A DNA stretch of 64,000 bases from positions 2,666,001 through 2,730,000 of the forward strand of contig NC_006396.1 of assembly GCF_000011085.1 (NCBI RefSeq), read 5' to 3'. The stretch comes from Haloarcula marismortui ATCC 43049. GTDB lineage: Archaea; Halobacteriota; Halobacteria; Halobacteriales; Haloarculaceae. A program made the translations under genes and the position numbers. Of the stretch, positions 1 to 64,000 are shown piece by piece. The notes under the pieces were generated by a model that saw only the letters and a list, made by a program, of their open reading frames with translations, was not told the DNA's origin and did no database searches. Numbering within the stretch: the first letter of the stretch is position 1; each line of letters starts with the position of its first letter.

Positions 1-910
1 CAGCGCCTCGAAGTGTGGGGCCTCGTCGTCGTCCGAATCGTCATCCTCGTCCAGCAGTAGTTCCTGCGGCGCGTCCTCGTCCAGTGAGTCGGACGAAGAG
101 GAGGAAGTCGGTGCAACCGTTGACGACTTCGACGCCGAGCCGGGCCAGCTCATCGCCGTCGGCCTCGGTCCCGGGCAGCCGGAGGGGATGACTGCCCGCG
201 CCCGCTCCGCCCTGCTGGACGCCGAGCACATCGTCGGCTACACGACCTACGTCGAACTGCTCCCCGACGAGATTACTGAGGGAGCCGACGACATCTACAA
301 CACGCCGATGTGCGGTGAAGTGTCTCGAACCGAAGAGGCAATCGACCGTGCGCTGGCGGGCAACGACGTGGCCATCATCGGCAGCGGCGACCCGAACGTG
401 TACGCGCTGGCCGGCCTCGCGCTGGAGATAATCGAGTCCAAGGGCGCGACGGCGACGATGCTCGACTTCGACGTGGTTCCGGGCGTTCCGGCGGCCCAGT
501 CCTGTGCGGCCCGTGTCGGCGCGCCGCTGGTCAACGACACCGTCTCCATCTCGCTGTCGGACCACCTCACCGACATGCCGACCATCGAGTCGCGGCTCCA
601 CGCCGCCGCCAAGGAGGGCTTTACCATCACGATCTACAACCCGTGGAGCCGCAAGCGCCGGGACAACTACGAGAAGTGCTGTGAGATTTTGCTGGAACAC
701 CGCGACCCCGAGACCCCTGTCGGCGTCGTCCACGCCGCCGGCCGCGAGGACGAGCAGGTCGAAATCGTCGAACTCGGCGAACTGCCCGAACTGGGCGAAA
801 CTGACCTCGTGGACATGACCACCACCCTCCTCGTGGGCAACGAGGACACCTACGTCTGGGACGACCGGATGGTGACCCCGCGGGGCTACGAAACCAAGTA
901 CGACTACTAA
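1..910 (+). CDS. cbiH: Cobalt-precorrin-3B C17-methyltransferase CbiH/CobJ, 5' end outside window
   Basis: SAM-dependent methyltransferase that methylates C17 and contracts the corrin ring in cobalamin synthesis. The reading frame is open from base 2, so the ATG at 188 is internal: the family's N-terminal SAM loop (AVGLGPGQPEGMT) lies upstream of it and includes that Met. Further family signatures are GSGDPNVYALAGL, VVPGVPAAQSCAARVGAPL, ISLSDHLTDMP and IYNPWSRKRRDNYEKC. Before the catalytic domain is an unusual run of about 20 mostly serine residues containing two cysteines (KCGASS and SCGASS), followed by an acidic stretch. What lies further upstream cannot be seen. The TAA stop shares its last-position A with the ATG of the next gene (TAATG), so translation is probably coupled. 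Family call is secure; the role of the serine-rich part is unknown. Confidence 0.93.
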   Translation, partial: SASKCGASSSSESSSSSSSSSCGASSSSESDEEEEVGATVDDFDAEPGQLIAVGLGPGQPEGMTARARSALLDAEHIVGYTTYVELLPDEITEGADDIYNTPMCGEVSRTEEAIDRALAGNDVAIIGSGDPNVYALAGLALEIIESKGATATMLDFDVVPGVPAAQSCAARVGAPLVNDTVSISLSDHLTDMPTIESRLHAAAKEGFTITIYNPWSRKRRDNYEKCCEILLEHRDPETPVGVVHAAGREDEQVEIVELGELPELGETDLVDMTTTLLVGNEDTYVWDDRMVTPRGYETKYDY

Positions 911-1185
911 TGTACCGAATCACTATCGACCGCGACGCCTGCGACGGCGTGTTTGCCTGTCTCGTCCGCGACGACCGCTTCGTCGAGGATAGCGAGGGAC
1001 TGGCGGCTATCGAGACGGACGACCAGACGGCAATCGAGGCCACTTTCGACGACGACCGGCGGGACGATGCCGAGCAGGCCGCTGCGGCCTGCCCGCTCGA
1101 TGCGATTCACGTGGAATCTGTCGAGGAGGACGCCGGGGCCGCCGATACACCTGCCGCCACCGACCACGAGGAGGTCCAGCCATGA
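910..1185 (+). CDS. Small ferredoxin with three cysteine ligands, cobalamin operon
   Basis: A 91-residue acidic ferredoxin. Cysteines 11 and 17 (CDGVFAC) are spaced C-x5-C and the distal cysteine is in AAAACPLDAI. The position that would carry the second cysteine of a [4Fe-4S] site is Val14, and the fourth position after Cys17 is Asp21. This three-Cys pattern is that of single-cluster [3Fe-4S] ferredoxins such as those serving actinobacterial P450s, although a non-cysteine ligand could complete a [4Fe-4S] cluster. It sits between cbiH and a LAGLIDADG-like gene with start/stop overlaps on both sides, so it is likely made with CbiH and may supply electrons to a step of corrin ring modification. 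That partner is inferred only from position. The C-terminal 25 residues are a low-complexity acidic tail. Confidence 0.82.
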   Translation: MYRITIDRDACDGVFACLVRDDRFVEDSEGLAAIETDDQTAIEATFDDDRRDDAEQAAAACPLDAIHVESVEEDAGAADTPAATDHEEVQP

Positions 1186-1841
1186 GCGTTGAAACCGGTG
1201 CGCCAAACGATATGCTCGCAGCCCACCCCGAGACGGCGTACTTCTGGGGCCGGGTCACCGGCGACGGCGAGTGCGAGGACGGCTGTATCACTGTCCGAAC
1301 CAACGACGAGACGGCCGCCCGGCGGCTCGCGTCCATCGCTGGCGCGGAACGGGCTGACCGCCGCATCGTCGAGCGGGCGTATGCCCACGACACCTCGATT
1401 ACCCGTCAGGAGGAGGAGTTCACGGTGCAGGTCGTCGGCAGCCTCGCTGACCGTGCCAGCGCCGCGCTTGGCCTCCCGTTCGACGGCGAGTCGGGCGGCT
1501 ACCGCTTCGACGCGCTGGCCGACTACGACCGCCAGCTCCTCCGCGGCCTGCTCGAAGGCTGTGGCACGGTGTGTTTCAAGTCCGACGACGAGGCGGTCGG
1601 TATCTCCTTCGTCCACGAAGACGAACGACTCCTCCGGACGATACAGACGCTGCTTGACCGCTGTCCGGTCGACGCGCCCTACGACGAGCTCTCGGAGACC
1701 TCGTCGGGCTACTGGTTCGGTGTGGCCGACGACGCGGCACCTGTCCTCGGTGACTGGCTGTACGAGGGCAGCGAAGAGACGGGGCTGTTCGCGCCGAGCC
1801 GCCGGCGCAAGCTCCAGAAAAGCATTGAACGAGTCCGATGA
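1182..1841 (+). CDS. LAGLIDADG-like two-repeat protein in cobalamin operon
   Basis: 219 residues, unrecognised as an enzyme. Two halves each resemble a LAGLIDADG homing-endonuclease repeat. Repeat 1 starts AYFWGRVTGDGE (residues 19-30) followed by CITVRTNDETAARRLASI. Repeat 2 starts LLRGLLEGCGTV (119-130) followed by GISFVHEDERLLRTIQTLL (140-158) and ends RRRKLQ, like the closing basic helix of these proteins. The first motif keeps the GDG acid (Asp28); in the second the equivalent acid is Cys127, so the paired metal site needed for DNA cleavage looks broken. The gene is a free-standing operon member, with ATGA overlaps to the ferredoxin before it and cbiX after it; no intron or intein is visible. 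A domesticated DNA-binding regulator, comparable in principle to bacterial WhiA, is my inference. Family assignment is from motif reading only. Confidence 0.75.
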   Translation: MSVETGAPNDMLAAHPETAYFWGRVTGDGECEDGCITVRTNDETAARRLASIAGAERADRRIVERAYAHDTSITRQEEEFTVQVVGSLADRASAALGLPFDGESGGYRFDALADYDRQLLRGLLEGCGTVCFKSDDEAVGISFVHEDERLLRTIQTLLDRCPVDAPYDELSETSSGYWFGVADDAAPVLGDWLYEGSEETGLFAPSRRRKLQKSIERVR

Positions 1842-3061
1842 GTGAAGCTATCACCGCGCCGGAGACGCTGGACGACGAAGCGGTGCTGCTGGTCGGCCAC
1901 GGCTCCCGGCGCGAGAAGTCGAACGAACAGGTCCGCGACCTTGCGGTCGAACTGGAGGGCCGACTCGGCATCCCGGTCGACGCGGCCTTTCTCGAACTGG
2001 CCGAGCCGGCTATCGACGAGGCCATCGCGGGGCTGGCCAGAGCCGTCTCGCAGGTATCGGTGGTCCACCTCTCCCTGTTTGCCGCCAGTCACGTCAAAAA
2101 CGACGTGCCGCTGGCTGTCGAGCAGGCCCGTGAGGCCCACCCTGAACTGACCATCAACAACGGCGCGCACCTGGGCGTCCACCCGGCGCTGCTGGACCTG
2201 CTGGACGACCGCGCGGCGGCCGTCGAGGCCGAACTGGGCGTCGACCGCGAGGAAGACGATGTGGCCGCCGTCGTCTGCGCCCGTGGCTCCAGCGACCCGG
2301 ACGCCAACGCCGACGTGCACAAGCTCGCTCGCCTGCTGTACGAGGGCCGCGAGTTCTCGCGGGTCGAGGCGTCGTTCATCGGCGTCACCGAGCCGTTGCT
2401 CGATGACACGCTACACGACATCGCCAAGACGCGACCCGATGCCGTCGTCGTCATCCCGTACATGCTCGGGGACGGCGTGCTGACCGGCCGCATCAAGGAC
2501 GGCGCACGCGAGTTCGACGAGGAATACCCCTACGTCGACGCCGCGCCCGGCGAACCGCTCGGGACCGACACGCGCCTGCTGGACGTGCTGGGCGACCGCT
2601 GGCAGGAAGCTCGGACCGGAAGCGTCGAGATGTCCTGTGACACCTGCAAGTACAAGGTCGAACTCGACGGCTACGAGGAGGACCAGGGCGGCGCTCGCGC
2701 GATGCTCCGGGCGCTGACCCATCAGGCCGAACACGCCGACCGCGAGAACGTCGACGACGACCCGCACGTCCACGACGCCCCGGAAAAACACGTCGCCGTC
2801 TGCACGAACCAGACCTGCGCCCAAGACGGCGCGCCAGCGGTCCTCGAACGCCTGCGGCAGGCCGCCCGCGACAGCGACCAGTGCGACGCCCGCATCACGC
2901 GGTCGTCGTGTCTCGGCCGCTGTGGCGAGGGGCCCATGGTCGCCGTCTACCCGGACGGCGTCTGGTACGGCGGCGTTGAGGACGAGGACGCCGCCGAGAT
3001 TGTCTCCTCACATCTGGACCGCGACCGCATCGTAAGCGAACTCGTCGACCAGACCCTTTGA
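1838..3061 (+). CDS. cbiX: Sirohydrochlorin cobaltochelatase CbiX with C-terminal [2Fe-2S] ferredoxin-like domain
   Basis: Inserts cobalt into sirohydrochlorin in the early-insertion cobalamin route. The 407 residues hold two CbiX half-domains and a thioredoxin-like ferredoxin domain. The first half keeps both expected metal-site histidines, His21 in VGHGSRR and His85 in FAASHVKND. In the second half the matching sites are ARGSSDPDAN and IPYMLGDGVLTGR, without histidine, so only one active site is likely. A CDTC motif lies in the linker near residue 266. The C-terminal domain has VCTNQTC and SCLGRCGEG, the cysteine pattern of [2Fe-2S] thioredoxin-like ferredoxins; Fe-S clusters are known in some long CbiX proteins. 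Start overlaps the upstream stop (ATGA). It is co-transcribed with cbiH and the two small genes before it. Confidence 0.93.
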   Translation: MSEAITAPETLDDEAVLLVGHGSRREKSNEQVRDLAVELEGRLGIPVDAAFLELAEPAIDEAIAGLARAVSQVSVVHLSLFAASHVKNDVPLAVEQAREAHPELTINNGAHLGVHPALLDLLDDRAAAVEAELGVDREEDDVAAVVCARGSSDPDANADVHKLARLLYEGREFSRVEASFIGVTEPLLDDTLHDIAKTRPDAVVVIPYMLGDGVLTGRIKDGAREFDEEYPYVDAAPGEPLGTDTRLLDVLGDRWQEARTGSVEMSCDTCKYKVELDGYEEDQGGARAMLRALTHQAEHADRENVDDDPHVHDAPEKHVAVCTNQTCAQDGAPAVLERLRQAARDSDQCDARITRSSCLGRCGEGPMVAVYPDGVWYGGVEDEDAAEIVSSHLDRDRIVSELVDQTL

Positions 3062-3085
3062 GCACACACCCAATTCACTACACAC

Positions 3086-3457
3086 ATGAGCTGCTACGAA
3101 ATCGAGGCCCTCCGACTGGGTCTCATGAACGTTCTCGGTACCGAAGACGACCACGCGCGCCAGCACGCGGAACAGGAGCTGGAGGGCCACATGACCGGCC
3201 CGATAGAGGCCCTCGCCGGCGCGAAGACGCTCGCCGCCATCGAGCGCCACCTCGACGCCGCGCTCGTGGACCTCGAAGAGGAAATCGCCGCAACCCCCGA
3301 AGACGACCCCGAGTACGACTACCTCCGGGGGCGACTGGTCGCCGTCCGCGACGCCGAGCGGGCGGTGTCGCGCATCACCATGCAGGGCGAGGATGTCCTC
3401 GCCGGGCTCGGTGAGGCCCACGACGTGCTTCACGAGGCCTTCCCGGTCGATGAGTAG
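3086..3457 (+). CDS. DUF3209-like protein of cobalamin operon
   Basis: 123 residues, soluble, mostly helical and very acidic. It begins MSCYEIEALRLGLMN and has no Cys pairs or membrane segments. Size, sequence style and position right after cbiX match the haloarchaeal family I know as DUF3209, which has no established function. It starts 24 bases after the cbiX stop and its own stop overlaps the ATG of the beta-propeller gene, so it is part of the cobalamin operon. The helical fold and conserved His/Glu content (DDHARQHAEQELEGH) would suit a metal- or cofactor-binding bundle, but that is a guess. Confidence 0.8.
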   Translation: MSCYEIEALRLGLMNVLGTEDDHARQHAEQELEGHMTGPIEALAGAKTLAAIERHLDAALVDLEEEIAATPEDDPEYDYLRGRLVAVRDAERAVSRITMQGEDVLAGLGEAHDVLHEAFPVDE

Positions 3458-4715
3458 CCAGCGCGCCCCGACCGCTGACCTCGGGGATGTAGCGCCAGCC
3501 CGCTCGCGCCATCAGGGCCGCCGCTCGGCGGTCACGCTGACCAGTGGTCTCGCGGTCGTCGGCACCGCTGATGGGGACCTGCAGGCGTTCGACGTGTCGG
3601 CGGACGCCGGTCCGCTACACCGGCGCTGGCAGTACGGCACGGATGGCGAACCGAGTGTCGTCGCGGCGGTGCCTTTCGACGGCGGTGTCGTCACTGGCGA
3701 ACGCAGCGCCCGCGGCGAGATCCGCTGTCACGATGCCGGCGGCGACCTGCGATGGCGGTACGAAACCCGCGGGGACCTCGGCGAGGCCCAGCAGGAGACG
3801 CGCTTCTTATTACCTTTCGTCGCCAGCCTCGCCACCGACGGTGACCGCTGCTACGCCGCTGCCCGGCGATACGAGCGCCGGACCGACGACGACGGGAACG
3901 ACCTTCGCCACTTCGAGAGCGTCGTCTACGCCTTCGGAGCTGATGGCTCCATTGACTGGACATACCGGACCGACGGCTCACCCATCTCGCTCGATGCTGA
4001 CAAGAACCGCGTCGCCGTCGCGTACAACCGGTGTCCTGGCGACCACCAGCACGGCCTCGTCGTCCTCGACGCCGACGACGGTGACCCGCGCTGGATGTGG
4101 GACCCCGGGACCGACGGCCAGCGCCGTGTCGGCGACGTTGCGCTGCTGGCTGACGGCGCTGTTGTCTCCAGCCACGGCGATTACCGCGGCTACCGGCTCG
4201 ACAGCGGCGGCCGGGAGCGCTGGCGCGTCCCACTGGCGACGCCGACCGACGTGGCCGGTGACACCGTCTACGCGTACCCGAACCACGTCCACGCGACGGA
4301 CGAGGGCGCGGTGTTCGTCACCGGCAACACATATCCAGAGGACGGCCGTGAAACGGACGCCCGCCACCCGAACGAGCACACCGCCGCTGGTGTCTCGCTC
4401 GATGGTAACCGCCGCTGGGACGCGCCCGTGGGCGGCTTCGCTAGCGGACTGGGAACTGATGGCTCGCTGCTGGCCGTTCCCGGCGCGCAGAACTTCCGGG
4501 ACCGCGACGCCGACGACCACGCGCTTCGACTGTTCGATGTTGTCGACGGCCCCCTCGACACGTTGGACACCGACGGCGTCGTGACGGCAGCCGCAGTCTC
4601 CGATGGGACCGCTGTTGCTGTCGAGGAACCGGTCGTTTACCACGACGAGGGCCACGAACGCGGCGCGTACCGATTGCATCGAATCGAGACACCCGTCGCT
4701 GACGCGTCGACGTAG
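3450..4715 (+). CDS. PQQ-type beta-propeller repeat protein
   Basis: 421 residues starting at the ATG that overlaps the stop of the preceding gene; the frame is open further upstream but that part is non-coding in style. Repeats of the WRYE / DWTYRTDG / PRWMWDPG / RWRVPL type, each preceded by a V-x-DADDG or LDSGGRE turn, mark a multi-blade PQQ/BamB-like propeller. There is no signal peptide or lipobox, so it is probably cytoplasmic, unlike most PQQ dehydrogenases, and the catalytic residues of those enzymes are not evident. As last gene of the cobalamin operon it may be a scaffold or a binder of corrinoid intermediates; this is inferred only from location. A T-run at 4747-4751 follows the stop and may end the transcript. 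Confidence 0.85.
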   Translation: MSSQRAPTADLGDVAPARSRHQGRRSAVTLTSGLAVVGTADGDLQAFDVSADAGPLHRRWQYGTDGEPSVVAAVPFDGGVVTGERSARGEIRCHDAGGDLRWRYETRGDLGEAQQETRFLLPFVASLATDGDRCYAAARRYERRTDDDGNDLRHFESVVYAFGADGSIDWTYRTDGSPISLDADKNRVAVAYNRCPGDHQHGLVVLDADDGDPRWMWDPGTDGQRRVGDVALLADGAVVSSHGDYRGYRLDSGGRERWRVPLATPTDVAGDTVYAYPNHVHATDEGAVFVTGNTYPEDGRETDARHPNEHTAAGVSLDGNRRWDAPVGGFASGLGTDGSLLAVPGAQNFRDRDADDHALRLFDVVDGPLDTLDTDGVVTAAAVSDGTAVAVEEPVVYHDEGHERGAYRLHRIETPVADAST

Positions 4716-4746
4716 CGATCTCGGCTGTAACGGCACTCCAGACGAC

Positions 4747-4751
4747 TTTTT
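4747..4751 (+). terminator. Oligo-T stretch after cobalamin operon
   Basis: Five consecutive T on the coding strand 32 bases after the stop of the beta-propeller gene. Archaeal RNA polymerase terminates at oligo-T without needing a hairpin, and none is evident here. Confidence 0.4.
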
Positions 4752-4839
4752 GCTGTCCCCGGTTTGGCTCCGATTACTGTGTTATGTGGTGTCAAACTAA
4801 CCGTTCGATAGCCGTAGCGTCTCGGTATAGGAGCCCAGT

Positions 4840-5601
4840 ATGGCTGATAACACAGACCCGGACCACGAGGAGGCACAGCCGGCGGCGGACTACGAAGCCG
4901 ACGACGACAGCACCGTCGATGACAGCGCCGACGACAGCACCGTCGATGACAGCGCCGACGACAGCACCGTCGACGACAGCGCCGACGACAGCACCGTCGC
5001 CGACCGCCCAACCGAGCGCGAACGGGAGTTCGCGCAGATGCAGCGCCGGCTCAATGAACGGGAGATGGGCCTCGATCAGCGGAGCGCAGAGCTCGACCGG
5101 CGCGAAGAGAAGAGTGACGCCCGCGAGGAGGAACTCGACCGGCAAGAGGCGGAACTGGACGAACGGGAGTACCGGCTCGATGAACGCGAAGCCGCGCTTG
5201 ACGACCGCGAGACCGACCTCGACAAGCGCGAGGCCGAACTGACAGAGTACGACGCGCAGCTTTCCGAGCGCGCCGCGGAACTCGACGAACACGAGGAGAC
5301 GCTGAACACCTACCTCTCAGAACAGATGTCAGACCTAGAGGAGACGGTCACCGGGACGATGTACGACGCATTGGAGCGGTACGAGAACCGGTCGGCTGGT
5401 CGGTTCGGCCCGACCGGTACGATGCTCGTCGGGCTGGCCGGCGTGGCGCTCGTCGTCGCCGGAATCGGGTTCGGCGCACTGGCGTCGGCTGGTACGGCCC
5501 CGTTCAGCGCCGGCGGGACGACGGCGAACGTCGTTATCGCCGCGGTCGTCGCTATCGTCGGGCTGGCGCTGAATCTCGGGACAGTTGCCGGAAAAATCTG
5601 A
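4840..5601 (+). CDS. Heptad-repeat coiled-coil membrane protein
   Basis: 253 residues of unknown function in three parts. Residues 22-54 are a DDSTVDDSA repeat encoded by a 27-bp tandem repeat. Residues about 75-160 are some 12 consecutive seven-residue units of the form L-D-x-R-E-x-E (LDRREEK, LDRQEAE, LDEREYR, LDEREAA, LDDRETD, LDKREAE), in register except for one Leu-to-Ser change, predicting a long, highly charged coiled coil. Two C-terminal hydrophobic segments (about 190-212 and 225-247) should anchor it in the membrane with the coiled coil in the cytoplasm. It lies between the cobalamin operon and the cobalt transporter genes but has its own upstream gap of 124 bases, so a link to B12 is uncertain. 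It could be a cell-envelope or spacing protein. Confidence 0.8.
   Translation: MADNTDPDHEEAQPAADYEADDDSTVDDSADDSTVDDSADDSTVDDSADDSTVADRPTEREREFAQMQRRLNEREMGLDQRSAELDRREEKSDAREEELDRQEAELDEREYRLDEREAALDDRETDLDKREAELTEYDAQLSERAAELDEHEETLNTYLSEQMSDLEETVTGTMYDALERYENRSAGRFGPTGTMLVGLAGVALVVAGIGFGALASAGTAPFSAGGTTANVVIAAVVAIVGLALNLGTVAGKI
4903..5001 (+). repeat. 27-bp tandem repeat, about 3.7 copies
   Basis: In-frame copies begin at 4903, 4930, 4957 and 4984 (last one partial) and encode the nine-residue unit DDSTVDDSA. Copies differ only at one wobble base (GAT/GAC), indicating recent expansion by slippage or unequal exchange. Confidence 0.93.
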
Positions 5602-5615
5602 ATCGTGTCGTTCCG

Positions 5616-6326
5616 TCAGTCTGCTGTCGCTGGATAGTCCAGCTCGTCCGCAGCCGCGGTGTCGTTCTCGCCGAGCCACGTGTGTACACCAGCGATGGTG
5701 GCCCACAGCACTAGCTGGCCGAACACGACCGTCCAGCGGTAGGCCGCGACGAGCGCGGCAGGCACGTCACCGTGGACCGGGTTTGCCGGTGCGAGCGCGA
5801 CCGGAACTGCGAGCAGTGCGAGCGGCAGCGCCATGGCTCCGAGTCGAATGGCGGTGTGGTGGCGCGCTGTCCGCTGATACGCGAGCCCGGCGAGCACTGC
5901 GACCAGCGCCCCCAGTGCCATCAGGCCGGCGTACCAGGCGAGGCGCGTCTCTGTCCCAAGCGCCTGCTCGACGCCCGGTGGCTGTGGCGGCAAGACGAGC
6001 CACGGCGCGCCGGAGACGGTGAGAAAGCCGGCTCCCGCAAGCGCCAGTCGCTTCGTCGCGCCCGAGCCGGGGATTGCAGGTTCGAGGAAGAAGTACACCA
6101 TCCCGAACGCTGCAACGCCGAACAGCAGGCCCCAGAGGACGCCGCCGCCGATGCTTACGACGGTCGTCGTGAGTTCGGAGACGACGGGGCCGCCCCCGCC
6201 GTGGCTGTGCTCGAATGTCTCCAGTCCAGCGGTGAAGGCGTTCCCGACCGTCGCGATGAACAGGCCGTAGACCAGCCCGCCGGCCACGCCGGCCATCGCG
6301 CCGCGTTCGAGGTAGTCAGTCGCCAT
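5616..6326 (-). CDS. cbtA: Cobalt transporter subunit CbtA
   Basis: 236 residues with about six hydrophobic segments. It carries the CbtA-type histidine loop FEHSHGGGGP near residue 38 and the signature region around LEPAIPGSGATKRL and LPPQPPGVEQALG. CbtA/CbtB are predicted B12-regulated cobalt importers. Its ATG overlaps the stop of cbtB by one base (TCAT on the plus strand), so the two form an operon. It ends 14 bases from the stop of the convergent coiled-coil gene. The location between two blocks of cobalamin genes supports cobalt supply as its role. Confidence 0.92.
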   Translation of the reverse strand: MATDYLERGAMAGVAGGLVYGLFIATVGNAFTAGLETFEHSHGGGGPVVSELTTTVVSIGGGVLWGLLFGVAAFGMVYFFLEPAIPGSGATKRLALAGAGFLTVSGAPWLVLPPQPPGVEQALGTETRLAWYAGLMALGALVAVLAGLAYQRTARHHTAIRLGAMALPLALLAVPVALAPANPVHGDVPAALVAAYRWTVVFGQLVLWATIAGVHTWLGENDTAAADELDYPATAD

Positions 6327-6532
6327 CAGTGGCAGGTGATGCCGGCGCTGTGGCGGAAGTTGTGCAGTGAGTCGTGCAGCATTGGGTCCTGCACGAACAG
6401 CAGCGTGAAGCCGAGCGCCGCCACCAGCGCGACGGCGATGGCGATCTGTGGGCCAGTCAGGGATGCTCTGGCGCGTTCGATACGGTCGTACACGCTATCC
6501 GTCGCGTGTTTGGTATCAGTGTCATCCTGCAT
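6326..6532 (-). CDS. cbtB: Cobalt transporter subunit CbtB
   Basis: 68 residues starting at the ATG at 6530-6532 (MQDDTDTKH); the frame extends further upstream but only through promoter-like AT-rich sequence. One membrane segment (IAIAVALVAALGFTLLF) is followed by the characteristic histidine-rich end HDSLHNFRHSAGITCH, which in CbtB is the presumed cobalt-binding tail. It is translationally coupled to cbtA. The upstream stretch 6533-6601 is AT-rich and contains CTTAAG between TTTGT and AACAAG, a possible operator. Confidence 0.9.
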   Translation of the reverse strand: MQDDTDTKHATDSVYDRIERARASLTGPQIAIAVALVAALGFTLLFVQDPMLHDSLHNFRHSAGITCH

Positions 6533-6601
6533 TGAAATCTCGTTTGTCTTAAGAACAAGTAAGATTGTAAAACTTCCGCCTGATACAGCGCCGACCAAGA
6601 G

Positions 6602-8761
6602 CTACTGGTCGCTGGCGACGGCATCGACGCGCTCCGCGGTCAGCGCGTCCAGTGAGACCACTGACGCGTCCGTTTCCTCTGCAACGAGGTCAAGTAATCC
6701 AGCACGGCCCGCTTCGCCGGCATTCACGACGATAGTCCGGGTGGCTGCTTCACCGAGCGTTCGCGCCGCGGTTCTGGTCGCTGCCACCGGACTCCCGTCG
6801 GCGGTGTTCGCCCGCCCGTCGGTTACGACGATGACGACGCCGGCATCCGGGTCCGCCCGGTCGAGCACTTCGCAGGCGGCCGTCAGCCCGTCCGGCAGTG
6901 GTGTCCGGTCGCCTGTGGGGAGGTCTTTCAGGTGGCGTGCCGCCAGCGAAACGCTGTCAGTGGGCGGGAGTACCACGTCCGCGCCCTCGCCGGCGAAGGT
7001 GACGAACGCGACTTCGTCGCGGGCCTGATAGGCGTCTTTCAGCAGTTCCAGTACTGTGCCTTTTGCGGCTTTCATCGCCGGGCGCATCGACGCGCTCGCG
7101 TCGACGGCGAACACCACCAGCGTCTCGGCGTCGCCTGCACGAACGGACTTCCGAAGGTCACGTGACTCGACACGGCCGCTCCCGCGACTGGCCGCCGCCC
7201 GGACCGACGCTGCGGCGTCGACCTCATCGTCCCGGCCGGCGCGCTCGGTTCGGACCGTTGCACCGCGTTTCGTCCCTGTCGCGCTCGCACGGCCGCTTGC
7301 GCTCCCACCGTCTGTGTCGACCGATGGTGCGTCCACGTCAGGCGCGCCGCTGTCGCCGACTGCGGTGCGGGACTGGCCCGGCAGCAGCGGGGTGGCGTTT
7401 TCGGGGTCGTCGGGTTGGTCGGGGTCGCCCTCCCCACCGTCGTCTCCGGCCGCTCCTTCGCCGTCGCCGGCCTCTGCTTCCTGCCGCTCGCCGTCGCTGT
7501 CGGCCGAAGCGGGCGTCGGCTGCTCGCCGCGCTCGCCTGACTCGTCGTCGCCGTCCTCGCCGGATTCTCCGCTGTCGTCCGGGCGCTGCTCCTGCTGTTC
7601 GCTTCCGTCCTCACTGCCTTCGGAATCGGCTCCGTCGTTTACTGACTCGTCGCCGGCCCCCGCTTCCTCGTCGCTGTCCGCGTCACCCCCCTCCTCACCG
7701 CTTTCTTCGTCATCGGCGGACTCCTCCTCAGCCTCGCCCTCCTCGTCCTCGAAATGGTCGTCGAGCACGTCGTCCACGTCCGGCGCGTCCTCGAAGGGCC
7801 GGGAGGTGAGCCGGTGGGGGAGCGCGAACTCGGCGGCGCGTTCGATATCTGATTCGAGTACCGTCGTCCGCCCGTCCAGCGCAGCGAAGGTCCGGGCCGC
7901 TCGCGCTGTAGCGATATCGCCGCGGTGGCCGTCGAGGCCGGCGTCCCGACAGAGTTCGGCGATCTGTTCGCGGAACTCGCGGGCGAGGTCGACCTCCGGG
8001 AGCAGGTCGCGGGCGGTCCGCAGGCGCTCGCCCGGACCGCGGTCCGGTTCGGTCTGCCTCTCCTCGTCATCGCTTTCCCCGAGCGCCTGGTCAATGATAG
8101 CAACGCGGTCGTCAAGGTCCTCGCAGGCGCTGACTTCAGTCTGCAGGGCGAAGCGGTCCCGCAACTGCGGGCGCAGGTCGCCTTCTTCGGGGTTCATCGT
8201 CCCGACGAGCGTGAACTCGGCGGGGTGGGTGACGGTGACGCCATCGCGCTCGACCCGGTTTTGGCCGCTCGCGGCGGCGTCGAGGAGTACGTCCACGAGA
8301 TGGTCGTCGAGCAGATTCACCTCGTCCACGTAGAGGATGCCGCGGTTCGCGCGGGCGAGCAGGCCGGGGTCGAACTCGTGGTCGCCGTCGAGCGCGTCGG
8401 CCACCGACAGCGTGCCGACGACGCGGTCCCGGGTCGCACCGAGGGGGAGCGTCACGAGTGGAACCGAACGAGTTTCGACCGGCGGGTCTGAGCGTGTCCG
8501 GCAGTCCTCGCATTGCTCGTCGGGCCGGTCTGGCGGACAGCCGTAGGGGCAGTCCGCGACCGCGCGCTGCTCGGGCAGCAGGTCGGCAAGCGCGCGCACC
8601 GCCGTCGACTTCGCTGTCCCCTTCTCGCCGCGGACCAGCAGGCCGTCGAGGTCGTCGTCCGTCGCGACCGCGAGCAGGCCGTCCTTGAGGTCGCGCTGGC
8701 CGACGACGGCCGCGAACGTCGGTCCCTGCGAAGCTTTTTTGCCCGCGACGAATACAACCAT
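6602..8761 (-). CDS. chlID: Cobaltochelatase/Mg-chelatase type ChlI-ChlD fusion subunit
   Basis: 719 residues that power CobN-type metal insertion. N-terminal AAA+ module: Walker A GEKGTAKST (45-53), Walker B ILYVDEVN (142-149). A Cys4 insertion, CPYGC with CEDC (71-75, 84-87), suggests a zinc knuckle. A long acidic, low-complexity linker (about 325-480) follows. The C-terminal VWA domain has the MIDAS motif DASAS at 554-558 and VVTDGRAN near 645. This single protein replaces separate small (ChlI/CobS) and medium (ChlD/CobT) subunits. It is transcribed divergently from cobN, with only 35 bases between the start codons, which fits shared regulation of the two halves of one enzyme. Confidence 0.92.
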   Translation of the reverse strand: MVVFVAGKKASQGPTFAAVVGQRDLKDGLLAVATDDDLDGLLVRGEKGTAKSTAVRALADLLPEQRAVADCPYGCPPDRPDEQCEDCRTRSDPPVETRSVPLVTLPLGATRDRVVGTLSVADALDGDHEFDPGLLARANRGILYVDEVNLLDDHLVDVLLDAAASGQNRVERDGVTVTHPAEFTLVGTMNPEEGDLRPQLRDRFALQTEVSACEDLDDRVAIIDQALGESDDEERQTEPDRGPGERLRTARDLLPEVDLAREFREQIAELCRDAGLDGHRGDIATARAARTFAALDGRTTVLESDIERAAEFALPHRLTSRPFEDAPDVDDVLDDHFEDEEGEAEEESADDEESGEEGGDADSDEEAGAGDESVNDGADSEGSEDGSEQQEQRPDDSGESGEDGDDESGERGEQPTPASADSDGERQEAEAGDGEGAAGDDGGEGDPDQPDDPENATPLLPGQSRTAVGDSGAPDVDAPSVDTDGGSASGRASATGTKRGATVRTERAGRDDEVDAAASVRAAASRGSGRVESRDLRKSVRAGDAETLVVFAVDASASMRPAMKAAKGTVLELLKDAYQARDEVAFVTFAGEGADVVLPPTDSVSLAARHLKDLPTGDRTPLPDGLTAACEVLDRADPDAGVVIVVTDGRANTADGSPVAATRTAARTLGEAATRTIVVNAGEAGRAGLLDLVAEETDASVVSLDALTAERVDAVASDQ

Positions 8762-8796
8762 ACTTGTATTAGTGCAAACGGAGATTTAATAACGTT
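8762..8796. promoter_or_regulatory. Divergent chlID/cobN promoter region
   Basis: Only 35 bases separate the start codons of chlID (minus) and cobN (plus). The interval is AT-rich, with TTTAATAA just before cobN and CTTGTATTAG next to chlID. Each TATA box must lie within it or inside the neighbouring coding region, so both transcripts are probably near-leaderless and their promoters overlap. A single regulator could control both subunits of the cobaltochelatase. Confidence 0.6.
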
Positions 8797-11700
8797 ATGC
8801 CACAGCTAGGACTCTACACCGCGACGGAGAACGAACTCGGGGCCGTCCAGCGGGCCGCGGGCGAGGTCGACGCCGACCTCGTCGTGCGCTCGGAGAGCGA
8901 CCTCGACGACGAGCCAGCGGTCGAGGCGTTCGTCGACGAACTGACCGACGCCGACGCCGTCGTCCTCTGGCTCCACGGGGCCGAGGACAGCATGCCCGGC
9001 TACGAGATGGCCGTCGAGCGGTTGCGCGAGGCCGGCGTCCCGCTCGTGGTGAAAGCGACGGGCGACGCCTTCGCCTTCGAGGACACGTCGGTTCCGGACG
9101 AGCACCGCGACACCGTCTACGACTACCTCGACAAGGGCGGGGCGAGCAACGTCGCCAACTGCGTGCGCTACCTGGTGGCGCAGTACGGCGACGCCGACCC
9201 CTCGTACGACGAGCCGGTGACACTGCCAACGGAAGGAGTGTATCACCCTGACCATCCGGGCGCAAGCATCGACGAACTGCGGGCGACGTTCGACCCCGCG
9301 AAGCCGACCGTCGCCGTCTGGTTCTACGAGTCCCACTGGACCCACGAGAACACCCGCTACGTCGACGCGCAGGTCCGGGCCATTGAGGCCCACGGGGCGA
9401 ACGCGCTCCCGATATTCTGTGAACCGGCGACCGACGCCGAGGGCCAGTGGAACGCCGAACAGGTCACTGAGGAGTGGCTCCTCGATGCCGACGGCAACCC
9501 GCTGGTCGATGCAGTCTGCTCGTCGTTCATGTTCTCGCTGTCGATGGACGAACGCGGGCGCAGCGCCGACGACGAAGGCCAGAGCGCCGAGGACGTGTTC
9601 CTCGACAAACTCGGCGTCCCGGTCATCCAGACCGTGACGACGATGCGCTCCCGGTCCCGGTACGACAGCAGCGATACGGGCGTGATGGGCTTCGAACTCG
9701 CGCTTTCGGTCGCGCTGCCGGAGTTCGACGGCAACGTCATCACGCACCCCATCTCGGGCAAGGAGCGGACCGACGACGCCGCCGATATCGGGAGCGCCCC
9801 GAAACAGCACTTCCCGATCGACGACCGCATCGACCACGTCGCGCGGCTGGCGGTCAACTGGGCCGAACTGCGCCACACCCCGAACGACGAGAAGCAGGTC
9901 GCCGTCGTTCTGCACAACTACCCGCCCAGCGACGACGGCATCGGGACCGCCTTCGGGCTGGATTCGCCCGAGAGTACAGTGAATCTGCTGGAGGAACTGG
10001 ATGCTCGCGGGTATGACCTCGGTGATACGATGCCCGAGAGCGGCCAGTCGCTTGTCGAGCGCTTGACCGCCCAACTGACCCTCGACGACCGCTGGGTCGC
10101 GCCCGAGGACGTGCGCGAGCTGAGCGTCGACACCGTCTCGCCGACCCAGTACGGCGAGTGGTTCGAGATGCTTGACGACGACTTCCGTGAGAACGTCGTT
10201 GAGGAGTGGGGCGACCCGCCTGAGCGCCCGTTCGCAATTCCCGGCGTGGAGTTCGGAAACGTGCTCGTGACAGTCCAGCCCCCACGCGGGTTCGGCATGG
10301 ACCCCTCGAAAGTGTACCACGACTCGGACCTCCAGCCGCCCCACGACTACGTCGCGTTCTACCGCTGGCTCCGCAACAGCTACGAGACGGACGCTGTCGT
10401 TCACCTCGGGACCCACGGCAGTCTGGAGTGGCTGCCGGGCAAGACTGTCGGGCTGGACGGCGAGAGCGCACCGGACCAGCTCATCGACGACATCCCGAAC
10501 GTCTACCCGTACATCGTCAACAACCCCGGCGAGGGGACCCAGGCCAAGCGTCGGTCCTATGCCGCCATCGTGGACTACCTGACCCCGGTGATGGCCAATG
10601 CCGGAACCTACGACGACTTGGCCGACCTGGAAGAACTGGCCGACCGCTACCGCGAGGCCGGCATGGAAGACGCCCGGACCGACGACGGCGAGCACCTCGC
10701 CGAGCAGCTCCGCCAGACCGTCGACGAACTGGACCTCGCTGTCGAACTCGGCATCGCCGGCGAAATCGACGAGAAGGCCGACGTACGTGGCCCTGACGAA
10801 GCCGGGTCGACGCTCGCTGAGGGTGACGTGGCTGGCGACGACCTCGACATTGACGCCCTCGTCGAACGGGTCCACGAGTACCTCACCGACGTGAAGACGA
10901 CGCAGATCCGGAAGGGGCTGCACACGATGGGCGAGCCGCCGGCCGACGACCGACTGGTCGACTACTTGGTCGCGCTCACGCGCCTCGAGAACCCCGGCGC
11001 GCCGTCCCTGCGCGAGAGCGTCGCTGGCGTGCTGGGCGTCGACTACGACAAGCTCCGGAACGCCCCCGGCGAGTACGACGAGGCGCTGGGGATGACCTAC
11101 GCCGAGGCCGCCGACCACGTCCACGAGACCAGCAAAGACCTCGTCCGGACACTGGCCGAGCACGACTTCGACGTGCCCGAGAGCGAACTCGAAGACAACA
11201 CCTCGGAGGTGAATATGAACCTTCTCGTGGTCGACATCGAACCGCTCGGGGACGCTCGCGTCCGGTCTGGCGCACACGAGGACCTCCGCGAGGCGCTGGC
11301 GTACATCTGCGAGGAAGCCGCTCCGCGGGTGGCCGGCGCAGCCGACGAGATTCCCCGCACCGCCGATGCTCTGGCTGGCGAGTACGTCCCACCCGGCGGC
11401 TCCGGCGCGCCGACCCGCGGCGGCGTCGACCTCCTTCCCACAGCCAGAAACTTCTACACACTGGACCCGCGGAAGGTCCCGGCCAAGACGGCGTGGGACG
11501 TGGGCAGCGAGGTCGCCGACGGTGTACTGGAGCGCCATGAAACGGACGAAGGCGAGTACCCCGAGGAAATCGGCGTCGTCGTCTGGGGCACGCCGACGGT
11601 TCGGACCCGCGGCGAGACAATTGCGCAGGTGCTCGCGCTGATGGGCGTCGAACCGGTCTGGTCCGACGCCGGCCGCGTCGAGGACGTGGAACCGATTCCG

Positions 11701-12735
11701 CTCGAGGAACTCGGCCGGCCGCGTATCGACGTGACGACGCGTGTCTCCGGCCTGTTCCGCGATGCGTTCCCGGCGGCAGCGGGGGTCGTCCACGACGCCG
11801 TCGACGCCGTTGTCGACCTCGACGAACCCCACGAGATGAACTACGTGAAGAAACACGTCGAGGAGGAGACCGATGACCTTGTCGCCGACGGCATGGACGA
11901 GGGCGACGCCGAGAGCGCGGCGAAACACCGCGTGTTCACCACTCGCCCCGGCGGCTACGGGGCCGGGACGAACAAGGCCGTTGACGAGGGTAACTGGGAC
12001 GACCGCTCGGACCTCGCCGACGTGTACGTCCAGTGGGGCGGCTACGCGATGGGGTCACGCGGCCGAGTGAGCGACGCTCACGACGCATTCGAGCGCCGTC
12101 TATCCTCTGTCGACGCGACGGTCAAAATCGAGGACACCGCCGAACAGGACGAGTTCGACTCCTCGGACTGGTACGCCTTCCACGGCGGCTTCATCTCCGC
12201 GGTCACGGAGATTGCCGGCGAGGAGCCGAACTCCTATGTCGGGGACTCCTCGGACCCGGACAACGTCGACGTGTACACCAACGAGGAGAAAGTCCGGAAG
12301 GCGATGCGGGCCCGCGTCCTCAACCCCTCCTGGCTCGACTCGATGGAGGAACACGGCTACAAAGGAGCCGGGGACCTCTCGACGACGGTCGACGTGGTGC
12401 TGGGCTGGGACGCCACGACCGACGTGGTCAGCGACACCCTCTGGGAGGACGTGGCCGAGCGCTACGCCTTTGACGAGGAGCGACAGGACTGGCTCCGAGA
12501 CGTGAACCCCTGGGCGCTGGATTCGATCACCGACACGCTACTCGAAGCCATCGACCGCGGGCTCTGGGACGCCGACGATGAGACCCGGGACCGCCTGCGG
12601 GACCTGAATCTGGAAGTTGACGGTGACCTGGAGAGCCGAGCGACGGGGGGTCCGGAGCGAGGCTCTCCGAACGAGCGAGCGGGGAGCAGTGCGACCCGCG
12701 AGCAGGACGAGGAGGTGACTTCAGATGACGACTAA
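8797..12735 (+). CDS. cobN: Cobaltochelatase large subunit CobN
   Basis: 1312 residues, matching the CobN/BchH size class of about 1200-1300. The diagnostic motif HLGTHGSLEWLPGK is at about residues 535-550, and the C-terminal half has the conserved VSGLFRDAFP and RPGGYGAGTNKAVD blocks. The enzyme inserts cobalt into hydrogenobyrinate a,c-diamide in the aerobic pathway, using the ATPase partner encoded divergently upstream. The last 35 or so residues (NERAGSSATREQDEE) are not CobN-like; they come from a short interspersed DNA element that recurs at 13466. The 3' end overlaps the start of cbiC by 11 bases in another frame. A 1040-residue open frame on the opposite strand is a coding shadow. 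Confidence 0.95.
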   Translation: MPQLGLYTATENELGAVQRAAGEVDADLVVRSESDLDDEPAVEAFVDELTDADAVVLWLHGAEDSMPGYEMAVERLREAGVPLVVKATGDAFAFEDTSVPDEHRDTVYDYLDKGGASNVANCVRYLVAQYGDADPSYDEPVTLPTEGVYHPDHPGASIDELRATFDPAKPTVAVWFYESHWTHENTRYVDAQVRAIEAHGANALPIFCEPATDAEGQWNAEQVTEEWLLDADGNPLVDAVCSSFMFSLSMDERGRSADDEGQSAEDVFLDKLGVPVIQTVTTMRSRSRYDSSDTGVMGFELALSVALPEFDGNVITHPISGKERTDDAADIGSAPKQHFPIDDRIDHVARLAVNWAELRHTPNDEKQVAVVLHNYPPSDDGIGTAFGLDSPESTVNLLEELDARGYDLGDTMPESGQSLVERLTAQLTLDDRWVAPEDVRELSVDTVSPTQYGEWFEMLDDDFRENVVEEWGDPPERPFAIPGVEFGNVLVTVQPPRGFGMDPSKVYHDSDLQPPHDYVAFYRWLRNSYETDAVVHLGTHGSLEWLPGKTVGLDGESAPDQLIDDIPNVYPYIVNNPGEGTQAKRRSYAAIVDYLTPVMANAGTYDDLADLEELADRYREAGMEDARTDDGEHLAEQLRQTVDELDLAVELGIAGEIDEKADVRGPDEAGSTLAEGDVAGDDLDIDALVERVHEYLTDVKTTQIRKGLHTMGEPPADDRLVDYLVALTRLENPGAPSLRESVAGVLGVDYDKLRNAPGEYDEALGMTYAEAADHVHETSKDLVRTLAEHDFDVPESELEDNTSEVNMNLLVVDIEPLGDARVRSGAHEDLREALAYICEEAAPRVAGAADEIPRTADALAGEYVPPGGSGAPTRGGVDLLPTARNFYTLDPRKVPAKTAWDVGSEVADGVLERHETDEGEYPEEIGVVVWGTPTVRTRGETIAQVLALMGVEPVWSDAGRVEDVEPIPLEELGRPRIDVTTRVSGLFRDAFPAAAGVVHDAVDAVVDLDEPHEMNYVKKHVEEETDDLVADGMDEGDAESAAKHRVFTTRPGGYGAGTNKAVDEGNWDDRSDLADVYVQWGGYAMGSRGRVSDAHDAFERRLSSVDATVKIEDTAEQDEFDSSDWYAFHGGFISAVTEIAGEEPNSYVGDSSDPDNVDVYTNEEKVRKAMRARVLNPSWLDSMEEHGYKGAGDLSTTVDVVLGWDATTDVVSDTLWEDVAERYAFDEERQDWLRDVNPWALDSITDTLLEAIDRGLWDADDETRDRLRDLNLEVDGDLESRATGGPERGSPNERAGSSATREQDEEVTSDDD
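12672..12703 (+). repeat. Short interspersed element, copy A, inside cobN 3' end
   Basis: Contains CGAGCGAGCGGGGAG then CGACCCGCGAGC. Copy B at 13466-13495 has the same two blocks with a spacer two bases shorter. Here it is translated as the atypical tail of CobN. Just upstream, GGAGAGCC and GGCTCTCC form an 8-bp inverted repeat. Confidence 0.6.
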
Positions 12736-13450
12736 CACGGACGATGCGACAGACGGTGACGCGAACAGCGACGACGGCTTCGAGGAGTACGCCGACCTTG
12801 GCGCGACCACCTCGAACGCAATGGACATCGCGGAGACGTCGATGGACCGCGTGCGCGAACTCGTTCGGGACGAGACGCTGGCCGATCGGATTCGCCAGAA
12901 GTCCGTCCATGCGACCGGCGACCCCGAGTTCCAGCACCTCGTTCGCTTCACCGGAGCGGACGACGACGAGCCGGTGCGGGCCGGTGCGCAGGCAGTGCTG
13001 GACGAACAGCCTATCGTCACCGATATCACGATGGTCAAGGCCGGCATCACCGGCCGCGGCCACGACTGCCCAGTTCAGAAGGCCATCGGCAACGGCGCGG
13101 AGCTGGCCGCCGAAACCGGGATGACACGCACGGCCGCGTCAGTGCTCGAACTCGACAAACAGGGTGTCTACGACGGCGCTATCGCCGTCGTGGGAAATGC
13201 CCCGACAGCGGCGCTCGCGCTTGCAGATTGCATTGAGGACGGCACTCGGCCGGCCGTCGTCGTCGCCACGCCCGTCGGCTTCGTCAAGGCTGCTGAGAGC
13301 CGGGAACGGCTCCGCGAGGTCGCCGCCGAACATGGCGTCCCGACCATCACGAACGTCGGCCGCCGCGGCGGGAGCGGGCTGGCCGCCGGGCTGACGAACG
13401 AACTGGTGCACGTCGCGTCGGACGTGCGGGAGGGGGTGGTCGATCTATGA
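12725..13450 (+). CDS. cbiC: Precorrin-8X methylmutase CbiC/CobH
   Basis: Moves the C11 methyl group to C12, giving (cobyrinate/hydrogenobyrinate). 241 residues: an acidic N-terminal tail of about 30 residues, then the family domain with the catalytic-histidine motif KSVHATGDPEF, DITMVKAGITGRG, the ASVLELDKQ block and VVGNAPTAAL, and the C-terminal VGFVKAAESRERL and GRRGGSGLAAGL signatures. The start codon lies inside the cobN 3' end (11-base overlap), so the genes are co-transcribed. CbiE follows after 67 bases. Confidence 0.94.
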   Translation: MTTNTDDATDGDANSDDGFEEYADLGATTSNAMDIAETSMDRVRELVRDETLADRIRQKSVHATGDPEFQHLVRFTGADDDEPVRAGAQAVLDEQPIVTDITMVKAGITGRGHDCPVQKAIGNGAELAAETGMTRTAASVLELDKQGVYDGAIAVVGNAPTAALALADCIEDGTRPAVVVATPVGFVKAAESRERLREVAAEHGVPTITNVGRRGGSGLAAGLTNELVHVASDVREGVVDL

Positions 13451-13465
13451 CCTCCCCCCTCGGGA

Positions 13466-13495
13466 CGAGTGAGCGGGGAGAAACGACCCGTGAGC
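13466..13495 (+). repeat. Short interspersed element, copy B, between cbiC and cbiE
   Basis: Near-copy of the element at 12672-12703, sharing GAGCGGGGAG and CGACCC-GAGC with two base changes and a two-base spacer difference. It is non-coding here and fills most of the cbiC-cbiE gap. Confidence 0.55.
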
Positions 13496-13499
13496 CGCG

Positions 13500-13515
13500 A
13501 TGGAGTGGTCTCCAT
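13500..13515 (+). promoter_or_regulatory. Hairpin directly before the cbiE start codon
   Basis: ATGGAG and CTCCAT are perfect 6-base arms around a 4-base loop and end two bases before the ATG of cbiE. In mRNA this stem would cover the GGAG that could serve as ribosome binding site, so it may tune translation of cbiE. Confidence 0.4.
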
Positions 13516-13517
13516 AG

Positions 13518-14282
13518 ATGACTGAGAACGACGACTACGACCTCGATTCGGGACCGGACCCAGCCGATATTGCGGCGAGCGCGCCCGAGGACCCCGACGC
13601 CGACCGGCCGGTCCACGCCGTCGGCATCGGCCCGGGCAACCTCGATTTCCTGACGCCGCGCGGCGAGGAGGCGATCCGCGAGGCTGACGTTGTCGTCGGC
13701 TTCGAGACAGTCGTCGAGTTCGTCGCCGACCGGACCGATGCGGACCTCCTGACCTGCGGCTACCGCGACGAACTGGACACGCTCGACGCCTTTGCCGAGC
13801 GCGTGGCCGGCGGCGAGCGCGGGACTGCGGTCGCGATGGGCGACCCGAACCACTCTGGCTACCAGTTCGTGGGGAAGGTCCAGCGTGCCGTCGACCGTCC
13901 GGTTCGTATCGTGCCGGGCATCTCCTCGCTCCAGATCGCTGCCAGCCGTGCTCGGACGCCGATGGAGGACACGACATTTGTCACGCTGCACAAGAGCGGC
14001 GACCTCTCATCCGATCTCGACCGGCTTCGGAACGATGTGGGCGACCGACACCTGCTCGTGCTGCCACGCCCCTTCGACCTGATGCCCGAAGACATCGCAG
14101 CCGAGCTGTTGGATGCCGGCAGCGACCCCGAGCTACCGGCGCTGGTCTACGAGCGGCTCACCCACGATGACGAGGCTCGGACCGCAACGACGCTCGGCGA
14201 CCTTGCGCAAGATGCTGGCGGCAACAGCAAGGACGACACACGGTTCTCGGATCTTTCGGTGTTTGTCGTGCGGCGGGAGTGA
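13518..14282 (+). CDS. cbiE: Cobalt-precorrin-7 C5-methyltransferase CbiE
   Basis: 254 residues. After an acidic tail of about 30 residues comes the tetrapyrrole methylase fold: VGIGPGNLDFLT SAM loop, AMGDPNHSGYQ, VPGISSLQIAASRARTPMED and FVTLHKSGDL. The ISS-Q-AA-R-x-PxED-x-F-xx-LH series is typical of CbiE rather than CbiH, though both are methylases of the same fold and the gene could be annotated as a second cbiH in some genomes. No CbiT decarboxylase domain is fused. It is the last gene of the cobN-cbiC-cbiE unit and stops 22 bases before a convergent gene. Confidence 0.85.
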   Translation: MTENDDYDLDSGPDPADIAASAPEDPDADRPVHAVGIGPGNLDFLTPRGEEAIREADVVVGFETVVEFVADRTDADLLTCGYRDELDTLDAFAERVAGGERGTAVAMGDPNHSGYQFVGKVQRAVDRPVRIVPGISSLQIAASRARTPMEDTTFVTLHKSGDLSSDLDRLRNDVGDRHLLVLPRPFDLMPEDIAAELLDAGSDPELPALVYERLTHDDEARTATTLGDLAQDAGGNSKDDTRFSDLSVFVVRRE

Positions 14283-14304
14283 GGTCGTACTGCGACAGTC
14301 GCTA

Positions 14305-14772
14305 TTAGCTGACCGCAGCCGACCCAGCCTGCCGCTGCCTGTACTCGTTGATCAAACGGAACGCGAGTACGTACCCGACAGCCGCGAACACCACGGCCAG
14401 AATGACGTTTCCTGTCCATAGTCGGACCAGCACGTCGCTACCCATCGAGACAGAGACACCGTCAAACGACAGGCCGGGCACCGGCCCCAGAATCTGGTTA
14501 CCGAGCCAGAAGCTCGACGCGTACACGCCCCACTTGACCGGCGGATTGAGTATCAGCACGGACGCGAACAGCGCGACCTTGCTGAGCTGTTTGAACAGGT
14601 ACGCGAGGACGAGGAAGGCGATAAAGCCGGTGCCAAGCGTCGGTAGTGCGGTGAGGAACACGCCGACGCTGAAGCTCATCGCGACTTCTCGCGGCGAGTG
14701 GTCTTCTATCAGCGCAGCCACCAGTTTCTCTTTGACCTGCTCCCGCGTCTGCGCTACTCGTCGGCGTACCAT
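14305..14772 (-). CDS. DUF2062 membrane protein
   Basis: 155 residues. After a basic cytoplasmic start (MVRRRVAQTREQVKEKL) the sequence EDHSPREVAMSFSVGVFLTALPTLG and ASVLILNPPVKWGVYA match the DUF2062 family of small membrane proteins, whose function is unknown. Three or so hydrophobic segments follow. It is convergent with cbiE and stands upstream of the CbiX-like gene stop in the same orientation with a 76-base gap; I see no reason to link it to cobalamin. Confidence 0.82.
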   Translation of the reverse strand: MVRRRVAQTREQVKEKLVAALIEDHSPREVAMSFSVGVFLTALPTLGTGFIAFLVLAYLFKQLSKVALFASVLILNPPVKWGVYASSFWLGNQILGPVPGLSFDGVSVSMGSDVLVRLWTGNVILAVVFAAVGYVLAFRLINEYRQRQAGSAAVS

Positions 14773-14848
14773 CTATGTGCCAGAACGTACCGTGGGTACA
14801 AATCGCTTCCTCTCGTTCTGAGTCCGCGGTTCTGCCGCTGCGACAGCC

Positions 14849-15622
14849 CTAATCACCCTCGCCGTCGGTCGCCATCGGCCGGTTTGTTGCGGCCAGCGTC
14901 GCCTCGAAGGTCTGCGGTGTGCGTGTGTCGGCCATCGTCCGCGCCGTCTCGACGGCGGTCGCGACGGCCTCGGTGACGAGCGGGTGGTCACCCAGTGTGT
15001 CGGTGTAGGCGAGCCCGCCTCTATCGAGGTCGAGTTTGGCGGGGATCTGTGACTCGGTCGCGTCGGTTGGCGCGAGAAAGAGCGGCACGGCGACAGCGTG
15101 GTCGTGGGCGAGGTTGTACCTGACACATTCGACAGCCGGGTTCTGGAGCAGATAGCACGGTTCGACCTCGCCGAAGGCCGAGCGCTCGCGCAGGCGCTCG
15201 GCGTGGTACTCCGTCACCTGCCGCTGATACGGTTTGCCGCTGGAGCCGAAGGCGACGAGCGCGACGGAGGAGTCAGCGGCTTCCGGGACCGCAGCGGCGG
15301 CACGGTCACGGATCGCTTCGGTCAGTAGCGGGCTGCGACCGACTGGTTCACAGTAGTGCGTTTCAGCGTCGATTTCGTCGAGTGCCGCCGGCACGTCTGT
15401 GACTGTTGAGTGGTCGTGCGCGACGGTCATCGGCAGCGCGAACACGCGGTCGGCATCGATGGCTACCAGTTCGTCGCGTAACTCCCGACGGGGTTCGTGG
15501 TCGTAGGTCAGCACCGTCACGTCGGTTGCTACGCCGCGCTCGCGCAGGCGGCGAGCGTGTGTCTCGAAGGGCGTAGCGCGTGACGTGTCCCGACCGATGA
15601 GCAGGAGTGTGTCGTGTGGCAT
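14849..15622 (-). CDS. Diverged CbiX-like protein
   Basis: 257 residues with two CbiX/SirB-like half-domains (LLLIGRDTSRATPFETHARRL... and VALVAFGSSGKPYQRQVTEY...). The first active-site histidine of cobaltochelatases is absent: HGS has become GRD in half one and FGS in half two. A second-site cluster remains in half one (VAHDHSTVTDVP) but not in half two (APTDATESQIP). It may therefore be a non-catalytic cobalt or tetrapyrrole handler, or a chelatase with altered ligands. It is separated from the main operon and lies behind a perfect inverted repeat, so it may be regulated on its own. Confidence 0.8.
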   Translation of the reverse strand: MPHDTLLLIGRDTSRATPFETHARRLRERGVATDVTVLTYDHEPRRELRDELVAIDADRVFALPMTVAHDHSTVTDVPAALDEIDAETHYCEPVGRSPLLTEAIRDRAAAAVPEAADSSVALVAFGSSGKPYQRQVTEYHAERLRERSAFGEVEPCYLLQNPAVECVRYNLAHDHAVAVPLFLAPTDATESQIPAKLDLDRGGLAYTDTLGDHPLVTEAVATAVETARTMADTRTPQTFEATLAATNRPMATDGEGD

Positions 15623-15635
15623 TGGTAGCTCCCAA

Positions 15636-15663
15636 CGCTAAAACAAGCTGAGTTGTTTTAGCG
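15636..15663 (-). promoter_or_regulatory. Perfect 11-bp inverted repeat, probable operator of CbiX-like gene
   Basis: CGCTAAAACAA and TTGTTTTAGCG flank a 6-base spacer, 14-41 bases before the minus-strand ATG at 15622. That is where the TATA box and transcription start of a short-leader haloarchaeal mRNA should be. Beyond the arms, CCAAC (15632-15636) and GTTGG (15667-15671) continue the symmetry imperfectly. No gene lies within it, so it is best read as a dimeric repressor site. Confidence 0.65.
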
Positions 15664-15792
15664 AAAGTTGGCTTGCCTGAACGTTGGCAGGAACCCACTA
15701 ATACCTTTGGGTCCCGCCTATCGGGTGCCGGCGACCCGATAACTGAGGTCCGGGCACAGAGGCTTATACGCAGTCGAACGCAATCCCGGCGT

Positions 15793-16281
15793 ATGGACGT
15801 GACCGAGAGTGACCTGCCCGGCGTCGGTAAAAAACACGAGGTAAACATCGGCGGTGGACAGCAACTGGTCGTCGTGACCCACAACACGGGCACTCGCGAA
15901 CTGTACCTGAAAGAGAGCGCGGACGCCGACTCCGAGAAACTCCTCGAACTCTCGGACCGGATGGCCCGACTGGTCGGCACGATACTCGAAGGCGCGTACT
16001 TCCAGCCGGTCGAATCCAGCCACGTCGAGACGATGCTGTCGGAAGGGACGCTGCTCGAGTGGTACGCGGTCGAGGCGGACTCGCCACTGGTCGGCGAGAC
16101 ACTGGCCGGTGCTAACGTCGGGCAGCGAACCGGCGTCACCGTTGTCGCGATACAGCGCGGCGACGATGTCATTCCCGGCCCCACGTCGACCGTCGAAATC
16201 GAGGACGGCGACACTGTTGTGGTTATCGGCGAACGCGACAACTGCGAGTCATTTGAGAAGCTCTTGGCCGGGGACCTGTAG
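15793..16281 (+). CDS. TrkA-C domain regulatory protein, KhtT-like
   Basis: 162 residues from the ATG at 15793 (MDVTESDLPGVGKKHEV). The N-terminal part is a small beta-rich domain; the C-terminal half (about 80-160: ADSPLVGETLAGANVGQRTGVTVVAIQRGDD, then DTVVVIGERDN) is an RCK_C/TrkA-C ligand-binding domain. The next gene encodes a CPA2 cation/proton antiporter, the same pairing as bacterial KhtT-KhtU, where the TrkA-C subunit gates K+ efflux. Ligand and ion specificity are not visible in the sequence. Confidence 0.85.
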   Translation: MDVTESDLPGVGKKHEVNIGGGQQLVVVTHNTGTRELYLKESADADSEKLLELSDRMARLVGTILEGAYFQPVESSHVETMLSEGTLLEWYAVEADSPLVGETLAGANVGQRTGVTVVAIQRGDDVIPGPTSTVEIEDGDTVVVIGERDNCESFEKLLAGDL

Positions 16282-16315
16282 ATGGTCAGAACCGAGTTGC
16301 TGGGGGGCTGCTGTC

Positions 16316-17527
16316 GTGGCTGACCTGCTCGGCATCGGTGTGTTGTTCGCCGCCGTTGCAGCCGCTACGCTCGTCGCGGTGTGGCTGAACAAGTCGGTGA
16401 TCCCGTTGTACATTGTCATCGGGATGGTACTGTCGCCGTCTGTCGCGGGGCAGGTTGCCGTCGCTGGCTACGGTCTTCCGGTCGTCGAATCCTCGGAGTT
16501 TATCGAACTCGGCGCGGAGCTCGGTATCGTCTTTCTGCTGTTTTTCCTTGGCTTGGAGTTCAATCTGGACCGGCTGCTGGACAGCTGGGAGCGCATCACC
16601 AGAGCGGGGACTATCGACCTCGGCATCAACTTCGGTGTCGGGCTCGTGCTCGGGTTCGCGCTGTTTCGGGACCCGCTTGCGGCCTTTCTGGTCGCCGGCA
16701 TCGTTTACATCTCCTCGTCAGCTATCATCACGAAGTCGCTTATCGACCTCGGCTGGATCGCCAACGACGAGGCCAACCCAATGCTCGGGACGCTCGTGTT
16801 CGAGGACCTGTTCATCGCGGTGTATCTCACAATCGCCGCCGCGCTCGTCACCGGTGGGTCCGACCTCGGGGCCGCCGCGACCTCTGTCGGCGTCGCGCTC
16901 TCATTCATCGTCGCGCTCCTGCTGCTGGCCCGTTACGGGACGCCATGGTTTGAGCGGGCCTTACAGACGACCTCGAACGAGTTTACTGTGGTGCGAGCCG
17001 TCGGTATCACGGTTTTCATCTCCGGGCTTGCCCTCGCTATCGGCGTTAGCGAGGCCGTCGCCGCGTTCTTCATCGGGATGGCCTTTGCCCCGACCACTCA
17101 CACGCACAAGCTAGAACGACTGCTGGAGCCCCTCCGCGACACGTTTGCGGCGGTGTTTTTCTTCTGGATCGGCGTCGAGACCGACCCGCGACTGTTCGCC
17201 GGCGTCGCAGAGCTCGTCGTCGCCGCTATCGTCGTCACGACGCCGACAAAAATTCTGTCGGGCTATCTGAGTGGCCGTGCGTACGCCCTCACCCCGCGCC
17301 GGTCAATGCGTGTCGGCCTCGGGATGGTCACTCGTGGTGAGTTCTCCCTGATTATCGCCGCCGTTGCCCTGACCGGGGCAGGCGCGTCACTGTCGACCGA
17401 GTTGGCAAACGCCGTCTACTCGTTTACCGTCGCATATGTCCTTCTCATGAGTATTCTCGGCACAATGCTGATGCAGTACTCGGCTCCCTTCGAGGCGTTC
17501 GCGACGGCTCGGTTCGGAGCGGAGTAA
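16316..17527 (+). CDS. CPA2-family K+(Na+)/H+ antiporter, KhtU-like
   Basis: 403 residues with about 12 membrane segments. The start is the GTG at 16316, because upstream frame is non-hydrophobic and overlaps the previous gene, and GGGGGG lies about 9 bases before it. The family motif FLLFFLGLEFNLDRL and the GISEAVAAFFIGM-like stretch (SEAVAAFFIGMAFA) mark a KefB/GerN-type monovalent cation antiporter. No C-terminal Rossmann RCK domain is fused; regulation probably comes from the separate TrkA-C protein encoded 34 bases upstream. Likely role is ion homeostasis in high salt. Confidence 0.88.
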   Translation: MADLLGIGVLFAAVAAATLVAVWLNKSVIPLYIVIGMVLSPSVAGQVAVAGYGLPVVESSEFIELGAELGIVFLLFFLGLEFNLDRLLDSWERITRAGTIDLGINFGVGLVLGFALFRDPLAAFLVAGIVYISSSAIITKSLIDLGWIANDEANPMLGTLVFEDLFIAVYLTIAAALVTGGSDLGAAATSVGVALSFIVALLLLARYGTPWFERALQTTSNEFTVVRAVGITVFISGLALAIGVSEAVAAFFIGMAFAPTTHTHKLERLLEPLRDTFAAVFFFWIGVETDPRLFAGVAELVVAAIVVTTPTKILSGYLSGRAYALTPRRSMRVGLGMVTRGEFSLIIAAVALTGAGASLSTELANAVYSFTVAYVLLMSILGTMLMQYSAPFEAFATARFGAE

Positions 17528-17548
17528 CGACAAAAACGAAGGGCGGAC

Positions 17549-18595
17549 CTACAGTTCGCTGTCGGGAACGACCACGACCTTCCCGAAGCCTTCGCGGTCC
17601 TCGATTATCTCGTGTGCCCGGGCGATTTCGCTCATCGGCAGCGTCTCGCGGACTCGCGGCTCCATCTCACCCTGCCAGACCAGATCCAGCACTTCATCAG
17701 CCTGCCCTGGGGTGGCCATCGTCGAGCCGATGACCTGCAACTGATTCCAGAAGATGCGGTTGATGTCCGTTTCCGGGTTGCCGCCAGTCGTCGCCCCGCA
17801 GGTGACGACCCGGCCGCCCTTGACGAGGCTCTTGAGCGAGTCCTGCCAGGTCTGTGCGCCGATGTGGTCAACGACCATGTCGACGCCGCGGCCGTCGGTC
17901 AGGTCCCGAATCTCGCTCGCGAAGTCCGTCTCCTCGTAGTTGATTGTATGGTCCGCACCCAGTTCTTTGGCGTAATCGAGTTTCTCCTGGCTGCTGGCGG
18001 TCGCGAACACCTCAGCGCCGGCGTGGTCGGCAATCTGGACGGCGGCGTGGCCCACACCGCCGGACGCACCGAGCACCAGTACCGACTCGCCGGCCTTCAG
18101 GTCGCCGCGGTCGCGCAGCATCCGCCAGGCGGTCTGGAACACCAGCGGCGATGCGGCGGCTGTCTCCCAGTCGACGCCCTCGGGGACTGGGGTGAGATTC
18201 TCCGCCGGCACGGCGGCGTACTCGCTGTGGACACCCCGGACGTGCTCGCCGATGATGTGGAAGTCCGGTGCGAGTGTCTGGTCACCCTTGCGACTGAACT
18301 CGTCGCCGCCGCCGCTCTTGCCGGCGAGGACGGCCACCCGGTCGCCCGGTTCGAACCGCGAGACACCGTCGCCGACCTCGTCGACAACACCCGCGGCGTC
18401 ACTGCCCGGAATGTGTGGCATCTCGAGGTCGATGCCGGGGAGCCCGCGCCGCGTCCAGATGTCGAGGTGGTTCAGCGCGGCCGCCTTCACATCGATGACC
18501 ACCTCATCGCGGCCCGGTTCGGGGTCGGGAAACTCGCCATACTCAAGCACATCACGGTCGCCGTGACTGTCGAACTGAACGGCTTGCATCGTCAT
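17549..18595 (-). CDS. MDR-superfamily NAD(P)-dependent oxidoreductase
   Basis: 348 residues, starting at ATG 18595 (MTMQAVQF), with a further ATG at 18589 possible. GroES-like N-terminal half (HLDIWTRRGLPG, HIPGSDAAGVVDEVG, FEPGDRVAV) and Rossmann half (LVLGASGGVGHAAVQIA). The stretch where zinc alcohol dehydrogenases carry four structural-zinc cysteines reads LAGKSGGGDEFSRKGD, with no cysteine, so the structural zinc site is lost. It resembles quinone-oxidoreductase or alcohol dehydrogenase-like members; the substrate cannot be told. The leader sequence ACGGGAAGTG just before the ATG is identical to the one before the gene at 23507. Confidence 0.87.
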   Translation of the reverse strand: MTMQAVQFDSHGDRDVLEYGEFPDPEPGRDEVVIDVKAAALNHLDIWTRRGLPGIDLEMPHIPGSDAAGVVDEVGDGVSRFEPGDRVAVLAGKSGGGDEFSRKGDQTLAPDFHIIGEHVRGVHSEYAAVPAENLTPVPEGVDWETAAASPLVFQTAWRMLRDRGDLKAGESVLVLGASGGVGHAAVQIADHAGAEVFATASSQEKLDYAKELGADHTINYEETDFASEIRDLTDGRGVDMVVDHIGAQTWQDSLKSLVKGGRVVTCGATTGGNPETDINRIFWNQLQVIGSTMATPGQADEVLDLVWQGEMEPRVRETLPMSEIARAHEIIEDREGFGKVVVVPDSEL

Positions 18596-19055
18596 CACTT
18601 CCCGTGGCTTGGTTATAAACGCCAGCCTCCCGGACGATACTGAGCGTGGTTGCTCCTCTGGCGGTATTCAGCCTGTGCGTATATAGCCCTATAGCCTTCT
18701 ACTTCAAGATTATTTGCATACATAATGAGATAAGTGTCTACAGTAAAACCGCTCTTACCGCTTTTCACTCTCTACGTGGCTAGATATACTAGAGACAAAC
18801 CTAGAAAATGAGTATGTATCTCTCGAAAATACCTTATTCGGATAGCTGGATATACTTCTTGGTATTACAGAACTGTCTGCGGTTGGTGTGTGCTACTCCC
18901 AACCATTGCTGACCTGATGAGGAGCATACTTACCGCTCGAATCCGTTCTATATGCCACCAATGGCACACACTTCAAACACACCCGTCGGCCGCTTTTGGG
19001 GCGCTTCGACACCCGATTGCGTGGGTCCTCGCTGCAGAGCAGTGGTGACCGACCG
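18596..19055. other. Gene-free AT-rich interval
   Basis: 460 bases between divergent genes. The middle (18680-18900) is clearly richer in A/T than the surroundings. No coding frame longer than 34 codons with haloarchaeal codon use was found. It contains TATA-like boxes for both sides, including TCTATATG near 18946, and a small palindrome TGCCA/TGGCA at 18953-18966. Confidence 0.6.
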
Positions 19056-19250
19056 ATGAATCTCTCACTCGTCATCGTCGCGACGATGACCGGCGTCGCT
19101 ACCGGCGTCGTGTTCGGACTGCTGGACGTTCCCATTCCGGCCCCGCCGAACCTCGCCGGTGTTATGGGAATCCTCGGAATCCTCGTCGGCTATCGCCTCA
19201 TCGAGTACTTCGATGTCGGCGTCAGCCTGCTGTCGTTGCTGAAAGTCTGA
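19056..19250 (+). CDS. XapX domain small membrane protein
   Basis: 64 residues with two membrane segments. The sequence FGLLDVPIPAPPNLAGVMGI followed by LGILVGYRLIEYFDVG is the XapX signature (GxxFxLLxxPxPAPP-xxxGxxGIxGxxxG). Function of the family is unknown. The ATG at 19056 is chosen because the domain begins right after it; the frame extends upstream without resemblance. A T-run follows at 19265-19269. Confidence 0.87.
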   Translation: MNLSLVIVATMTGVATGVVFGLLDVPIPAPPNLAGVMGILGILVGYRLIEYFDVGVSLLSLLKV

Positions 19251-19264
19251 GCAACGACACGGCG

Positions 19265-19269
19265 TTTTT
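19265..19269 (+). terminator. Oligo-T after XapX gene
   Basis: Five T on the coding strand 15 bases after the stop codon, in the short interval before a convergent gene; a plausible archaeal termination site. Confidence 0.35.
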
Positions 19270-19334
19270 CGAACCGAATCGTACTCTCTCCCGTTCTCAG
19301 AACGACGGTGACGGCAGTGACTACACCGCTGCCG

Positions 19335-20051
19335 TCAGTGGTCTGCGTGCTCGGTTCCGTTGTGCTGGTGAGTGCTTTCGGTCCCGCTGTGGTCGGTTTC
19401 AGCGTGGTCGTGGTCGCGCGTGCGGCGGCCGTGGTACGTGTCGAGCGTCCGTTCGAGCAGCGCGGTCCGCGTCTCGTGGCCCTCGGCGACCGGTTCGACC
19501 CACCGCGATTCGGTTCGCCAGTAGCCCATCACGTCGCCGGACGGCTCGATTACCTCCGCGTCGAGGCCTTCGACCCCCCAGTCGTCCGTGTACGCCTGGA
19601 TGAACGAGACGACGACCGTCTCGATGCCAGCCGCGAGTTCGTGGCTGCGCGTGCTCTTCGTGACGTAGGTCAGCCTGATGCGACTGTCTTCGACGGCGAG
19701 GGAGTCAATATCGACGAACCACTCGCGCAGGTGGGATTCGAACGCGGCGAGTTCGGTGTCGGCAGCGATATCGGCTTCGTCGTCACTACCGTCGTGGCTG
19801 TGTCCATCGCCGTGGTCGTGACCGCCGTCTGTATGCGTGTGGCCGTGCGCCTCGTCGTGGTGTGCCCCATCGCCTGCCTGTGCGGGCGTTTCACTTGTCT
19901 CGGACGTTGCCGCCGAGCCGCCAGCTCCGGTATCGCCCGGCTGGCCGTTCTGTGTACCGCCGAGGCTGCTACAGCCGGCGCTGGTCACCGCAGCCAGCGC
20001 GAGGGTTCCAAGGAACCCACGCCGACTCCGTCGCTGGCTGGTGTCCCGCAT
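19335..20051 (-). CDS. Histidine-rich Tat lipoprotein
   Basis: 238 residues. Tat motif RRSRRGFLG (residues 8-16) followed by a hydrophobic stretch and lipobox TSAGC, so it is exported folded and lipid-anchored at Cys27. Two histidine-rich segments flank a middle domain: one at about 63-87 (HHDEAHGHTHTDGGHDHGDG) and one at the C-terminus (HGRRTRDHDHAETDH, THQHNGTEHADH). The middle (about 98-200) is an ordinary mixed alpha/beta domain I do not recognise. The histidine arms predict binding of zinc or a similar metal at the cell surface. It begins 4 bases after the stop of the upstream secreted metallohydrolase, so it may collect or deliver metal for that enzyme. Confidence 0.85.
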   Translation of the reverse strand: MRDTSQRRSRRGFLGTLALAAVTSAGCSSLGGTQNGQPGDTGAGGSAATSETSETPAQAGDGAHHDEAHGHTHTDGGHDHGDGHSHDGSDDEADIAADTELAAFESHLREWFVDIDSLAVEDSRIRLTYVTKSTRSHELAAGIETVVVSFIQAYTDDWGVEGLDAEVIEPSGDVMGYWRTESRWVEPVAEGHETRTALLERTLDTYHGRRTRDHDHAETDHSGTESTHQHNGTEHADH

Positions 20052-20054
20052 GGC

Positions 20055-23000
20055 TCAGGTCCTCCGCCGCGTTGCGAGCAGCGCTGCACCGATGAGTGCA
20101 AGCAGCGTGACGACGGCGGTGAACCCGGGTCCGGACGCGGCGGTCGTCTCTGACTCCGCGGTTGCAGTGTCATCCACCGCCGTTGCTGCTGACTCGCCCT
20201 CGGTGTCTGGCGCGGCAGTCGCCGTGGCTCCGCCGGACTCGCCGTTGCCGTCAGTCCCGGATTCGGCTTGCTGACCGGCCGAAATCCAGACTGGGCTAGT
20301 CAGCGCTCGGTCGCCGTCTTCGTCGACGACACGGAAGGCGACCCACGCGTTCCCGTCGATATCAACGTCGGTGCTCATGGTGTCGTTCGTGCCGTCGAGC
20401 GTGACGTTCGAAACGGTCGTGCCGTTCCGAATGACCTCGGCGTAGGCCAGTTCGTCGAGGTTCCGGACCGTTGCGGACGCCTCTACGGACGACCCGGCGG
20501 TCGTGTTCACGGTCTCGCCAGGCATCCTGTCCTCGACGGTGAACTCGACGGCCGGACCGTACGTCGCGTACGTGTGCCCGTCTTTCACGGACTGGGCCCA
20601 CTTCTCGGGCGTGACAGTCCCCTCGACGTATGCCCGGGTGCGGGCGCTCCCGTATTTCGCCGGGAAGCACTGCGAACAGTGGTCGTCGCTGACCCCGGTC
20701 GCGGTGATGTCGTAGCCGTTGTTCCAGAGGGTGAACAGCCCCTGCACGCTCGCGGCGTCGGACTCGCCGTACGGACCGTTGTACGCCTCGATGGCGTCGA
20801 CCATCGGGAGGTACTCCTCGTGCTGCCCGGGCGCACTGTCGAGACTGACGAAGCGGTCACCCGGATGGTTTATTTGGAACACCGTCGCGTTGTGTCGGCT
20901 GCGGGACTCCTCGATGAACTCCACGAGGGTCCCGTCGGAGTCGACCATCTCCTCGCCGTGCATCGGGTAGGGGTTGAAGTGCCCGAGGTCGCCGGTGGTT
21001 ATCTCCTCGCTCCGGATGAACATGATGTCGCGCTCTGCGGCCTGTGACTCCATCGAGCCCCAGCCGCCGATGGCGTTGTGGTCGGAGATGAACACCGCGT
21101 CGACGCCCGCCGATTTCTGGATGGCGACGAAGTTGTCGATGGGCGTCTTGCCGTCGAAGCTGACGCTGCTGTGGGCGTGGGGGTCGATGCCGACCCAGTT
21201 GCGTTCGCTTGGGTCGAGTTCCTCGGTGAACGTCGCGTTGACGCTGACCGATTCGCCGGGCGTCACCGAGATGTTCTTTTCGACCGGCTCGGCGATGTAG
21301 CCCGTCCCGTGGTTGAACACCAAGGTGTAGTTACCGGGCGGAAGCTGGAACGAGGCCGTGCCGGCCGGCGTCGTCCGGGTGTAGACGGTCTGGACCGCGG
21401 TGCCGCCGTCGAGCACCGTAATCCGGGCATCGGCGGGACTGACCTCGCCCTCGTCGTCTATCGTTGCGGTGACGTTGACGGGAGCCGGTCCTTCTAGCGA
21501 GTCGAAGTCGGCGGTTGTCGTTTCGCCGCCGCTGACGGTGACGGACTTGGGCTCTGATGCTGCGAACCCGCTGGCATCGGCCGTTAGCGTGTACTCGCCG
21601 GCGGGGAGTTCGAGTTCGTACGTTCCGGTCTCCGAGCCGACGGTGTAGGTGAACGCACGGTCGTCCTTTGAGGCGGTGACTGTAGCCTGTGAGACGGACT
21701 CGTTGTCCGTACTCTCGATGCTGCCGGTCACCGTCCCTGTCTCGGTTCCCTGCTGCTTGTTGTAGTACTCGCTGGTCGCGCTACTTGACCCATCTTCGCC
21801 GACGAAGAAAGCGAACTCCGCTGACCGCGTTTCGCCGGGGTCGAGGCGGTGTTCGAGCCACGGGTCAACCCAGGTTGTGGACCCCGTGTACGAGGTAAAT
21901 GAGCCGTTCCCGCCCCAGACGCCGTAGCTCACGCGGTCACCGGTGAGCGCGGCCCAGGGCTGGTCGAGCGTGTCGGCACTCACTGGTGGCGAGCGCGTCT
22001 CTTCGATCGTTCCCGAGCCAGGGAGCCAGGTCGACTGCCCCTCGGAACTCAGTGCGGCCCCGCTCTGGAGGCGCTCGGAATCGTTGATCGGGAGGCGCTG
22101 GTCGCCGCCGTTTTCCATCGTGGTGTTGATCCAGATGTGGCTGGAGTTGGCTGGCAGCGTGTACGTCGTCGTAATCGAGACGTTCGGATTCGTGCTGACG
22201 TGGCCAGTCGCGGTGACGACTGCCGCGCCGTTTGGCCCGGTTGCGTTCTGGCGCTCGAAGGACTCGTAGACGGGCCACGTCCCGAAGTTGTTGAACGCGA
22301 ACTCGGCGACACCGATCTGGTCGGTCGTCAGCCCGTACGCGTTGGCGTCGTAGATACCGCCCGGCAGCGTGCCGAAGGGTCCGTTCGTCTCGGTACCGAT
22401 GGCGGCGGCGACTTCGCTGTTTTTCAGCACAATCGTCTCGTTTGCTGGCGTCTCGCCGCCCTTGACTCGCTCGCCGGTGACGGCGACCGGCTTGTCCGGT
22501 CGCTCGACGTGGCCCGACGAGGCCAGCCACTTCACCGTCCGGAAGAGGAACGGCCGCGTATCGGTTTGCTGGTGTTCGGCCTGCCACTCGTCGGTGAGAT
22601 ACGTCGTGAGCGACTTCTGACTGCCGAAGGCGACGACGCGGCCGTTGTCACCGATATCCCACGTCGCGGCCGCACCAACGATGCGCTCGCCACGGGGGTA
22701 CTCCTTCTCTGTCGTGGAGTAAGTGTACTCGTAGGTATCGCTGTCACCGTACAGCAACGGGGCCTGCGTCCCGTTGTCCGTGTCGGTCACGTTGAGACTG
22801 ACGCCGTCGTACTCCACGGTGTCCACGTTGTTCATTATCGGATGTTGGCCCGTGTTGTGGAGCACAACTCGCCACTCGTAGTCTTCGACTGTCTTGTTGG
22901 TCGGGTCCTGAATGTTCCGGAGCCACTTGTCGCTCTCGCCGTTGAAGTGGAGCCCGTACGGGTCGGTGATGTCGTTGAGCTTGCCGGCGTGACCCTGTAG

Positions 23001-23507
23001 CGGTGAGGTCCAATCCCCGACGACGAACAGGCTGCCGCCGTTTCTGACGTATTCGTCGATCGCATCCTGTTCGGCCTCGCTATAGGCCGTCTGAGGGACG
23101 GGAATAACGACCACGTCGTAGTCCGACAGCCCGTTCGCGGCCGAACTGTTCCACGAGGTCAGCCCGCCGGTCGTCGACCGTTTCGTGTCGACGTCGTACC
23201 CGCGTTCGCTGAGTCGGTTTGCGAACTTCGTGAACGTCGAGCCCTGATGACTCCCGTCGATCAACACGTCGACCCCGGCCCCACTGTTGTTGAGATCGAC
23301 CGAATTATCAGGCACTGGACAACTACTGTCAAGCTGACAGGTCGCCCCACCAGCTGCGGCTGTCTGTGTCGCTGTCTGGCTATTCGCCGTTACCAACTCG
23401 TTTTGCTCGCTCGGTACAGCAGCGGCACTTCCAAGGAAGCCGGTGCTGACCACCGACAGAACGAGTAGTACGCTGAGTAGTACTGGTCGTATGTGATTTC
23501 TGTCCAT
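20055..23507 (-). CDS. Secreted CehA/McbA-type PHP metallohydrolase with PGF-CTERM anchor
   Basis: 1150 residues from ATG 23507. N-terminal signal (PVLLSVLLVLSVVSTGFLG). Residues about 75-180 are a GATase/DUF4350-like domain (DVLIDGSHQG, VVVIPVPQTAYSEAEQDAI). A long beta-rich region follows, then two carboxypeptidase-regulatory-like folds (about 610-790). The PHP catalytic part begins WVGIDPHAHSSVSFDGKTP and continues FISDHNAIGGWG, IRSEEITTGDLGHFN and FQINHPGD, the metal-ligand motifs of CehA/McbA-like hydrolases. A Thr/Glu-rich spacer leads to the C-terminal GPGF motif, hydrophobic helix and ATRRRT, a PGF-CTERM signal for archaeosortase anchoring. Substrate unknown; phosphoester or carbamate-type ester hydrolysis is likely from the fold. 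Operonic with the histidine-rich lipoprotein. Confidence 0.88.
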   Translation of the reverse strand: MDRNHIRPVLLSVLLVLSVVSTGFLGSAAAVPSEQNELVTANSQTATQTAAAGGATCQLDSSCPVPDNSVDLNNSGAGVDVLIDGSHQGSTFTKFANRLSERGYDVDTKRSTTGGLTSWNSSAANGLSDYDVVVIPVPQTAYSEAEQDAIDEYVRNGGSLFVVGDWTSPLQGHAGKLNDITDPYGLHFNGESDKWLRNIQDPTNKTVEDYEWRVVLHNTGQHPIMNNVDTVEYDGVSLNVTDTDNGTQAPLLYGDSDTYEYTYSTTEKEYPRGERIVGAAATWDIGDNGRVVAFGSQKSLTTYLTDEWQAEHQQTDTRPFLFRTVKWLASSGHVERPDKPVAVTGERVKGGETPANETIVLKNSEVAAAIGTETNGPFGTLPGGIYDANAYGLTTDQIGVAEFAFNNFGTWPVYESFERQNATGPNGAAVVTATGHVSTNPNVSITTTYTLPANSSHIWINTTMENGGDQRLPINDSERLQSGAALSSEGQSTWLPGSGTIEETRSPPVSADTLDQPWAALTGDRVSYGVWGGNGSFTSYTGSTTWVDPWLEHRLDPGETRSAEFAFFVGEDGSSSATSEYYNKQQGTETGTVTGSIESTDNESVSQATVTASKDDRAFTYTVGSETGTYELELPAGEYTLTADASGFAASEPKSVTVSGGETTTADFDSLEGPAPVNVTATIDDEGEVSPADARITVLDGGTAVQTVYTRTTPAGTASFQLPPGNYTLVFNHGTGYIAEPVEKNISVTPGESVSVNATFTEELDPSERNWVGIDPHAHSSVSFDGKTPIDNFVAIQKSAGVDAVFISDHNAIGGWGSMESQAAERDIMFIRSEEITTGDLGHFNPYPMHGEEMVDSDGTLVEFIEESRSRHNATVFQINHPGDRFVSLDSAPGQHEEYLPMVDAIEAYNGPYGESDAASVQGLFTLWNNGYDITATGVSDDHCSQCFPAKYGSARTRAYVEGTVTPEKWAQSVKDGHTYATYGPAVEFTVEDRMPGETVNTTAGSSVEASATVRNLDELAYAEVIRNGTTVSNVTLDGTNDTMSTDVDIDGNAWVAFRVVDEDGDRALTSPVWISAGQQAESGTDGNGESGGATATAAPDTEGESAATAVDDTATAESETTAASGPGFTAVVTLLALIGAALLATRRRT

Positions 23508-23864
23508 CACTTCCCGTACAGTATTATGACTATATAGTTAAAATTTGTGATAGACGCACTATTTCTGGATACTGACTGTTGTCTGTAACGAACGACCAAC
23601 TTCGCCTCGTCCCTTCGAACCGTGGCTCGGATTTCGACTCTGGGGATGGACCGACTCTTTGCTGTCCCCTGCTATCACACCGCTTGGCCAGTATAAGACG
23701 GCGTTGACGGACACACCTGATCTGTCGGCCACACATTCCGACACACCGATTGTGGTAGCGACGATGGCCCGACAGATCGTCCACAGGTCTGTCTACAGCG
23801 GTGCGTCCGTGTTACATCCGGTACGTACCAGCCTTTAAGACCCGATGGGCGGAATTTCGGAGGT
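23508..23864. other. Gene-free divergent promoter interval
   Basis: 357 bases between two divergent genes. Minus-strand TATA-like ACTATATAG lies about 30 bases before the metallohydrolase start; plus-strand TTTAA at 23834-23838 lies 27-31 bases before the nucleoside hydrolase start. No convincing small gene or hairpin was seen in the rest. Confidence 0.6.
23834..23838 (+). promoter_or_regulatory. TATA-like box of nucleoside hydrolase gene
   Basis: CCTTTAAGAC element 27-31 bases before the ATG at 23865, the spacing of a leaderless or very short-leader transcript. GGAGGT also abuts the start codon directly, too close to act as a normal ribosome binding site. Confidence 0.5.
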
Positions 23865-24791
23865 ATGTCACGCAAAGTCTTCTTTGATACGGACCCTGGC
23901 TGCGACGACGCGGTCATGCTGGCGATGGCGCTCGGTCACGATGCAATCGATGTTGTCGGTCTCTCGACTGTCTGCGGGAACACGACTATCGAGAACACGA
24001 CGCGAAACGCCCACGCGATACTGGGCCTCGGTGGCTACGACGTTCCGGTGTCCCGGGGCTGTGGTCGCCCGCTCGTCGACGACCTCACGACCGCCGAGTG
24101 GATTCACGGCGAGAACGGGCTCCACGGCGACATCCCCGACGCCGACGGCAACACACGGGATATCCACGGGGCCGATGCAATCGTCGAAGCCGCCCACGAG
24201 TACGGCGACGAACTGACGATCGCGGCCGTCGGTCCGCTTCCGAACCTGGCGATTGCACTGGCCAAGGAGCCGCGGTTACCCGACCTCGTCGACGACATCT
24301 ATCTCATGGGTGGGGCGGCGATGACGACCGGGAACGTGACGCCGATGGCCGAGGCCAACTTCCACAACGACCCCGCGGCGGCCAGCCGCGTCCTGCAGGA
24401 CGCCACCACGCGGATGGTCGGGCTGGATGTGACCAACCACGCCACCGTCTCTCCCGAGTTCATCGAGGAGTTCCGCACGGCCGATGGCATCCGGGGGACT
24501 GTCGCCCAGTGGCTCGACTACCGGCCCGACTCCGGAACCTACCCACTGGCCGACGCGCCGGCCATCCACGACGCCGCTGTCGTCGCCGACATCATTGACG
24601 AAACGGTGCTCACTTTTGAGGAGTACTACCTTGAGGTAGACACGACCGGCGGCCCCTGCCACGGGGCCGTCATCTGTGACGAGTACGGCACGACCGACAA
24701 CGAGCCAAACAGCCGTGTCGCTGTCGACATTGACGTGGACCGTTACCGCGAAGTGCTCGAAGCCGGCGTTAGGGCTTACGCGGCGGAATAA
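23865..24791 (+). CDS. Inosine-uridine nucleoside N-ribohydrolase
   Basis: Releases ribose from nucleosides. 308 residues, normal for the IUNH family. The calcium/active-site motif DTDPGCDDA is at residues 8-16, LSTVCGNTTIENTTRNA supplies the Asn and Thr elements, IYLMGGAAMTTGNVTP the second metal-site loop, and ANFHNDPAAA corresponds to the usual E-F-N-x-x-x-D-P motif with some changes. Cytoplasmic; no signal. It is convergent with a dehydratase of sugar-acid catabolism, which hints that nucleoside-derived pentose may feed the neighbouring pathway. Base preference cannot be told. Confidence 0.9.
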   Translation: MSRKVFFDTDPGCDDAVMLAMALGHDAIDVVGLSTVCGNTTIENTTRNAHAILGLGGYDVPVSRGCGRPLVDDLTTAEWIHGENGLHGDIPDADGNTRDIHGADAIVEAAHEYGDELTIAAVGPLPNLAIALAKEPRLPDLVDDIYLMGGAAMTTGNVTPMAEANFHNDPAAASRVLQDATTRMVGLDVTNHATVSPEFIEEFRTADGIRGTVAQWLDYRPDSGTYPLADAPAIHDAAVVADIIDETVLTFEEYYLEVDTTGGPCHGAVICDEYGTTDNEPNSRVAVDIDVDRYREVLEAGVRAYAAE

Positions 24792-24826
24792 TCCAAAACA
24801 TCGCTCTATGACGGCTGCGTACGCAG

Positions 24827-26002
24827 CTATTCGTAGACGTGGACGCTTCCGGTAGTGTTGTCCTCGATGTAGTCCCAGTCGTACTCCACGCCCAGGCCGG
24901 GACCGTCAGGGACGCTGACCGTCCCGTCGTTGTCGACCGCATCCATCAGGTCGGAGTAGCCGCCCTCGTACACCGGCGGCTGGGTGTTCTGGCAGTCCGG
25001 GTGGACCAGCGCCATCTCGTAGTAGTTCGAGTTCCGGCAGGCGGCGATGCAGTGGCGCTGGGCGGGACCGGGCGCGTGGAACTCCACGTCGAGCCCGAAC
25101 GCCTCGGCCATGCGGGCCACCTTGATCGCGCCGGTGATGCCCGCGTCGTACTCGGGGTCGGCCCGGAGGAAGTCAGTCGCCTCGCTTGCGGCGAAATCGG
25201 ATTTGATTTCCAGTCCGCGGATGTGTTCGGTCTGGAGAATCGGTGTGTCGAGTTTCTGTGCCAGCTTCTTGTGGGCGTGCTGTGAGATACCGCCGTCACG
25301 GAACGGGTCCTCGTACCAGAAGAAATCCTGTTCATCGAGCGCCCGGCCCAGTTCCAGCGCGTCGGCGAACGTCTCCAGTTCGCAGGCCGGGTCGTGCATC
25401 AGGTCCATCTCGTCGCCGACTGCTTCGCCGACAGCGTGAACCGCTTCGACTTCGCGGTCGAGGCTCCGGGCGTCGTCGCCGCCGCCCCAGCCGTGGATTT
25501 TGAAGCCGCCGAAGCCCTCGTCGCGGCACTCCTCGGCGAAGTCGGCGAAGGCCTCAGGCGAGTCCAGCCCCCCCGCATCGTCGCCGTGGTACGTCGACGC
25601 GTAGGTGGGAATCCGCTCGCGGTAGGTTCCCAGTAGTTCGTGAATCGGCGCGTCGTAGTACTTGCCGGCGAAGTCCCACAGCGCGATGTCGATGGGGCCG
25701 ATGCCCATCCGGTCGTACTTCCGGAGCGCGCGCTTGCATTCGGACCAGTGCTTCTCGCGTTTCAGCGGGTCCTTGCCAATAAGATACTGGGCAATGATGT
25801 TGTACTGGGCGGCTGCCGGCGAGTTGCCGCCGACGTACTCGCCCGTAATTCCCTCGTCAGTGTGGATCTGGACGCCGAATAGTTTCCGCGTGATTGTCTC
25901 GCCGGGCGCATAGACTAGATTGAAGCCGTGCTTGTCGGTCCCCACGTCCTCGAGAGGGTACTCGAACTCTCGGCTTTCGATCTTCGTTATTGTTGGCGAC
26001 AT
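24827..26002 (-). CDS. xacD: Enolase-superfamily sugar acid dehydratase, probable xylonate dehydratase
   Basis: 391 residues from ATG 26002 (MSPTITKIESREFEYP). Mandelate racemase-like barrel: FKIHGWGGGDD (Lys on strand 2), metal ligands in MHDPACE, WYEDPF and TEHIRG, then DPEYDAG and general-base histidine in EFHAPGP. In haloarchaea, pentonates are dehydrated by an enolase-superfamily enzyme, and the same locus holds a xylose dehydrogenase and a ketoglutarate semialdehyde dehydrogenase, so D-xylonate (or L-arabinonate) dehydratase is the best guess. Other acid sugars cannot be excluded from sequence alone. It is the last gene of the minus-strand series with the hydrolase and xylose dehydrogenase upstream. 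Confidence 0.78.
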   Translation of the reverse strand: MSPTITKIESREFEYPLEDVGTDKHGFNLVYAPGETITRKLFGVQIHTDEGITGEYVGGNSPAAAQYNIIAQYLIGKDPLKREKHWSECKRALRKYDRMGIGPIDIALWDFAGKYYDAPIHELLGTYRERIPTYASTYHGDDAGGLDSPEAFADFAEECRDEGFGGFKIHGWGGGDDARSLDREVEAVHAVGEAVGDEMDLMHDPACELETFADALELGRALDEQDFFWYEDPFRDGGISQHAHKKLAQKLDTPILQTEHIRGLEIKSDFAASEATDFLRADPEYDAGITGAIKVARMAEAFGLDVEFHAPGPAQRHCIAACRNSNYYEMALVHPDCQNTQPPVYEGGYSDLMDAVDNDGTVSVPDGPGLGVEYDWDYIEDNTTGSVHVYE

Positions 26003-26104
26003 TTGCCGGACATACTGTGGTGGGGGTATTAAAGCTACCCCGCGACAAATCCGCGGTATCTGCTTGAGCAACCGACACCGCGGGGACCGGACCCACGGTC
26101 TCAC

Positions 26105-26965
26105 TCAGTCCAGCGCGTCAAGACGGCGAATACCGGGCTCACTTAGCCGAACCGAACAGCCGATATACAGCGGTTCGATGACTCGGGGGTAGTCAAACGA
26201 CACCGCGTGTTCGTGGAGCACCTTCGGGTCGCCCGCTTCGCCCTGCCACATATCGTGATGGGAGGGGAGCAACCGGGATAGCTGGAGCTGGTTTGCGGCC
26301 TCGATGATCTCGTTTTCGTCCATATACCACTTCGTTCTGACACCGGAGTCGGGCTCGGGCTCGTAGATGGAGCCAACAGTGCCAAACGCCAGCGCGCCAA
26401 CGTCAATGTCAAACTGCTCGCCCACGTCGGAAAACGCCTCGGCGGGCCGGCTATCGCCGGCGTGGAAGAACGTCCCGGCGTCGTGCTCGATGACGTACCC
26501 CACCGGTTCGATGGCGTCAGGGTCGTTCGTCCCAGTAACGTGCACGGTGAAATCACCGACAGCGAACTCGTCACCGACAGCGATTTCATTGCGCTGCTCG
26601 TCGGGCACTCGCATCTCACCGTCGTAGTCCGGGGAGTCATACGATGCCGATGGCGCATACAGGTCCGCCCCGAGGTCCTCGACCAGCGGGCCGTACGACG
26701 GCGGGTGCATATGGTCAATGTGTTCGTGTGTGACGAGCGTGGCATCACACTGGGTCGCGTCGGCGGGGTCCATCGGCACCGGAATCATGCGGATGAGGTT
26801 CGGCGGGTCGCCAGTCCCGAAGTAGGGGTCGATGTACAGCGTCGTCGACTGCGAGCGGAGGACGAAGCCGTTACAGCCGAGATACCAGATCACGACGCCG
26901 TCGCCGGGGTCTGTTGCTTCGATCTCGTCGCGGACGAACCAGTCGTCCCACGTTGACTGAACCAT
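26105..26965 (-). CDS. Metallo-beta-lactamase-fold hydrolase, candidate sugar lactonase
   Basis: 286 residues from ATG 26965 (MVQSTWDDWFVRDEIEA). The fold is shown by WYLGCNGFVLRS, THEHIDHMHPP (HxHxDH metal site), FFHAGDSRP and PSHHDMWQ. Its general layout resembles the UlaG (ascorbate-6-phosphate lactonase) branch of the superfamily. It sits 44 bases downstream of the xylose dehydrogenase stop and upstream of the dehydratase, exactly where a lactonase converting xylonolactone to xylonate would be needed. This role is inferred from context, not from diagnostic residues. Confidence 0.82.
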   Translation of the reverse strand: MVQSTWDDWFVRDEIEATDPGDGVVIWYLGCNGFVLRSQSTTLYIDPYFGTGDPPNLIRMIPVPMDPADATQCDATLVTHEHIDHMHPPSYGPLVEDLGADLYAPSASYDSPDYDGEMRVPDEQRNEIAVGDEFAVGDFTVHVTGTNDPDAIEPVGYVIEHDAGTFFHAGDSRPAEAFSDVGEQFDIDVGALAFGTVGSIYEPEPDSGVRTKWYMDENEIIEAANQLQLSRLLPSHHDMWQGEAGDPKVLHEHAVSFDYPRVIEPLYIGCSVRLSEPGIRRLDALD

Positions 26966-27009
26966 GTGCCGAACTATACCTGGCCGGGTCAAAAAATCTC
27001 GCACCGGTT

Positions 27010-28092
27010 TCAATCGAGTCTGACTGTCGACTCCGTCTCGGATGCTTCGTAGACGGACTTGATCGTGTTGATATCGACGAGGCCGTGTTCGCCGTCGGCG
27101 TAGGGCTCAGTGTCGGTCAGCAGGCAGTGGGCGAAGTACTCGAACTCCTCTTCCATCTGGTCGATCTGTTCGAAGTCGATCTCGACCGTCGTCCCCTCGT
27201 GAGACAACTGGAGCGCGCGGTCGTCCCAGGGGTAGAAGGCCGGTTCGACGCGGACCTTGCCCTCTGTCCCGAGTACGGAGATGTGGCTGTCAAGATGTGC
27301 GTTCTGGCTGGCGGTACACACCGCGTACACGTGGCCGGGGAAATCTAGCTGGAACGCGCCGTGTTCGTCTGGCACATCGGCGAACTCCTCTTGCACAGAG
27401 GCAACGGTCCCCCGGACTGCAACGGGGTCGGCATCAAGCAGGAATCGGCTCGTGTTCAGCGGATAGATACCGATATCCATGACGGCACACCCTCCGGACA
27501 GTTCCCCGTCCAGCCGCCACTGGTCAGGGTCGGGAACGAGTTCAAGAATGGGTTCGGTCATGTTGCCGTGGACGAACAGCGGTTCGCCGATGTACCCCTC
27601 GTCGATGAGGTCCTTCGCTCGCCGGACGGCTGGCTCGGTGTGCATTCGGTAGGCGATCATCAGCGTCGCGTCGTGCTCGTCACAGACCTCGACCATTCGC
27701 TCGGCGCGCTCGATAGTGGCCTCCATCGGCTTCTCACAGAGGATCGCCTTGTCCAGTTCTGCCGCCGTCTCGACGTACGGGAGGTGGAGCGCGTTCGGGG
27801 TGACGATGTAGACGGCGTCGTACGCGTCGCTTGCGGCGCCGTCGTGGAACTCCTCGTACGTAATCGCGTGTTCGACTGTCTCCGAATCAGCTGCCACGTC
27901 CGCCGCTTTCTCCCGGTCGCTGCTGACCAGCACAGTCGTTTCACAGAGGTCCCCTGCGTCGACGGCGGGCATCGCCTGTTCGGTGGTCCACCAGCCGACG
28001 CCGATCATCGCAAACCGAACTGGGTTGTCGGTCGCTGTCTGTTCCTGCCAGTCTCGGCGGTCGAATCCTCCCGTGAGCGCGTCAACGTTCAT
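27010..28092 (-). CDS. xacA: D-xylose 1-dehydrogenase, Gfo/Idh/MocA family
   Basis: 360 residues. Oxidises xylose to xylonolactone with NADP+. The Rossmann start is FAMIGVGWWTTEQAMP at about residue 27, the family Lys is in CEKPMEAT, and GGCAVMDIGIYPLN carries the D-x-G-x-Y/H catalytic region. Haloarcula xylose dehydrogenase was characterised biochemically and belongs to this family, unlike most sugar dehydrogenases; the approximately 27-residue N-terminal extension before the Rossmann fold fits my memory of it. It heads a minus-strand series with a candidate lactonase and dehydratase. A TATA-like AAGATAATAT lies about 30 bases before the ATG. Confidence 0.85.
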   Translation of the reverse strand: MNVDALTGGFDRRDWQEQTATDNPVRFAMIGVGWWTTEQAMPAVDAGDLCETTVLVSSDREKAADVAADSETVEHAITYEEFHDGAASDAYDAVYIVTPNALHLPYVETAAELDKAILCEKPMEATIERAERMVEVCDEHDATLMIAYRMHTEPAVRRAKDLIDEGYIGEPLFVHGNMTEPILELVPDPDQWRLDGELSGGCAVMDIGIYPLNTSRFLLDADPVAVRGTVASVQEEFADVPDEHGAFQLDFPGHVYAVCTASQNAHLDSHISVLGTEGKVRVEPAFYPWDDRALQLSHEGTTVEIDFEQIDQMEEEFEYFAHCLLTDTEPYADGEHGLVDINTIKSVYEASETESTVRLD

Positions 28093-28812
28093 ACCACTGT
28101 CGTCAATTGGCTGGATATTATCTTTTGTGTTGGCACGCCCACATCAGCCCACCGTTCCAGTGTAGCGAATGATAGTTCATATCTTAAGTAAGTGTTTCCC
28201 GAAAAACGGTACAACTGTTCAGTATGGTAGAACAAGATACTAGTCTCAGCCACAGGTCTTCGATACCGGTTAGTCGATAATTCGAGTGGAAAATACCGTT
28301 TTACGGGCCGCCTGTGGTCTGTCTTCGTCCACGAACTCCGGTCTTGGTATCGAGAATAACGACAGTACAACCGTTATGGAGTGTGTTCCATCATTATGAA
28401 CGACCATCCGTGAGCGGAGCACCGCGGTTCGTTTGACAGGGACCGATTTGAAACTCCGTTCCACTTGTTGTGTTCACTATGGAAAGAACGGACGCTATGA
28501 CTGCCGACGACGAAACGGCGCTGTGCCCAACCGAATAGCGGTCTCGTTTCTCGCCACACTCAGGCGGGTCCAGCTATGGCAGTAGCGGCAGCGAATCCCC
28601 CCGACTACCGGGGCGCTACTAACGAGAGTGGAGCGTCTGTATGGGACAGACAGCGCCGGTGCTAGAACCGTTCCACCATCGTTGGTCGGCTGGGCTACGA
28701 GCATGACTTTGCACGCTCTGGCGGTTGACAAGAAACAGGAGGTAGCGATTAGTATCATATAGAAAGTCTGTAACAAAAAACCACTTCACGTTAGCGGCGG
28801 TGGCCGCCTCGA
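28093..28812. other. Long gene-free interval
   Basis: 720 bases between the xylose dehydrogenase start and the stop of the aldehyde dehydrogenase, both on the minus strand. Frames of 60-93 codons exist on both strands but have codon use and composition unlike neighbouring genes and no recognisable motif. A possible 19-codon frame starts at 28478. The segment near 28093-28140 holds the promoter of the xylose dehydrogenase. The rest may be decayed sequence or regulatory. Confidence 0.55.
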
Positions 28813-30258
28813 TTAGCTGTTGCGGTACACCGTCTTGATGTAGCTGAAGAACTCCAGACCGGCGTCACCCTGCTCGCGGTAGGTGTTCGTCGAGGAGCGC
28901 TTGAGGCCGCCGAAGGGAACGTGCAGTTCCAGTCCGGTCGTCTTCTCGTTGACTTTGACCACGCCGGACTCGGACCGCTCGATGAATTCGTTTTCCTCCT
29001 TGATTCGGTCGGTTACGATGCTGGCCGAGAGGCCGTAGTCGATGTCGTTTGCAACCTCGACACCCTCATCGAAGTCGGAGACGGACATGACGGCGAGCAC
29101 CGGCCCGAACACCTCTTCTTGTGCGATGCGCATATCCGGCTCAACGTCGGAGAAGACGGCCGGCGAGATGAAGTTCCCGCCGTCGTACTCCCCACTGGTG
29201 AGTTCCTCGCCGCCCGTTTCGAGGGTCGCTCCCTCCGACTGTGCGACATCGATGTACTCTAGGCTCCCCGCGAGCTCGTCTTCGCTGACGTGGGGACCCA
29301 TGCCGGCCCGGTCAAGCCCGTCCCCGATTTCGAGGGACTCGGCGTAGTCGACAATGGCGTCGAGGAACTCGTCGTACACGTCCTCATGGACGATAGCCCG
29401 GGAGGTCGCTGTACAGGCCTGGCCCGTCCCGCCGAAGGCGCCGGCTCCGACGATGTCAGCCGCTTTGTCCACATCGGCGCTCGGCATGACGACGGTCGGG
29501 TTCTTCCCGCCCATCTCCGCCTGTGCGCGCTTTCCGTTGCTCGTCGCCTGTTCGTAGACGTGCTCGCCGACCGAAGCACTGCCCGTGAACGACACCACGT
29601 CGACATCGTCGTGGGTGGTCAGCTGCTCGCCGACCTCGCTCCCGGGGCCACAGACCAGATTGATAGCGCCGTCCGGAATCCCGGCCTCGTCCAGCGCCTC
29701 GACGATCATCGCGCCGACGGTCGGTGCCTGCATCGCGGGCTTGATGACGACAGTGTTGCCGACCGCAAGTGCCGGTGCGATCTTCCAGGCTGGAATCGCG
29801 ATGGGGTAGTTCCACGGCGTGATGAGCGCCGCAACGCCCATCGGCTCTTTTTTCGTCTGCAGCCCGGCACGGCCGCCGCTGGGCTGTTTGACGGTGCCGC
29901 CGAAGTCACGGGCCTTCTCCGCGTAGTAATAGAAGATATCAATCGCACGCTGTACCTCGCCCTCGGCTTCGCCGAGCGGCTTCCCCTCTTCGCGGGTCAG
30001 CGTCTCTGCAAGCTCGTCTTTCCGAGATTTCAGGATTTCACCGGTCTCACGCAGGATTGCACCGCGCTCCGGACCGGGCATTTCGCCCCATTCGTCTGTC
30101 GCTGCTGCCGCGGCTGCAACCGCTTCGTCCGCGTCCGCCGCCGAAGCCACCGGAACCGTGCTGACGACGTCAGTCTCGTCTGCTGGGTTTGTGACCTCCT
30201 GTGTCTCTCCGCTCCCGGTCCACTCACCGTCGATATAGTTCTCATACGTCTGCGTCAT
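28813..30258 (-). CDS. xacF: Aldehyde dehydrogenase, probable 2,5-dioxopentanoate dehydrogenase
   Basis: 481 residues, typical class-3-like ALDH. NAD(P) site VSFTGSASVG, general-base Glu in QAEMGGKNP, catalytic Cys in GGTGQACTATSR near residue 280, and TPWNYPIAIPAWKIAPAL. In the haloarchaeal oxidative pentose route the last step oxidises alpha-ketoglutarate semialdehyde (2,5-dioxopentanoate) to 2-oxoglutarate using an enzyme of this type. The neighbouring xylose dehydrogenase and dehydratase make that assignment likely, though succinate semialdehyde or other aldehydes remain possible from sequence. Confidence 0.82.
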   Translation of the reverse strand: MTQTYENYIDGEWTGSGETQEVTNPADETDVVSTVPVASAADADEAVAAAAAATDEWGEMPGPERGAILRETGEILKSRKDELAETLTREEGKPLGEAEGEVQRAIDIFYYYAEKARDFGGTVKQPSGGRAGLQTKKEPMGVAALITPWNYPIAIPAWKIAPALAVGNTVVIKPAMQAPTVGAMIVEALDEAGIPDGAINLVCGPGSEVGEQLTTHDDVDVVSFTGSASVGEHVYEQATSNGKRAQAEMGGKNPTVVMPSADVDKAADIVGAGAFGGTGQACTATSRAIVHEDVYDEFLDAIVDYAESLEIGDGLDRAGMGPHVSEDELAGSLEYIDVAQSEGATLETGGEELTSGEYDGGNFISPAVFSDVEPDMRIAQEEVFGPVLAVMSVSDFDEGVEVANDIDYGLSASIVTDRIKEENEFIERSESGVVKVNEKTTGLELHVPFGGLKRSSTNTYREQGDAGLEFFSYIKTVYRNS

Positions 30259-31018
30259 ACGTTTAATTCATCTCATTCCCAATACTTACGCGTTTCCCAT
30301 GCTTCGCTGTGCCGCGTCGTTTGACGGTATGGAACGACCGGCTGATGTCGGTGTGTCACGGCGGCAATGCTGAATAACACGCACCGTCGCCAGTGTAACC
30401 AGCGTCACCGGTCCAACTCGGATCTGATAGCTGAGTTATAACGGACTCGCAATCGAACCTCTGTAAAATAGCTACCGCTGTCAAAACAGCAAACAACACA
30501 GAATCTGTGTGTTGGCAGATCTGTCCCATCGTTCGTGACTGCTTTGCGATGTCTGTGACGCGGAGATACTGTTCTCTCGGCCTTACTGTGTTTCCCGTGA
30601 CGATCGAATTCTGTTATCGTGACACTATGATTGATCGGTTACCTGACTGCTTTTGGTATATAAATCTATCCCATAGTATAACATGTGTATGTGTGTTATC
30701 GGTCTGCTGTTTACAGTCGTACTGCTGGAGCGGTCGTCGCTGGTGAGGAAATCCCCCGTGATTTAATATAGCGATATTAAGTTTATCGAGTAAAACACAC
30801 CGACCAGCGAATCATAGTCAACGCGCTGTAGCCCGCCTAGTTCGCCCGAAATCGGTCAAAAACCTCATCTACCGACACTATTGAGCACTCGACTTCGATC
30901 TCGAAAATATAATATCAAGAAGACAAATATGATAGTGAAATCTGAGTTACCATTCCTATAATTTGCCATTTGGCACTACTCGGCGACACCATCGCCGTTC
31001 CCGGGATTAAACACGGGC
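30259..31018. other. Gene-poor AT-rich interval with small inverted repeats
   Basis: 760 bases upstream of the aldehyde dehydrogenase. A/T content rises from 30600 on. I find no gene: a 79-codon plus-strand frame at 30507 is rich in rare-type codons and has no motif. Two neighbouring small palindromes occur, GCTGT/ACAGC at 30477-30490 and ACACAG/CTGTGT at 30496-30510, and a 25-bp element at 30761 recurs at 32611. Confidence 0.5.
30761..30785 (+). repeat. 25-bp dispersed element, copy 1
   Basis: Reads ATTTAATATAGCGATATTAA followed by GTTTA; TAATAT and ATATTA are perfect 6-base arms around AGCG. Copy 2 at 32611 matches in 21 of 25 positions in the same orientation. It could be a TATA-containing promoter element or a protein-binding site. 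Confidence 0.6.
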
Positions 31019-31192
31019 CTACTCGTTGCCCACTCTTTCGAGCAGCGCGCCAACAACTGCGCTCTTCCGGTGTGAAACCAGCAGATGGCAGTAAATATCG
31101 TCTTCACTGTCCGCACCACAGTTACACAGTGGACATCCGTATGCGTGGCTCTTTGCCGCCTCGGTCGCTCGCTCCGGGATGCTCGCTTGCAT
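31019..31192 (-). CDS. 57-residue C2H2 zinc-finger mini-protein
   Basis: Short gene in the interval between htpX-like and aldehyde dehydrogenase genes, ATG at 31192, TAG at 31019. Codons show the high third-position G/C of haloarchaeal genes, unlike the surrounding AT-rich DNA. The protein begins MQASIPERATEAAKSHAYG and contains CPLCNCGADSEDDIYCHLLV then SH, giving C-x2-C-x12-H-x4-H, the exact spacing of a classical C2H2 finger, with two extra cysteines. The end is RKSAVVGALLERVGNE. Size and design recall Brz, the small zinc-finger regulator of the bop region in Halobacterium. It may regulate neighbouring pentose genes, but nothing shows this directly. Confidence 0.78.
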   Translation of the reverse strand: MQASIPERATEAAKSHAYGCPLCNCGADSEDDIYCHLLVSHRKSAVVGALLERVGNE

Positions 31193-31558
31193 ATGTGAGC
31201 GTATGATCCGTGCCGAACATAGCGGTTTCTAGGACAACTATGTCGATCTCAATGCGTATATAGAGTCTCTCTCACGACCGGACTCTCTTCGGAAGCAACA
31301 CTATCCGGCGACACAGGCTCATCTTCGGTCCAGCGCCGCGATAAGTCCACAGTCTGCGGACCTATCTTGCGCACCGAACGAGACTCTTGTCGGCCATACA
31401 GGCCGCCAAAACCGACATGCTGCGAGCAGCACCTGCCGTGAAAACAATCGCTTTCTCAACTATATTTATCCTATATGCTCTCTGAATGCACATATATGGC
31501 CATAAAATGGCTGGTTTGAATATACCATGTCGCTCCCGGCCGCCGCTCAGCGACGCAG
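31193..31558. other. Gene-free interval
   Basis: 366 bases between the zinc-finger gene start and the protease gene stop. Only frames of about 20 codons are present. An AT-rich patch at 31455-31530 follows the protease 3' end on the minus strand. Confidence 0.5.
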
Positions 31559-32515
31559 CTACCGACGGCTGCTCGGCCGCTCGCTTGATTTCGTGAAATT
31601 ACCATACTGCGCTCTGTCCTGTAGCCGCTGCATTCGCTCGTCTATCGGTGGATGCGTCGACAGGAGGCGCGAAAGCTCGTTATCCGCTTCACTGTGAACG
31701 TATACCTGTCGCAAGAGACCGGGGTCCGGCGTCGATGCTTGCTCGATCTTTGCAAGGGCCCGGGCAAGCCCAACGGGATTCCCCGTTATCTCGACTGCGC
31801 GGTCGTCGGCAGCCAACTCACGACGCCTCGAGTAGCCGAGTAGCAGTAGCGTCACGGCGAAGCCGAGACCGGCAACGACCTGTAGCGAGTACCGCTGTGC
31901 CCGACCAAGCCAGGAGCGCGACCACGACGATGGGTCGCCACGCAGCAATGCGAGCGAACGGGCGATGCCACCGGTTAGCACCACGATGGGGAACAACGCG
32001 AGGCCGATGAGTCCGACAAGCGTCTGGACGAAACTGTACGCGACAGTCTGGACCAGTGCGTCACGGGTTTCTAGATGCGCGAGTTCGTGTGCCAGAAGTC
32101 CCTCGAATTCCGCTGCGGACAACAGCCGGAACAGCCGCCTGTCGACGACGATAGTGCCAGTGCCGCCACCGATGGCGAACGCGTTTGGGACTGGCAGCTC
32201 CGCCAGTAGCAACGTCGGCGTCTCGACGTTCATCTGATCGACAAGCGCATCGAGACGATGGTAGGCCTCTGGTGCACGCGCCCGCGGGAGTTCGACCGCA
32301 TTGAGGGATCGCTTGAGCTGTGCCGTTGCGGCCCAGTAGTTCACGACACCGAGTGCAATCGCTGTCCCGAGAACGAATAGAGCGGCCATTAGCGGCGACG
32401 GGCGGCTGTCCCACACTGGCAGCAGTAGCAGATACCCGACGTATGCCGCCGTAAAATAGACCAGCAGCGAAAACAGGCCGACGACGGCCATGAGTAGCCG
32501 TCGGGTCACAGCCAT
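31559..32515 (-). CDS. HtpX-like M48 family membrane zinc metalloprotease
   Basis: 318 residues from ATG 32515 (MAVTRRLLMAVVG); the longer frame would begin at TTG. Two N-terminal membrane segments, then the protease domain with LLAHELAHLETRD (HExxH zinc site with following Glu) near residue 140, two more membrane segments, and RRRELAADDRAVEITG supplying the third zinc ligand Glu and the conserved E-x-x-A-D. The C-terminal LLSTHPPIDERMQRL is a standard family block. Such proteases degrade misfolded membrane proteins; the active site faces the cytoplasm. It has no evident link to the flanking sugar genes. Confidence 0.92.
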   Translation of the reverse strand: MAVTRRLLMAVVGLFSLLVYFTAAYVGYLLLLPVWDSRPSPLMAALFVLGTAIALGVVNYWAATAQLKRSLNAVELPRARAPEAYHRLDALVDQMNVETPTLLLAELPVPNAFAIGGGTGTIVVDRRLFRLLSAAEFEGLLAHELAHLETRDALVQTVAYSFVQTLVGLIGLALFPIVVLTGGIARSLALLRGDPSSWSRSWLGRAQRYSLQVVAGLGFAVTLLLLGYSRRRELAADDRAVEITGNPVGLARALAKIEQASTPDPGLLRQVYVHSEADNELSRLLSTHPPIDERMQRLQDRAQYGNFTKSSERPSSRR

Positions 32516-32610
32516 GTTCGGCAATAGGTCGCTGCGTGAAAAAATCGCTTCGGTGGCGTCACCGCTGTTCCGTTGTTGGATGCTGATGGCAGTTCCGTAG
32601 TCCTCGGGCT

Positions 32611-32635
32611 ATTTGATATAGCGACATTAGATTTA
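32611..32635 (+). repeat. 25-bp dispersed element, copy 2
   Basis: Reads ATTTGATATAGCGACATTAG followed by ATTTA, 21 of 25 identical to copy 1 at 30761. It lies in the divergent gap between the protease gene and the FAH-family gene, 138 bases before the latter. Confidence 0.55.
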
Positions 32636-32772
32636 CTCCGGCTACAGCACGCGGGTCGATACTCGGCCGGAACGGCGATAGAACAGTGCTTCAGGACTTG
32701 AAACCGGTGGTGGCTGTTGAGCGGCGCACGGTAGCCGACACGCCTTTTTCACCGCCACACAGACAATCCAGT

Positions 32773-33489
32773 ATGCGAATCGCACGACTTCTGACCGAGG
32801 ATGGGCCAGTCACCGGCGAATACGTTGACGGCGTCGTCCACGCTGACGATGGCCAGTACGTGGTCGGCCGCGATGGACGACTGCTCCCGCCGTGTGAACC
32901 GACTGCGCTGTACTGCGTCGGCCGGAACTACGCCGCTACCAATGACCAGATGGATTACGACCGCCCAGAGGAGCCGGACTTCTTCATCAAGCCTCCGACA
33001 GCGCTACTCGCCCACGAGCAGAACATCCCCTACCCGCCGTTTACTGACGAGCTGACCTACGCCGGTGAGCTCGCTGCGGTCATCGGCGAACGGTGTCACG
33101 ATATCGACCCGGCTGACGTTTCCGACGCGGTCAGGGGATACACGATACTGAACGATGTTGATGCGCTGGACCAGCAGGGCCGAACCGCCCGAAAGGCCTT
33201 CGATGGGTCCGGGCCGCTGGGGCCGTGGATCGAGACTGCTGTCGACCCCACCGATATCGATATGTACACCGACATCAACGACGAGCGCCGGCAGTCTGCC
33301 AACACCAGCGAGATGCTGTTCGGGCCTCATGAGGTGGTCGCATACCTCTCGAAGCGGTTCACGTTCCGGCCCGGCGATGTCGTTGCGTTCGGCAGTCCGG
33401 CCAATCCAGGCACGGTTGCGCCCGATGACACAATTGAGATAACTTACGACGGCGTCGGGACGCTCCGCAACTCGGTTGTCGAACCGTAA
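32773..33489 (+). CDS. Fumarylacetoacetate hydrolase (FAH) family protein
   Basis: 238 residues from ATG 32773 (MRIARLLTEDGP). The FAH fold shows in YCVGRNYAATNDQMD, DFFIKPPTALLAH, LTYAGELAAVIGERC (metal-site Glu), GYTILNDVDALDQQ and FRPGDVVAFGSPAN. Family members include acylpyruvate hydrolases and, in haloarchaea, a 2-keto-3-deoxypentonate dehydratase of the xylose pathway. The nearby pentose genes make the latter possible, but this protein is shorter than I would expect for it and resembles FAHD1-type acylpyruvate hydrolases, so the substrate is left open. Confidence 0.83.
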   Translation: MRIARLLTEDGPVTGEYVDGVVHADDGQYVVGRDGRLLPPCEPTALYCVGRNYAATNDQMDYDRPEEPDFFIKPPTALLAHEQNIPYPPFTDELTYAGELAAVIGERCHDIDPADVSDAVRGYTILNDVDALDQQGRTARKAFDGSGPLGPWIETAVDPTDIDMYTDINDERRQSANTSEMLFGPHEVVAYLSKRFTFRPGDVVAFGSPANPGTVAPDDTIEITYDGVGTLRNSVVEP

Positions 33490-33598
33490 CGTCATCCGAC
33501 CGCTGAAATCGTAGCGTAGCGGCTTTCTTCGACGCCTATACCCCAGAATAGTGGATTTGGGCGCTGGGCAGTGATAAACTATTATCTGCTATACGAAA

Positions 33599-35344
33599 TT
33601 ACTGTAGCCGAGTCCGAATCGTCTCCGCGGTTTGCTCGCCGATACCGTCGATAGCCGTCAGCTCTTCGTCGGAGGCCGCTCTGACGCTGTCCACGCTACC
33701 GAAGCGTCGGAGCAGTCGTTTCCGCGTTTCGGGGCCGATACCGGGCACGTCGTCAAGCGTCGTCGACACCTCATCGCGCAGTGTCTGGTGGTACTGGACG
33801 GCAAAGCGGTGGGCCTCGTCGCGAATCCGCTGGAGCAAGTGGAGCTGCGGGGCGTCATCGTTCCAGTCGTACACGCGGTCGGGTGTGATGACCAGTTCCT
33901 CGTCCTTCGCGAGCGCGATGGCCGGCACGTCCCAGCCGGTCTCGGCGAGTGCGTCGCGGGCTGCCCCGAGCTGGCCGTCGCCGCCGTCGATGAGTAGCAG
34001 ATCCGGATCAGGTCGGTCGTCCCGCCCTTCGACGGCACGCGTAGCCCGCCAGCGGAGGAGTTCCCGCATATTCGCGTAGTCGTCGTTTTGCTCGGTGAGC
34101 TTCTTCCGCCGATAATCACTCTTCTCTGGCGTTTCGTCGACGAACGTAACGTTCGAGCCAACAGCCGACCGTCCTTGGGCGTGGCTCACATCGAAGCCCT
34201 CGATACGGCTCGGGTGGTCGATTCCCAGTGCATCGGCCAGACGACCGCTCTCGTCGTCGGTCCCACCGCGCTGGCGGGCATTCTTCAGCGCGAGGTCGAC
34301 CAACGTCGCCTCCCGACCGGCCCCGGGCACGCCGAGCGTGACGCCCTCGCTCTCAAGCCACGCTTCGATGTCCGGGTCGGCAGGGGCTTCGGCACAGAGA
34401 ATCCGGTCGGGGAGCTCTCGCTCGGCGTAGTACTGCGGGATGAACGCCCGGTACACGCCGGCGGTCCCTTCGCCATCCGGTGCTTCGAGTGTATGCCGGT
34501 CCCGTTCGACGAGCTTGCCGCCCTCGGCGTGGAGCCGGGCGACGATGGCCCGCTCGCCCTCGATGGCAGCCCCGAGCACGTCTGTTGTCTGATACCCCCC
34601 AGAGTCGCTGACGGCGGTATCTCCCTCTCCGTGGAGCGCCTCGACGGCCCCGAGCTTGTCCCGGAGGTTTGCGGCGCGCTCGAACTCTTGGTTCTGTGCA
34701 GCGGCCTCCATCTCGCGGCGCAACGGGTCCGCCAGAACACCGGTTTCACCCTCGAAGTACCGCGTGACCGCTTCGGCGTCCTCGGCGTAGTCGGCTTCGC
34801 CGATTTCGCCGGTACAGGGCGCGGTACAGATGCCCATTTCGTAGTCGAGACAGGGCCGGTCCCGGTTGCTGTACTTGTGGTCGGAACAGCCCCGCAGGCC
34901 GTACGCTTCCCGCAGGGCCTTCACCACTGTTTCCACCCGTCCTTTGTCGGTGAACGGCCCGTAGACGGTCGCGCCGTCCGCGGGGTCGCGCGTCACCTCG
35001 ATTCGGGGGACTGGATGGTCAGTTAGCTGGACCAGCGGGTAGGATTTATCGTCTTTCAGCCGGACGTTGTACGGCGGCCGGTGTCGCTTGATGAGGTTCG
35101 CTTCGAGCAACAGCGCCTGTGTTTCGGTGTCGGTGACGGCGAAGTCGATGGTTTCGGCCCGTTCGACCATCTTGGCGATGCGTTCGCTGCGAGGGTCGGC
35201 GTAGGAGCGCACGCGGTCGCGCAGGTCGACGGCCTTCCCGACGTAGAGGACCCGGCGTTTGTCGTCCCGGCCCTGTTCGAACAGGTACACGCCGGGCTCC
35301 CGTGGCAACGACCCCGCGCGCTCTCGAACCTCGTCGGCGTCCAT
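33599..35344 (-). CDS. uvrC: Excinuclease ABC subunit UvrC
   Basis: Makes both incisions in nucleotide excision repair. 581 residues. GIY-YIG nuclease at the N-terminus ([23 protein letters not shown]), cysteine cluster [25 protein letters not shown]-like region near 130-155, UVR helix ([15 protein letters not shown]), C-terminal RNase H-like nuclease domain ([23 protein letters not shown]) and two helix-hairpin-helix motifs ([27 protein letters not shown]). Bacterial-type Uvr proteins are common in haloarchaea. No uvrA or uvrB in the window. Confidence 0.96.
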
Positions 35345-35377
35345 TAGCGCAGGGTTGGTACTCGGCGGGGTTGAACG

Positions 35378-36004
35378 TCACGGGAGCGGGTCGTCTGGCG
35401 CTGACTGGGGCGCACTTCCGGCATCAGCAGGCGGAGCCTCCGGAACGATGGCGGCTTCGATCCGGTCGACGACGCTCTCGTCGTCTGGTGCAGTCAGCTC
35501 GACATCGTCGCCACCGGCGACACGCACGACAAGCAGGCGGTCGCGGCTCCAGAGGTAGACGCCGAGGACGACGGCGGCAAAGGCCAGCGCGAGGCCGCCG
35601 AACAGGCGCATCAGGTCGTCTAACTGGGCCATCAACGTCAGCATCGTCTGGAGCATTCCCAACATTCCGCCGATGCCGACGGCGCTCGCGGCCCCGCCGC
35701 TGTCCAGTGAGACGTTGCCGACGAGGCTATCGAGGCTTACGGTCATCCCGGCGGCTACCAGCACAATACCGACGACCAGCGCCTTCACGCCGAGTTCGAG
35801 GAACGACCAGTCGCCACTCGTGGTGACGTCGACGCCCTCGACGTTGGGGCGGTCGACCTGCCGATAGTTCGACCCCTCACGGTCGGGCGTGAACACGAGG
35901 ACGCGGTGGCTCGTCACGACGACGCCACCACGGTCCAGCCGAACGTCCGCTTCGATCACCTCGCCGTCGTACAGGAGGCTCTCGGCCCGTGCGACCCAAT
36001 CCAT
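35378..36004 (-). CDS. Membrane protein with PH-like N-terminal region
   Basis: 208 residues of unknown function. The first 70 residues (SLLYDGEVIEADVRLDRGGVVVTSHRVLVFTP) resemble small bacterial PH-like domains that follow the pattern GE-x-x-hhT-xxRhhhh. Two or three hydrophobic segments (about 72-90, 100-120, 138-155) come next, then SRDRLLVVRVAGGDDVELT, a second short beta motif, and a Pro/Ala/Asp-rich tail. It is downstream of nothing in its orientation except a 33-base gap to uvrC; co-transcription with uvrC is possible. Confidence 0.7.
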   Translation of the reverse strand: MDWVARAESLLYDGEVIEADVRLDRGGVVVTSHRVLVFTPDREGSNYRQVDRPNVEGVDVTTSGDWSFLELGVKALVVGIVLVAAGMTVSLDSLVGNVSLDSGGAASAVGIGGMLGMLQTMLTLMAQLDDLMRLFGGLALAFAAVVLGVYLWSRDRLLVVRVAGGDDVELTAPDDESVVDRIEAAIVPEAPPADAGSAPQSAPDDPLP

Positions 36005-36078
36005 ACATCCCGTTTACCGCGGACACGTGTATATTCTCCCCCCGTAACCGCTAACTGTGCGCCCTCGAACATGACAGT

Positions 36079-36615
36079 ATGACCGCCGATCCCCGCTGCC
36101 CTCACTGCTCGGAGAAAGTCAGTGCGACCGCGACGTGGTGTATGCACTGTGGTCGGGACTTCGATAGCCCGGTCGACGCCGGAACCGGGACGACAGTTCT
36201 CGATGCCGGCGGCAGTCAGACCACGTCAGACCTCGAAGCGGCGCTGAACGCCGGCGACGTCGACGGTATCCAGAACGCTCTCGCACAGAGCGACAACGGG
36301 CCGACACTCGTCGGTGTCGTACTTGCCGGTATCGCGCTGTTTACCCTCCCACTCGTCTCGCCCCCGGGCGCTGCACTGTATCTCCTCGTCGTCGCCGGTG
36401 TCGGGGCAATTGCCGCGACACAGTCGACGTTCGACGCGGCGCTCAGAACCGGCGGGAAGGCACTCGCACTCGCTCCCTTCCTGCTGGTGTTTCTCGACGT
36501 GTTCCTCGGATATCTGTTCAGCGGAGCGGTAGCGACCAGTGCCACAGTTCTGTTCGGCCCGGCAATTTACGCCGGTCTGGTCATGTACGGCGTCCGCTGG
36601 TATCGTCGTCGCTGA
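36079..36615 (+). CDS. Zinc-ribbon membrane protein
   Basis: 178 residues. Residues 5-26 form a double-CxxC zinc ribbon (RCPHCSEKV, WCMHCGRDF). After a linker there are about four hydrophobic segments from residue 74 on, in two pairs, ending in a basic VRWYRRR. Function unknown; such proteins are common in haloarchaea. A second ATG eight bases upstream (36071) is out of frame. It is divergent from the PH-like membrane protein gene. Confidence 0.8.
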   Translation: MTADPRCPHCSEKVSATATWCMHCGRDFDSPVDAGTGTTVLDAGGSQTTSDLEAALNAGDVDGIQNALAQSDNGPTLVGVVLAGIALFTLPLVSPPGAALYLLVVAGVGAIAATQSTFDAALRTGGKALALAPFLLVFLDVFLGYLFSGAVATSATVLFGPAIYAGLVMYGVRWYRRR

Positions 36616-36739
36616 GCGGTCTGCGGTGACCCGAACCCGAGTTGGCGTGCATCTCGACCAGCGTGTCGGCGACTTGCTCGACCGCTCTCTCGGCGACGGC
36701 CGCTCGCTGGACATCTGTGAGCGGGGTGGGGCGGCACAT
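36581..36739 (-). CDS. Possible 52-residue protein, antisense-overlapping at its 3' end
   Basis: Minus-strand frame with ATG at 36739 and TGA at 36581, sequence MCRPTPLTDVQRAAVAERAV then EQVADTLVEMHANSG, predicted helical. Third codon positions are mostly G/C. A TATA-like TTTAT lies 24-28 bases before the ATG (36763-36767), right for a leaderless transcript. The last 35 bases overlap the end of the zinc-ribbon gene on the other strand. No homolog is recognised, so it is a candidate only. Confidence 0.45.
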   Translation of the reverse strand: MCRPTPLTDVQRAAVAERAVEQVADTLVEMHANSGSGHRRPLSDDDTSGRRT

Positions 36740-36869
36740 GGTCGAATGTGGTTATTCAACTGATAAATGCTTCGTGGAAGGTACAACCGCCATCTGTGCC
36801 TTTTCGTCGTGAGCGGTCCGCTCTTCTCAGGCCGCACGCCGGTTCGCTTCGCCCGGTATCAAAACTACC

Positions 36870-38015
36870 ATGCCCCCCCGATTCGAGAGTGTACCTACTA
36901 CAGGTGGTTCTGTGACCGAAAAACGCGAATACAAAGACGATTATCAGGACAAGACGCTGTATCTCCCGGGGCCGACAGAGGTGCGCGAGGACGTTATCGA
37001 GGCGATGGCCGAGCCGATGTTCGGCCACCGGATGGACCGGATGACGGACCTCTACACCACCATCGTCGAGGACACGAAGGAGTTCCTCGGCACCGAAAAC
37101 GACGTTATCGTGCTCACGGCGTCTGGGACGGAGTTCTGGGAGTCGACGACGCTCAATCTGGTCGAGGACAGCATGCTCGTGCCGACCTCCGGCGCGTTCA
37201 GCGAGCGGCAGGCCAACGTCGCCGAACGCCTCGGCAAGGACGTCGACCGCATCGAATACGACTGGGGCACGGCGGTCAAACCCGACGATATCCGCGACGC
37301 GCTGGAATCCGGCGACTATGACGCCGTCGGGGCCGTGATGAACGAGACCTCGACCGGCGTCCGGAACCCCATTGAGGAAATCGGCGACGTGGTCGCAGAG
37401 TACCCGGACACCTACTTCATCGTCGACGCCATTTCCTGCCTCGGCGGCGACCAGATCGATATTGAAGGCCACGGCATTGACGCCATCTTTACGTCCACGC
37501 AGAAGGCCTTCGCCATGCCGCCCGGGCTGGCCGTCTGTGCCGTCAGCGACGCTGCCTACGAGCGCGAACTGGAGAAAGAGTCGGCGTCGTGGTACGGCGG
37601 CTTCCAGCGCTGTCTGGACTACTACGACCGGAAGGGCCAGACCCACTCCACGCCGGCGACTCCGCTCATGCTTGCCTACCGCAAGCAGATGAAGCATATG
37701 CTTGATGAGACCCACGACGCCCGTGACCAGCGCCATCAGGAGATGGCCGAGTACACGCGCGAGTGGGCCCGCGAGCACTTCGACCTCTATCCCGAGGAAG
37801 GCTACGAGTCCCAGACGGTGACCTGCATCGAGAACACGCAGGACATCAACGTTGCCGAGACGGTCGAAGCCGTCTCCGAGGAGTACGACATGGTGTTCTC
37901 CAGCGGCTACGGCGATATCAGCGAGGAGAGTTTCCGTATCGGACACATGGGCGAACACACCGTTGAGAGTATCAAAGAGCTAACCGACGCAATCGAAGAC
38001 GTGGCCGATCTGTAG
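36870..38015 (+). CDS. Class V aminotransferase (serine-pyruvate/alanine-glyoxylate type)
   Basis: PLP-dependent transaminase. 381 residues from ATG 36870; a GTG at 36912 (VTEKREYKDDYQDKTL) is an equally reasonable start, because the domain proper begins with LYLPGPTEVREDVIEAM. Other signatures: MFGHRMDRMTDLY, LTASGTEFWES, NETSTGVRNP, IVDAISCLGG and the PLP lysine in FTSTQKAFAMPPG. Closest type is archaeal alanine-glyoxylate or serine-pyruvate aminotransferase. Probably monocistronic. Confidence 0.9.
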   Translation: MPPRFESVPTTGGSVTEKREYKDDYQDKTLYLPGPTEVREDVIEAMAEPMFGHRMDRMTDLYTTIVEDTKEFLGTENDVIVLTASGTEFWESTTLNLVEDSMLVPTSGAFSERQANVAERLGKDVDRIEYDWGTAVKPDDIRDALESGDYDAVGAVMNETSTGVRNPIEEIGDVVAEYPDTYFIVDAISCLGGDQIDIEGHGIDAIFTSTQKAFAMPPGLAVCAVSDAAYERELEKESASWYGGFQRCLDYYDRKGQTHSTPATPLMLAYRKQMKHMLDETHDARDQRHQEMAEYTREWAREHFDLYPEEGYESQTVTCIENTQDINVAETVEAVSEEYDMVFSSGYGDISEESFRIGHMGEHTVESIKELTDAIEDVADL

Positions 38016-38154
38016 CTCAGGCGAAAACCGGCGAAGGACGGGACTACATGTCGATTTAGGAGCGTTCGCTGCCACAAGTTGGTGTTTTCACAGTTTGATA
38101 ATGCTGGGAAGACTATATTACTGTTTGCTACTTTGCTATAGATAGACGAACCAT

Positions 38155-38472
38155 ATGAGTAAAAGCAACAGGCGGAGTAGGGACAGCGACACCTCAACAC
38201 CGATGAATGTGACCAGAAAACAGTTCGACTGGAGCGAGACGCGGCCGAGCGCGGCAGTGACTGAGTACATCTCCGCCATGACCGGCCGAGAACAGACTGA
38301 CTTCGCACCGCTGTACGAGACTATCGACCCTGAGGCGCTCGATTCGCTCGTTGACTCATCAGGCCGCTCGACACCTGTCAGTATCTCGTTTGAATATGCC
38401 GGTCACTCGGTCACTGTCCGAAGCGACGGGGAACTTGTCATCAAGGCTCCCAGTTCCAGTATCGGCCGATAA
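38155..38472 (+). CDS. HalOD1 output domain protein
   Basis: 105 residues. The C-terminal 80 residues fit the haloarchaeal HalOD1 domain: FDWSETRPSAAVTEYISAMTG, APLYETIDPEALDSLVDSS, then VSISFEYAGHSVTVRSDGE. These small proteins are thought to act as outputs of two-component systems without a receiver domain. A histidine kinase with an attached receiver is encoded 2.4 kb downstream, but direct pairing is only a possibility. A TATA-like CTATAGA precedes the gene. Confidence 0.85.
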   Translation: MSKSNRRSRDSDTSTPMNVTRKQFDWSETRPSAAVTEYISAMTGREQTDFAPLYETIDPEALDSLVDSSGRSTPVSISFEYAGHSVTVRSDGELVIKAPSSSIGR

Positions 38473-38509
38473 CTACAGTTTCTATGGCCCTTACACTCTT
38501 TTCTGCCGC

Positions 38510-38515
38510 TTTTTT
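38510..38515 (+). terminator. Oligo-T after HalOD1 gene
   Basis: Six T on the coding strand 38 bases after the stop codon, preceded by other T-rich runs; likely archaeal termination zone. Confidence 0.4.
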
Positions 38516-38679
38516 CAGCCTCTCCGAGTAGTTCAACTGCTAAGTCTGTCTCTGGAGTGTTGTTTCGATGGTTCTGGCCGGTCTGTCGGTCTGCCACAAT
38601 ACGTGTCCCCGCTCGACACGAAGTGCCTTTTGCCGGCTCTGAGATACGGAGCAGAGCCGTTTTTGTACGCGAGACGTAA

Positions 38680-40767
<2,088 letters not shown>

Positions 40768-40924
40768 GAGGCGGGTCGAACGGTCCCGAGTGAGCCGCTG
40801 TCGGCCTAGCGATAGCTTCGGACGTACGCTTGGACCAATCAGTCACGCTATCATCCGTCTCGTGTCCGGTCCGTTGTTGACCCTATCTATTTTGTTCGCG
40901 TATTGTTATAGTATTTCGAAGACT

Positions 40925-43123
40925 ATGGACTTCGCCGCTGAGACAGTCCGCGTTCTTCACGTCGACGACAATCCGGACCTCGTGGACGTGACGGCGACGG
41001 TGCTCGAACACGAGGACGGCCGATTGTGTGTCGAGACCGCGACAAGTGTCGATGCGGCGATGGAGCGGCTCTCCGTCGAGCGCTTCGACTGTATCGTCTC
41101 GGACTACGACATGCCAGACCAGAACGGAATCGAGTTCCTCGAAGCCGTTCGTGAGGGCCACGGTGACCTCCCATTCATCCTCTATACCGGGAAAGGCTCC
41201 GAAGAAATCGCGAGCGACGCGATCTCTGCTGGCGTGACCGACTACCTCCAGAAGGGGTCAGGCACCGAGCAGTACAAACTGCTCGCGAACCGGATTTGCA
41301 ACGCCGTCGATGCGAGCAGGTCCCGGCGAGAGCTTGACGAGCGAACCCGGCGATTGGAGTCGCTCATCAGCAGCCTTCCGGGGATGGCCTATCGCCGTCT
41401 CAACACACCAGGCTGGCAGATGGAAACCGTTGAGGGCGAGATCGAATCTCTCACCGGCTACACGGCTGCAGACTTTGAAACTGGGGAGACAGCCTGGGCC
41501 GACGACGTGCTCCATCCGGAGGACTGCGACCGGATTTGGGAGACGGTCCAAGACGCGCTCGCGGCCCAGGGTGAGTTCGAGGTGACCTATCGGATTATCA
41601 CTGCCGACGGCACCAAGAAGTGGATGTGGGAACACGGACACCGAGTTCCGGGGCCAGCGGACGAACCGGACATACTTGAGGGGTTCATTACGGATATGAC
41701 CGACCTCCGGGAGCGAGAGCGCAAACTGGAGCGATACAAGCGGATGGTAAACACGATGCCGGAATCGGCCTGCATCTATGACACAGAGGGGCGGTTCGAC
41801 CTCGTCAACCAGTATCTAGCCTCGTTCTACGGAACGACAAGAGACGAACTGGAGGGGGAATCGAGTAGCCTCCTGCCGAAGATCCGGAGCGAGTACGAGG
41901 GAGACCCGTATCAGGACCTAATCGACGGTGAACGCGACGAACTCCATGGGGAGGTGAGCGGCGAGTTCCCCGGGCATGGATACGAGGTGCTGGAGTACCG
42001 GCTCACGCCGCTTGTGATCGACGGGACGGTTGAGGGCGTGGTCGGTGTCACCCGCGAAGTGACTGAACAGCGGAAACACGAGATGGAAATCGCCAGACAG
42101 CGGTCGATTCTCAAAGCACAGCAAGAGGCAGTGATCGACGGGATACTCGTCGTCGATGAAGACGATACCATCGTCTCTTACAACGAGCGGTTCGTCGACA
42201 TGTGGGATATCCCACGGGACATTGTCGAACGTGGCGACGAGGAAATCGCCTTGGAGTGGGCAATGGAACAGGTCGCCGAACCAGAGGCGTTTCGCGTGGA
42301 TGTCGAGGCACTGTATGAAGACCCCGAGACGACCGCCAGAGACGAACTCGAACTCGCCGACGGTCGCGTCTTTGACCGCTATACGGCACCCGTCGTCGCT
42401 GAAGACGGGACGCGGTTTGGCCGACTGTGGGCCTTTCGAGACATCACGGACCTGACCGAGCAAAAACGGGAGTTGGCCCGACAAAACGAGCGCCTCGAAG
42501 AGTTCATTCGTGTTGTCTCTCACGACCTTCAAAATCCGCTACAGGTGGCTCGCAGCCGACTGATGCTCGCTCACGAGGAGTGTGACAGTGCGCATCTGGA
42601 CTCCCTCGATAATGCGCTCCAGCGGATGAACGACATCGCCGACGACGTCCTCAGGCTGGCCCGAGAGGGAGTCGATATCGGAGTGACAGAGCCCGTCGAT
42701 CTCCGGGAGATGTCCGACGCCGCCTGGACAATCGTCGCGGACGGCGACGAAGCCGCAGAGCTACGGTATGCGGCCGACGAGAACCGTGAGTGGATCGTCG
42801 AGGCCGACAGCGACCGACTGTCTGGCCTGTTCGAGAACCTCTTCGGGAATGCGATCGAACACGGCGGCCCAGGTGTAACCGTTTCGGTCGGGCTCCTCGA
42901 CGACAGAACAGGGTTCTACGTGTCCGACGACGGCCCGGGTATTCCCATCGACAAGGGCGAGAAGGTGTTCGAGGCAGGTTACTCGACTGCCGAGGACGGG
43001 ACCGGCTTCGGGCTCCGGATCGCCAGACAGATCGCCGAGGTCCACGGCTGGGAGATCCACGTCACCGACAGTGAAGACGGGGGCGCTCGGTTCGAAATCA
43101 CTGGTGTCGAGTTTTCCGAGTGA
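40925..43123 (+). CDS. Receiver-PAS histidine kinase
   Basis: 732 residues from ATG 40925, cytoplasmic. Receiver domain at residues about 9-125 with phospho-acceptor Asp in IVSDYDMPDQNG and Lys in YLQKGSG. Three PAS-like domains follow (about 145-265, 270-390, 400-510), one with a PAC end DITDLTEQKREL. Then the HisKA region with RVVSHDLQNPLQVARS (His near 532) and the ATPase with LFENLFGNAIEHGG, SDDGPGIP and GTGFGLRIA. No transmembrane segment, so it probably senses an internal signal such as redox or a bound ligand. Typical haloarchaeal hybrid-kinase layout with N-terminal receiver. The longer upstream frame overlaps ligA and is not coding. Confidence 0.93.
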   Translation: MDFAAETVRVLHVDDNPDLVDVTATVLEHEDGRLCVETATSVDAAMERLSVERFDCIVSDYDMPDQNGIEFLEAVREGHGDLPFILYTGKGSEEIASDAISAGVTDYLQKGSGTEQYKLLANRICNAVDASRSRRELDERTRRLESLISSLPGMAYRRLNTPGWQMETVEGEIESLTGYTAADFETGETAWADDVLHPEDCDRIWETVQDALAAQGEFEVTYRIITADGTKKWMWEHGHRVPGPADEPDILEGFITDMTDLRERERKLERYKRMVNTMPESACIYDTEGRFDLVNQYLASFYGTTRDELEGESSSLLPKIRSEYEGDPYQDLIDGERDELHGEVSGEFPGHGYEVLEYRLTPLVIDGTVEGVVGVTREVTEQRKHEMEIARQRSILKAQQEAVIDGILVVDEDDTIVSYNERFVDMWDIPRDIVERGDEEIALEWAMEQVAEPEAFRVDVEALYEDPETTARDELELADGRVFDRYTAPVVAEDGTRFGRLWAFRDITDLTEQKRELARQNERLEEFIRVVSHDLQNPLQVARSRLMLAHEECDSAHLDSLDNALQRMNDIADDVLRLAREGVDIGVTEPVDLREMSDAAWTIVADGDEAAELRYAADENREWIVEADSDRLSGLFENLFGNAIEHGGPGVTVSVGLLDDRTGFYVSDDGPGIPIDKGEKVFEAGYSTAEDGTGFGLRIARQIAEVHGWEIHVTDSEDGGARFEITGVEFSE

Positions 43124-43291
43124 CGAATCCGTTGTGACGCTATGGTACTTCCTGTCGGAGCCGTTGTGAACCAACACGCGTCCGGTCGCCGACGGCAGGC
43201 GACCGGTTTGGTACCCGTCGGACTGTTGCTATCGCCGTTCGTTATGGTTGCAAAAACGTCGCCGGAACGAGACCGCCGACAGCGACGACCG

Positions 43292-44296
43292 TTACAGGTC
43301 CTTGTTCTCGAAGACGTAGTAGCCGGCGACCAGCGGGACGACCAGCCACAGCAGGAGGTAGCCGATAACCGCGACAGTGCTGTACTGGGGCGGCAAGGCG
43401 GCGTTGGCACACTCGGCACCGGTCTGTGTTATTTCGAGTGTCCCACCTAGCATTTCCTCACACGTCACCTGCGGGTTCGACGTCAGGAGGAGCCGGGAGC
43501 GGATCGGCGTCCCCTGCAAGACCTCCTGGACGAGCGTGCGGTACGCCGCGATGGGGCTCAGGAGTGAAACGAACAGTTCGACGTGGAGCTGAGTCACCTG
43601 GCCAATGTTCGCGTGGTCCGATAGCAGGTTTCCGAGGCCTGCCCCGAGGTTCGACCAGAACACCTGCAGATAGACGTAAATCCCGAGCGACGCTGCCATC
43701 GCCCGGCGCGCGGTCTTCAGCGCCGCCGAGAGGCCGATCGCGAACGCCGTGAACACGACGCCGTACGCCATCGTGGCGAGCGCGAACAGCAGGAACGACT
43801 CCCACGCGATCTCGATCTCCGACGGGAGTATCACTAGCAGGGTCGTCAGGAGTCCGACTGTCACCGGGATGAGCGTGATGGCGCTCCGGCCGACGAACTT
43901 GCCGGCGAGCAGTTCACCGCGCGTGTACGGGAGCGACAGCAGTATCTTCAGGGAACCGCGCTCGCTCTCCCGGGCAATCGCCGCGTAGCCGATGACGATT
44001 GCCACAGCTGGGAGCAGCGGTGCCGCAATCGGCAGCGCAAAGCGGACGTACGCGTCTGTCGTCAGCGACGCCCCGGCTTCGGCGAACTGCTGGCCGATGT
44101 TGAAATACAGGCCCAGCACCGCCGGTAGCGCGAACAGCACGATGAAAATAAACGAGAGTACCCAGATCCACGGCGAGCGGACCGTGTCACGGAACTCCTT
44201 TTTGGAGATGGGGTACCAGTCGGCGAACTCGGAGTTCTTGATGCTCGTATCGATGTCTCCGAGGACGCGTTTGACGGGGTTTTGCTCGGCGCTCAT
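43292..44296 (-). CDS. ABC-2 type transporter permease
   Basis: 334 residues with six or so membrane segments and a cytoplasmic N-terminus (ADWYPISKKEFRDTVRSPWIW). The middle has GYAAIARESERGSLKILLSLPYTRGELLAGKF, the conserved NosY/ABC-2 block. A roughly 60-residue loop with two cysteines near 280-305 lies outside. Its start overlaps the stop of the ATPase gene by four bases, so the two make one exporter, likely for a drug, peptide or polysaccharide component; substrate unknown. Confidence 0.9.
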   Translation of the reverse strand: MSAEQNPVKRVLGDIDTSIKNSEFADWYPISKKEFRDTVRSPWIWVLSFIFIVLFALPAVLGLYFNIGQQFAEAGASLTTDAYVRFALPIAAPLLPAVAIVIGYAAIARESERGSLKILLSLPYTRGELLAGKFVGRSAITLIPVTVGLLTTLLVILPSEIEIAWESFLLFALATMAYGVVFTAFAIGLSAALKTARRAMAASLGIYVYLQVFWSNLGAGLGNLLSDHANIGQVTQLHVELFVSLLSPIAAYRTLVQEVLQGTPIRSRLLLTSNPQVTCEEMLGGTLEITQTGAECANAALPPQYSTVAVIGYLLLWLVVPLVAGYYVFENKDL

Positions 44297-45231
44297 ACGT
44301 CGGCCTCCGGCCGGTCCTGTTCTTGCTGTTCGGTGTAGGCGGCGAACACCTCATCCAGCGAGGCCTCCTCGGTCTCGAAGTTGGCGACCTCGCTCCCGCT
44401 TTCCTCGACAGCGTTGAGGACGGCCATCTTCGCGTCGCTGTCACAGCCGATAGTGAGCGTCGTTCCATCCGCGGTCACCGTCGAGACCTCGTCGAGCCCT
44501 TCGATAGCCGCGACCGCGGCGTCGGTGCCGTCGCCGTCGGCCAGCGTCACGCGGAGGACGGTGTCCCCGGCGGCGGCCTCGCGCAGCCCGGCAACGCTGT
44601 CTTTCGCAATAAGGCGACCGTTCTGGAGGATTCCAACTGTGTCACAGACGGCCTCGACCTGACCGAGGATGTGACTGGAGAAGAAGACGGTCGCGCCGCG
44701 CTCGTTCTCCTCGCGGATGAGTTCCCGCATCAGCCGGGCCCCGTTCGGGTCCAGCCCGGTCGTCGGCTCGTCGAGGATAAGAAGGTCGGGCTCGCCGACG
44801 AGTGCCATCGCCAGCACGAGACGCTGTTGCATCCCCTTGGAGTAGCCGCCAGCCTTGCGGTCGATGGCATCGGCGATGCCGACCCGCTCGGCCAGTTCGT
44901 CGGGGTCTTCGTCGGCATCTTTCGATTCGATCACAAATGAGAGGTGCTGGCGGCCGGTGAGCCGGTCGTACACGTCGTAGCCTTCGGGGAGGACTCCAGT
45001 GCGGGCACGAATTCGCTTCGGTTCTTCGTGGATGTCGTGGCCGAGTACCGTCGCCGACCCGTCGGTCGCGCGGACGAAATCAAGGAGGATGTTAATCGTC
45101 GTCGACTTCCCGGCCCCGTTCGGGCCGAGGAAGCCGAAGATTTCGCCCTCCTCGACGGTGAGGTCGACCCCTTGCAGCGCGGTGAGACTCCCGAACTGCT
45201 TGGTGACGCCATCCAGTTCTATCGCTGCCAT
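44293..45231 (-). CDS. ABC transporter ATP-binding protein
   Basis: 312 residues. Walker A GPNGAGKSTT, signature YSKGMQQRL, Walker B LLILDEPTTGLDPNG, and a C-terminal extension (about 215-312) common in DrrA/NatA-like exporters. It drives the ABC-2 permease encoded immediately downstream. TATA-like AT-rich sequence (45270-45295) precedes it. Confidence 0.95.
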   Translation of the reverse strand: MAAIELDGVTKQFGSLTALQGVDLTVEEGEIFGFLGPNGAGKSTTINILLDFVRATDGSATVLGHDIHEEPKRIRARTGVLPEGYDVYDRLTGRQHLSFVIESKDADEDPDELAERVGIADAIDRKAGGYSKGMQQRLVLAMALVGEPDLLILDEPTTGLDPNGARLMRELIREENERGATVFFSSHILGQVEAVCDTVGILQNGRLIAKDSVAGLREAAAGDTVLRVTLADGDGTDAAVAAIEGLDEVSTVTADGTTLTIGCDSDAKMAVLNAVEESGSEVANFETEEASLDEVFAAYTEQQEQDRPEADV

Positions 45232-45326
45232 ACGGCGGGTTTGTGACGGCCGCGTGTATAGTCTTTCGTGTTCCAGTTATCAATCAAAAAACTCGATAGA
45301 CGGTCCCTAGCTGTCGAAGCGCTCGC

Positions 45327-45602
45327 TTACACTTCGGCGTCGGGGTCGTGGCGCTCGGCCATCCGTTGGGCCTCCGTGGCGTAGCGCTCCCGCGTCTCCT
45401 CGTCGGTTACGGGTTCGAGCTTGTCGACCTCGACATCCGTCGCTGCCGTAATCCGTTTCCGTCTGAGCAGATTCGGCGAGAGCTGCTTGGTCAGGTGGCG
45501 GTCGCCCTCTGGGGGCGCGTAGATGAGCGTCACCATGCGCTCGTCGCCGTAACTGGAGCGTTCGACCAGCCAGCACTGGACCGTCTCCTCGTCGTCGGTC
45601 AT
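45327..45602 (-). CDS. Conserved small haloarchaeal protein, unknown function
   Basis: 91 residues, soluble and acidic, starting MTDDEETVQCWLVERSSYG. It contains MVTLIYAPPEGDRHLTKQLS and a basic patch LLRRKRITAATD, followed by a charged helix. No metal motif or membrane segment. Codon use is normal, and it is flanked by 57- and 95-base gaps in a minus-strand series with the ABC genes. I do not recognise the family. Confidence 0.7.
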   Translation of the reverse strand: MTDDEETVQCWLVERSSYGDERMVTLIYAPPEGDRHLTKQLSPNLLRRKRITAATDVEVDKLEPVTDEETRERYATEAQRMAERHDPDAEV

Positions 45603-45659
45603 TGCTGTGTCGTTTGCGTGCCGGCGGTTTATATCTTACAACCCCCTCTCGAACCGCCG

Positions 45660-46988
45660 TCACCGGGTCACGTTCAGCCCTTGCTCAATGTCCGCGGTGA
45701 ACTCCTCGTCGATGTCGACCGCAGTCCCGGCGTTCCGGACCGTATTCGTCGCGACCACGCCCGCGTTGCCCGACCGGAGTCGGATGCCGGCCGCTGAGGC
45801 GTTGCTGACCGTGTTGCCCGTGATGGTGAAACTGTACGGTCGCTCTGCACTCCGTGCGTCGGTGTTGTCCGCATCCGCTGGGACCGTTCGCGCAAGGATG
45901 CCAACCGGACAGCTGTCGACCTGATTACCCGAAATAGTGATGTCGGACGACCGGGCTTTGGGGGTCCCGGCTACCTCGTCCCGGAGGTGGGTCTCCTTGT
46001 ACTCGATTTCGATGCCCGCCTCGCCGCCAGGGTCGGGTGCGAACTCCGTCAGGTCCTGACAGACGTTCCCGACAATGGTTCCGCGCTGGGCCGGCGAGCA
46101 GGCGATGAGGCTGTGGCCGCCATCGACGGTGACGTTACCGATGACGGCGAAGTTCGCGACGTTGTACGGCGCGATGTTATTGAACTTCACGCCGACGACG
46201 CGGTTCCCGGCGATGACCACATCGCTGGACTGCCGGAGGTCGCGGTCGCTGCCGGTCGGTGCGGCCCGGCTGGTGATACCGTACCAGTTCGGATTGACGA
46301 CCTCGTTGTGCTCGACCGTCACGCCGGTACACCGCGTGAACGACAGCGCCATCTGGAAACCGTTCACTGTGTGGTTGCGAGCGATGTAGACGCCGTCGCA
46401 CTGATCGGCCTGAATGGCTTGGTTGTTCAGCTGTGTCCCGTTGGCGTCGAGCTCGATGTCGGTGACGGCGACGTTGTCACCGCGCACGCGAACGAGGTCG
46501 TGGCCGGCCGGCAGCGGGTTCGACTGGGACTCGGACGGTGCGGGGTCCTTGCCCGTTCCCGTCTGTGACGCAACGAACCGGGTTCCCTGCTGTCCGGTCA
46601 GTGTGGTGTTGTCGCCCATCGTCGCCGGCTCGCCAAATCGGAAAGTATCGGCGCTCGCGATAACGGCCCCGCCGCTGTCCGGCACGTTGTCGAAGGCATA
46701 CTGGAACGCCTCATCGGCAGTACCGCCGGTCGAGAACGCGACGCTGCCGCTGCCGTCAAGCACCAGATACTCCGTACCGTTGCCGTTCCCGTTCGACTGG
46801 CCGGCTCCCGTCGTGACGACGTACACTGCCCCTGTCCCCGATAGTCCAGCGCCCGTCTGTGCCTGCCCGGTTCCGCTGAACAGTCCGATGCCCGCTACGG
46901 CACCGATACTCGACAGAACGGACCGTCGTGACGCGCCCCAGTCCGACTGTCGCGACCCAGTACTAGCTCCATTTGTGTCAGCAGTCAT
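45660..46988 (-). CDS. Tat-exported right-handed beta-helix protein
   Basis: 442 residues. Tat signal ASRRSVLSSIGAVAGIGLF (residues 19-37) with cleavage expected near GQAQTG. The rest has repeated short parallel beta-helix turns of the type N-x-V-x-G/N (GVTVEHNEVVNPNWYGI, DVVIAGNRVVGVKFNNI, DITISGNQVDSCPVGI, FTITGNTVSNASAAGI), as in NosD/pectate-lyase-like PbH1 proteins. No catalytic residues can be assigned; a polysaccharide-acting or surface structural role is likely. A palindrome spans its TATA box. Confidence 0.85.
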   Translation of the reverse strand: MTADTNGASTGSRQSDWGASRRSVLSSIGAVAGIGLFSGTGQAQTGAGLSGTGAVYVVTTGAGQSNGNGNGTEYLVLDGSGSVAFSTGGTADEAFQYAFDNVPDSGGAVIASADTFRFGEPATMGDNTTLTGQQGTRFVASQTGTGKDPAPSESQSNPLPAGHDLVRVRGDNVAVTDIELDANGTQLNNQAIQADQCDGVYIARNHTVNGFQMALSFTRCTGVTVEHNEVVNPNWYGITSRAAPTGSDRDLRQSSDVVIAGNRVVGVKFNNIAPYNVANFAVIGNVTVDGGHSLIACSPAQRGTIVGNVCQDLTEFAPDPGGEAGIEIEYKETHLRDEVAGTPKARSSDITISGNQVDSCPVGILARTVPADADNTDARSAERPYSFTITGNTVSNASAAGIRLRSGNAGVVATNTVRNAGTAVDIDEEFTADIEQGLNVTR

Positions 46989-47018
46989 TCAAGTATGGCT
47001 GCCCGGCCGTTCGCAATA

Positions 47019-47036
47019 ACCGCTTATAATAGCGGT
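47019..47036 (-). promoter_or_regulatory. Palindrome enclosing TATA box of beta-helix gene
   Basis: ACCGCT and AGCGGT are 6-base perfect arms around TATAAT, about 31-48 bases before the minus-strand ATG at 46988. A protein bound here would block TBP access, so this is a good repressor-site candidate. Confidence 0.5.
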
Positions 47037-47223
47037 CTGAACCATACGTACCCGTCAATACCTGAACTGTCCGGGCCGACTGACGCCGACTAGTGAATCT
47101 CTGGGGTGCCAATTTGTTGGCGACGTGGTACTCCAGACGACAGAACGCGACACCCGCGCTCACTATCCCCACCGTTGACAGCAGATTTATGCCGACAGCG
47201 ACGGGACAGTACGACAATCCGAC

Positions 47224-50010
47224 GTGGGCTCCGACGACTCGCCGTTCGACGATGTATCGGCAGACCGGGACTACCTCCGTGTCCTCCTCACTGCCGTGTG
47301 TGTCGTTGCCGTGGTGTTGGCGACGGCGACGCTCCCGATTCTGGCACCCGGTGGGACACAGAGCCCGATGGAGTCTCTTATTCCGCTCCCGCAGGAGAAC
47401 CCCTTCGGGGAGGCTGGGGGCACCTCGACCGGCGGCAGCGGCGGCCAACTCGGCGCGCTGAACCCGGGCAGCCAGACTGATGTTGGCGGCTCGCTCGATA
47501 GTGGCGACAGCGGCGACAGCCCGTATCAGTCACAGGACACGGAGCCGCATTTCACCGTCACGAGTTCGGAACCGGCGTACTGGCGGACTGGCGCATATGA
47601 AACCTACACCGGCACGGGCTGGGACGGGCAAGCGGACCCGCAGGCCTATCAGGGACCGATGGCGGTCGACGGGATGGCCGACTCGACGGTCGATTACGAG
47701 GTGCAACTGGCCAAGTCCGCCACGTCGCTGCCGACCGTCTGGCGGCCGAAATCGGTGTCCCGGGACGACGTGATGGTCACCGAGTACGGCGCGGTCACGT
47801 CCGAGCGACCGCTCCCTGCCGGAACGACCTACAGCGCGACCAGCGTGACACCCCCCGACGACCCAGAGGTGCTACGAACGAGTGGCCGCGACTACCCTGC
47901 GGACATCGAATCACGCTACACGGGCGTGCCGGCGTCAACCTCGGCGCAGGTGGGCCCGTTCACCGACCGGCTGACCGAAGACAGCGACTCGCCCTATCAG
48001 ACCGCGGCGACCATCGAGCAGTGGCTAGAGGCGAACAAGAACTACTCGCTGAACGTCAGCCAGCCGCCTGAGGACGACGTGGCCTCGGAGTTCATCTTCC
48101 AGATGGACAAGGGGTACTGCGAGTACTTCGCCACGTCGATGGTGGTGATGCTGCGGAGTCAGGACATCCCGGCGCGCTACGTCGTCGGCTACTCGACTGG
48201 CGAGCGGACCGGCCAGAACCAGTACACTGTTCGCGGGATGAACGCCCACGCGTGGGTCGAGGTGTACTTCGAGGGCGTCGGCTGGGTGAAGTTTGACCCA
48301 ACGCCGGGACAGGAGCGCCTTGCGTCCGAACAGCAGGCGATGCAAAACAGCAGTCAGGACTACAGCGCCGCGGAGTCCGGAAGCCCCGACGAGGAGTTCG
48401 CCGTCGGGACGCCGGCGGGCGAGCCACAGACCGAGACCCCGACCGACGGAGGTGGACAGGAGTCTGGCGGTGACGAAACTGAGGGCACTGAGACCGGTGC
48501 AGACGGGACCGGTGACAGCGACGGAACTGGCGACTCGGGCGACGGACAGACGGTCTCGCAGTCCGGTGAGTTCATCGTCGAACTCAATCGGACGGCGACG
48601 CCGGGCGCGGCGGTGGCCGCAACGGTAACCCGCGACGGCGCACCGGTCGAAGGCGCGACGGTCTCGTTCAACGGTGAGCCGGTCGGAACGACGGGGCCGG
48701 CCGGCACCGTTTCCGGGACGGTCCCCTACGAAGCCGAACTGACGATTACTGTCGATGTAGCCAGCGATGCGGACCCACTCATCGCTCCGTCGGTCCCGCG
48801 TGACAGCGCTCGTTCCTTCGCTATTACTGGCCCACAGGCCCAGCAGTCGACGAACGCGAGCTATGAACTGAACACGACTGCGTCGGTGAGCATCACCGGC
48901 GAACAGGTCACTGGTAGCGAGGTGACCGTTACCGCGACTGTCGACGGCGTGCCAGTGCGGGACGGTGATGTGCTGCTTGACGGTGAGCAGGTGGCGACGA
49001 CGGACCGGCAGGGCCGCGCAACCGTCGCGCTCCCGACCAAGCCCGGAAACGTCTCTGTTGCCGTCGAGCGCGACGCTGTCAGCGGGAACACGACTGTGGT
49101 GCTTGCACGGCTTTCCGTAGCAACGTCGCCGTCGCTTCCGCTGGCCCTCCCCGTCGCTGGCCAGACGGTGAACGCGACGATGGACGGGGACCCGGTCACG
49201 AACGCCACCGTTACCGTCGGCGGGGAGCCGACAGCACGGACCGGCGCGGCCGGTCAGGCGACGGTCGGGATGCCGCTCGCGGCGAGTGCCAAAATTTCAG
49301 TTTCGAAATACGGCCAGACGGCCACGACGACGGTCGGTGGCCTACTCGTCAACGCCGCGGGCGTCGTGCTGAGTCTGGGTGTTCTCCTCGCCGGGACGGT
49401 CGTCGGCGCTCGACGGCGGAACGTCACGCCGGGGACGCTATGGGGCTGGGTTCGGGCCGCACGCGAACTCGCTGTCGGGGCGCTCGTCGGCGTTGCGGTG
49501 GTGGCCGATGACCTGCTGGGTCGCTTCCGAACGCGACTTGAACTCACTGCCGCGGCGCTCCGTGATCTGTTCACCGGCCACCGGTCGCCGGCAGCGTTGC
49601 TCGACGCGTTGCGAGCGTGGATTTCTGAACGCTTTGCAGCGGCCGAAGACGCAGCCAGCGATGCGGTGGCAGCTGTCTCTACGACTGAATCAAACGGGGA
49701 CAACGGAACGCCCGCGGCTCGCGTCACCATCCGCGAGGCGTGGACGCGCTTCCTGACCCACGTTTCCCTCCGGCGGTACTGGACGCGGACACCCGGCGAA
49801 ATCGCGACCCACGCCATCGAACGGGACGGCCTCCCGCCGGCCGCGGTACGGACGGTCCGGGACGCGTTCCGGGCGGTCGAGTACGGCCAGCGAGACCCAC
49901 AGGAGCACGTGGCGGCCGTCGAGGACGCGATACGGCACATCGAGACGGCCGCCGGGCAACAGTCCAGCGCGACCGACGACACTGACGACGCGACGGAGGG
50001 GCGGCCCTGA
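47224..50010 (+). CDS. Membrane transglutaminase-like protein, TgpA/DUF4129 type
   Basis: 928 residues with a GTG start at 47224; a TTTAT box lies 34-38 bases upstream. One N-terminal membrane segment (about 20-40), an external transglutaminase-like domain with catalytic triad Cys near 298 (GYCEYFATSM), His near 341 (NAHAWVEV) and Asp near 357 (KFDPTPG), a Glu/Thr/Gly-rich linker, two or three Ig-like or carboxypeptidase-regulatory folds (TVSFNGEPVGTTG, VLLDGEQVATTD), a second membrane segment near 705-725, and a cytoplasmic C-terminal DUF4129-like helical domain ending TPGEIATHAIERDGLP and VEYGQRDPQEHV. Likely modifies or cleaves surface peptides or proteins. First gene of a five-gene operon; its TGA overlaps the next ATG. 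Confidence 0.9.
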   Translation: MGSDDSPFDDVSADRDYLRVLLTAVCVVAVVLATATLPILAPGGTQSPMESLIPLPQENPFGEAGGTSTGGSGGQLGALNPGSQTDVGGSLDSGDSGDSPYQSQDTEPHFTVTSSEPAYWRTGAYETYTGTGWDGQADPQAYQGPMAVDGMADSTVDYEVQLAKSATSLPTVWRPKSVSRDDVMVTEYGAVTSERPLPAGTTYSATSVTPPDDPEVLRTSGRDYPADIESRYTGVPASTSAQVGPFTDRLTEDSDSPYQTAATIEQWLEANKNYSLNVSQPPEDDVASEFIFQMDKGYCEYFATSMVVMLRSQDIPARYVVGYSTGERTGQNQYTVRGMNAHAWVEVYFEGVGWVKFDPTPGQERLASEQQAMQNSSQDYSAAESGSPDEEFAVGTPAGEPQTETPTDGGGQESGGDETEGTETGADGTGDSDGTGDSGDGQTVSQSGEFIVELNRTATPGAAVAATVTRDGAPVEGATVSFNGEPVGTTGPAGTVSGTVPYEAELTITVDVASDADPLIAPSVPRDSARSFAITGPQAQQSTNASYELNTTASVSITGEQVTGSEVTVTATVDGVPVRDGDVLLDGEQVATTDRQGRATVALPTKPGNVSVAVERDAVSGNTTVVLARLSVATSPSLPLALPVAGQTVNATMDGDPVTNATVTVGGEPTARTGAAGQATVGMPLAASAKISVSKYGQTATTTVGGLLVNAAGVVLSLGVLLAGTVVGARRRNVTPGTLWGWVRAARELAVGALVGVAVVADDLLGRFRTRLELTAAALRDLFTGHRSPAALLDALRAWISERFAAAEDAASDAVAAVSTTESNGDNGTPAARVTIREAWTRFLTHVSLRRYWTRTPGEIATHAIERDGLPPAAVRTVRDAFRAVEYGQRDPQEHVAAVEDAIRHIETAAGQQSSATDDTDDATEGRP

Positions 50011-50609
50011 TGCGCCTGCGAACGGTCGTTTTCGGAACTGTGGGGCTGCTGGCGACCGGGGTCGCGGCCTCTCTCGTTTTCGCGCCGACGGCCGCCGGGG
50101 AGTCGCTTGTCGCCGTGCTCGGGAGTGTTGCCCCGACAACCATCCTCCTCGCTGGCAGTCTGACCGTCGGACTCTGTGCGGTCCTTGCCGGCTGGCTCGG
50201 TGGGCTTCTGGGCGGTGGCTCACCGACCGCCTTCGACGTGGCCGTCGACAGCCTGCCGGAAGACGTGACAGCGACGGAGAGTCGGCTGTTCGCTGCCGAC
50301 ATCGACGCGGCTATCGACGACGCCGTCGCTGGCGACGACGCGGCGATGGACACGGTTACCGAGCGACTCACCGCGGCAGCGACGACAGCCTATGCTATCG
50401 GAGCTGGTGTCTCACAGGCGTCCGCACAGCAGGCAGTTCGTGCGGGGACGTGGACCGACGACGCCGTCGCGGCGGCGATGCTGTCCCCGACGGAGCCACA
50501 GTCGCTGCTGGCCCGGCTCCGCCTGTGGCTCGACCCGGAGAGCGAGCGCCGCCGCCGCATCCGCCGGACGGTCGACGCTATCGCACAGGTGTCGGGAGGT
50601 GAGCGCTGA
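50010..50609 (+). CDS. Small membrane protein of transglutaminase operon (DUF7269-like)
   Basis: 199 residues, two membrane segments near the N-terminus (about 7-25 and 40-65), then a cytoplasmic helical domain with alternating acidic and Ala-rich stretches, ending in basic ESERRRRIRRTVDAIAQ. No enzyme motif. Start and previous stop overlap (TGATG); the next gene starts two bases after its stop. Its constant place between transglutaminase and DUF58 genes suggests it bridges the two in a membrane complex, an inference from context. Confidence 0.78.
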   Translation: MRLRTVVFGTVGLLATGVAASLVFAPTAAGESLVAVLGSVAPTTILLAGSLTVGLCAVLAGWLGGLLGGGSPTAFDVAVDSLPEDVTATESRLFAADIDAAIDDAVAGDDAAMDTVTERLTAAATTAYAIGAGVSQASAQQAVRAGTWTDDAVAAAMLSPTEPQSLLARLRLWLDPESERRRRIRRTVDAIAQVSGGER

Positions 50610-50611
50610 CG

Positions 50612-52000
50612 ATGCACCGCCGTGTGCGGCGCTGGAGCGGCGGCCTCGCAGCCGCGCTGTTTCTCGTTAGCGTCTCGCTTTTGACCGCCGAGCCGCTGTT
50701 GCTCGCGGCGACCGCAATCCCGCTCATTTACGTCGCCTACGGCGCGCTCTCGCGGATGCCGGCGGGAACCGATTTGCAAGCAACACGGTCCGTTTCTGAC
50801 GCCCAGCCCACGCCGGGCGAGCCGGTCGCGGTCGAACTCACCCTCACGAACACCGGCAGCAGTTCGCTGACCGACGTGCGGGTCATCGACGGCGTGCCCG
50901 AGGAACTGCCAGTCGTCGAGGGGTCACCGCGGCTCTGTACCTCGCTGCGGCCCGACGAGAGCGCGACGCTGTCCTATGCCGTGATGGCAAAGCGCGGAAC
51001 CTACACGTTCGACGCCGCCGCGGTGCGGGTGCGGACGCTGTCGGCCAGCGACGAGGTAACTGTCGACCTGCCCGTGGCCGGCGACGGGACGCTGACCTGC
51101 TCGAACACCGTCTCCGAAGTGCCGATGGCCGACGCCACGCTCCCGCGGGCGGGAACGCTCCCGACCGACACCGGTGGGAGCGGGCTCGAGTTCCACTCGA
51201 CGCGGAGCTACCAGCCCGGCGACCCGGTCAACCGCATCGACTGGCGGCGGTACGCAAAGACCGACGAGCTGACCACCATCGACTATCGGGAGGAACAGGC
51301 CGTCAGGACGGTGCTGGTTGTCGACGCTCGCCCGCCGGCCCGCGTGACGCCAGAGCCGGGATTCCCGACAGGAGCGGAGCTGTCTGCCTACGCGGCCGAG
51401 CGCCTGTTCGACGCGCTCTCCCGAACTAGCGTCGTCGCGAGTGTCTGTGCTGTCGGCTTGGCCTCCGAGGATGTCCCCGGCGGACTCGGCCCCGACGGGC
51501 TGGCGTGGGTCGACGCCTCTGGCGGTCACGCGGCCGCCCACGCGAGACAGATATTCGACAGCGTGGGCCGCGCCGCGGCTCGGCAGTCAGACGCCGATTC
51601 GGCCGGTGACGCTGATGTGTCCGAGGACGACCAACCAGAGCAGCCCGGAGGCGAAGCTACGAGGGCGACGACGGCCGACGGTGGGACCATCGAGGACCCG
51701 GCCCTGCTCGCGGTGCTCGCTCGGCTCCCGCCGACCGCGCAGGTGGTCGTGTTCTCCCCGGCCGCCGGCGACTGGCCTGTCTCGCTGGTGTCGTCGCTTT
51801 CGGTCCGTGAGTACCCGACGACGCTCGTCAGCCCGTCGCTGGCCCGCGGGGACTCCCTCGGCGCGGCTGTCGCGAGTACCGAGCGCACCGCCCGGCTCCA
51901 GCGGGCCGAACTGTCCGGCGCGACCGTCATCGACTGGGACCTCGACAGCCCAATCGACGTGGCACTCCGCGCCTCGCTCGCCGACCTGTTCAGCGTGTAA
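50612..52000 (+). CDS. DUF58 domain protein
   Basis: 462 residues. Two N-terminal membrane segments, a CARDB/DUF11-like beta domain (LTLTNTGSSSLTDVRVIDGVP), and the DUF58 core with GSGLEFHSTRSYQPGDPVNR then IDWRRYAKT near 195-217, continuing as a VWA-like fold (VRTVLVVDARP). DUF58 proteins are nearly always encoded beside MoxR AAA ATPases and transglutaminase-like proteins, as here. The system is thought to be a chaperone or maturation device acting on a membrane target; the target in this organism is unknown. Confidence 0.9.
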   Translation: MHRRVRRWSGGLAAALFLVSVSLLTAEPLLLAATAIPLIYVAYGALSRMPAGTDLQATRSVSDAQPTPGEPVAVELTLTNTGSSSLTDVRVIDGVPEELPVVEGSPRLCTSLRPDESATLSYAVMAKRGTYTFDAAAVRVRTLSASDEVTVDLPVAGDGTLTCSNTVSEVPMADATLPRAGTLPTDTGGSGLEFHSTRSYQPGDPVNRIDWRRYAKTDELTTIDYREEQAVRTVLVVDARPPARVTPEPGFPTGAELSAYAAERLFDALSRTSVVASVCAVGLASEDVPGGLGPDGLAWVDASGGHAAAHARQIFDSVGRAAARQSDADSAGDADVSEDDQPEQPGGEATRATTADGGTIEDPALLAVLARLPPTAQVVVFSPAAGDWPVSLVSSLSVREYPTTLVSPSLARGDSLGAAVASTERTARLQRAELSGATVIDWDLDSPIDVALRASLADLFSV

Positions 52001-52002
52001 CA

Positions 52003-53616
52003 ATGGACGACACAATCTCGCTTCCGACCCGGATGCCCTGGACCAGCCTCGCCACCGTCATCGGCGTGACGGCGCTGCTGGTCGCAGGACTGCTGGGAAC
52101 CGTTTCCGCCGACCGGGCCGCGCTCGTCGGTGTGGCCACCGGTGTTTTGCTGGCACTGTCGCTGTGGCTGAGCGGCTGGGACCGCTGGCAGGCGGTTGGA
52201 ACTGTTCTGGCCAGCGTCCTTGCGCTACCAGTTGCCGTCGGGCTTTCCCTCGCCACTGGCGGCACGGTCGTCTCGCTCGGTGCCGAACTGTTCCCCGTCA
52301 CTTCCCAAGCTGGCGTCCGACCGGCGGTCGTCACGTTGCTGTCGCAAGTCATCGTCGTCCTTGGCTGTCTGACCGCCGTCTTCGGCGCGACCGCGGCCAC
52401 CCGCGGCGTCGTCGACACCGAGCGGGTTGGGACCTACGGTGGCGTCGTCGTGCGGACAACCGCTGTTCCGTTCGCTGTTGCCCTCGTACTGTTCACGCGG
52501 GGGGCTGTCGATTTCTTGCAGTCCAACGCCGGAACGCCGGGCGTCCAGCAACTGACCGGCGAGGCCCTCACTCGGGTACTGGAACCGATTTTCGACCCGG
52601 TCCCCGGCCGAACGCATATCGCCATTTTCAGTCTGTTGCTCGCCCTTGCCGCCGCGGCGCTGGCCCGCGGACTCGACGCCTTGCCGCTTTCCGAACTCGT
52701 CCCGGAAACGAGCGACGCGCCCGATGTCGACAGGGCTGTCGCCGTCGTTGAGCGAACGTTTCGATGGACGGGCCGGCTCGCCCTGCTGGTCGCGCCGGTC
52801 GCCGGGCTGTTCGAACTGGGCCTCGGTCAGGCATCACTGGCCGGACTGCTCCCGGCTGGGCTGTACGACTTCATTGTCGCCGTCACGGTAGCGCCGGGCC
52901 TTCGTGGCCTCCTCTGGTGGCTGTTCCTCAGTGGGACAGTCGTCTCGGTGGCTGTCTGGTTCCTCCGGCGGACGGTCCAGAGTTCGGCCGACCGCGTGGG
53001 GACCGTCCTCGCGCCGTACGTTGGCGGCGGCGTCATCACGCTCGCCGTGGTGGCGGTCGCGGGGCCGGCAGTCGATGCCATCGAAACGGCGCTCCGGGCG
53101 ACGCCGGCCGCGGCGGCCGTCGAACAGTTCTTCGTTCCAATACTGGACGTATACGGCCCCGAGACCGTCACACTGGCGCTGGCCGTCGTGGCGCTGTTTT
53201 CGCTCATCAGTGTCGCTGGACAGCTGTCGGTGGCGCTGGCGACGAATTATCTGCGAGAGCGGACGGCCGGCGTCACGCTCGCCGCGGCCGGCCTGTTCGG
53301 TGCGAGCGCCTTCGCTGCGACGCTTTCGACGCCGACGTGGCTGGTGCTTGCGGGCCTGGTCGGTGCCGTTGTCGTCTGGGACGCCGGGTCCTTCGGGACG
53401 ACGCTGGGACACGAGGTCGGGAGCGGGGCCGCGACGCGCCGAACAGAACTCGTCCACACCGGCGGGACCGTCGCGGTGGGCGGCGTCGGCGCGGCGGCGA
53501 CGGCGGGGCTGTCCGGTGTCGCCCGTGGCTCTATTGCTGTTGAGCCATCGGTCGCCGTAGCCGGCCTCGTGGTCTGTCTCGTCGCCGTGCTGGCACTGGT
53601 GGCCGCGATACGGTAG
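52003..53616 (+). CDS. Large polytopic membrane protein of the operon (DUF7519-like)
   Basis: 537 residues with roughly 14 hydrophobic segments spread over the whole length, separated by short acidic loops; almost no charged cytoplasmic domain. No transporter signature is visible. It begins two bases after the DUF58 stop. Haloarchaeal copies of this operon seem to carry a protein of this type in the same place. It could be the membrane core or channel of the system; I cannot support a specific function. Confidence 0.78.
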   Translation: MDDTISLPTRMPWTSLATVIGVTALLVAGLLGTVSADRAALVGVATGVLLALSLWLSGWDRWQAVGTVLASVLALPVAVGLSLATGGTVVSLGAELFPVTSQAGVRPAVVTLLSQVIVVLGCLTAVFGATAATRGVVDTERVGTYGGVVVRTTAVPFAVALVLFTRGAVDFLQSNAGTPGVQQLTGEALTRVLEPIFDPVPGRTHIAIFSLLLALAAAALARGLDALPLSELVPETSDAPDVDRAVAVVERTFRWTGRLALLVAPVAGLFELGLGQASLAGLLPAGLYDFIVAVTVAPGLRGLLWWLFLSGTVVSVAVWFLRRTVQSSADRVGTVLAPYVGGGVITLAVVAVAGPAVDAIETALRATPAAAAVEQFFVPILDVYGPETVTLALAVVALFSLISVAGQLSVALATNYLRERTAGVTLAAAGLFGASAFAATLSTPTWLVLAGLVGAVVVWDAGSFGTTLGHEVGSGAATRRTELVHTGGTVAVGGVGAAATAGLSGVARGSIAVEPSVAVAGLVVCLVAVLALVAAIR

Positions 53617-53661
53617 GACCGCACCGAACAATACATTGTGGTGTGGTGACAAGTCTGCAGT

Positions 53662-54072
53662 ATGACCGACCGGTCCCCGCTGCGACGGGCCAGAGACAAC
53701 GCGACGGAACTCGCCTCTCTGGCAGTCACCGGGTTCTGGCTCGTTGCCCTCGTGACGGGTCAGGAGTGGTGGCTCGCGGCGCTGCTCGTCGGCTACGTGG
53801 TGGTCGTCCCGCTGACGGAGTTGCTGTACGGCGATACGGACGAGGAGGCAGCAGATGCTGATGAAGTCGAGCCAGCGCTGTCAAGCGATGCTGACGACGA
53901 AACACCGCTGGAACGACTGCGCCGCCGGTACGCCGACGGGAAACTGACCGACGAACAGTTCGAGCGGAAACTGGAACGACTGCTCGAAACGGAGACGCTG
54001 GAAGATATTGAAGACAGCGCGGCGGTCCGAGAACAGGAGCGGGAGCGACAGCGCGAGACCGAGCGAACCTGA
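53662..54072 (+). CDS. SHOCT domain membrane protein
   Basis: 136 residues: two membrane segments (about 20-37 and 40-58), an acidic linker, and the SHOCT motif LERLRRRYADGKLTDEQFER near 77-96, followed by a charged helix. SHOCT modules are oligomerisation or membrane-linked motifs. It is the last plus-strand gene of the cluster and ends 4 bases before the convergent MoxR gene stop. Confidence 0.85.
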   Translation: MTDRSPLRRARDNATELASLAVTGFWLVALVTGQEWWLAALLVGYVVVVPLTELLYGDTDEEAADADEVEPALSSDADDETPLERLRRRYADGKLTDEQFERKLERLLETETLEDIEDSAAVREQERERQRETERT

Positions 54073-54076
54073 GCAG

Positions 54077-55030
54077 TTAGGGACTGACGGCCGGCACTTC
54101 GACGCGGTCCAGCACGTCGTCGACGACGGTTGCCGGGTCGACGCCGCGGACGCCCGCGTCGGCGGTCAGGACGAGTCGGTGGGCGAACGCCTCCTCGACA
54201 ACAGTTTTCACGTCGTCTGGGACGGCGTAGTCGCGGCCGTCGAGGACCGCGGCGGCGCGGGTCGCCTCGAACAGCCGCTGAATCCCACGTGGGGAGACGC
54301 CGACATCCACGCGGTCGTCCTCGCGGGTGGCGCGGCCGAGTTCGACGACGTAGTCCCGGAGCGTGCCGTCGACGGTGACCGATTCGACAGTCCGCTGGAG
54401 CGCCGGCAGCCGCTCGCCGTCGATGACGCTGGTGACGCTTGGTGCCTGTGCGGTCCGGTCGGCCCGCCGGTCGATGAGTTCGCGTTCGCCGCCGAAGTCG
54501 GGATACCCCATCGAGGTCTTGACGATGAAGCGGTCCCGCTGGGCCTCGGGCAGGCCGAAGGTCCCCTCCTGTTCGACGGGGTTCTGCGTGGCGATAACAA
54601 AGAACGGCTCGGGCAGGTCGTGGGTCACGCCGTCGACGGTTACCTGCTTCTCGCCCATCGCTTCGAGCAGCGCGGCTTGCGTCTTGGGCGGTGCACGGTT
54701 GATTTCGTCGGCCAGCACGACGTTGGCGAAGACGGGGCCGGGCTGGAAGTCGAACTCGCCGGTGGCCTCGTTGAATACGTTCGAGCCGGTGATGTCGGAC
54801 GGGAGCAGGTCCGGCGTGAACTGCACCCGTTTGAAGGAGAGGTCAAGCGCCGTCGCGAACGACTGGGCAGTGAGCGTCTTCCCCGTGCCCGGCACGTCTT
54901 CGAGCAGGACGTGCCCCCGGGCGAGAATCCCGGTCATGACGGTTTCGAGGAAGTGGTCGTCAGCGATGACGGCACTGCCGACGGCGTCGAGAATCTGTCG
55001 GCTGGTTCGTCCGGCAGTGTCGTGGTCCAT
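54077..55030 (-). CDS. MoxR-family AAA ATPase
   Basis: 317 residues from ATG 55030 (MDHDTAGRTSRQIL). Walker A EDVPGTGKTLTAQ, Walker B NVVLADEINRAPPKTQAAL, sensor 1 FVIATQNPVEQEGT, and ALPEAQRDRF-like block LPEAQRDRFIVK. MoxR ATPases mature or activate VWA/DUF58 partners. It is convergent with the DUF58/transglutaminase operon rather than inside it, which is unusual because moxR most often leads such an operon. Expression could therefore be controlled separately. Confidence 0.94.
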   Translation of the reverse strand: MDHDTAGRTSRQILDAVGSAVIADDHFLETVMTGILARGHVLLEDVPGTGKTLTAQSFATALDLSFKRVQFTPDLLPSDITGSNVFNEATGEFDFQPGPVFANVVLADEINRAPPKTQAALLEAMGEKQVTVDGVTHDLPEPFFVIATQNPVEQEGTFGLPEAQRDRFIVKTSMGYPDFGGERELIDRRADRTAQAPSVTSVIDGERLPALQRTVESVTVDGTLRDYVVELGRATREDDRVDVGVSPRGIQRLFEATRAAAVLDGRDYAVPDDVKTVVEEAFAHRLVLTADAGVRGVDPATVVDDVLDRVEVPAVSP

Positions 55031-55140
55031 ACCGGCGTGTAGACAGCCACCGACAAATACCCTCTCCCTCGGTTTCGCTGGCGGGCGGCCCGATTCCATG
55101 ACACCCATTCACAATAAGAGAGAATTGCCGTAACTATGAG

Positions 55141-55146
55141 TTATAG
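55141..55146 (+). promoter_or_regulatory. TATA-like box of metY
   Basis: TTATAG 28-33 bases before the ATG of metY, in a strongly AT-rich stretch (55105-55170); spacing fits a leaderless transcript. Confidence 0.45.
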
Positions 55147-55173
55147 ATAGCTAGAGATATATGCATACTGCAC

Positions 55174-56460
55174 ATGACCGACGACTACGGATTCGGGACG
55201 CGCTGTGTCCACGCCGGCCAGGAGGAGCCGGACCCGGCCACAGGGGCACGCGCGCCGCCCATCTATCAGACCTCGTCGTACGTCTTTGAGGACGCCGACA
55301 CCGCGGCCGACCGGTACGCCCTGAATGACGACGGCAACGTCTACTCGCGGTTCGACAATCCCACCGTCCGGATGCTCGAAAACCGCATCGCCTCCCTCGA
55401 AAACGCCGTCGACGCCGTCGCAACGGGGTCAGGGATGGCTGCACTCGACGCCGGGACGTTCGTCCTCGCAGCCAACGGCGACAACATCGTGACGGCCTCC
55501 TCTATCTATGGTGGCACCCACTCGTATTACTCCAACACCGCCAGCCGCCGGGGCATCGAGACGCGATTCGTCGACACGCTCGACCCGGACGCCTACGCTG
55601 AGGCCATCGACGAGGACACGGCCTACGTCCACTTCGAGACTATCGGCAACCCGTCGCTGGTCGTCCCACCGATGGAGGAAATCGCCGAGGTAGCCCACGA
55701 CCACGGTGTGCCCGTCTTCGTCGACAACACGTTCGGGACGCCGGCTCTGTGCAACCCGCTCGATCACGGCGTGGACCTCCTCTGGGAGTCGACGACGAAG
55801 TGGATTCACGGCTCCGGGACGACCGTCGGCGGCGTCCTCGTCGACGGCGGCTCGTTCCCCTGGGACGAGTACCCCGAGAAGTTCCCGGAACTGGGTGGCG
55901 AGAACGAGGCCTTCGGGAAGAACTTCTCCGAAGCCTTTGGCGACCGAGCCTTCTCTGTCGCCGCCCGCCAGCGCGCGCTCCGGTCGCTCGGCGACGGCCA
56001 GAAGCCGTTCGACGCCTGGGCGACCCTCCAAGGCGCGGAAACCCTCTCTCTGCGGATGGAACGCCACTGCGAGAATGCGATGGCTGTCGCCCGGCACCTC
56101 GAAGACCACCCCGAAGTTGCCTGGGTTACCTATCCCGGGCTGGAGAGCCACGAGACCCACGACCTGGCACAGCAGTACCTCTCCGGTGGGTTCGGCGGCA
56201 TCGTCACGTTCGGGCTGGAAGCCGGCTACGATGCCGGTCGACGGTTCTGCGAGGAGACGGACCTCGCTCAGTTCCTTGCGAACATCGGCGATGCCAAGAC
56301 GCTGGTCATCCACCCGGCTTCGACTACCCACGCCCAGCTCAGCGAGGCGGAACAGCGTGCCAGCGGCGTCACGCCGGACCTCCTCCGGTTCAGCGTCGGT
56401 ATTGAGGACCCAGAAGACATCATCGCAGATATCGACGAGGCCATCGAACGAGTCACATGA
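55174..56460 (+). CDS. metY: O-acetylhomoserine sulfhydrylase MetY
   Basis: PLP enzyme making homocysteine from O-acetylhomoserine and sulfide. 428 residues, the long form typical of MetY rather than MetB. Signatures: [60 protein letters not shown] lysine in [13 protein letters not shown], and the long insert with [15 protein letters not shown] near 230-250 seen in MetY. Overlaps the start of metX by four bases (ATGA), so the two successive steps of direct sulfhydrylation are co-translated. Confidence 0.92.
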
Positions 56461-57665
56461 ACGTCGAACACAACACTGTCTCGCTTGGCGAGTTCGAGTT
56501 TGACTGCGGGGAAACGATTCCGGAGCTGGAAATCACCTACGAAGCCTACGGGGAGTTTGACGGCGACAACGCGGTGCTGGTCTGTCACGCGCTGACCGGC
56601 AGCGCCCACGTCGCCGGCCGCGACCGAGTCGACAGCGCCGATCAGGCCCGCGCCTGGTGGGACGATATCGTTGGGCCGGGCAAAGCCATCGACACCACGG
56701 AGTACTACGTCGTCTGTGCAAACGTACCGGGCTCGTGCTACGGGTCGACGGGACCGAAAAGCGAGAACCCGGAGACGGGCGAGCCCTACGGCACGGACTT
56801 CCCGCCGGTCACCGTCACGGACTGGACCGAGGCCCAGCGCGCCCTGCTTGACGAACTCGGGATTCCCCACCTCCACGCCGTCGTCGGCGGCAGCGTCGGT
56901 GGCATGAACGTCATCGAGTGGGCCAAACGCCACCCGGACCACGTCGACCGCATCGTTCCCATCGCCGCGGCCGCGCGACTGGACACGCAGTGCCTCTCGC
57001 TCGACGCCATCGCCCGCCGGGCCATCACGACCGACCCGAACTGGAAGCAGGGCCACTACTACGGCGAGGACGACGAGCCGCCAAGCGACGGCCTCGCGCT
57101 GGCCCGCCAACTGGGCCACGTGATGTACCTCTCGAAGGCGTCGATGGAGCGCCGCTTCGGCCGCCGCGCCGCCGGTCGGGACGCCGTCCGCACGTTCCCC
57201 ACCGACGCCGCGGGCGCGTTCTTCCCGTACCGCGACGTGGAGTCGTATCTCGACTACAACGCCGAGAAGTTCACCGAGCGCTTCGACGCCAACAGCTACC
57301 TCTACCTGACGCGGGCGATGGACAACTACGACCTCGCCGCCGGGTTCGAGTCCGATGCGGACGCGCTGGCGGCCTTCGACGGCGACGCGCTGGTGATGTC
57401 CTTTACCGCCGACTGGCACTTCACCACCCAGCAGGCGGAGGCGCTAGCCGACTCGCTCCGGGCGGCCGACGCGAACGTCGCCCACCACGTCATCGACTCC
57501 GACCACGGCCACGACGCGTTCCTCGTCGAACCAGACAACGTTGGGCCGCCGCTCGCGGACTTCCTTGACGCGGGCGTCGACGGTAACGCCGTCACCGACT
57601 CCGTTGTCGAGGATAGTCAGGAGAGCAATTTCGCACCCGTCCACAACAGCCTGTTCTCGCAGTAG
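56457..57665 (+). CDS. metX: Homoserine O-acetyltransferase MetX
   Basis: 402 residues, alpha/beta-hydrolase fold. Acetylates homoserine to feed MetY. Nucleophile elbow [12 protein letters not shown] (Ser), oxyanion-side [11 protein letters not shown], the GSCYGSTGP block, acid Asp in FTADWHF and His in SDHGHDAFL. The elbow reads GGSVGG where most family members have GGSMGG. The last 40 residues are a low-similarity acidic tail. Translation coupled to metY. Confidence 0.95.
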
Positions 57666-57784
57666 CGACGCGGGCGTATCATCCGGTGACCGGCAGGTTC
57701 GCTCTCCCTCGGTTCGGTTCATCAATCATGTATGTCCTGTTTCACGATAGCATTTAACACATCTCGGGACGACTGTTCCTACGT

Positions 57785-58087
57785 ATGGCTGACATGACCA
57801 CGAACATCGAAAGCGAGGAGTATTCGTTCGGCCAGACGGTGTACGACGAGGACGGGGACGCACTCGGGACCATCCGCGGGTTCGACGAACACGGCTTCTA
57901 CGTCACGGTCGAGGACGGCATTGAGTCCATGTCGAGCGAGCATCTCAGCGCCGGGGCCGCGGGCGAGGCCGAACTGATGTGGCGCTGCTGGGAATGCGGT
58001 GAGATGGGCAAGATCGAGGATATTCCCGACGAATGTCCGTCCTGCAACGCGCCCAAGGAGGACATCTACTACTGGCAGGAGGACTGA
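57785..58087 (+). CDS. Small protein with rubredoxin-like zinc/iron site
   Basis: 100 residues. N-terminal 50 residues (FGQTVYDEDGDALGTIRGFDEHG) look like a PRC-barrel-type fold; the C-terminal 35 carry CWECGEMGKI and ECPSCNAPKEDIYYW, the two CxxC knuckles plus the aromatic ending of rubredoxin-like domains. It could bind Fe for electron transfer or Zn for structure. A second Met at residue 4 is an alternative start. TATA-like GCATTTAAC lies about 30 bases upstream. Confidence 0.82.
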   Translation: MADMTTNIESEEYSFGQTVYDEDGDALGTIRGFDEHGFYVTVEDGIESMSSEHLSAGAAGEAELMWRCWECGEMGKIEDIPDECPSCNAPKEDIYYWQED

Positions 58088-58111
58088 GGCGACGCCCGCG
58101 TGACAGGCCGT

Positions 58112-58669
58112 TTACGCCCGTTCGAACCGCTCGGCGTCGACCGCCCCGACGGCTTCCTGCACTGTCTCGACGGCTGACGCCGGAAGCGAGAACCGCAGCG
58201 TCGTCCAGTCCCGTTCGAGAATCGCGCGTCCGTCGTCGTCGTAGATGGCCACGTACACCAGTGTCCCCCCGTAGACTTGTGCCAGCGCATCGAACGTTTC
58301 TGCCGTGACCGGCACTGTTCCGGTCGTGTGGGTGTCCGTTGCCGAAACAGTGGTGTGGCCCGCAATCGTCTCGACAGCGAACCGTTCCGCACCGGGGTTG
58401 TCCCGTCGCCCCAACCCGAGATGGACGAATGCTTCTGCCGGTGTTCGTGGTGACGCGTCCAGCACGGCCGCGAGCAGGTCCAGCCCGACCGGTTCGTCCG
58501 GGTCGGATAGCTCGAACCGCTGTGTGGTCTCGTCCTGTGGCCAGGTCGGACCCGGTTCGACGCCGCCACCGATGCCCTCCCACGCCGTGACGATTGTCTC
58601 GGTCAGCCGGTCGATACCGATCTCGTCGATGGCCCGAACTACCGCCTCGGCGTCGTCGGAGTCGCTCAT
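58112..58669 (-). CDS. Conserved haloarchaeal protein, unknown function
   Basis: 185 residues from ATG 58669 (MSDSDDAEAVVRAIDEIG). Soluble, acidic, mixed alpha/beta; includes GRRDNPGAERFAVETIAGHT and VYVAIYDDDGRAILERDWTT. No cysteine pair, nucleotide or metal motif. The longer frame upstream is Arg-rich non-coding. It is convergent with the rubredoxin-like gene and divergent from the reductase gene. No family recognised. Confidence 0.72.
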   Translation of the reverse strand: MSDSDDAEAVVRAIDEIGIDRLTETIVTAWEGIGGGVEPGPTWPQDETTQRFELSDPDEPVGLDLLAAVLDASPRTPAEAFVHLGLGRRDNPGAERFAVETIAGHTTVSATDTHTTGTVPVTAETFDALAQVYGGTLVYVAIYDDDGRAILERDWTTLRFSLPASAVETVQEAVGAVDAERFERA

Positions 58670-58758
58670 GGCCGCTCGTTCGTCGCTCGCGGTCAAGTGC
58701 GTGCTGATTCCGGCACGTCGGTGATGGGTTTTTGTCTGGGCCGTCCCTGCCCGTCGGT

Positions 58759-59643
58759 ATGGATATCGTCGTCGTCGGGGCCGGGAGCCTCGGCAGCCTC
58801 GTCGGTGGCCTGCTCGCTCGTGAACACGACGTGACGCTTGTCGGTCGCGAGCCACACGTGAGTCAGGTCACTGAGCGTGGCCTTTCGGTCGTCGGAGCCG
58901 AGGAGTTTCGGGTCCACCCGAACGCACAGACGGCGATGCCGGAACGTGCCGACCTCGCGCTGGTGACGGTCAAGGCATACGACACCGCTACCGTTGCAGC
59001 GGACCTTGCCGACTGTACGCTTGATGCCTGTCTTTCGCTACAGAACGGGATGGGCAACGAATCGCAGTTAGCCGCTGTACTCGATTGTTCGGTGCTGGCG
59101 GGGACATGCTCCTATGGGGCACGCCTTCGAGAACCGGGCACTGTGGCGTTCACCGGCCGCGGCGAGGTCGTACTGGGAGAGCGCAACGGCGGTCAGTCTG
59201 CGGTCGCTGACAGCGTCGGGGCTGCCTTCCGCGCGGCCGGTATCGAGACGACCGTCGCAGCGGACATGCCGACCCGCCTCTGGGAGAAACTCGCGGTCAA
59301 CGCCGGCATCAACGCCGTGACGGCGCTCGCCCGCGTGGAGAACGGCGCGCTAGCCGACTCGCCGGCCGACGCCATCGCCGCGGACGCGGCCCGCGAGACG
59401 GCCGCTGTCGCCCGGGAGCAGGGCATCGACCTCCCCGACGAGCGTGCGGTGTCGCTCGTCGAGCGTGTGGTCGACGACACCGCCGCCAACCATTCGTCGA
59501 TGTATCAGGATATCTCGGCCGGTCAGCAAACCGAAATAGATGCCATCAACGGCTATGTCGCCGAGACTGCGACCGAGCGGGTCCCGGTCAACGAGACGCT
59601 TGCCGGGCTCGTCCGTACGTGGGAGCGACACCGCGAGCGGTAG
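58759..59643 (+). CDS. 2-dehydropantoate 2-reductase-like protein
   Basis: 294 residues from ATG 58759. NADP-binding start MDIVVVGAGSLGSLVGGLLA, the LVTVKAYDTATVA block, LQNGMGNE, and catalytic-Lys region PTRLWEKLAVNAGINAVTAL, then YQDISAGQQTEIDAINGYV, all PanE/ApbA features. The usual role is ketopantoate reduction in pantothenate/CoA synthesis; many haloarchaea carry more than one paralog, so another 2-keto acid is possible. Confidence 0.88.
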   Translation: MDIVVVGAGSLGSLVGGLLAREHDVTLVGREPHVSQVTERGLSVVGAEEFRVHPNAQTAMPERADLALVTVKAYDTATVAADLADCTLDACLSLQNGMGNESQLAAVLDCSVLAGTCSYGARLREPGTVAFTGRGEVVLGERNGGQSAVADSVGAAFRAAGIETTVAADMPTRLWEKLAVNAGINAVTALARVENGALADSPADAIAADAARETAAVAREQGIDLPDERAVSLVERVVDDTAANHSSMYQDISAGQQTEIDAINGYVAETATERVPVNETLAGLVRTWERHRER

Positions 59644-59664
59644 GTTCTGGAATCACACAACGAC

Positions 59665-59670
59665 TATATA
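59665..59670 (+). promoter_or_regulatory. TATA box upstream of gluconate/galactonate dehydratase
   Basis: TATATA 24-29 bases before an ATG at 59694 that opens a 31-codon upstream frame; the dehydratase ATG at 59786 is about 120 bases downstream. This places the probable transcription start at or near 59694. Confidence 0.5.
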
Positions 59671-59693
59671 CACGTCTCCTATGTGTGTCTCAC

Positions 59694-59789
59694 ATGACTC
59701 CACAGACCGACGGAGCGCGGCTCGACGCGCCGCGTAGTGCTCCCAGCGGGACTGCTTCGTGTACTACAGCGAGGGGACCACTGGCATGA
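59694..59789 (+). CDS. Possible 31-residue upstream ORF before dehydratase
   Basis: ATG at the expected start of a leaderless transcript, protein MTPQTDGARLDAPRSAPSGT plus 11 residues, stop overlapping the dehydratase ATG as ATGA. The codon pattern is GC-rich. It could be a translated leader that couples to the dehydratase, or the start of the enzyme displaced by a frameshift. No known function. Confidence 0.35.
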   Translation: MTPQTDGARLDAPRSAPSGTASCTTARGPLA

Positions 59790-60961
59790 CAGCGGACGAC
59801 GCGGCCGGGAACCGCACCGTCGACTACGAACTGTTCGAGGTCCCGCCGCGCTGGCTCTTCCTTCGGCTAGAGACGGCCGATGGAACCGTCGGCTGGGGCG
59901 AACCCGTCGTCGAGGGTCGAGCACACACCGTGCGTGCGGCCGTCGAGGAACTGCTCGACAGCTATCTCATCGGAGAGAACCCGGAGAACATCCAGGACCA
60001 CTGGCAGGCGATGTACCGCGGCGGCTTCTACCGCGGCGGCCCGGTCCTGATGTCCGCCATCGCCGGCATCGACCAGGCGCTGTGGGATATCAAAGGGAAG
60101 CAACTCGGTGCGCCGGTCCACCAGCTTCTGGGCGGCCAGGCCCGGGACCGGATTCGGGTGTACCAGTGGATCGGCGGCGACGAGCCCTCCGACGTAGCCA
60201 GCGCCGCTCAGGAGCAGGTCGACGCCGGGTTCACGGCGCTGAAGATGAACGCAACGCCCGAAATCGAGCGCGTCGACAACCCGGCCACGGTCGAGGCCGC
60301 CGCGACGCGACTCCGGGAGGTCAGGGAGGCCGTCGGTCCCGAGGTCGACATCGGCGTCGACTTCCACGGTCGCGTCACGAAGCCGATGGGCAAGCGGCTC
60401 GCGTCCGCGCTGGAGCCCTATGAGCCGATGTTCATCGAGGAACCGGTGTTGCCCGAACACAACGACGCGCTGCCGGCGCTTGCGGCCCACACCGAGATTC
60501 CGATTGCGACCGGCGAACGGATGTACTCGCGGTGGGACTACAAGGAAGTGTTCGAGGACGGGGCCGTCGACGTGATACAGCCGGACCTCTCTCACGCCGG
60601 CGGCATCACCGAGGTGTACAAGATCGCGTCGATGGCCGAGGCCTACGACGTGGCGATGGCCCCCCACTGCCCGCTCGGCCCGGTCGCCTTGGCGTCGTGT
60701 GTTCAGGTCGACGCCTGCTCGCCCAACGCGCTCATTCAGGAACAGAGCATCGACATCCACTACAACGAGACGACCGACGTGCTGGACTACCTCGCCGACC
60801 CGTCCGTGTTCGACTACGAGGACGGGTTCGTCACCGTGCCCACGGACCCCGGCCTCGGAATCGAGATTGACGAGGCGTTCCTCCGGGAGCAGTCCCAGCA
60901 AGAGGTCGACTGGCACAACCCCGTCTGGCGACACGACGACGGCAGCGTCGCCGAGTGGTAG
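59786..60961 (+). CDS. D-gluconate/D-galactonate dehydratase, enolase superfamily
   Basis: 391 residues from ATG 59786; an alternative GTG is at 59759. The family domain starts at DYELFEVPPRWLFLRLET with GWGEPVVEGRAHTV. Catalytic features of galactonate-dehydratase-like enzymes: IGVDFHGRV (metal Asp plus His), FIEEPVLPE, ATGERMYSR, IQPDLSHAGGITE and APHCPLGPV. In haloarchaea an enzyme of this type makes 2-keto-3-deoxygluconate in the semi-phosphorylative Entner-Doudoroff pathway. It is a distinct subgroup from the dehydratase at 24827. Monocistronic, promoter 90 bases upstream. Confidence 0.88.
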   Translation: MTADDAAGNRTVDYELFEVPPRWLFLRLETADGTVGWGEPVVEGRAHTVRAAVEELLDSYLIGENPENIQDHWQAMYRGGFYRGGPVLMSAIAGIDQALWDIKGKQLGAPVHQLLGGQARDRIRVYQWIGGDEPSDVASAAQEQVDAGFTALKMNATPEIERVDNPATVEAAATRLREVREAVGPEVDIGVDFHGRVTKPMGKRLASALEPYEPMFIEEPVLPEHNDALPALAAHTEIPIATGERMYSRWDYKEVFEDGAVDVIQPDLSHAGGITEVYKIASMAEAYDVAMAPHCPLGPVALASCVQVDACSPNALIQEQSIDIHYNETTDVLDYLADPSVFDYEDGFVTVPTDPGLGIEIDEAFLREQSQQEVDWHNPVWRHDDGSVAEW

Positions 60962-61058
60962 TCCGGCGGGAATCTCCCCTTTCCCTCGGCAGCGACTGTG
61001 TCAGTGATGGGACACAGCAAAGGAAAGGGCTCATATCCCGCGCCCGATACGTATCTGT

Positions 61059-61718
61059 ATGGCCTCCTCAACGTCGTGGAAGCGCGATTTCGCGAGCGGC
61101 CTCATCATCCTGTTGCCCCTTCTGGTGACGATTTACGTTATCCTCTATCTCTACTCAATCCTTGCGTCGGCGGCGGTTATCCCGGCGATTGACGGCGAAC
61201 TGCTAGCGGCGCTCGGACTCCCCTCGGGTACCTCGTCTGTTGAACTTGCCCGGGTGTTTACGACGCTGATTATCTTCATCCTCATCGTGTTCTCCATCGG
61301 CTATCTGATGCGGACAGCCTTCGGCGATATCGTCGAACGCGCAATCGACGACGCGATGAACCACGTGCCGGGCCTCCGGGTGGTGTACAACGCCTCGAAG
61401 ATGGCGGTCGAAACGGCTGTCGGGGGAACCGAAGACCTTCAGGCGCCGGTGAAACTCGAAGTGTGGGACGGGATGCGGATGACGGCGTTCAAAACGGGAC
61501 AGACCACCGACGACGGCCGTGAGGTACTCTTCCTGCCGACGGCGCCGAACATCACGACCGGCTACGTCGTCGAGGTCGAACCGCACCGCTACGAGGAAAT
61601 CGATGAACGCGTCGAAGAAGCGCTGACGCGCATCCTTAGCGCCGGATTCGGCGACACGGACCGTAGTAACGCGACGCCGATTCCGGTCGCCGACGAGGAC
61701 GACCTCGCGGACGACTAA
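61059..61718 (+). CDS. DUF502 membrane protein
   Basis: 219 residues. Two membrane segments (FASGLIILLPLLVTIYVILY and FTTLIIFILIVFSIGYLM), then a soluble domain with VPGLRVVYNASKMAVE, VLFLPTAPNITTGYVVEVE, the conserved DUF502 blocks. Related to COV (continuous vascular ring) proteins of plants; function in archaea unknown. Ends 20 bases before the convergent aminotransferase stop. Confidence 0.9.
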   Translation: MASSTSWKRDFASGLIILLPLLVTIYVILYLYSILASAAVIPAIDGELLAALGLPSGTSSVELARVFTTLIIFILIVFSIGYLMRTAFGDIVERAIDDAMNHVPGLRVVYNASKMAVETAVGGTEDLQAPVKLEVWDGMRMTAFKTGQTTDDGREVLFLPTAPNITTGYVVEVEPHRYEEIDERVEEALTRILSAGFGDTDRSNATPIPVADEDDLADD

Positions 61719-61738
61719 TAGCGCCGCTCAGTGCGCTC

Positions 61739-62671
61739 TCAGACGTAGTGGAACCACTCTTCGCGGTCGCCGCTCTCGATCACGTCGAAGAAGGCCGACT
61801 GAAGCTCGTCAGTGACTGGCCCCTTCGTCCCCTCGCCGATCTCGTTGTCGTCGACGCTCCGAATGGGCGTGACCTCAGCCGCGGTACCGGTAAAGAACAG
61901 TTCGTCGGCGGTGTACAGCTCACCGCGAGAGATAGTCGCTTCCTCGTGGACGGTGTAGCCCATCTCTTCGGCGAGCGTGATCGCGGTGTTGCGGGTGATG
62001 CCTTCGAGGATGCTCTCGGCTAGCCCGGGCGTGTAGATTTCGCCGTCCCGGACCATGAAGATGTTCTCGCCCGGCCCCTCGGCGACGTTGCCCTCCTTGT
62101 TCAGGACGATGGCCTCGGTGTAGCCGTTCCGGCGGGCCTCCTCGCCGGCGAGCATGCTGTTGACGTACAGCCCCGTGGTCTTGATGTTGGTCGGAATCTG
62201 GCTGGAGGCGTGCTTACGCCAGGACGACACCATCACGTCGACGCCCTCTTCCAGCGCTTCCTCGCCCAGATACGCGCCCCACGGCCACGCTGCGATAGTG
62301 GTCTTCGTCGGGCAGTCTTTCGGGCTCACGCCGAGCGAGTCGAAGCCGTAGTAGACGATGGGGCGGATGTAACACGACTCGAACCCTTCCGTCTCGATGA
62401 GTTCCGTCGTCGCCTCGGTGAGTTCGTCTTTGCTGAACTCGATGTCGAGGTCGTAGGGTTTCGCGGACTTGTACAGGCGGTCCAGATGTTCCTCCCAGCG
62501 GAAGATGGCCGGTCCTTGTTCAGTGTCGTAACAGCGAACGCCCTCGAAAACGCCGGTCCCGTAGTGCAGCGCGTGTGTGAGAACGTGCGTCTGTGCGTCT
62601 TCGAAGTCGACGAACTCGCCGTCCATCCAGATCCGGTCGGTCCCCTCGAACATCTCCGGGCGGTCGCTCAT
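61739..62671 (-). CDS. ilvE: Branched-chain amino acid aminotransferase
   Basis: 310 residues from ATG 62671 (MSDRPEMFEGTDRIWMDGEF). Class IV fold-type: HVLTHALHYGTGVFEGVRCY, IRPIVYYG, PLP lysine in TNIKTTGLYVNSML, VAEGPGENIFMV and GITRNTAITLAEEMG. Catalyses the last step of leucine, isoleucine and valine synthesis with glutamate as donor. The frame runs further upstream but through non-coding Arg-rich sequence. Apparently monocistronic. Confidence 0.94.
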   Translation of the reverse strand: MSDRPEMFEGTDRIWMDGEFVDFEDAQTHVLTHALHYGTGVFEGVRCYDTEQGPAIFRWEEHLDRLYKSAKPYDLDIEFSKDELTEATTELIETEGFESCYIRPIVYYGFDSLGVSPKDCPTKTTIAAWPWGAYLGEEALEEGVDVMVSSWRKHASSQIPTNIKTTGLYVNSMLAGEEARRNGYTEAIVLNKEGNVAEGPGENIFMVRDGEIYTPGLAESILEGITRNTAITLAEEMGYTVHEEATISRGELYTADELFFTGTAAEVTPIRSVDDNEIGEGTKGPVTDELQSAFFDVIESGDREEWFHYV

Positions 62672-62885
62672 CGCACGACCCCTCCGGTGAGCTGACAGTC
62701 GCGGTGCCCGCGGGTGGTGCCTCCTGCTGTCTCGTCGTGTGTCATATCTACCCCATTGATTCCCGTGGTTAAGAGTGTTGACGATACCCCCGCGGGTCAG
62801 GGTCGCGTTGTCTCGTACGGCCAGTACGGAGCACTGCCCCGGCGAGCACAAACGCTTTAGTGGAATCTGGCCGTCCGCACCGCAC

Positions 62886-63116
62886 ATGTCCTTCCTGAAG
62901 CGGTCGCTCCACCGCAGCGTCGCTGTCCTGTTGCTTCCGCTGGGCCTGCTCCTGATTCAGACCGAGGTCATCACGCGAAATCTCTCCGGTGTCGTCGAAT
63001 CACCGGTGCCCGGGCTCTCTCGGGCCGTGGGTATCGCTTTGTTCACTGGAGCGACGCTGTACCTCGTCGCCAGCGGTCTCAGACAACTTGCAGCGGCGGC
63101 GGATACTCCCCTCTGA
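62886..63116 (+). CDS. Small two-helix membrane protein
   Basis: 76 residues from ATG 62886 (MSFLKRSLHRSVAVLLLPLG). Basic N-terminus, two hydrophobic segments (about 11-27 and 46-66) separated by an external loop, no motif. A TATA-like GCTTTAG about 30 bases upstream supports the start. Function unknown. Confidence 0.7.
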   Translation: MSFLKRSLHRSVAVLLLPLGLLLIQTEVITRNLSGVVESPVPGLSRAVGIALFTGATLYLVASGLRQLAAAADTPL

Positions 63117-63252
63117 CTCGCAAACTGGTCCAGTCCCGTGATTGCTGGAAATAAACACTGGCTGTCTTCTTCCCACACTGTCGGACGTTGCTCTCTCAAT
63201 AATTCTGCGGCACGGAGTGGCGACTACTCTGTCTCAGCTACAGCCACCAGTA

Positions 63253-63927
63253 TCAGTCGAACCGCTCTAGCAGGCTGGCACCTTCGACGTACACGAGGCC
63301 CTCGCGCTCGGCGTAGGCCCGTGCCGCTGCCGGGGGGAGCGCTGCTCCCGTCTCATCGTCCAGCATCTCACAGACGACAGCGGCTTCGGGCTGGTCGGCT
63401 GCGGCCGCGAGCGCGAGCGCAAGTTCGGTATGGCCTTCGCGGTCAGCGAGGCCGTCCGGGGCCGCCCGGAGAAGGTGAACGTGGCCCGGTGACCGGAAGG
63501 CATCGCTGAACGCGTCCGGGTCTGGGTCCGCCGCGACGGCGGCCAGTTCCTGAATCGTCAGCGAGCGGTCGTCGTCGGTGATGCCGGTAAAGGTATCGCG
63601 GTGATTCACCGTCAGCGAGAACGAGGAGCGCTCGTCGTAGGCGAGGTCGTGGTCGGCCGCCGTCGGGTGGCTGAGGACCTCCTGCATGAAGGGGAGCTCT
63701 AGCGCCTCGGCAACGCGGTCCGAGAGCGCGACGCAAACGAGGCCCCCGGCGTCGTTGCGCATCCGGGCGACGGCATCGGGGCTGACGGCCCCGGCCGGGT
63801 AGACGAGGTCGGTCTCACCTTCGCGGTCGGCGGCGTCGTGGATCAGCACCGGCTCGCCGCGGGCGAAGGCGGCGACGGCGTCGGCCACGCTGTCGGCGTC
63901 AACGGCGGTTTCCTCACTCCGAGACAT
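63253..63927 (-). CDS. ribB: 3,4-dihydroxy-2-butanone 4-phosphate synthase RibB
   Basis: Converts ribulose 5-phosphate to the four-carbon unit of riboflavin. 224 residues; metal/acid motif DAADREGETDLVYPAG near 30-45, MRNDAGGLVCVAL, the RSSFSLTVNHRDTFTGI block, and SPGHVHLLRAAPDG with REGHTELAL. No fused GTP cyclohydrolase II domain, as in other archaea. Its start lies inside the end of the upstream ribK gene (14-base overlap), making a ribK-ribB operon. Confidence 0.94.
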   Translation of the reverse strand: MSRSEETAVDADSVADAVAAFARGEPVLIHDAADREGETDLVYPAGAVSPDAVARMRNDAGGLVCVALSDRVAEALELPFMQEVLSHPTAADHDLAYDERSSFSLTVNHRDTFTGITDDDRSLTIQELAAVAADPDPDAFSDAFRSPGHVHLLRAAPDGLADREGHTELALALAAAADQPEAAVVCEMLDDETGAALPPAAARAYAEREGLVYVEGASLLERFD

Positions 63928-64000
63928 GCACGATCACCTCGTCACCGTCGGCCAGTTCCAGTACCTCGCGGAGCTTCTCGGGCGCGATTACTTCGAGTTG
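63914..64000 (-). CDS. ribK: CTP-dependent riboflavin kinase RibK, C-terminal fragment
   Basis: Only the last 28 residues are in the window: QLEVIAPEKLREVLELADGD then EVIVHVSE and stop at 63914. The V-I-A-P-x-K-L-R-x-x-L-x-L-x-D-G-D ending is that of archaeal RibK (DUF120), which phosphorylates riboflavin to FMN using CTP. The coupling to ribB supports this. The 5' part lies beyond the right edge. Confidence 0.8.
   Translation of the reverse strand, partial: QLEVIAPEKLREVLELADGDEVIVHVSE

Follow-up and report, generated by a model that had tools for sequence, protein, structure and literature searches.

What lies between the aldehyde dehydrogenase and M48 peptidase genes of Haloarcula marismortui? 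The window, by which we mean the whole stretch of 64,000 bases that was analysed (positions 2,666,001-2,730,000), is part of a contig of 3,131,724 bases in a genome of 4,274,642 bases and nine contigs, and this gap contains a short open frame preceded by a conserved upstream block (Table 1). The original prediction had placed a 57-codon frame at exactly this position, leaving its strand unstated, and had described C-x2-C-x12-H-x4-H together with two extra cysteines; frame and motif are both borne out, with the ligands arranged as C20-x2-C23-x12-H36-x4-H41 and the additional cysteines at C25 and C35. The frame also stands out from AT-richer surroundings as had been claimed, its GC content being 0.57 versus 0.48 and 0.52 in the flanks. 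The strong GC3 bias ascribed to it was not found. GC1, GC2 and GC3 are 0.65, 0.47 and 0.61, and the last of these falls below the 0.70-0.79 of the neighbouring genes, which rules out GC3 bias as coding evidence. Two terminator-like hairpins on the minus strand (window 30475-30514) lie between the finger and aldehyde dehydrogenase genes and could separate their transcripts.

Table 1. Features of the finger locus, in window coordinates
Feature	Position	Strand	Remarks
Aldehyde dehydrogenase family protein (PF00171), downstream neighbour	28813..30258	-	
Zinc-finger gene, 57 codons	31019..31192	-	ATG at 31192, TAG at 31019; product MQASIPERATEAAKSHAYGCPLCNCGADSEDDIYCHLLVSHRKSAVVGALLERVGNE
C2H2 finger CPLCNCGADSEDDIYCHLLVSH (C20, C23, H36, H41)	31070..31135	-	AlphaFold2 beta-hairpin and helix 30-40; HRKS next, invariant in 23 aligned members
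Imperfect inverted repeat ACATAGTTG-TCCTAGAAA-CCGCTATGT around the element	31217..31243	-	Both-side pair changes: 0 among 10 orthologs
Conserved promoter element TCCTAGAAACCGCTAT	31219..31234	-	Starts 42 nt before the finger-gene ATG
TATA-box-like TATATA within CTCTATATAC	31257..31262	-	Conserved in Haloarcula orthologs; centre about 25 nt before the element
M48 peptidase (HtpX-like, PF01435), upstream neighbour	31559..32524	-	

Is the frame a gene? Taken by itself, the spacing motif is slender evidence: across all open frames the window has one C-x2-C-x11-13-H-x3-5-H, and shuffled windows average about 0.35 (7 hits from 20 shuffles). The frame is more than chance because of its conservation, as seen in orthologs, dN/dS and a family profile. 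Intact copies are present in 13 other Haloarcula genomes at 65-93% identity (the named close relatives are Haloarcula species), so that the search for orthologs, whose absence the original prediction had named as one refutation, came out in favour of the gene. Across 14 sequences and 54 codons the median pairwise dN/dS is 0.126, third codon positions vary at 47 of 54 sites versus 17 of 54 for second positions, and the ATG is aligned in all 14. The intact orthologs, the signs of purifying selection, the C2H2 fold model and the profile matches to C2H2 fingers together uphold the proposal of an overlooked C2H2 zinc-finger micro-gene, and we hold it to be almost certain that the frame is a real gene. 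A chance open frame without a product, which the expected frequency of the motif would allow, is refuted in practice by the codon analysis and, given codon-level purifying selection, intact orthologs, invariant ligands and a conserved start and promoter, has a negligible probability.

The boundaries and origin of the gene were also considered. Many orthologs have an open frame upstream of the ATG that would add about 20-110 codons, but indels break this frame in the window gene and at loci L003 and L004, and an N-terminal extension was rejected. A viral or mobile origin was likewise rejected, with no phage match, no relative in viral contigs and only weak PHROG hits. In one genome (G019, locus L028) the copy has decayed, close to the aldehyde dehydrogenase gene that usually accompanies it, and in the plasmid collection one relative is annotated 'hypothetical protein' and another has no annotation.

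The protein belongs to a haloarchaeal family with the core CPxC plus HL-x3-HRKS, which it contains in full. Residues M1, C20, P21, C23, H36, L37, H41, R42, K43 and S44 are invariant across 23 aligned members, and the four ligands, spaced as in the classical C-x2-4-C-x12-H-x3-5-H, are thus retained in 23 of 23. C25 and C35 never vary among the 14 orthologs but do in the wider family, and for this reason are not core ligands. A profile built from the 23 members (A1; threshold E <= 0.001) matches in 117 of 391 Halobacteria genomes; the window gene scores E 2.9e-28, as a sequence that is itself inside the profile, and many members from other families that were not used to build it score E 1e-19 to 1e-14. 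In the AlphaFold2 model (23-row alignment) strands at 18-19 and 26-27 are followed by helix 30-40 and a second helix at 43-55, with mean pLDDT 78, about 90 over the finger (block 88-93) and at least 90 for 23 of the 57 residues; as modelled, this is the beta-beta-alpha fold of a classical C2H2 finger. Among the Foldseek matches listed, 24 of 25 are zinc fingers, almost all of them C2H2, with core rmsd 0.5-1.8 A; the domain being very small, their E values exceed 1 and none reaches significance. Searched by profile, the solved structures yielded C2H2 fingers (GAGA factor, ZNF423, CTCF) at E of about 1e-3 to 5e-3, and a very low E for a designed six-finger protein in that search is a product of repeated weak matches. 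No Pfam or NCBIfam model reaches its cut-off against the window protein (zf-Di19 scores 15.4 bits versus a cut-off of 27.5, and zf-C2H2 is unlisted), although weak zf-Di19 similarity recurs in 22 of the 23 members, and we therefore rejected naming the protein after a known family. The finger is predicted to bind zinc; some predicted Haloferax zinc fingers are reported to bind none (PMC11241148).

Of more interest than the finger gene itself is the conserved element in its promoter. In the 14-ortholog alignment the segment between -76 and -28 relative to the ATG shows 90% identity, on a par with the coding part, with 51-72% on either side. Within it, the Haloarcula orthologs have the core TCCTAGAAAC beginning 41-42 nt ahead of the ATG. 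A scan of 62 family loci, scored by letters matching a 14-letter consensus, found TCCTAG[A/C]AAC at 41-44 nt before an in-frame ATG in all 13 scanned members of the subfamily, which span two haloarchaeal families, with 10-14 of 14 letters matching (in one member 39 nt is a second choice). By contrast, the family's other branches do without it. None of 30 RfcL-linked loci carries it (0 of 30), their scores of 7-9 being at chance level; that branch (L102-L149) has a conserved upstream sequence of its own, about CGACACTATTACGTCG. The extended motif common to 15 representative members reads [G/A]TA(S)(S)NC-TCCTAG[A/C]AAC-NG(Y)(Y)TT.

How specific is the element to finger genes? In the H. marismortui genome the 17-nt form, with up to two mismatches, occurs at this single site; a relaxed match elsewhere in that genome, before an unrelated gene (L186), was judged to be chance and rejected as a second copy. 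The exact form TCCTAGAAACNGCTNT has a single copy in each of 14 genomes among the 146 of the taxonomic family, and 13 of these copies lie before the finger gene. Among 391 genomes, the 14-base TCCTAGAAACNGCTT has four occurrences, three before the finger gene and one with no start codon at the right distance, and the spaced pattern TCCTAGNAACNNNNTTN{25,28}ATG has 19 places versus one for the reversed control. Sixteen of these 19 precede C2H2-finger genes: 13 belong to the subfamily, two to a two-finger protein and one to a finger-PPK1 fusion. The other three precede a DUF7344, a DUF7511 and a calcineurin-like phosphoesterase gene. By a rough binomial estimate the association between element and subfamily is overwhelming, with the limit that related genomes are not independent. 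On a tree of 41 columns, too short for deep forks, the element-bearing rows cluster, with four changes versus 19 with shuffled labels, and may have a single origin. The two-finger C2H2 protein (L177, L180; 50 aa, MxYxCSTC...HHNTCAVC...) has the element at 44 nt and lies above the Pfam zf-C2H2 cut-off. TCCTAG[A/C]AAC also stands 44-48 nt upstream at L059 and L181 (DUF7344) and at L185 (DUF7511); it is absent upstream of 30 other DUF7344 loci, and we rejected it as a general DUF7344 promoter. Our literature search found no paper on this element in haloarchaea, and none for the locus tags tried.

The family divides into branches with different neighbours. One, mostly in the taxonomic family f7, is found immediately downstream of a replication-factor-C-like gene, usually with bioD/bioF-like genes beyond; a Haloarcula branch precedes a quinolinate phosphoribosyltransferase-type gene; and a third, with the signature D[VI]YxHLxxSHRK, includes the window gene. 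Six third-branch loci are beside polyphosphate kinase 1 (L091, L106, L122, L148, L222, L223) and three beside PhoU (L222, L223, L127), and a DUF7260 gene adjoins the finger genes at L099, L106, L122 and L132, as well as at L092. This last locus, whose family member lacks the element, is beside a PstS-type protein, a permease and PhoU. It is because of these ppk1, phoU and pst neighbours that we place the finger family in a phosphate setting. This setting agrees with what has been published for Haloferax volcanii, where small zinc-finger genes and a polyphosphate kinase share a phosphate-starvation regulon, that of sRNA132, in which four CPXCG micro-proteins respond (PMC6560208). At locus L228 (4968-7139, plus strand) a PPK1 carries an N-terminal C2H2 finger (C-x2-C-x12-H-x4-H), with the TCCTAG element at about 4852, some 117 nt upstream of the open frame, and is preceded by a histidine kinase gene. 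In three Haloarcula genomes (contig C1 of G014, G020 and G022) no more than about 2 kb separates PPK1 from a PstS-type gene. In the window's genome ppk1 is on contig C7, apart from the finger gene, and four Haloarcula genomes with an intact finger gene (G031, G003, G005, G016) have no ppk1 match, which led us to reject a link by dependence on PPK1. Nor does the element precede PstS at any of 30 PstS loci in relatives, or occur near the other PPK1 genes that we looked at, and as a general pst or phosphate box it was rejected.

We propose that the genuine gene encodes a single classical C2H2 finger followed by a short second helix, and that it would be expressed from its own promoter, in which the subfamily-specific TCCTAG[A/C]AAC keeps a fixed distance of 41-44 nt from the start. 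The protein would most likely bind DNA as a small transcription regulator and control its own promoter through this element, and the phosphate or polyphosphate response would be a more likely wider role for it than xylose catabolism. A self-regulating DNA-binding protein is the best supported reading because element and finger co-occur across genera and families, a co-occurrence that extends to another C2H2 type and to a finger fused with polyphosphate kinase. DNA binding, autoregulation and the phosphate role are what we infer from these comparisons, and the mechanism taken whole is tentative, falling a little short of an even chance. Against it, genes of other kinds have the element too (two DUF7344, one DUF7511 and one phosphoesterase), and some other factor may be its reader. 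A single C2H2 finger normally reads only 3-4 bp, which likewise counts against the proposed mechanism, as do the separation of the window gene from ppk1, the four genomes with a finger gene but no ppk1 match, and the lack of the element near PstS and PPK1 in the relatives tested. The window gene is a real micro-gene, probably with a regulatory function. Small zinc-finger proteins are abundant in haloarchaea, and to our knowledge targets and DNA sites have been established for almost none. The comparative signal supplies a protein family together with a definite candidate for a DNA site, set at a constant spacing, which makes the binding question testable, and the recurrent ppk1, phoU and pst neighbours point to a specific condition, phosphate supply. 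Should the finger prove to read the element, the classical eukaryotic C2H2 fold would here underlie a very small archaeal regulator with sequence specificity. The more general proposal, that an archaeal family of single-finger C2H2 regulators recognises a dedicated TCCTAG[A/C]AAC in its own promoters and that the same module is tied into polyphosphate metabolism, a natural finger-polyphosphate kinase fusion among its forms, is in our judgement unlikely; if true, the module would be a small archaeal counterpart of the eukaryotic C2H2 transcription factors.

The possible involvement of another factor leads to a reading that we consider possible but doubtful. Here the gene is real and its product binds zinc, and the element is read by a different regulator (an activator, a PhoU-type protein or an alternative TFB), the finger protein being an output of the regulon that acts by protein-protein or RNA contact. 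The presence of the element before the DUF7344, DUF7511 and phosphoesterase genes fits this reading, as does its position. Leaderless transcription is the rule in Haloferax (72%; PMC6560208), and if the transcript here is leaderless, an element at 41-44 nt covers the BRE/TATA region; AGAAAC would fall on the B-recognition site and the T-rich part that follows on the TATA position. A further point in its favour is that pho-boxes at Halobacterium pst promoters are reported to be read by PhoU (PMC6560208). However, the preponderance of C2H2-finger genes behind the placed elements (16 of 19) is unexpected for a general regulator, and the lack of the element near the 30 PstS genes also argues against a reader of this kind.

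Could the finger instead act on its neighbours? The original prediction envisaged local regulation in a pentose-catabolism gap. The gap itself stands up within Haloarcula: in most genomes of the genus the finger gene lies between the M48 peptidase and aldehyde dehydrogenase genes, and the aldehyde dehydrogenase side is kept in nearly all orthologs. In G004 the ortholog lies between a ppk1/phosphoesterase pair and an IclR-family regulator gene, beyond which comes an 87% identical aldehyde dehydrogenase, so that the protease-side linkage fails there, as it does at L006. The regulatory part of the claim fares less well than the gap, and the case for control of xylose or other sugar genes by the finger protein is weak. 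A Brz-like local regulator of the adjoining pentose-catabolism or protease gene would have a precedent in Brz, a small finger that acts on adjacent genes (PMC2253796), but linkage within a genus is expected from descent, and members with the same element in other genera are found beside ppk1 and phoU and not beside aldehyde dehydrogenase or protease genes. We consider such a regulator improbable.

Still less probable is a reading in which the conserved block acts as a 5' leader RNA, transcribed from the TATA-like box with a start near 31234, that controls translation in place of serving as a DNA site. This box, about 25 nt before the element in the Haloarcula orthologs, does leave room for a leadered transcript starting at the element. 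However, the inverted repeat has no both-side pair changes, which favours a DNA site over an RNA hairpin, and with no Rfam match in the block either, an RNA hairpin was rejected. The repeat is not kept in distant members and the TCCTAG core is; because the repeat shows no compensatory changes and is lost in this way, it is the core, as DNA, that has been conserved.

Finally, how does the preferred reading, a small autoregulatory DNA-binding finger, compare with known small zinc-finger proteins? The likeness to Brz (OE3104F) of Halobacterium salinarum that was first suggested holds at the functional level, as between small finger regulators; the motif class differs, and Brz is an analogue rather than a shown relative. 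Like the window protein, Brz has about 60 residues and a single finger, is encoded in an intergenic gap and was first dismissed as spurious (PMC2253796), and each protein has one CPxC-type half-site. The first half-site of the window protein, CPLCN, fits the CPxCx of the Brz-class family motif of Tarasov et al., but that motif has only 2-3 residues between paired ligands (PMC2253796), whereas H36-x4-H41 has four. In terms of motif descriptions, Brz is a C3H finger with one C(P)XCG and one CXXXH (PMC6562870), and the window protein is C2H2 with H-x4-H; moreover, the window gene has no link to bop. The CPXCG micro-proteins of Haloferax volcanii (HVO_0758, HVO_0416 and others) are also haloarchaeal and of the same size and one-domain build, but their definition calls for two C(P)XCG motifs (PMC11241148, PMC10716476), where the window protein has a single CPLC half-site together with two histidines. 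Eukaryotic C2H2 fingers (GAGA factor, CTCF, ZNF423) and the Pfam zf-Di19 and zf-C2H2 families share the C-x2-C-x12-H-x3-5-H spacing and, as far as the model goes, the beta-hairpin and helix; unlike classical C2H2 fingers, the window protein has its own HRKS signature, an extra C-terminal helix and a single finger. The Ros/MucR proteins are likewise small prokaryotic finger proteins, and Ros has a longer histidine spacing and a larger domain than the window protein. As a repressor, Ros binds an inverted repeat (PMC6562870).
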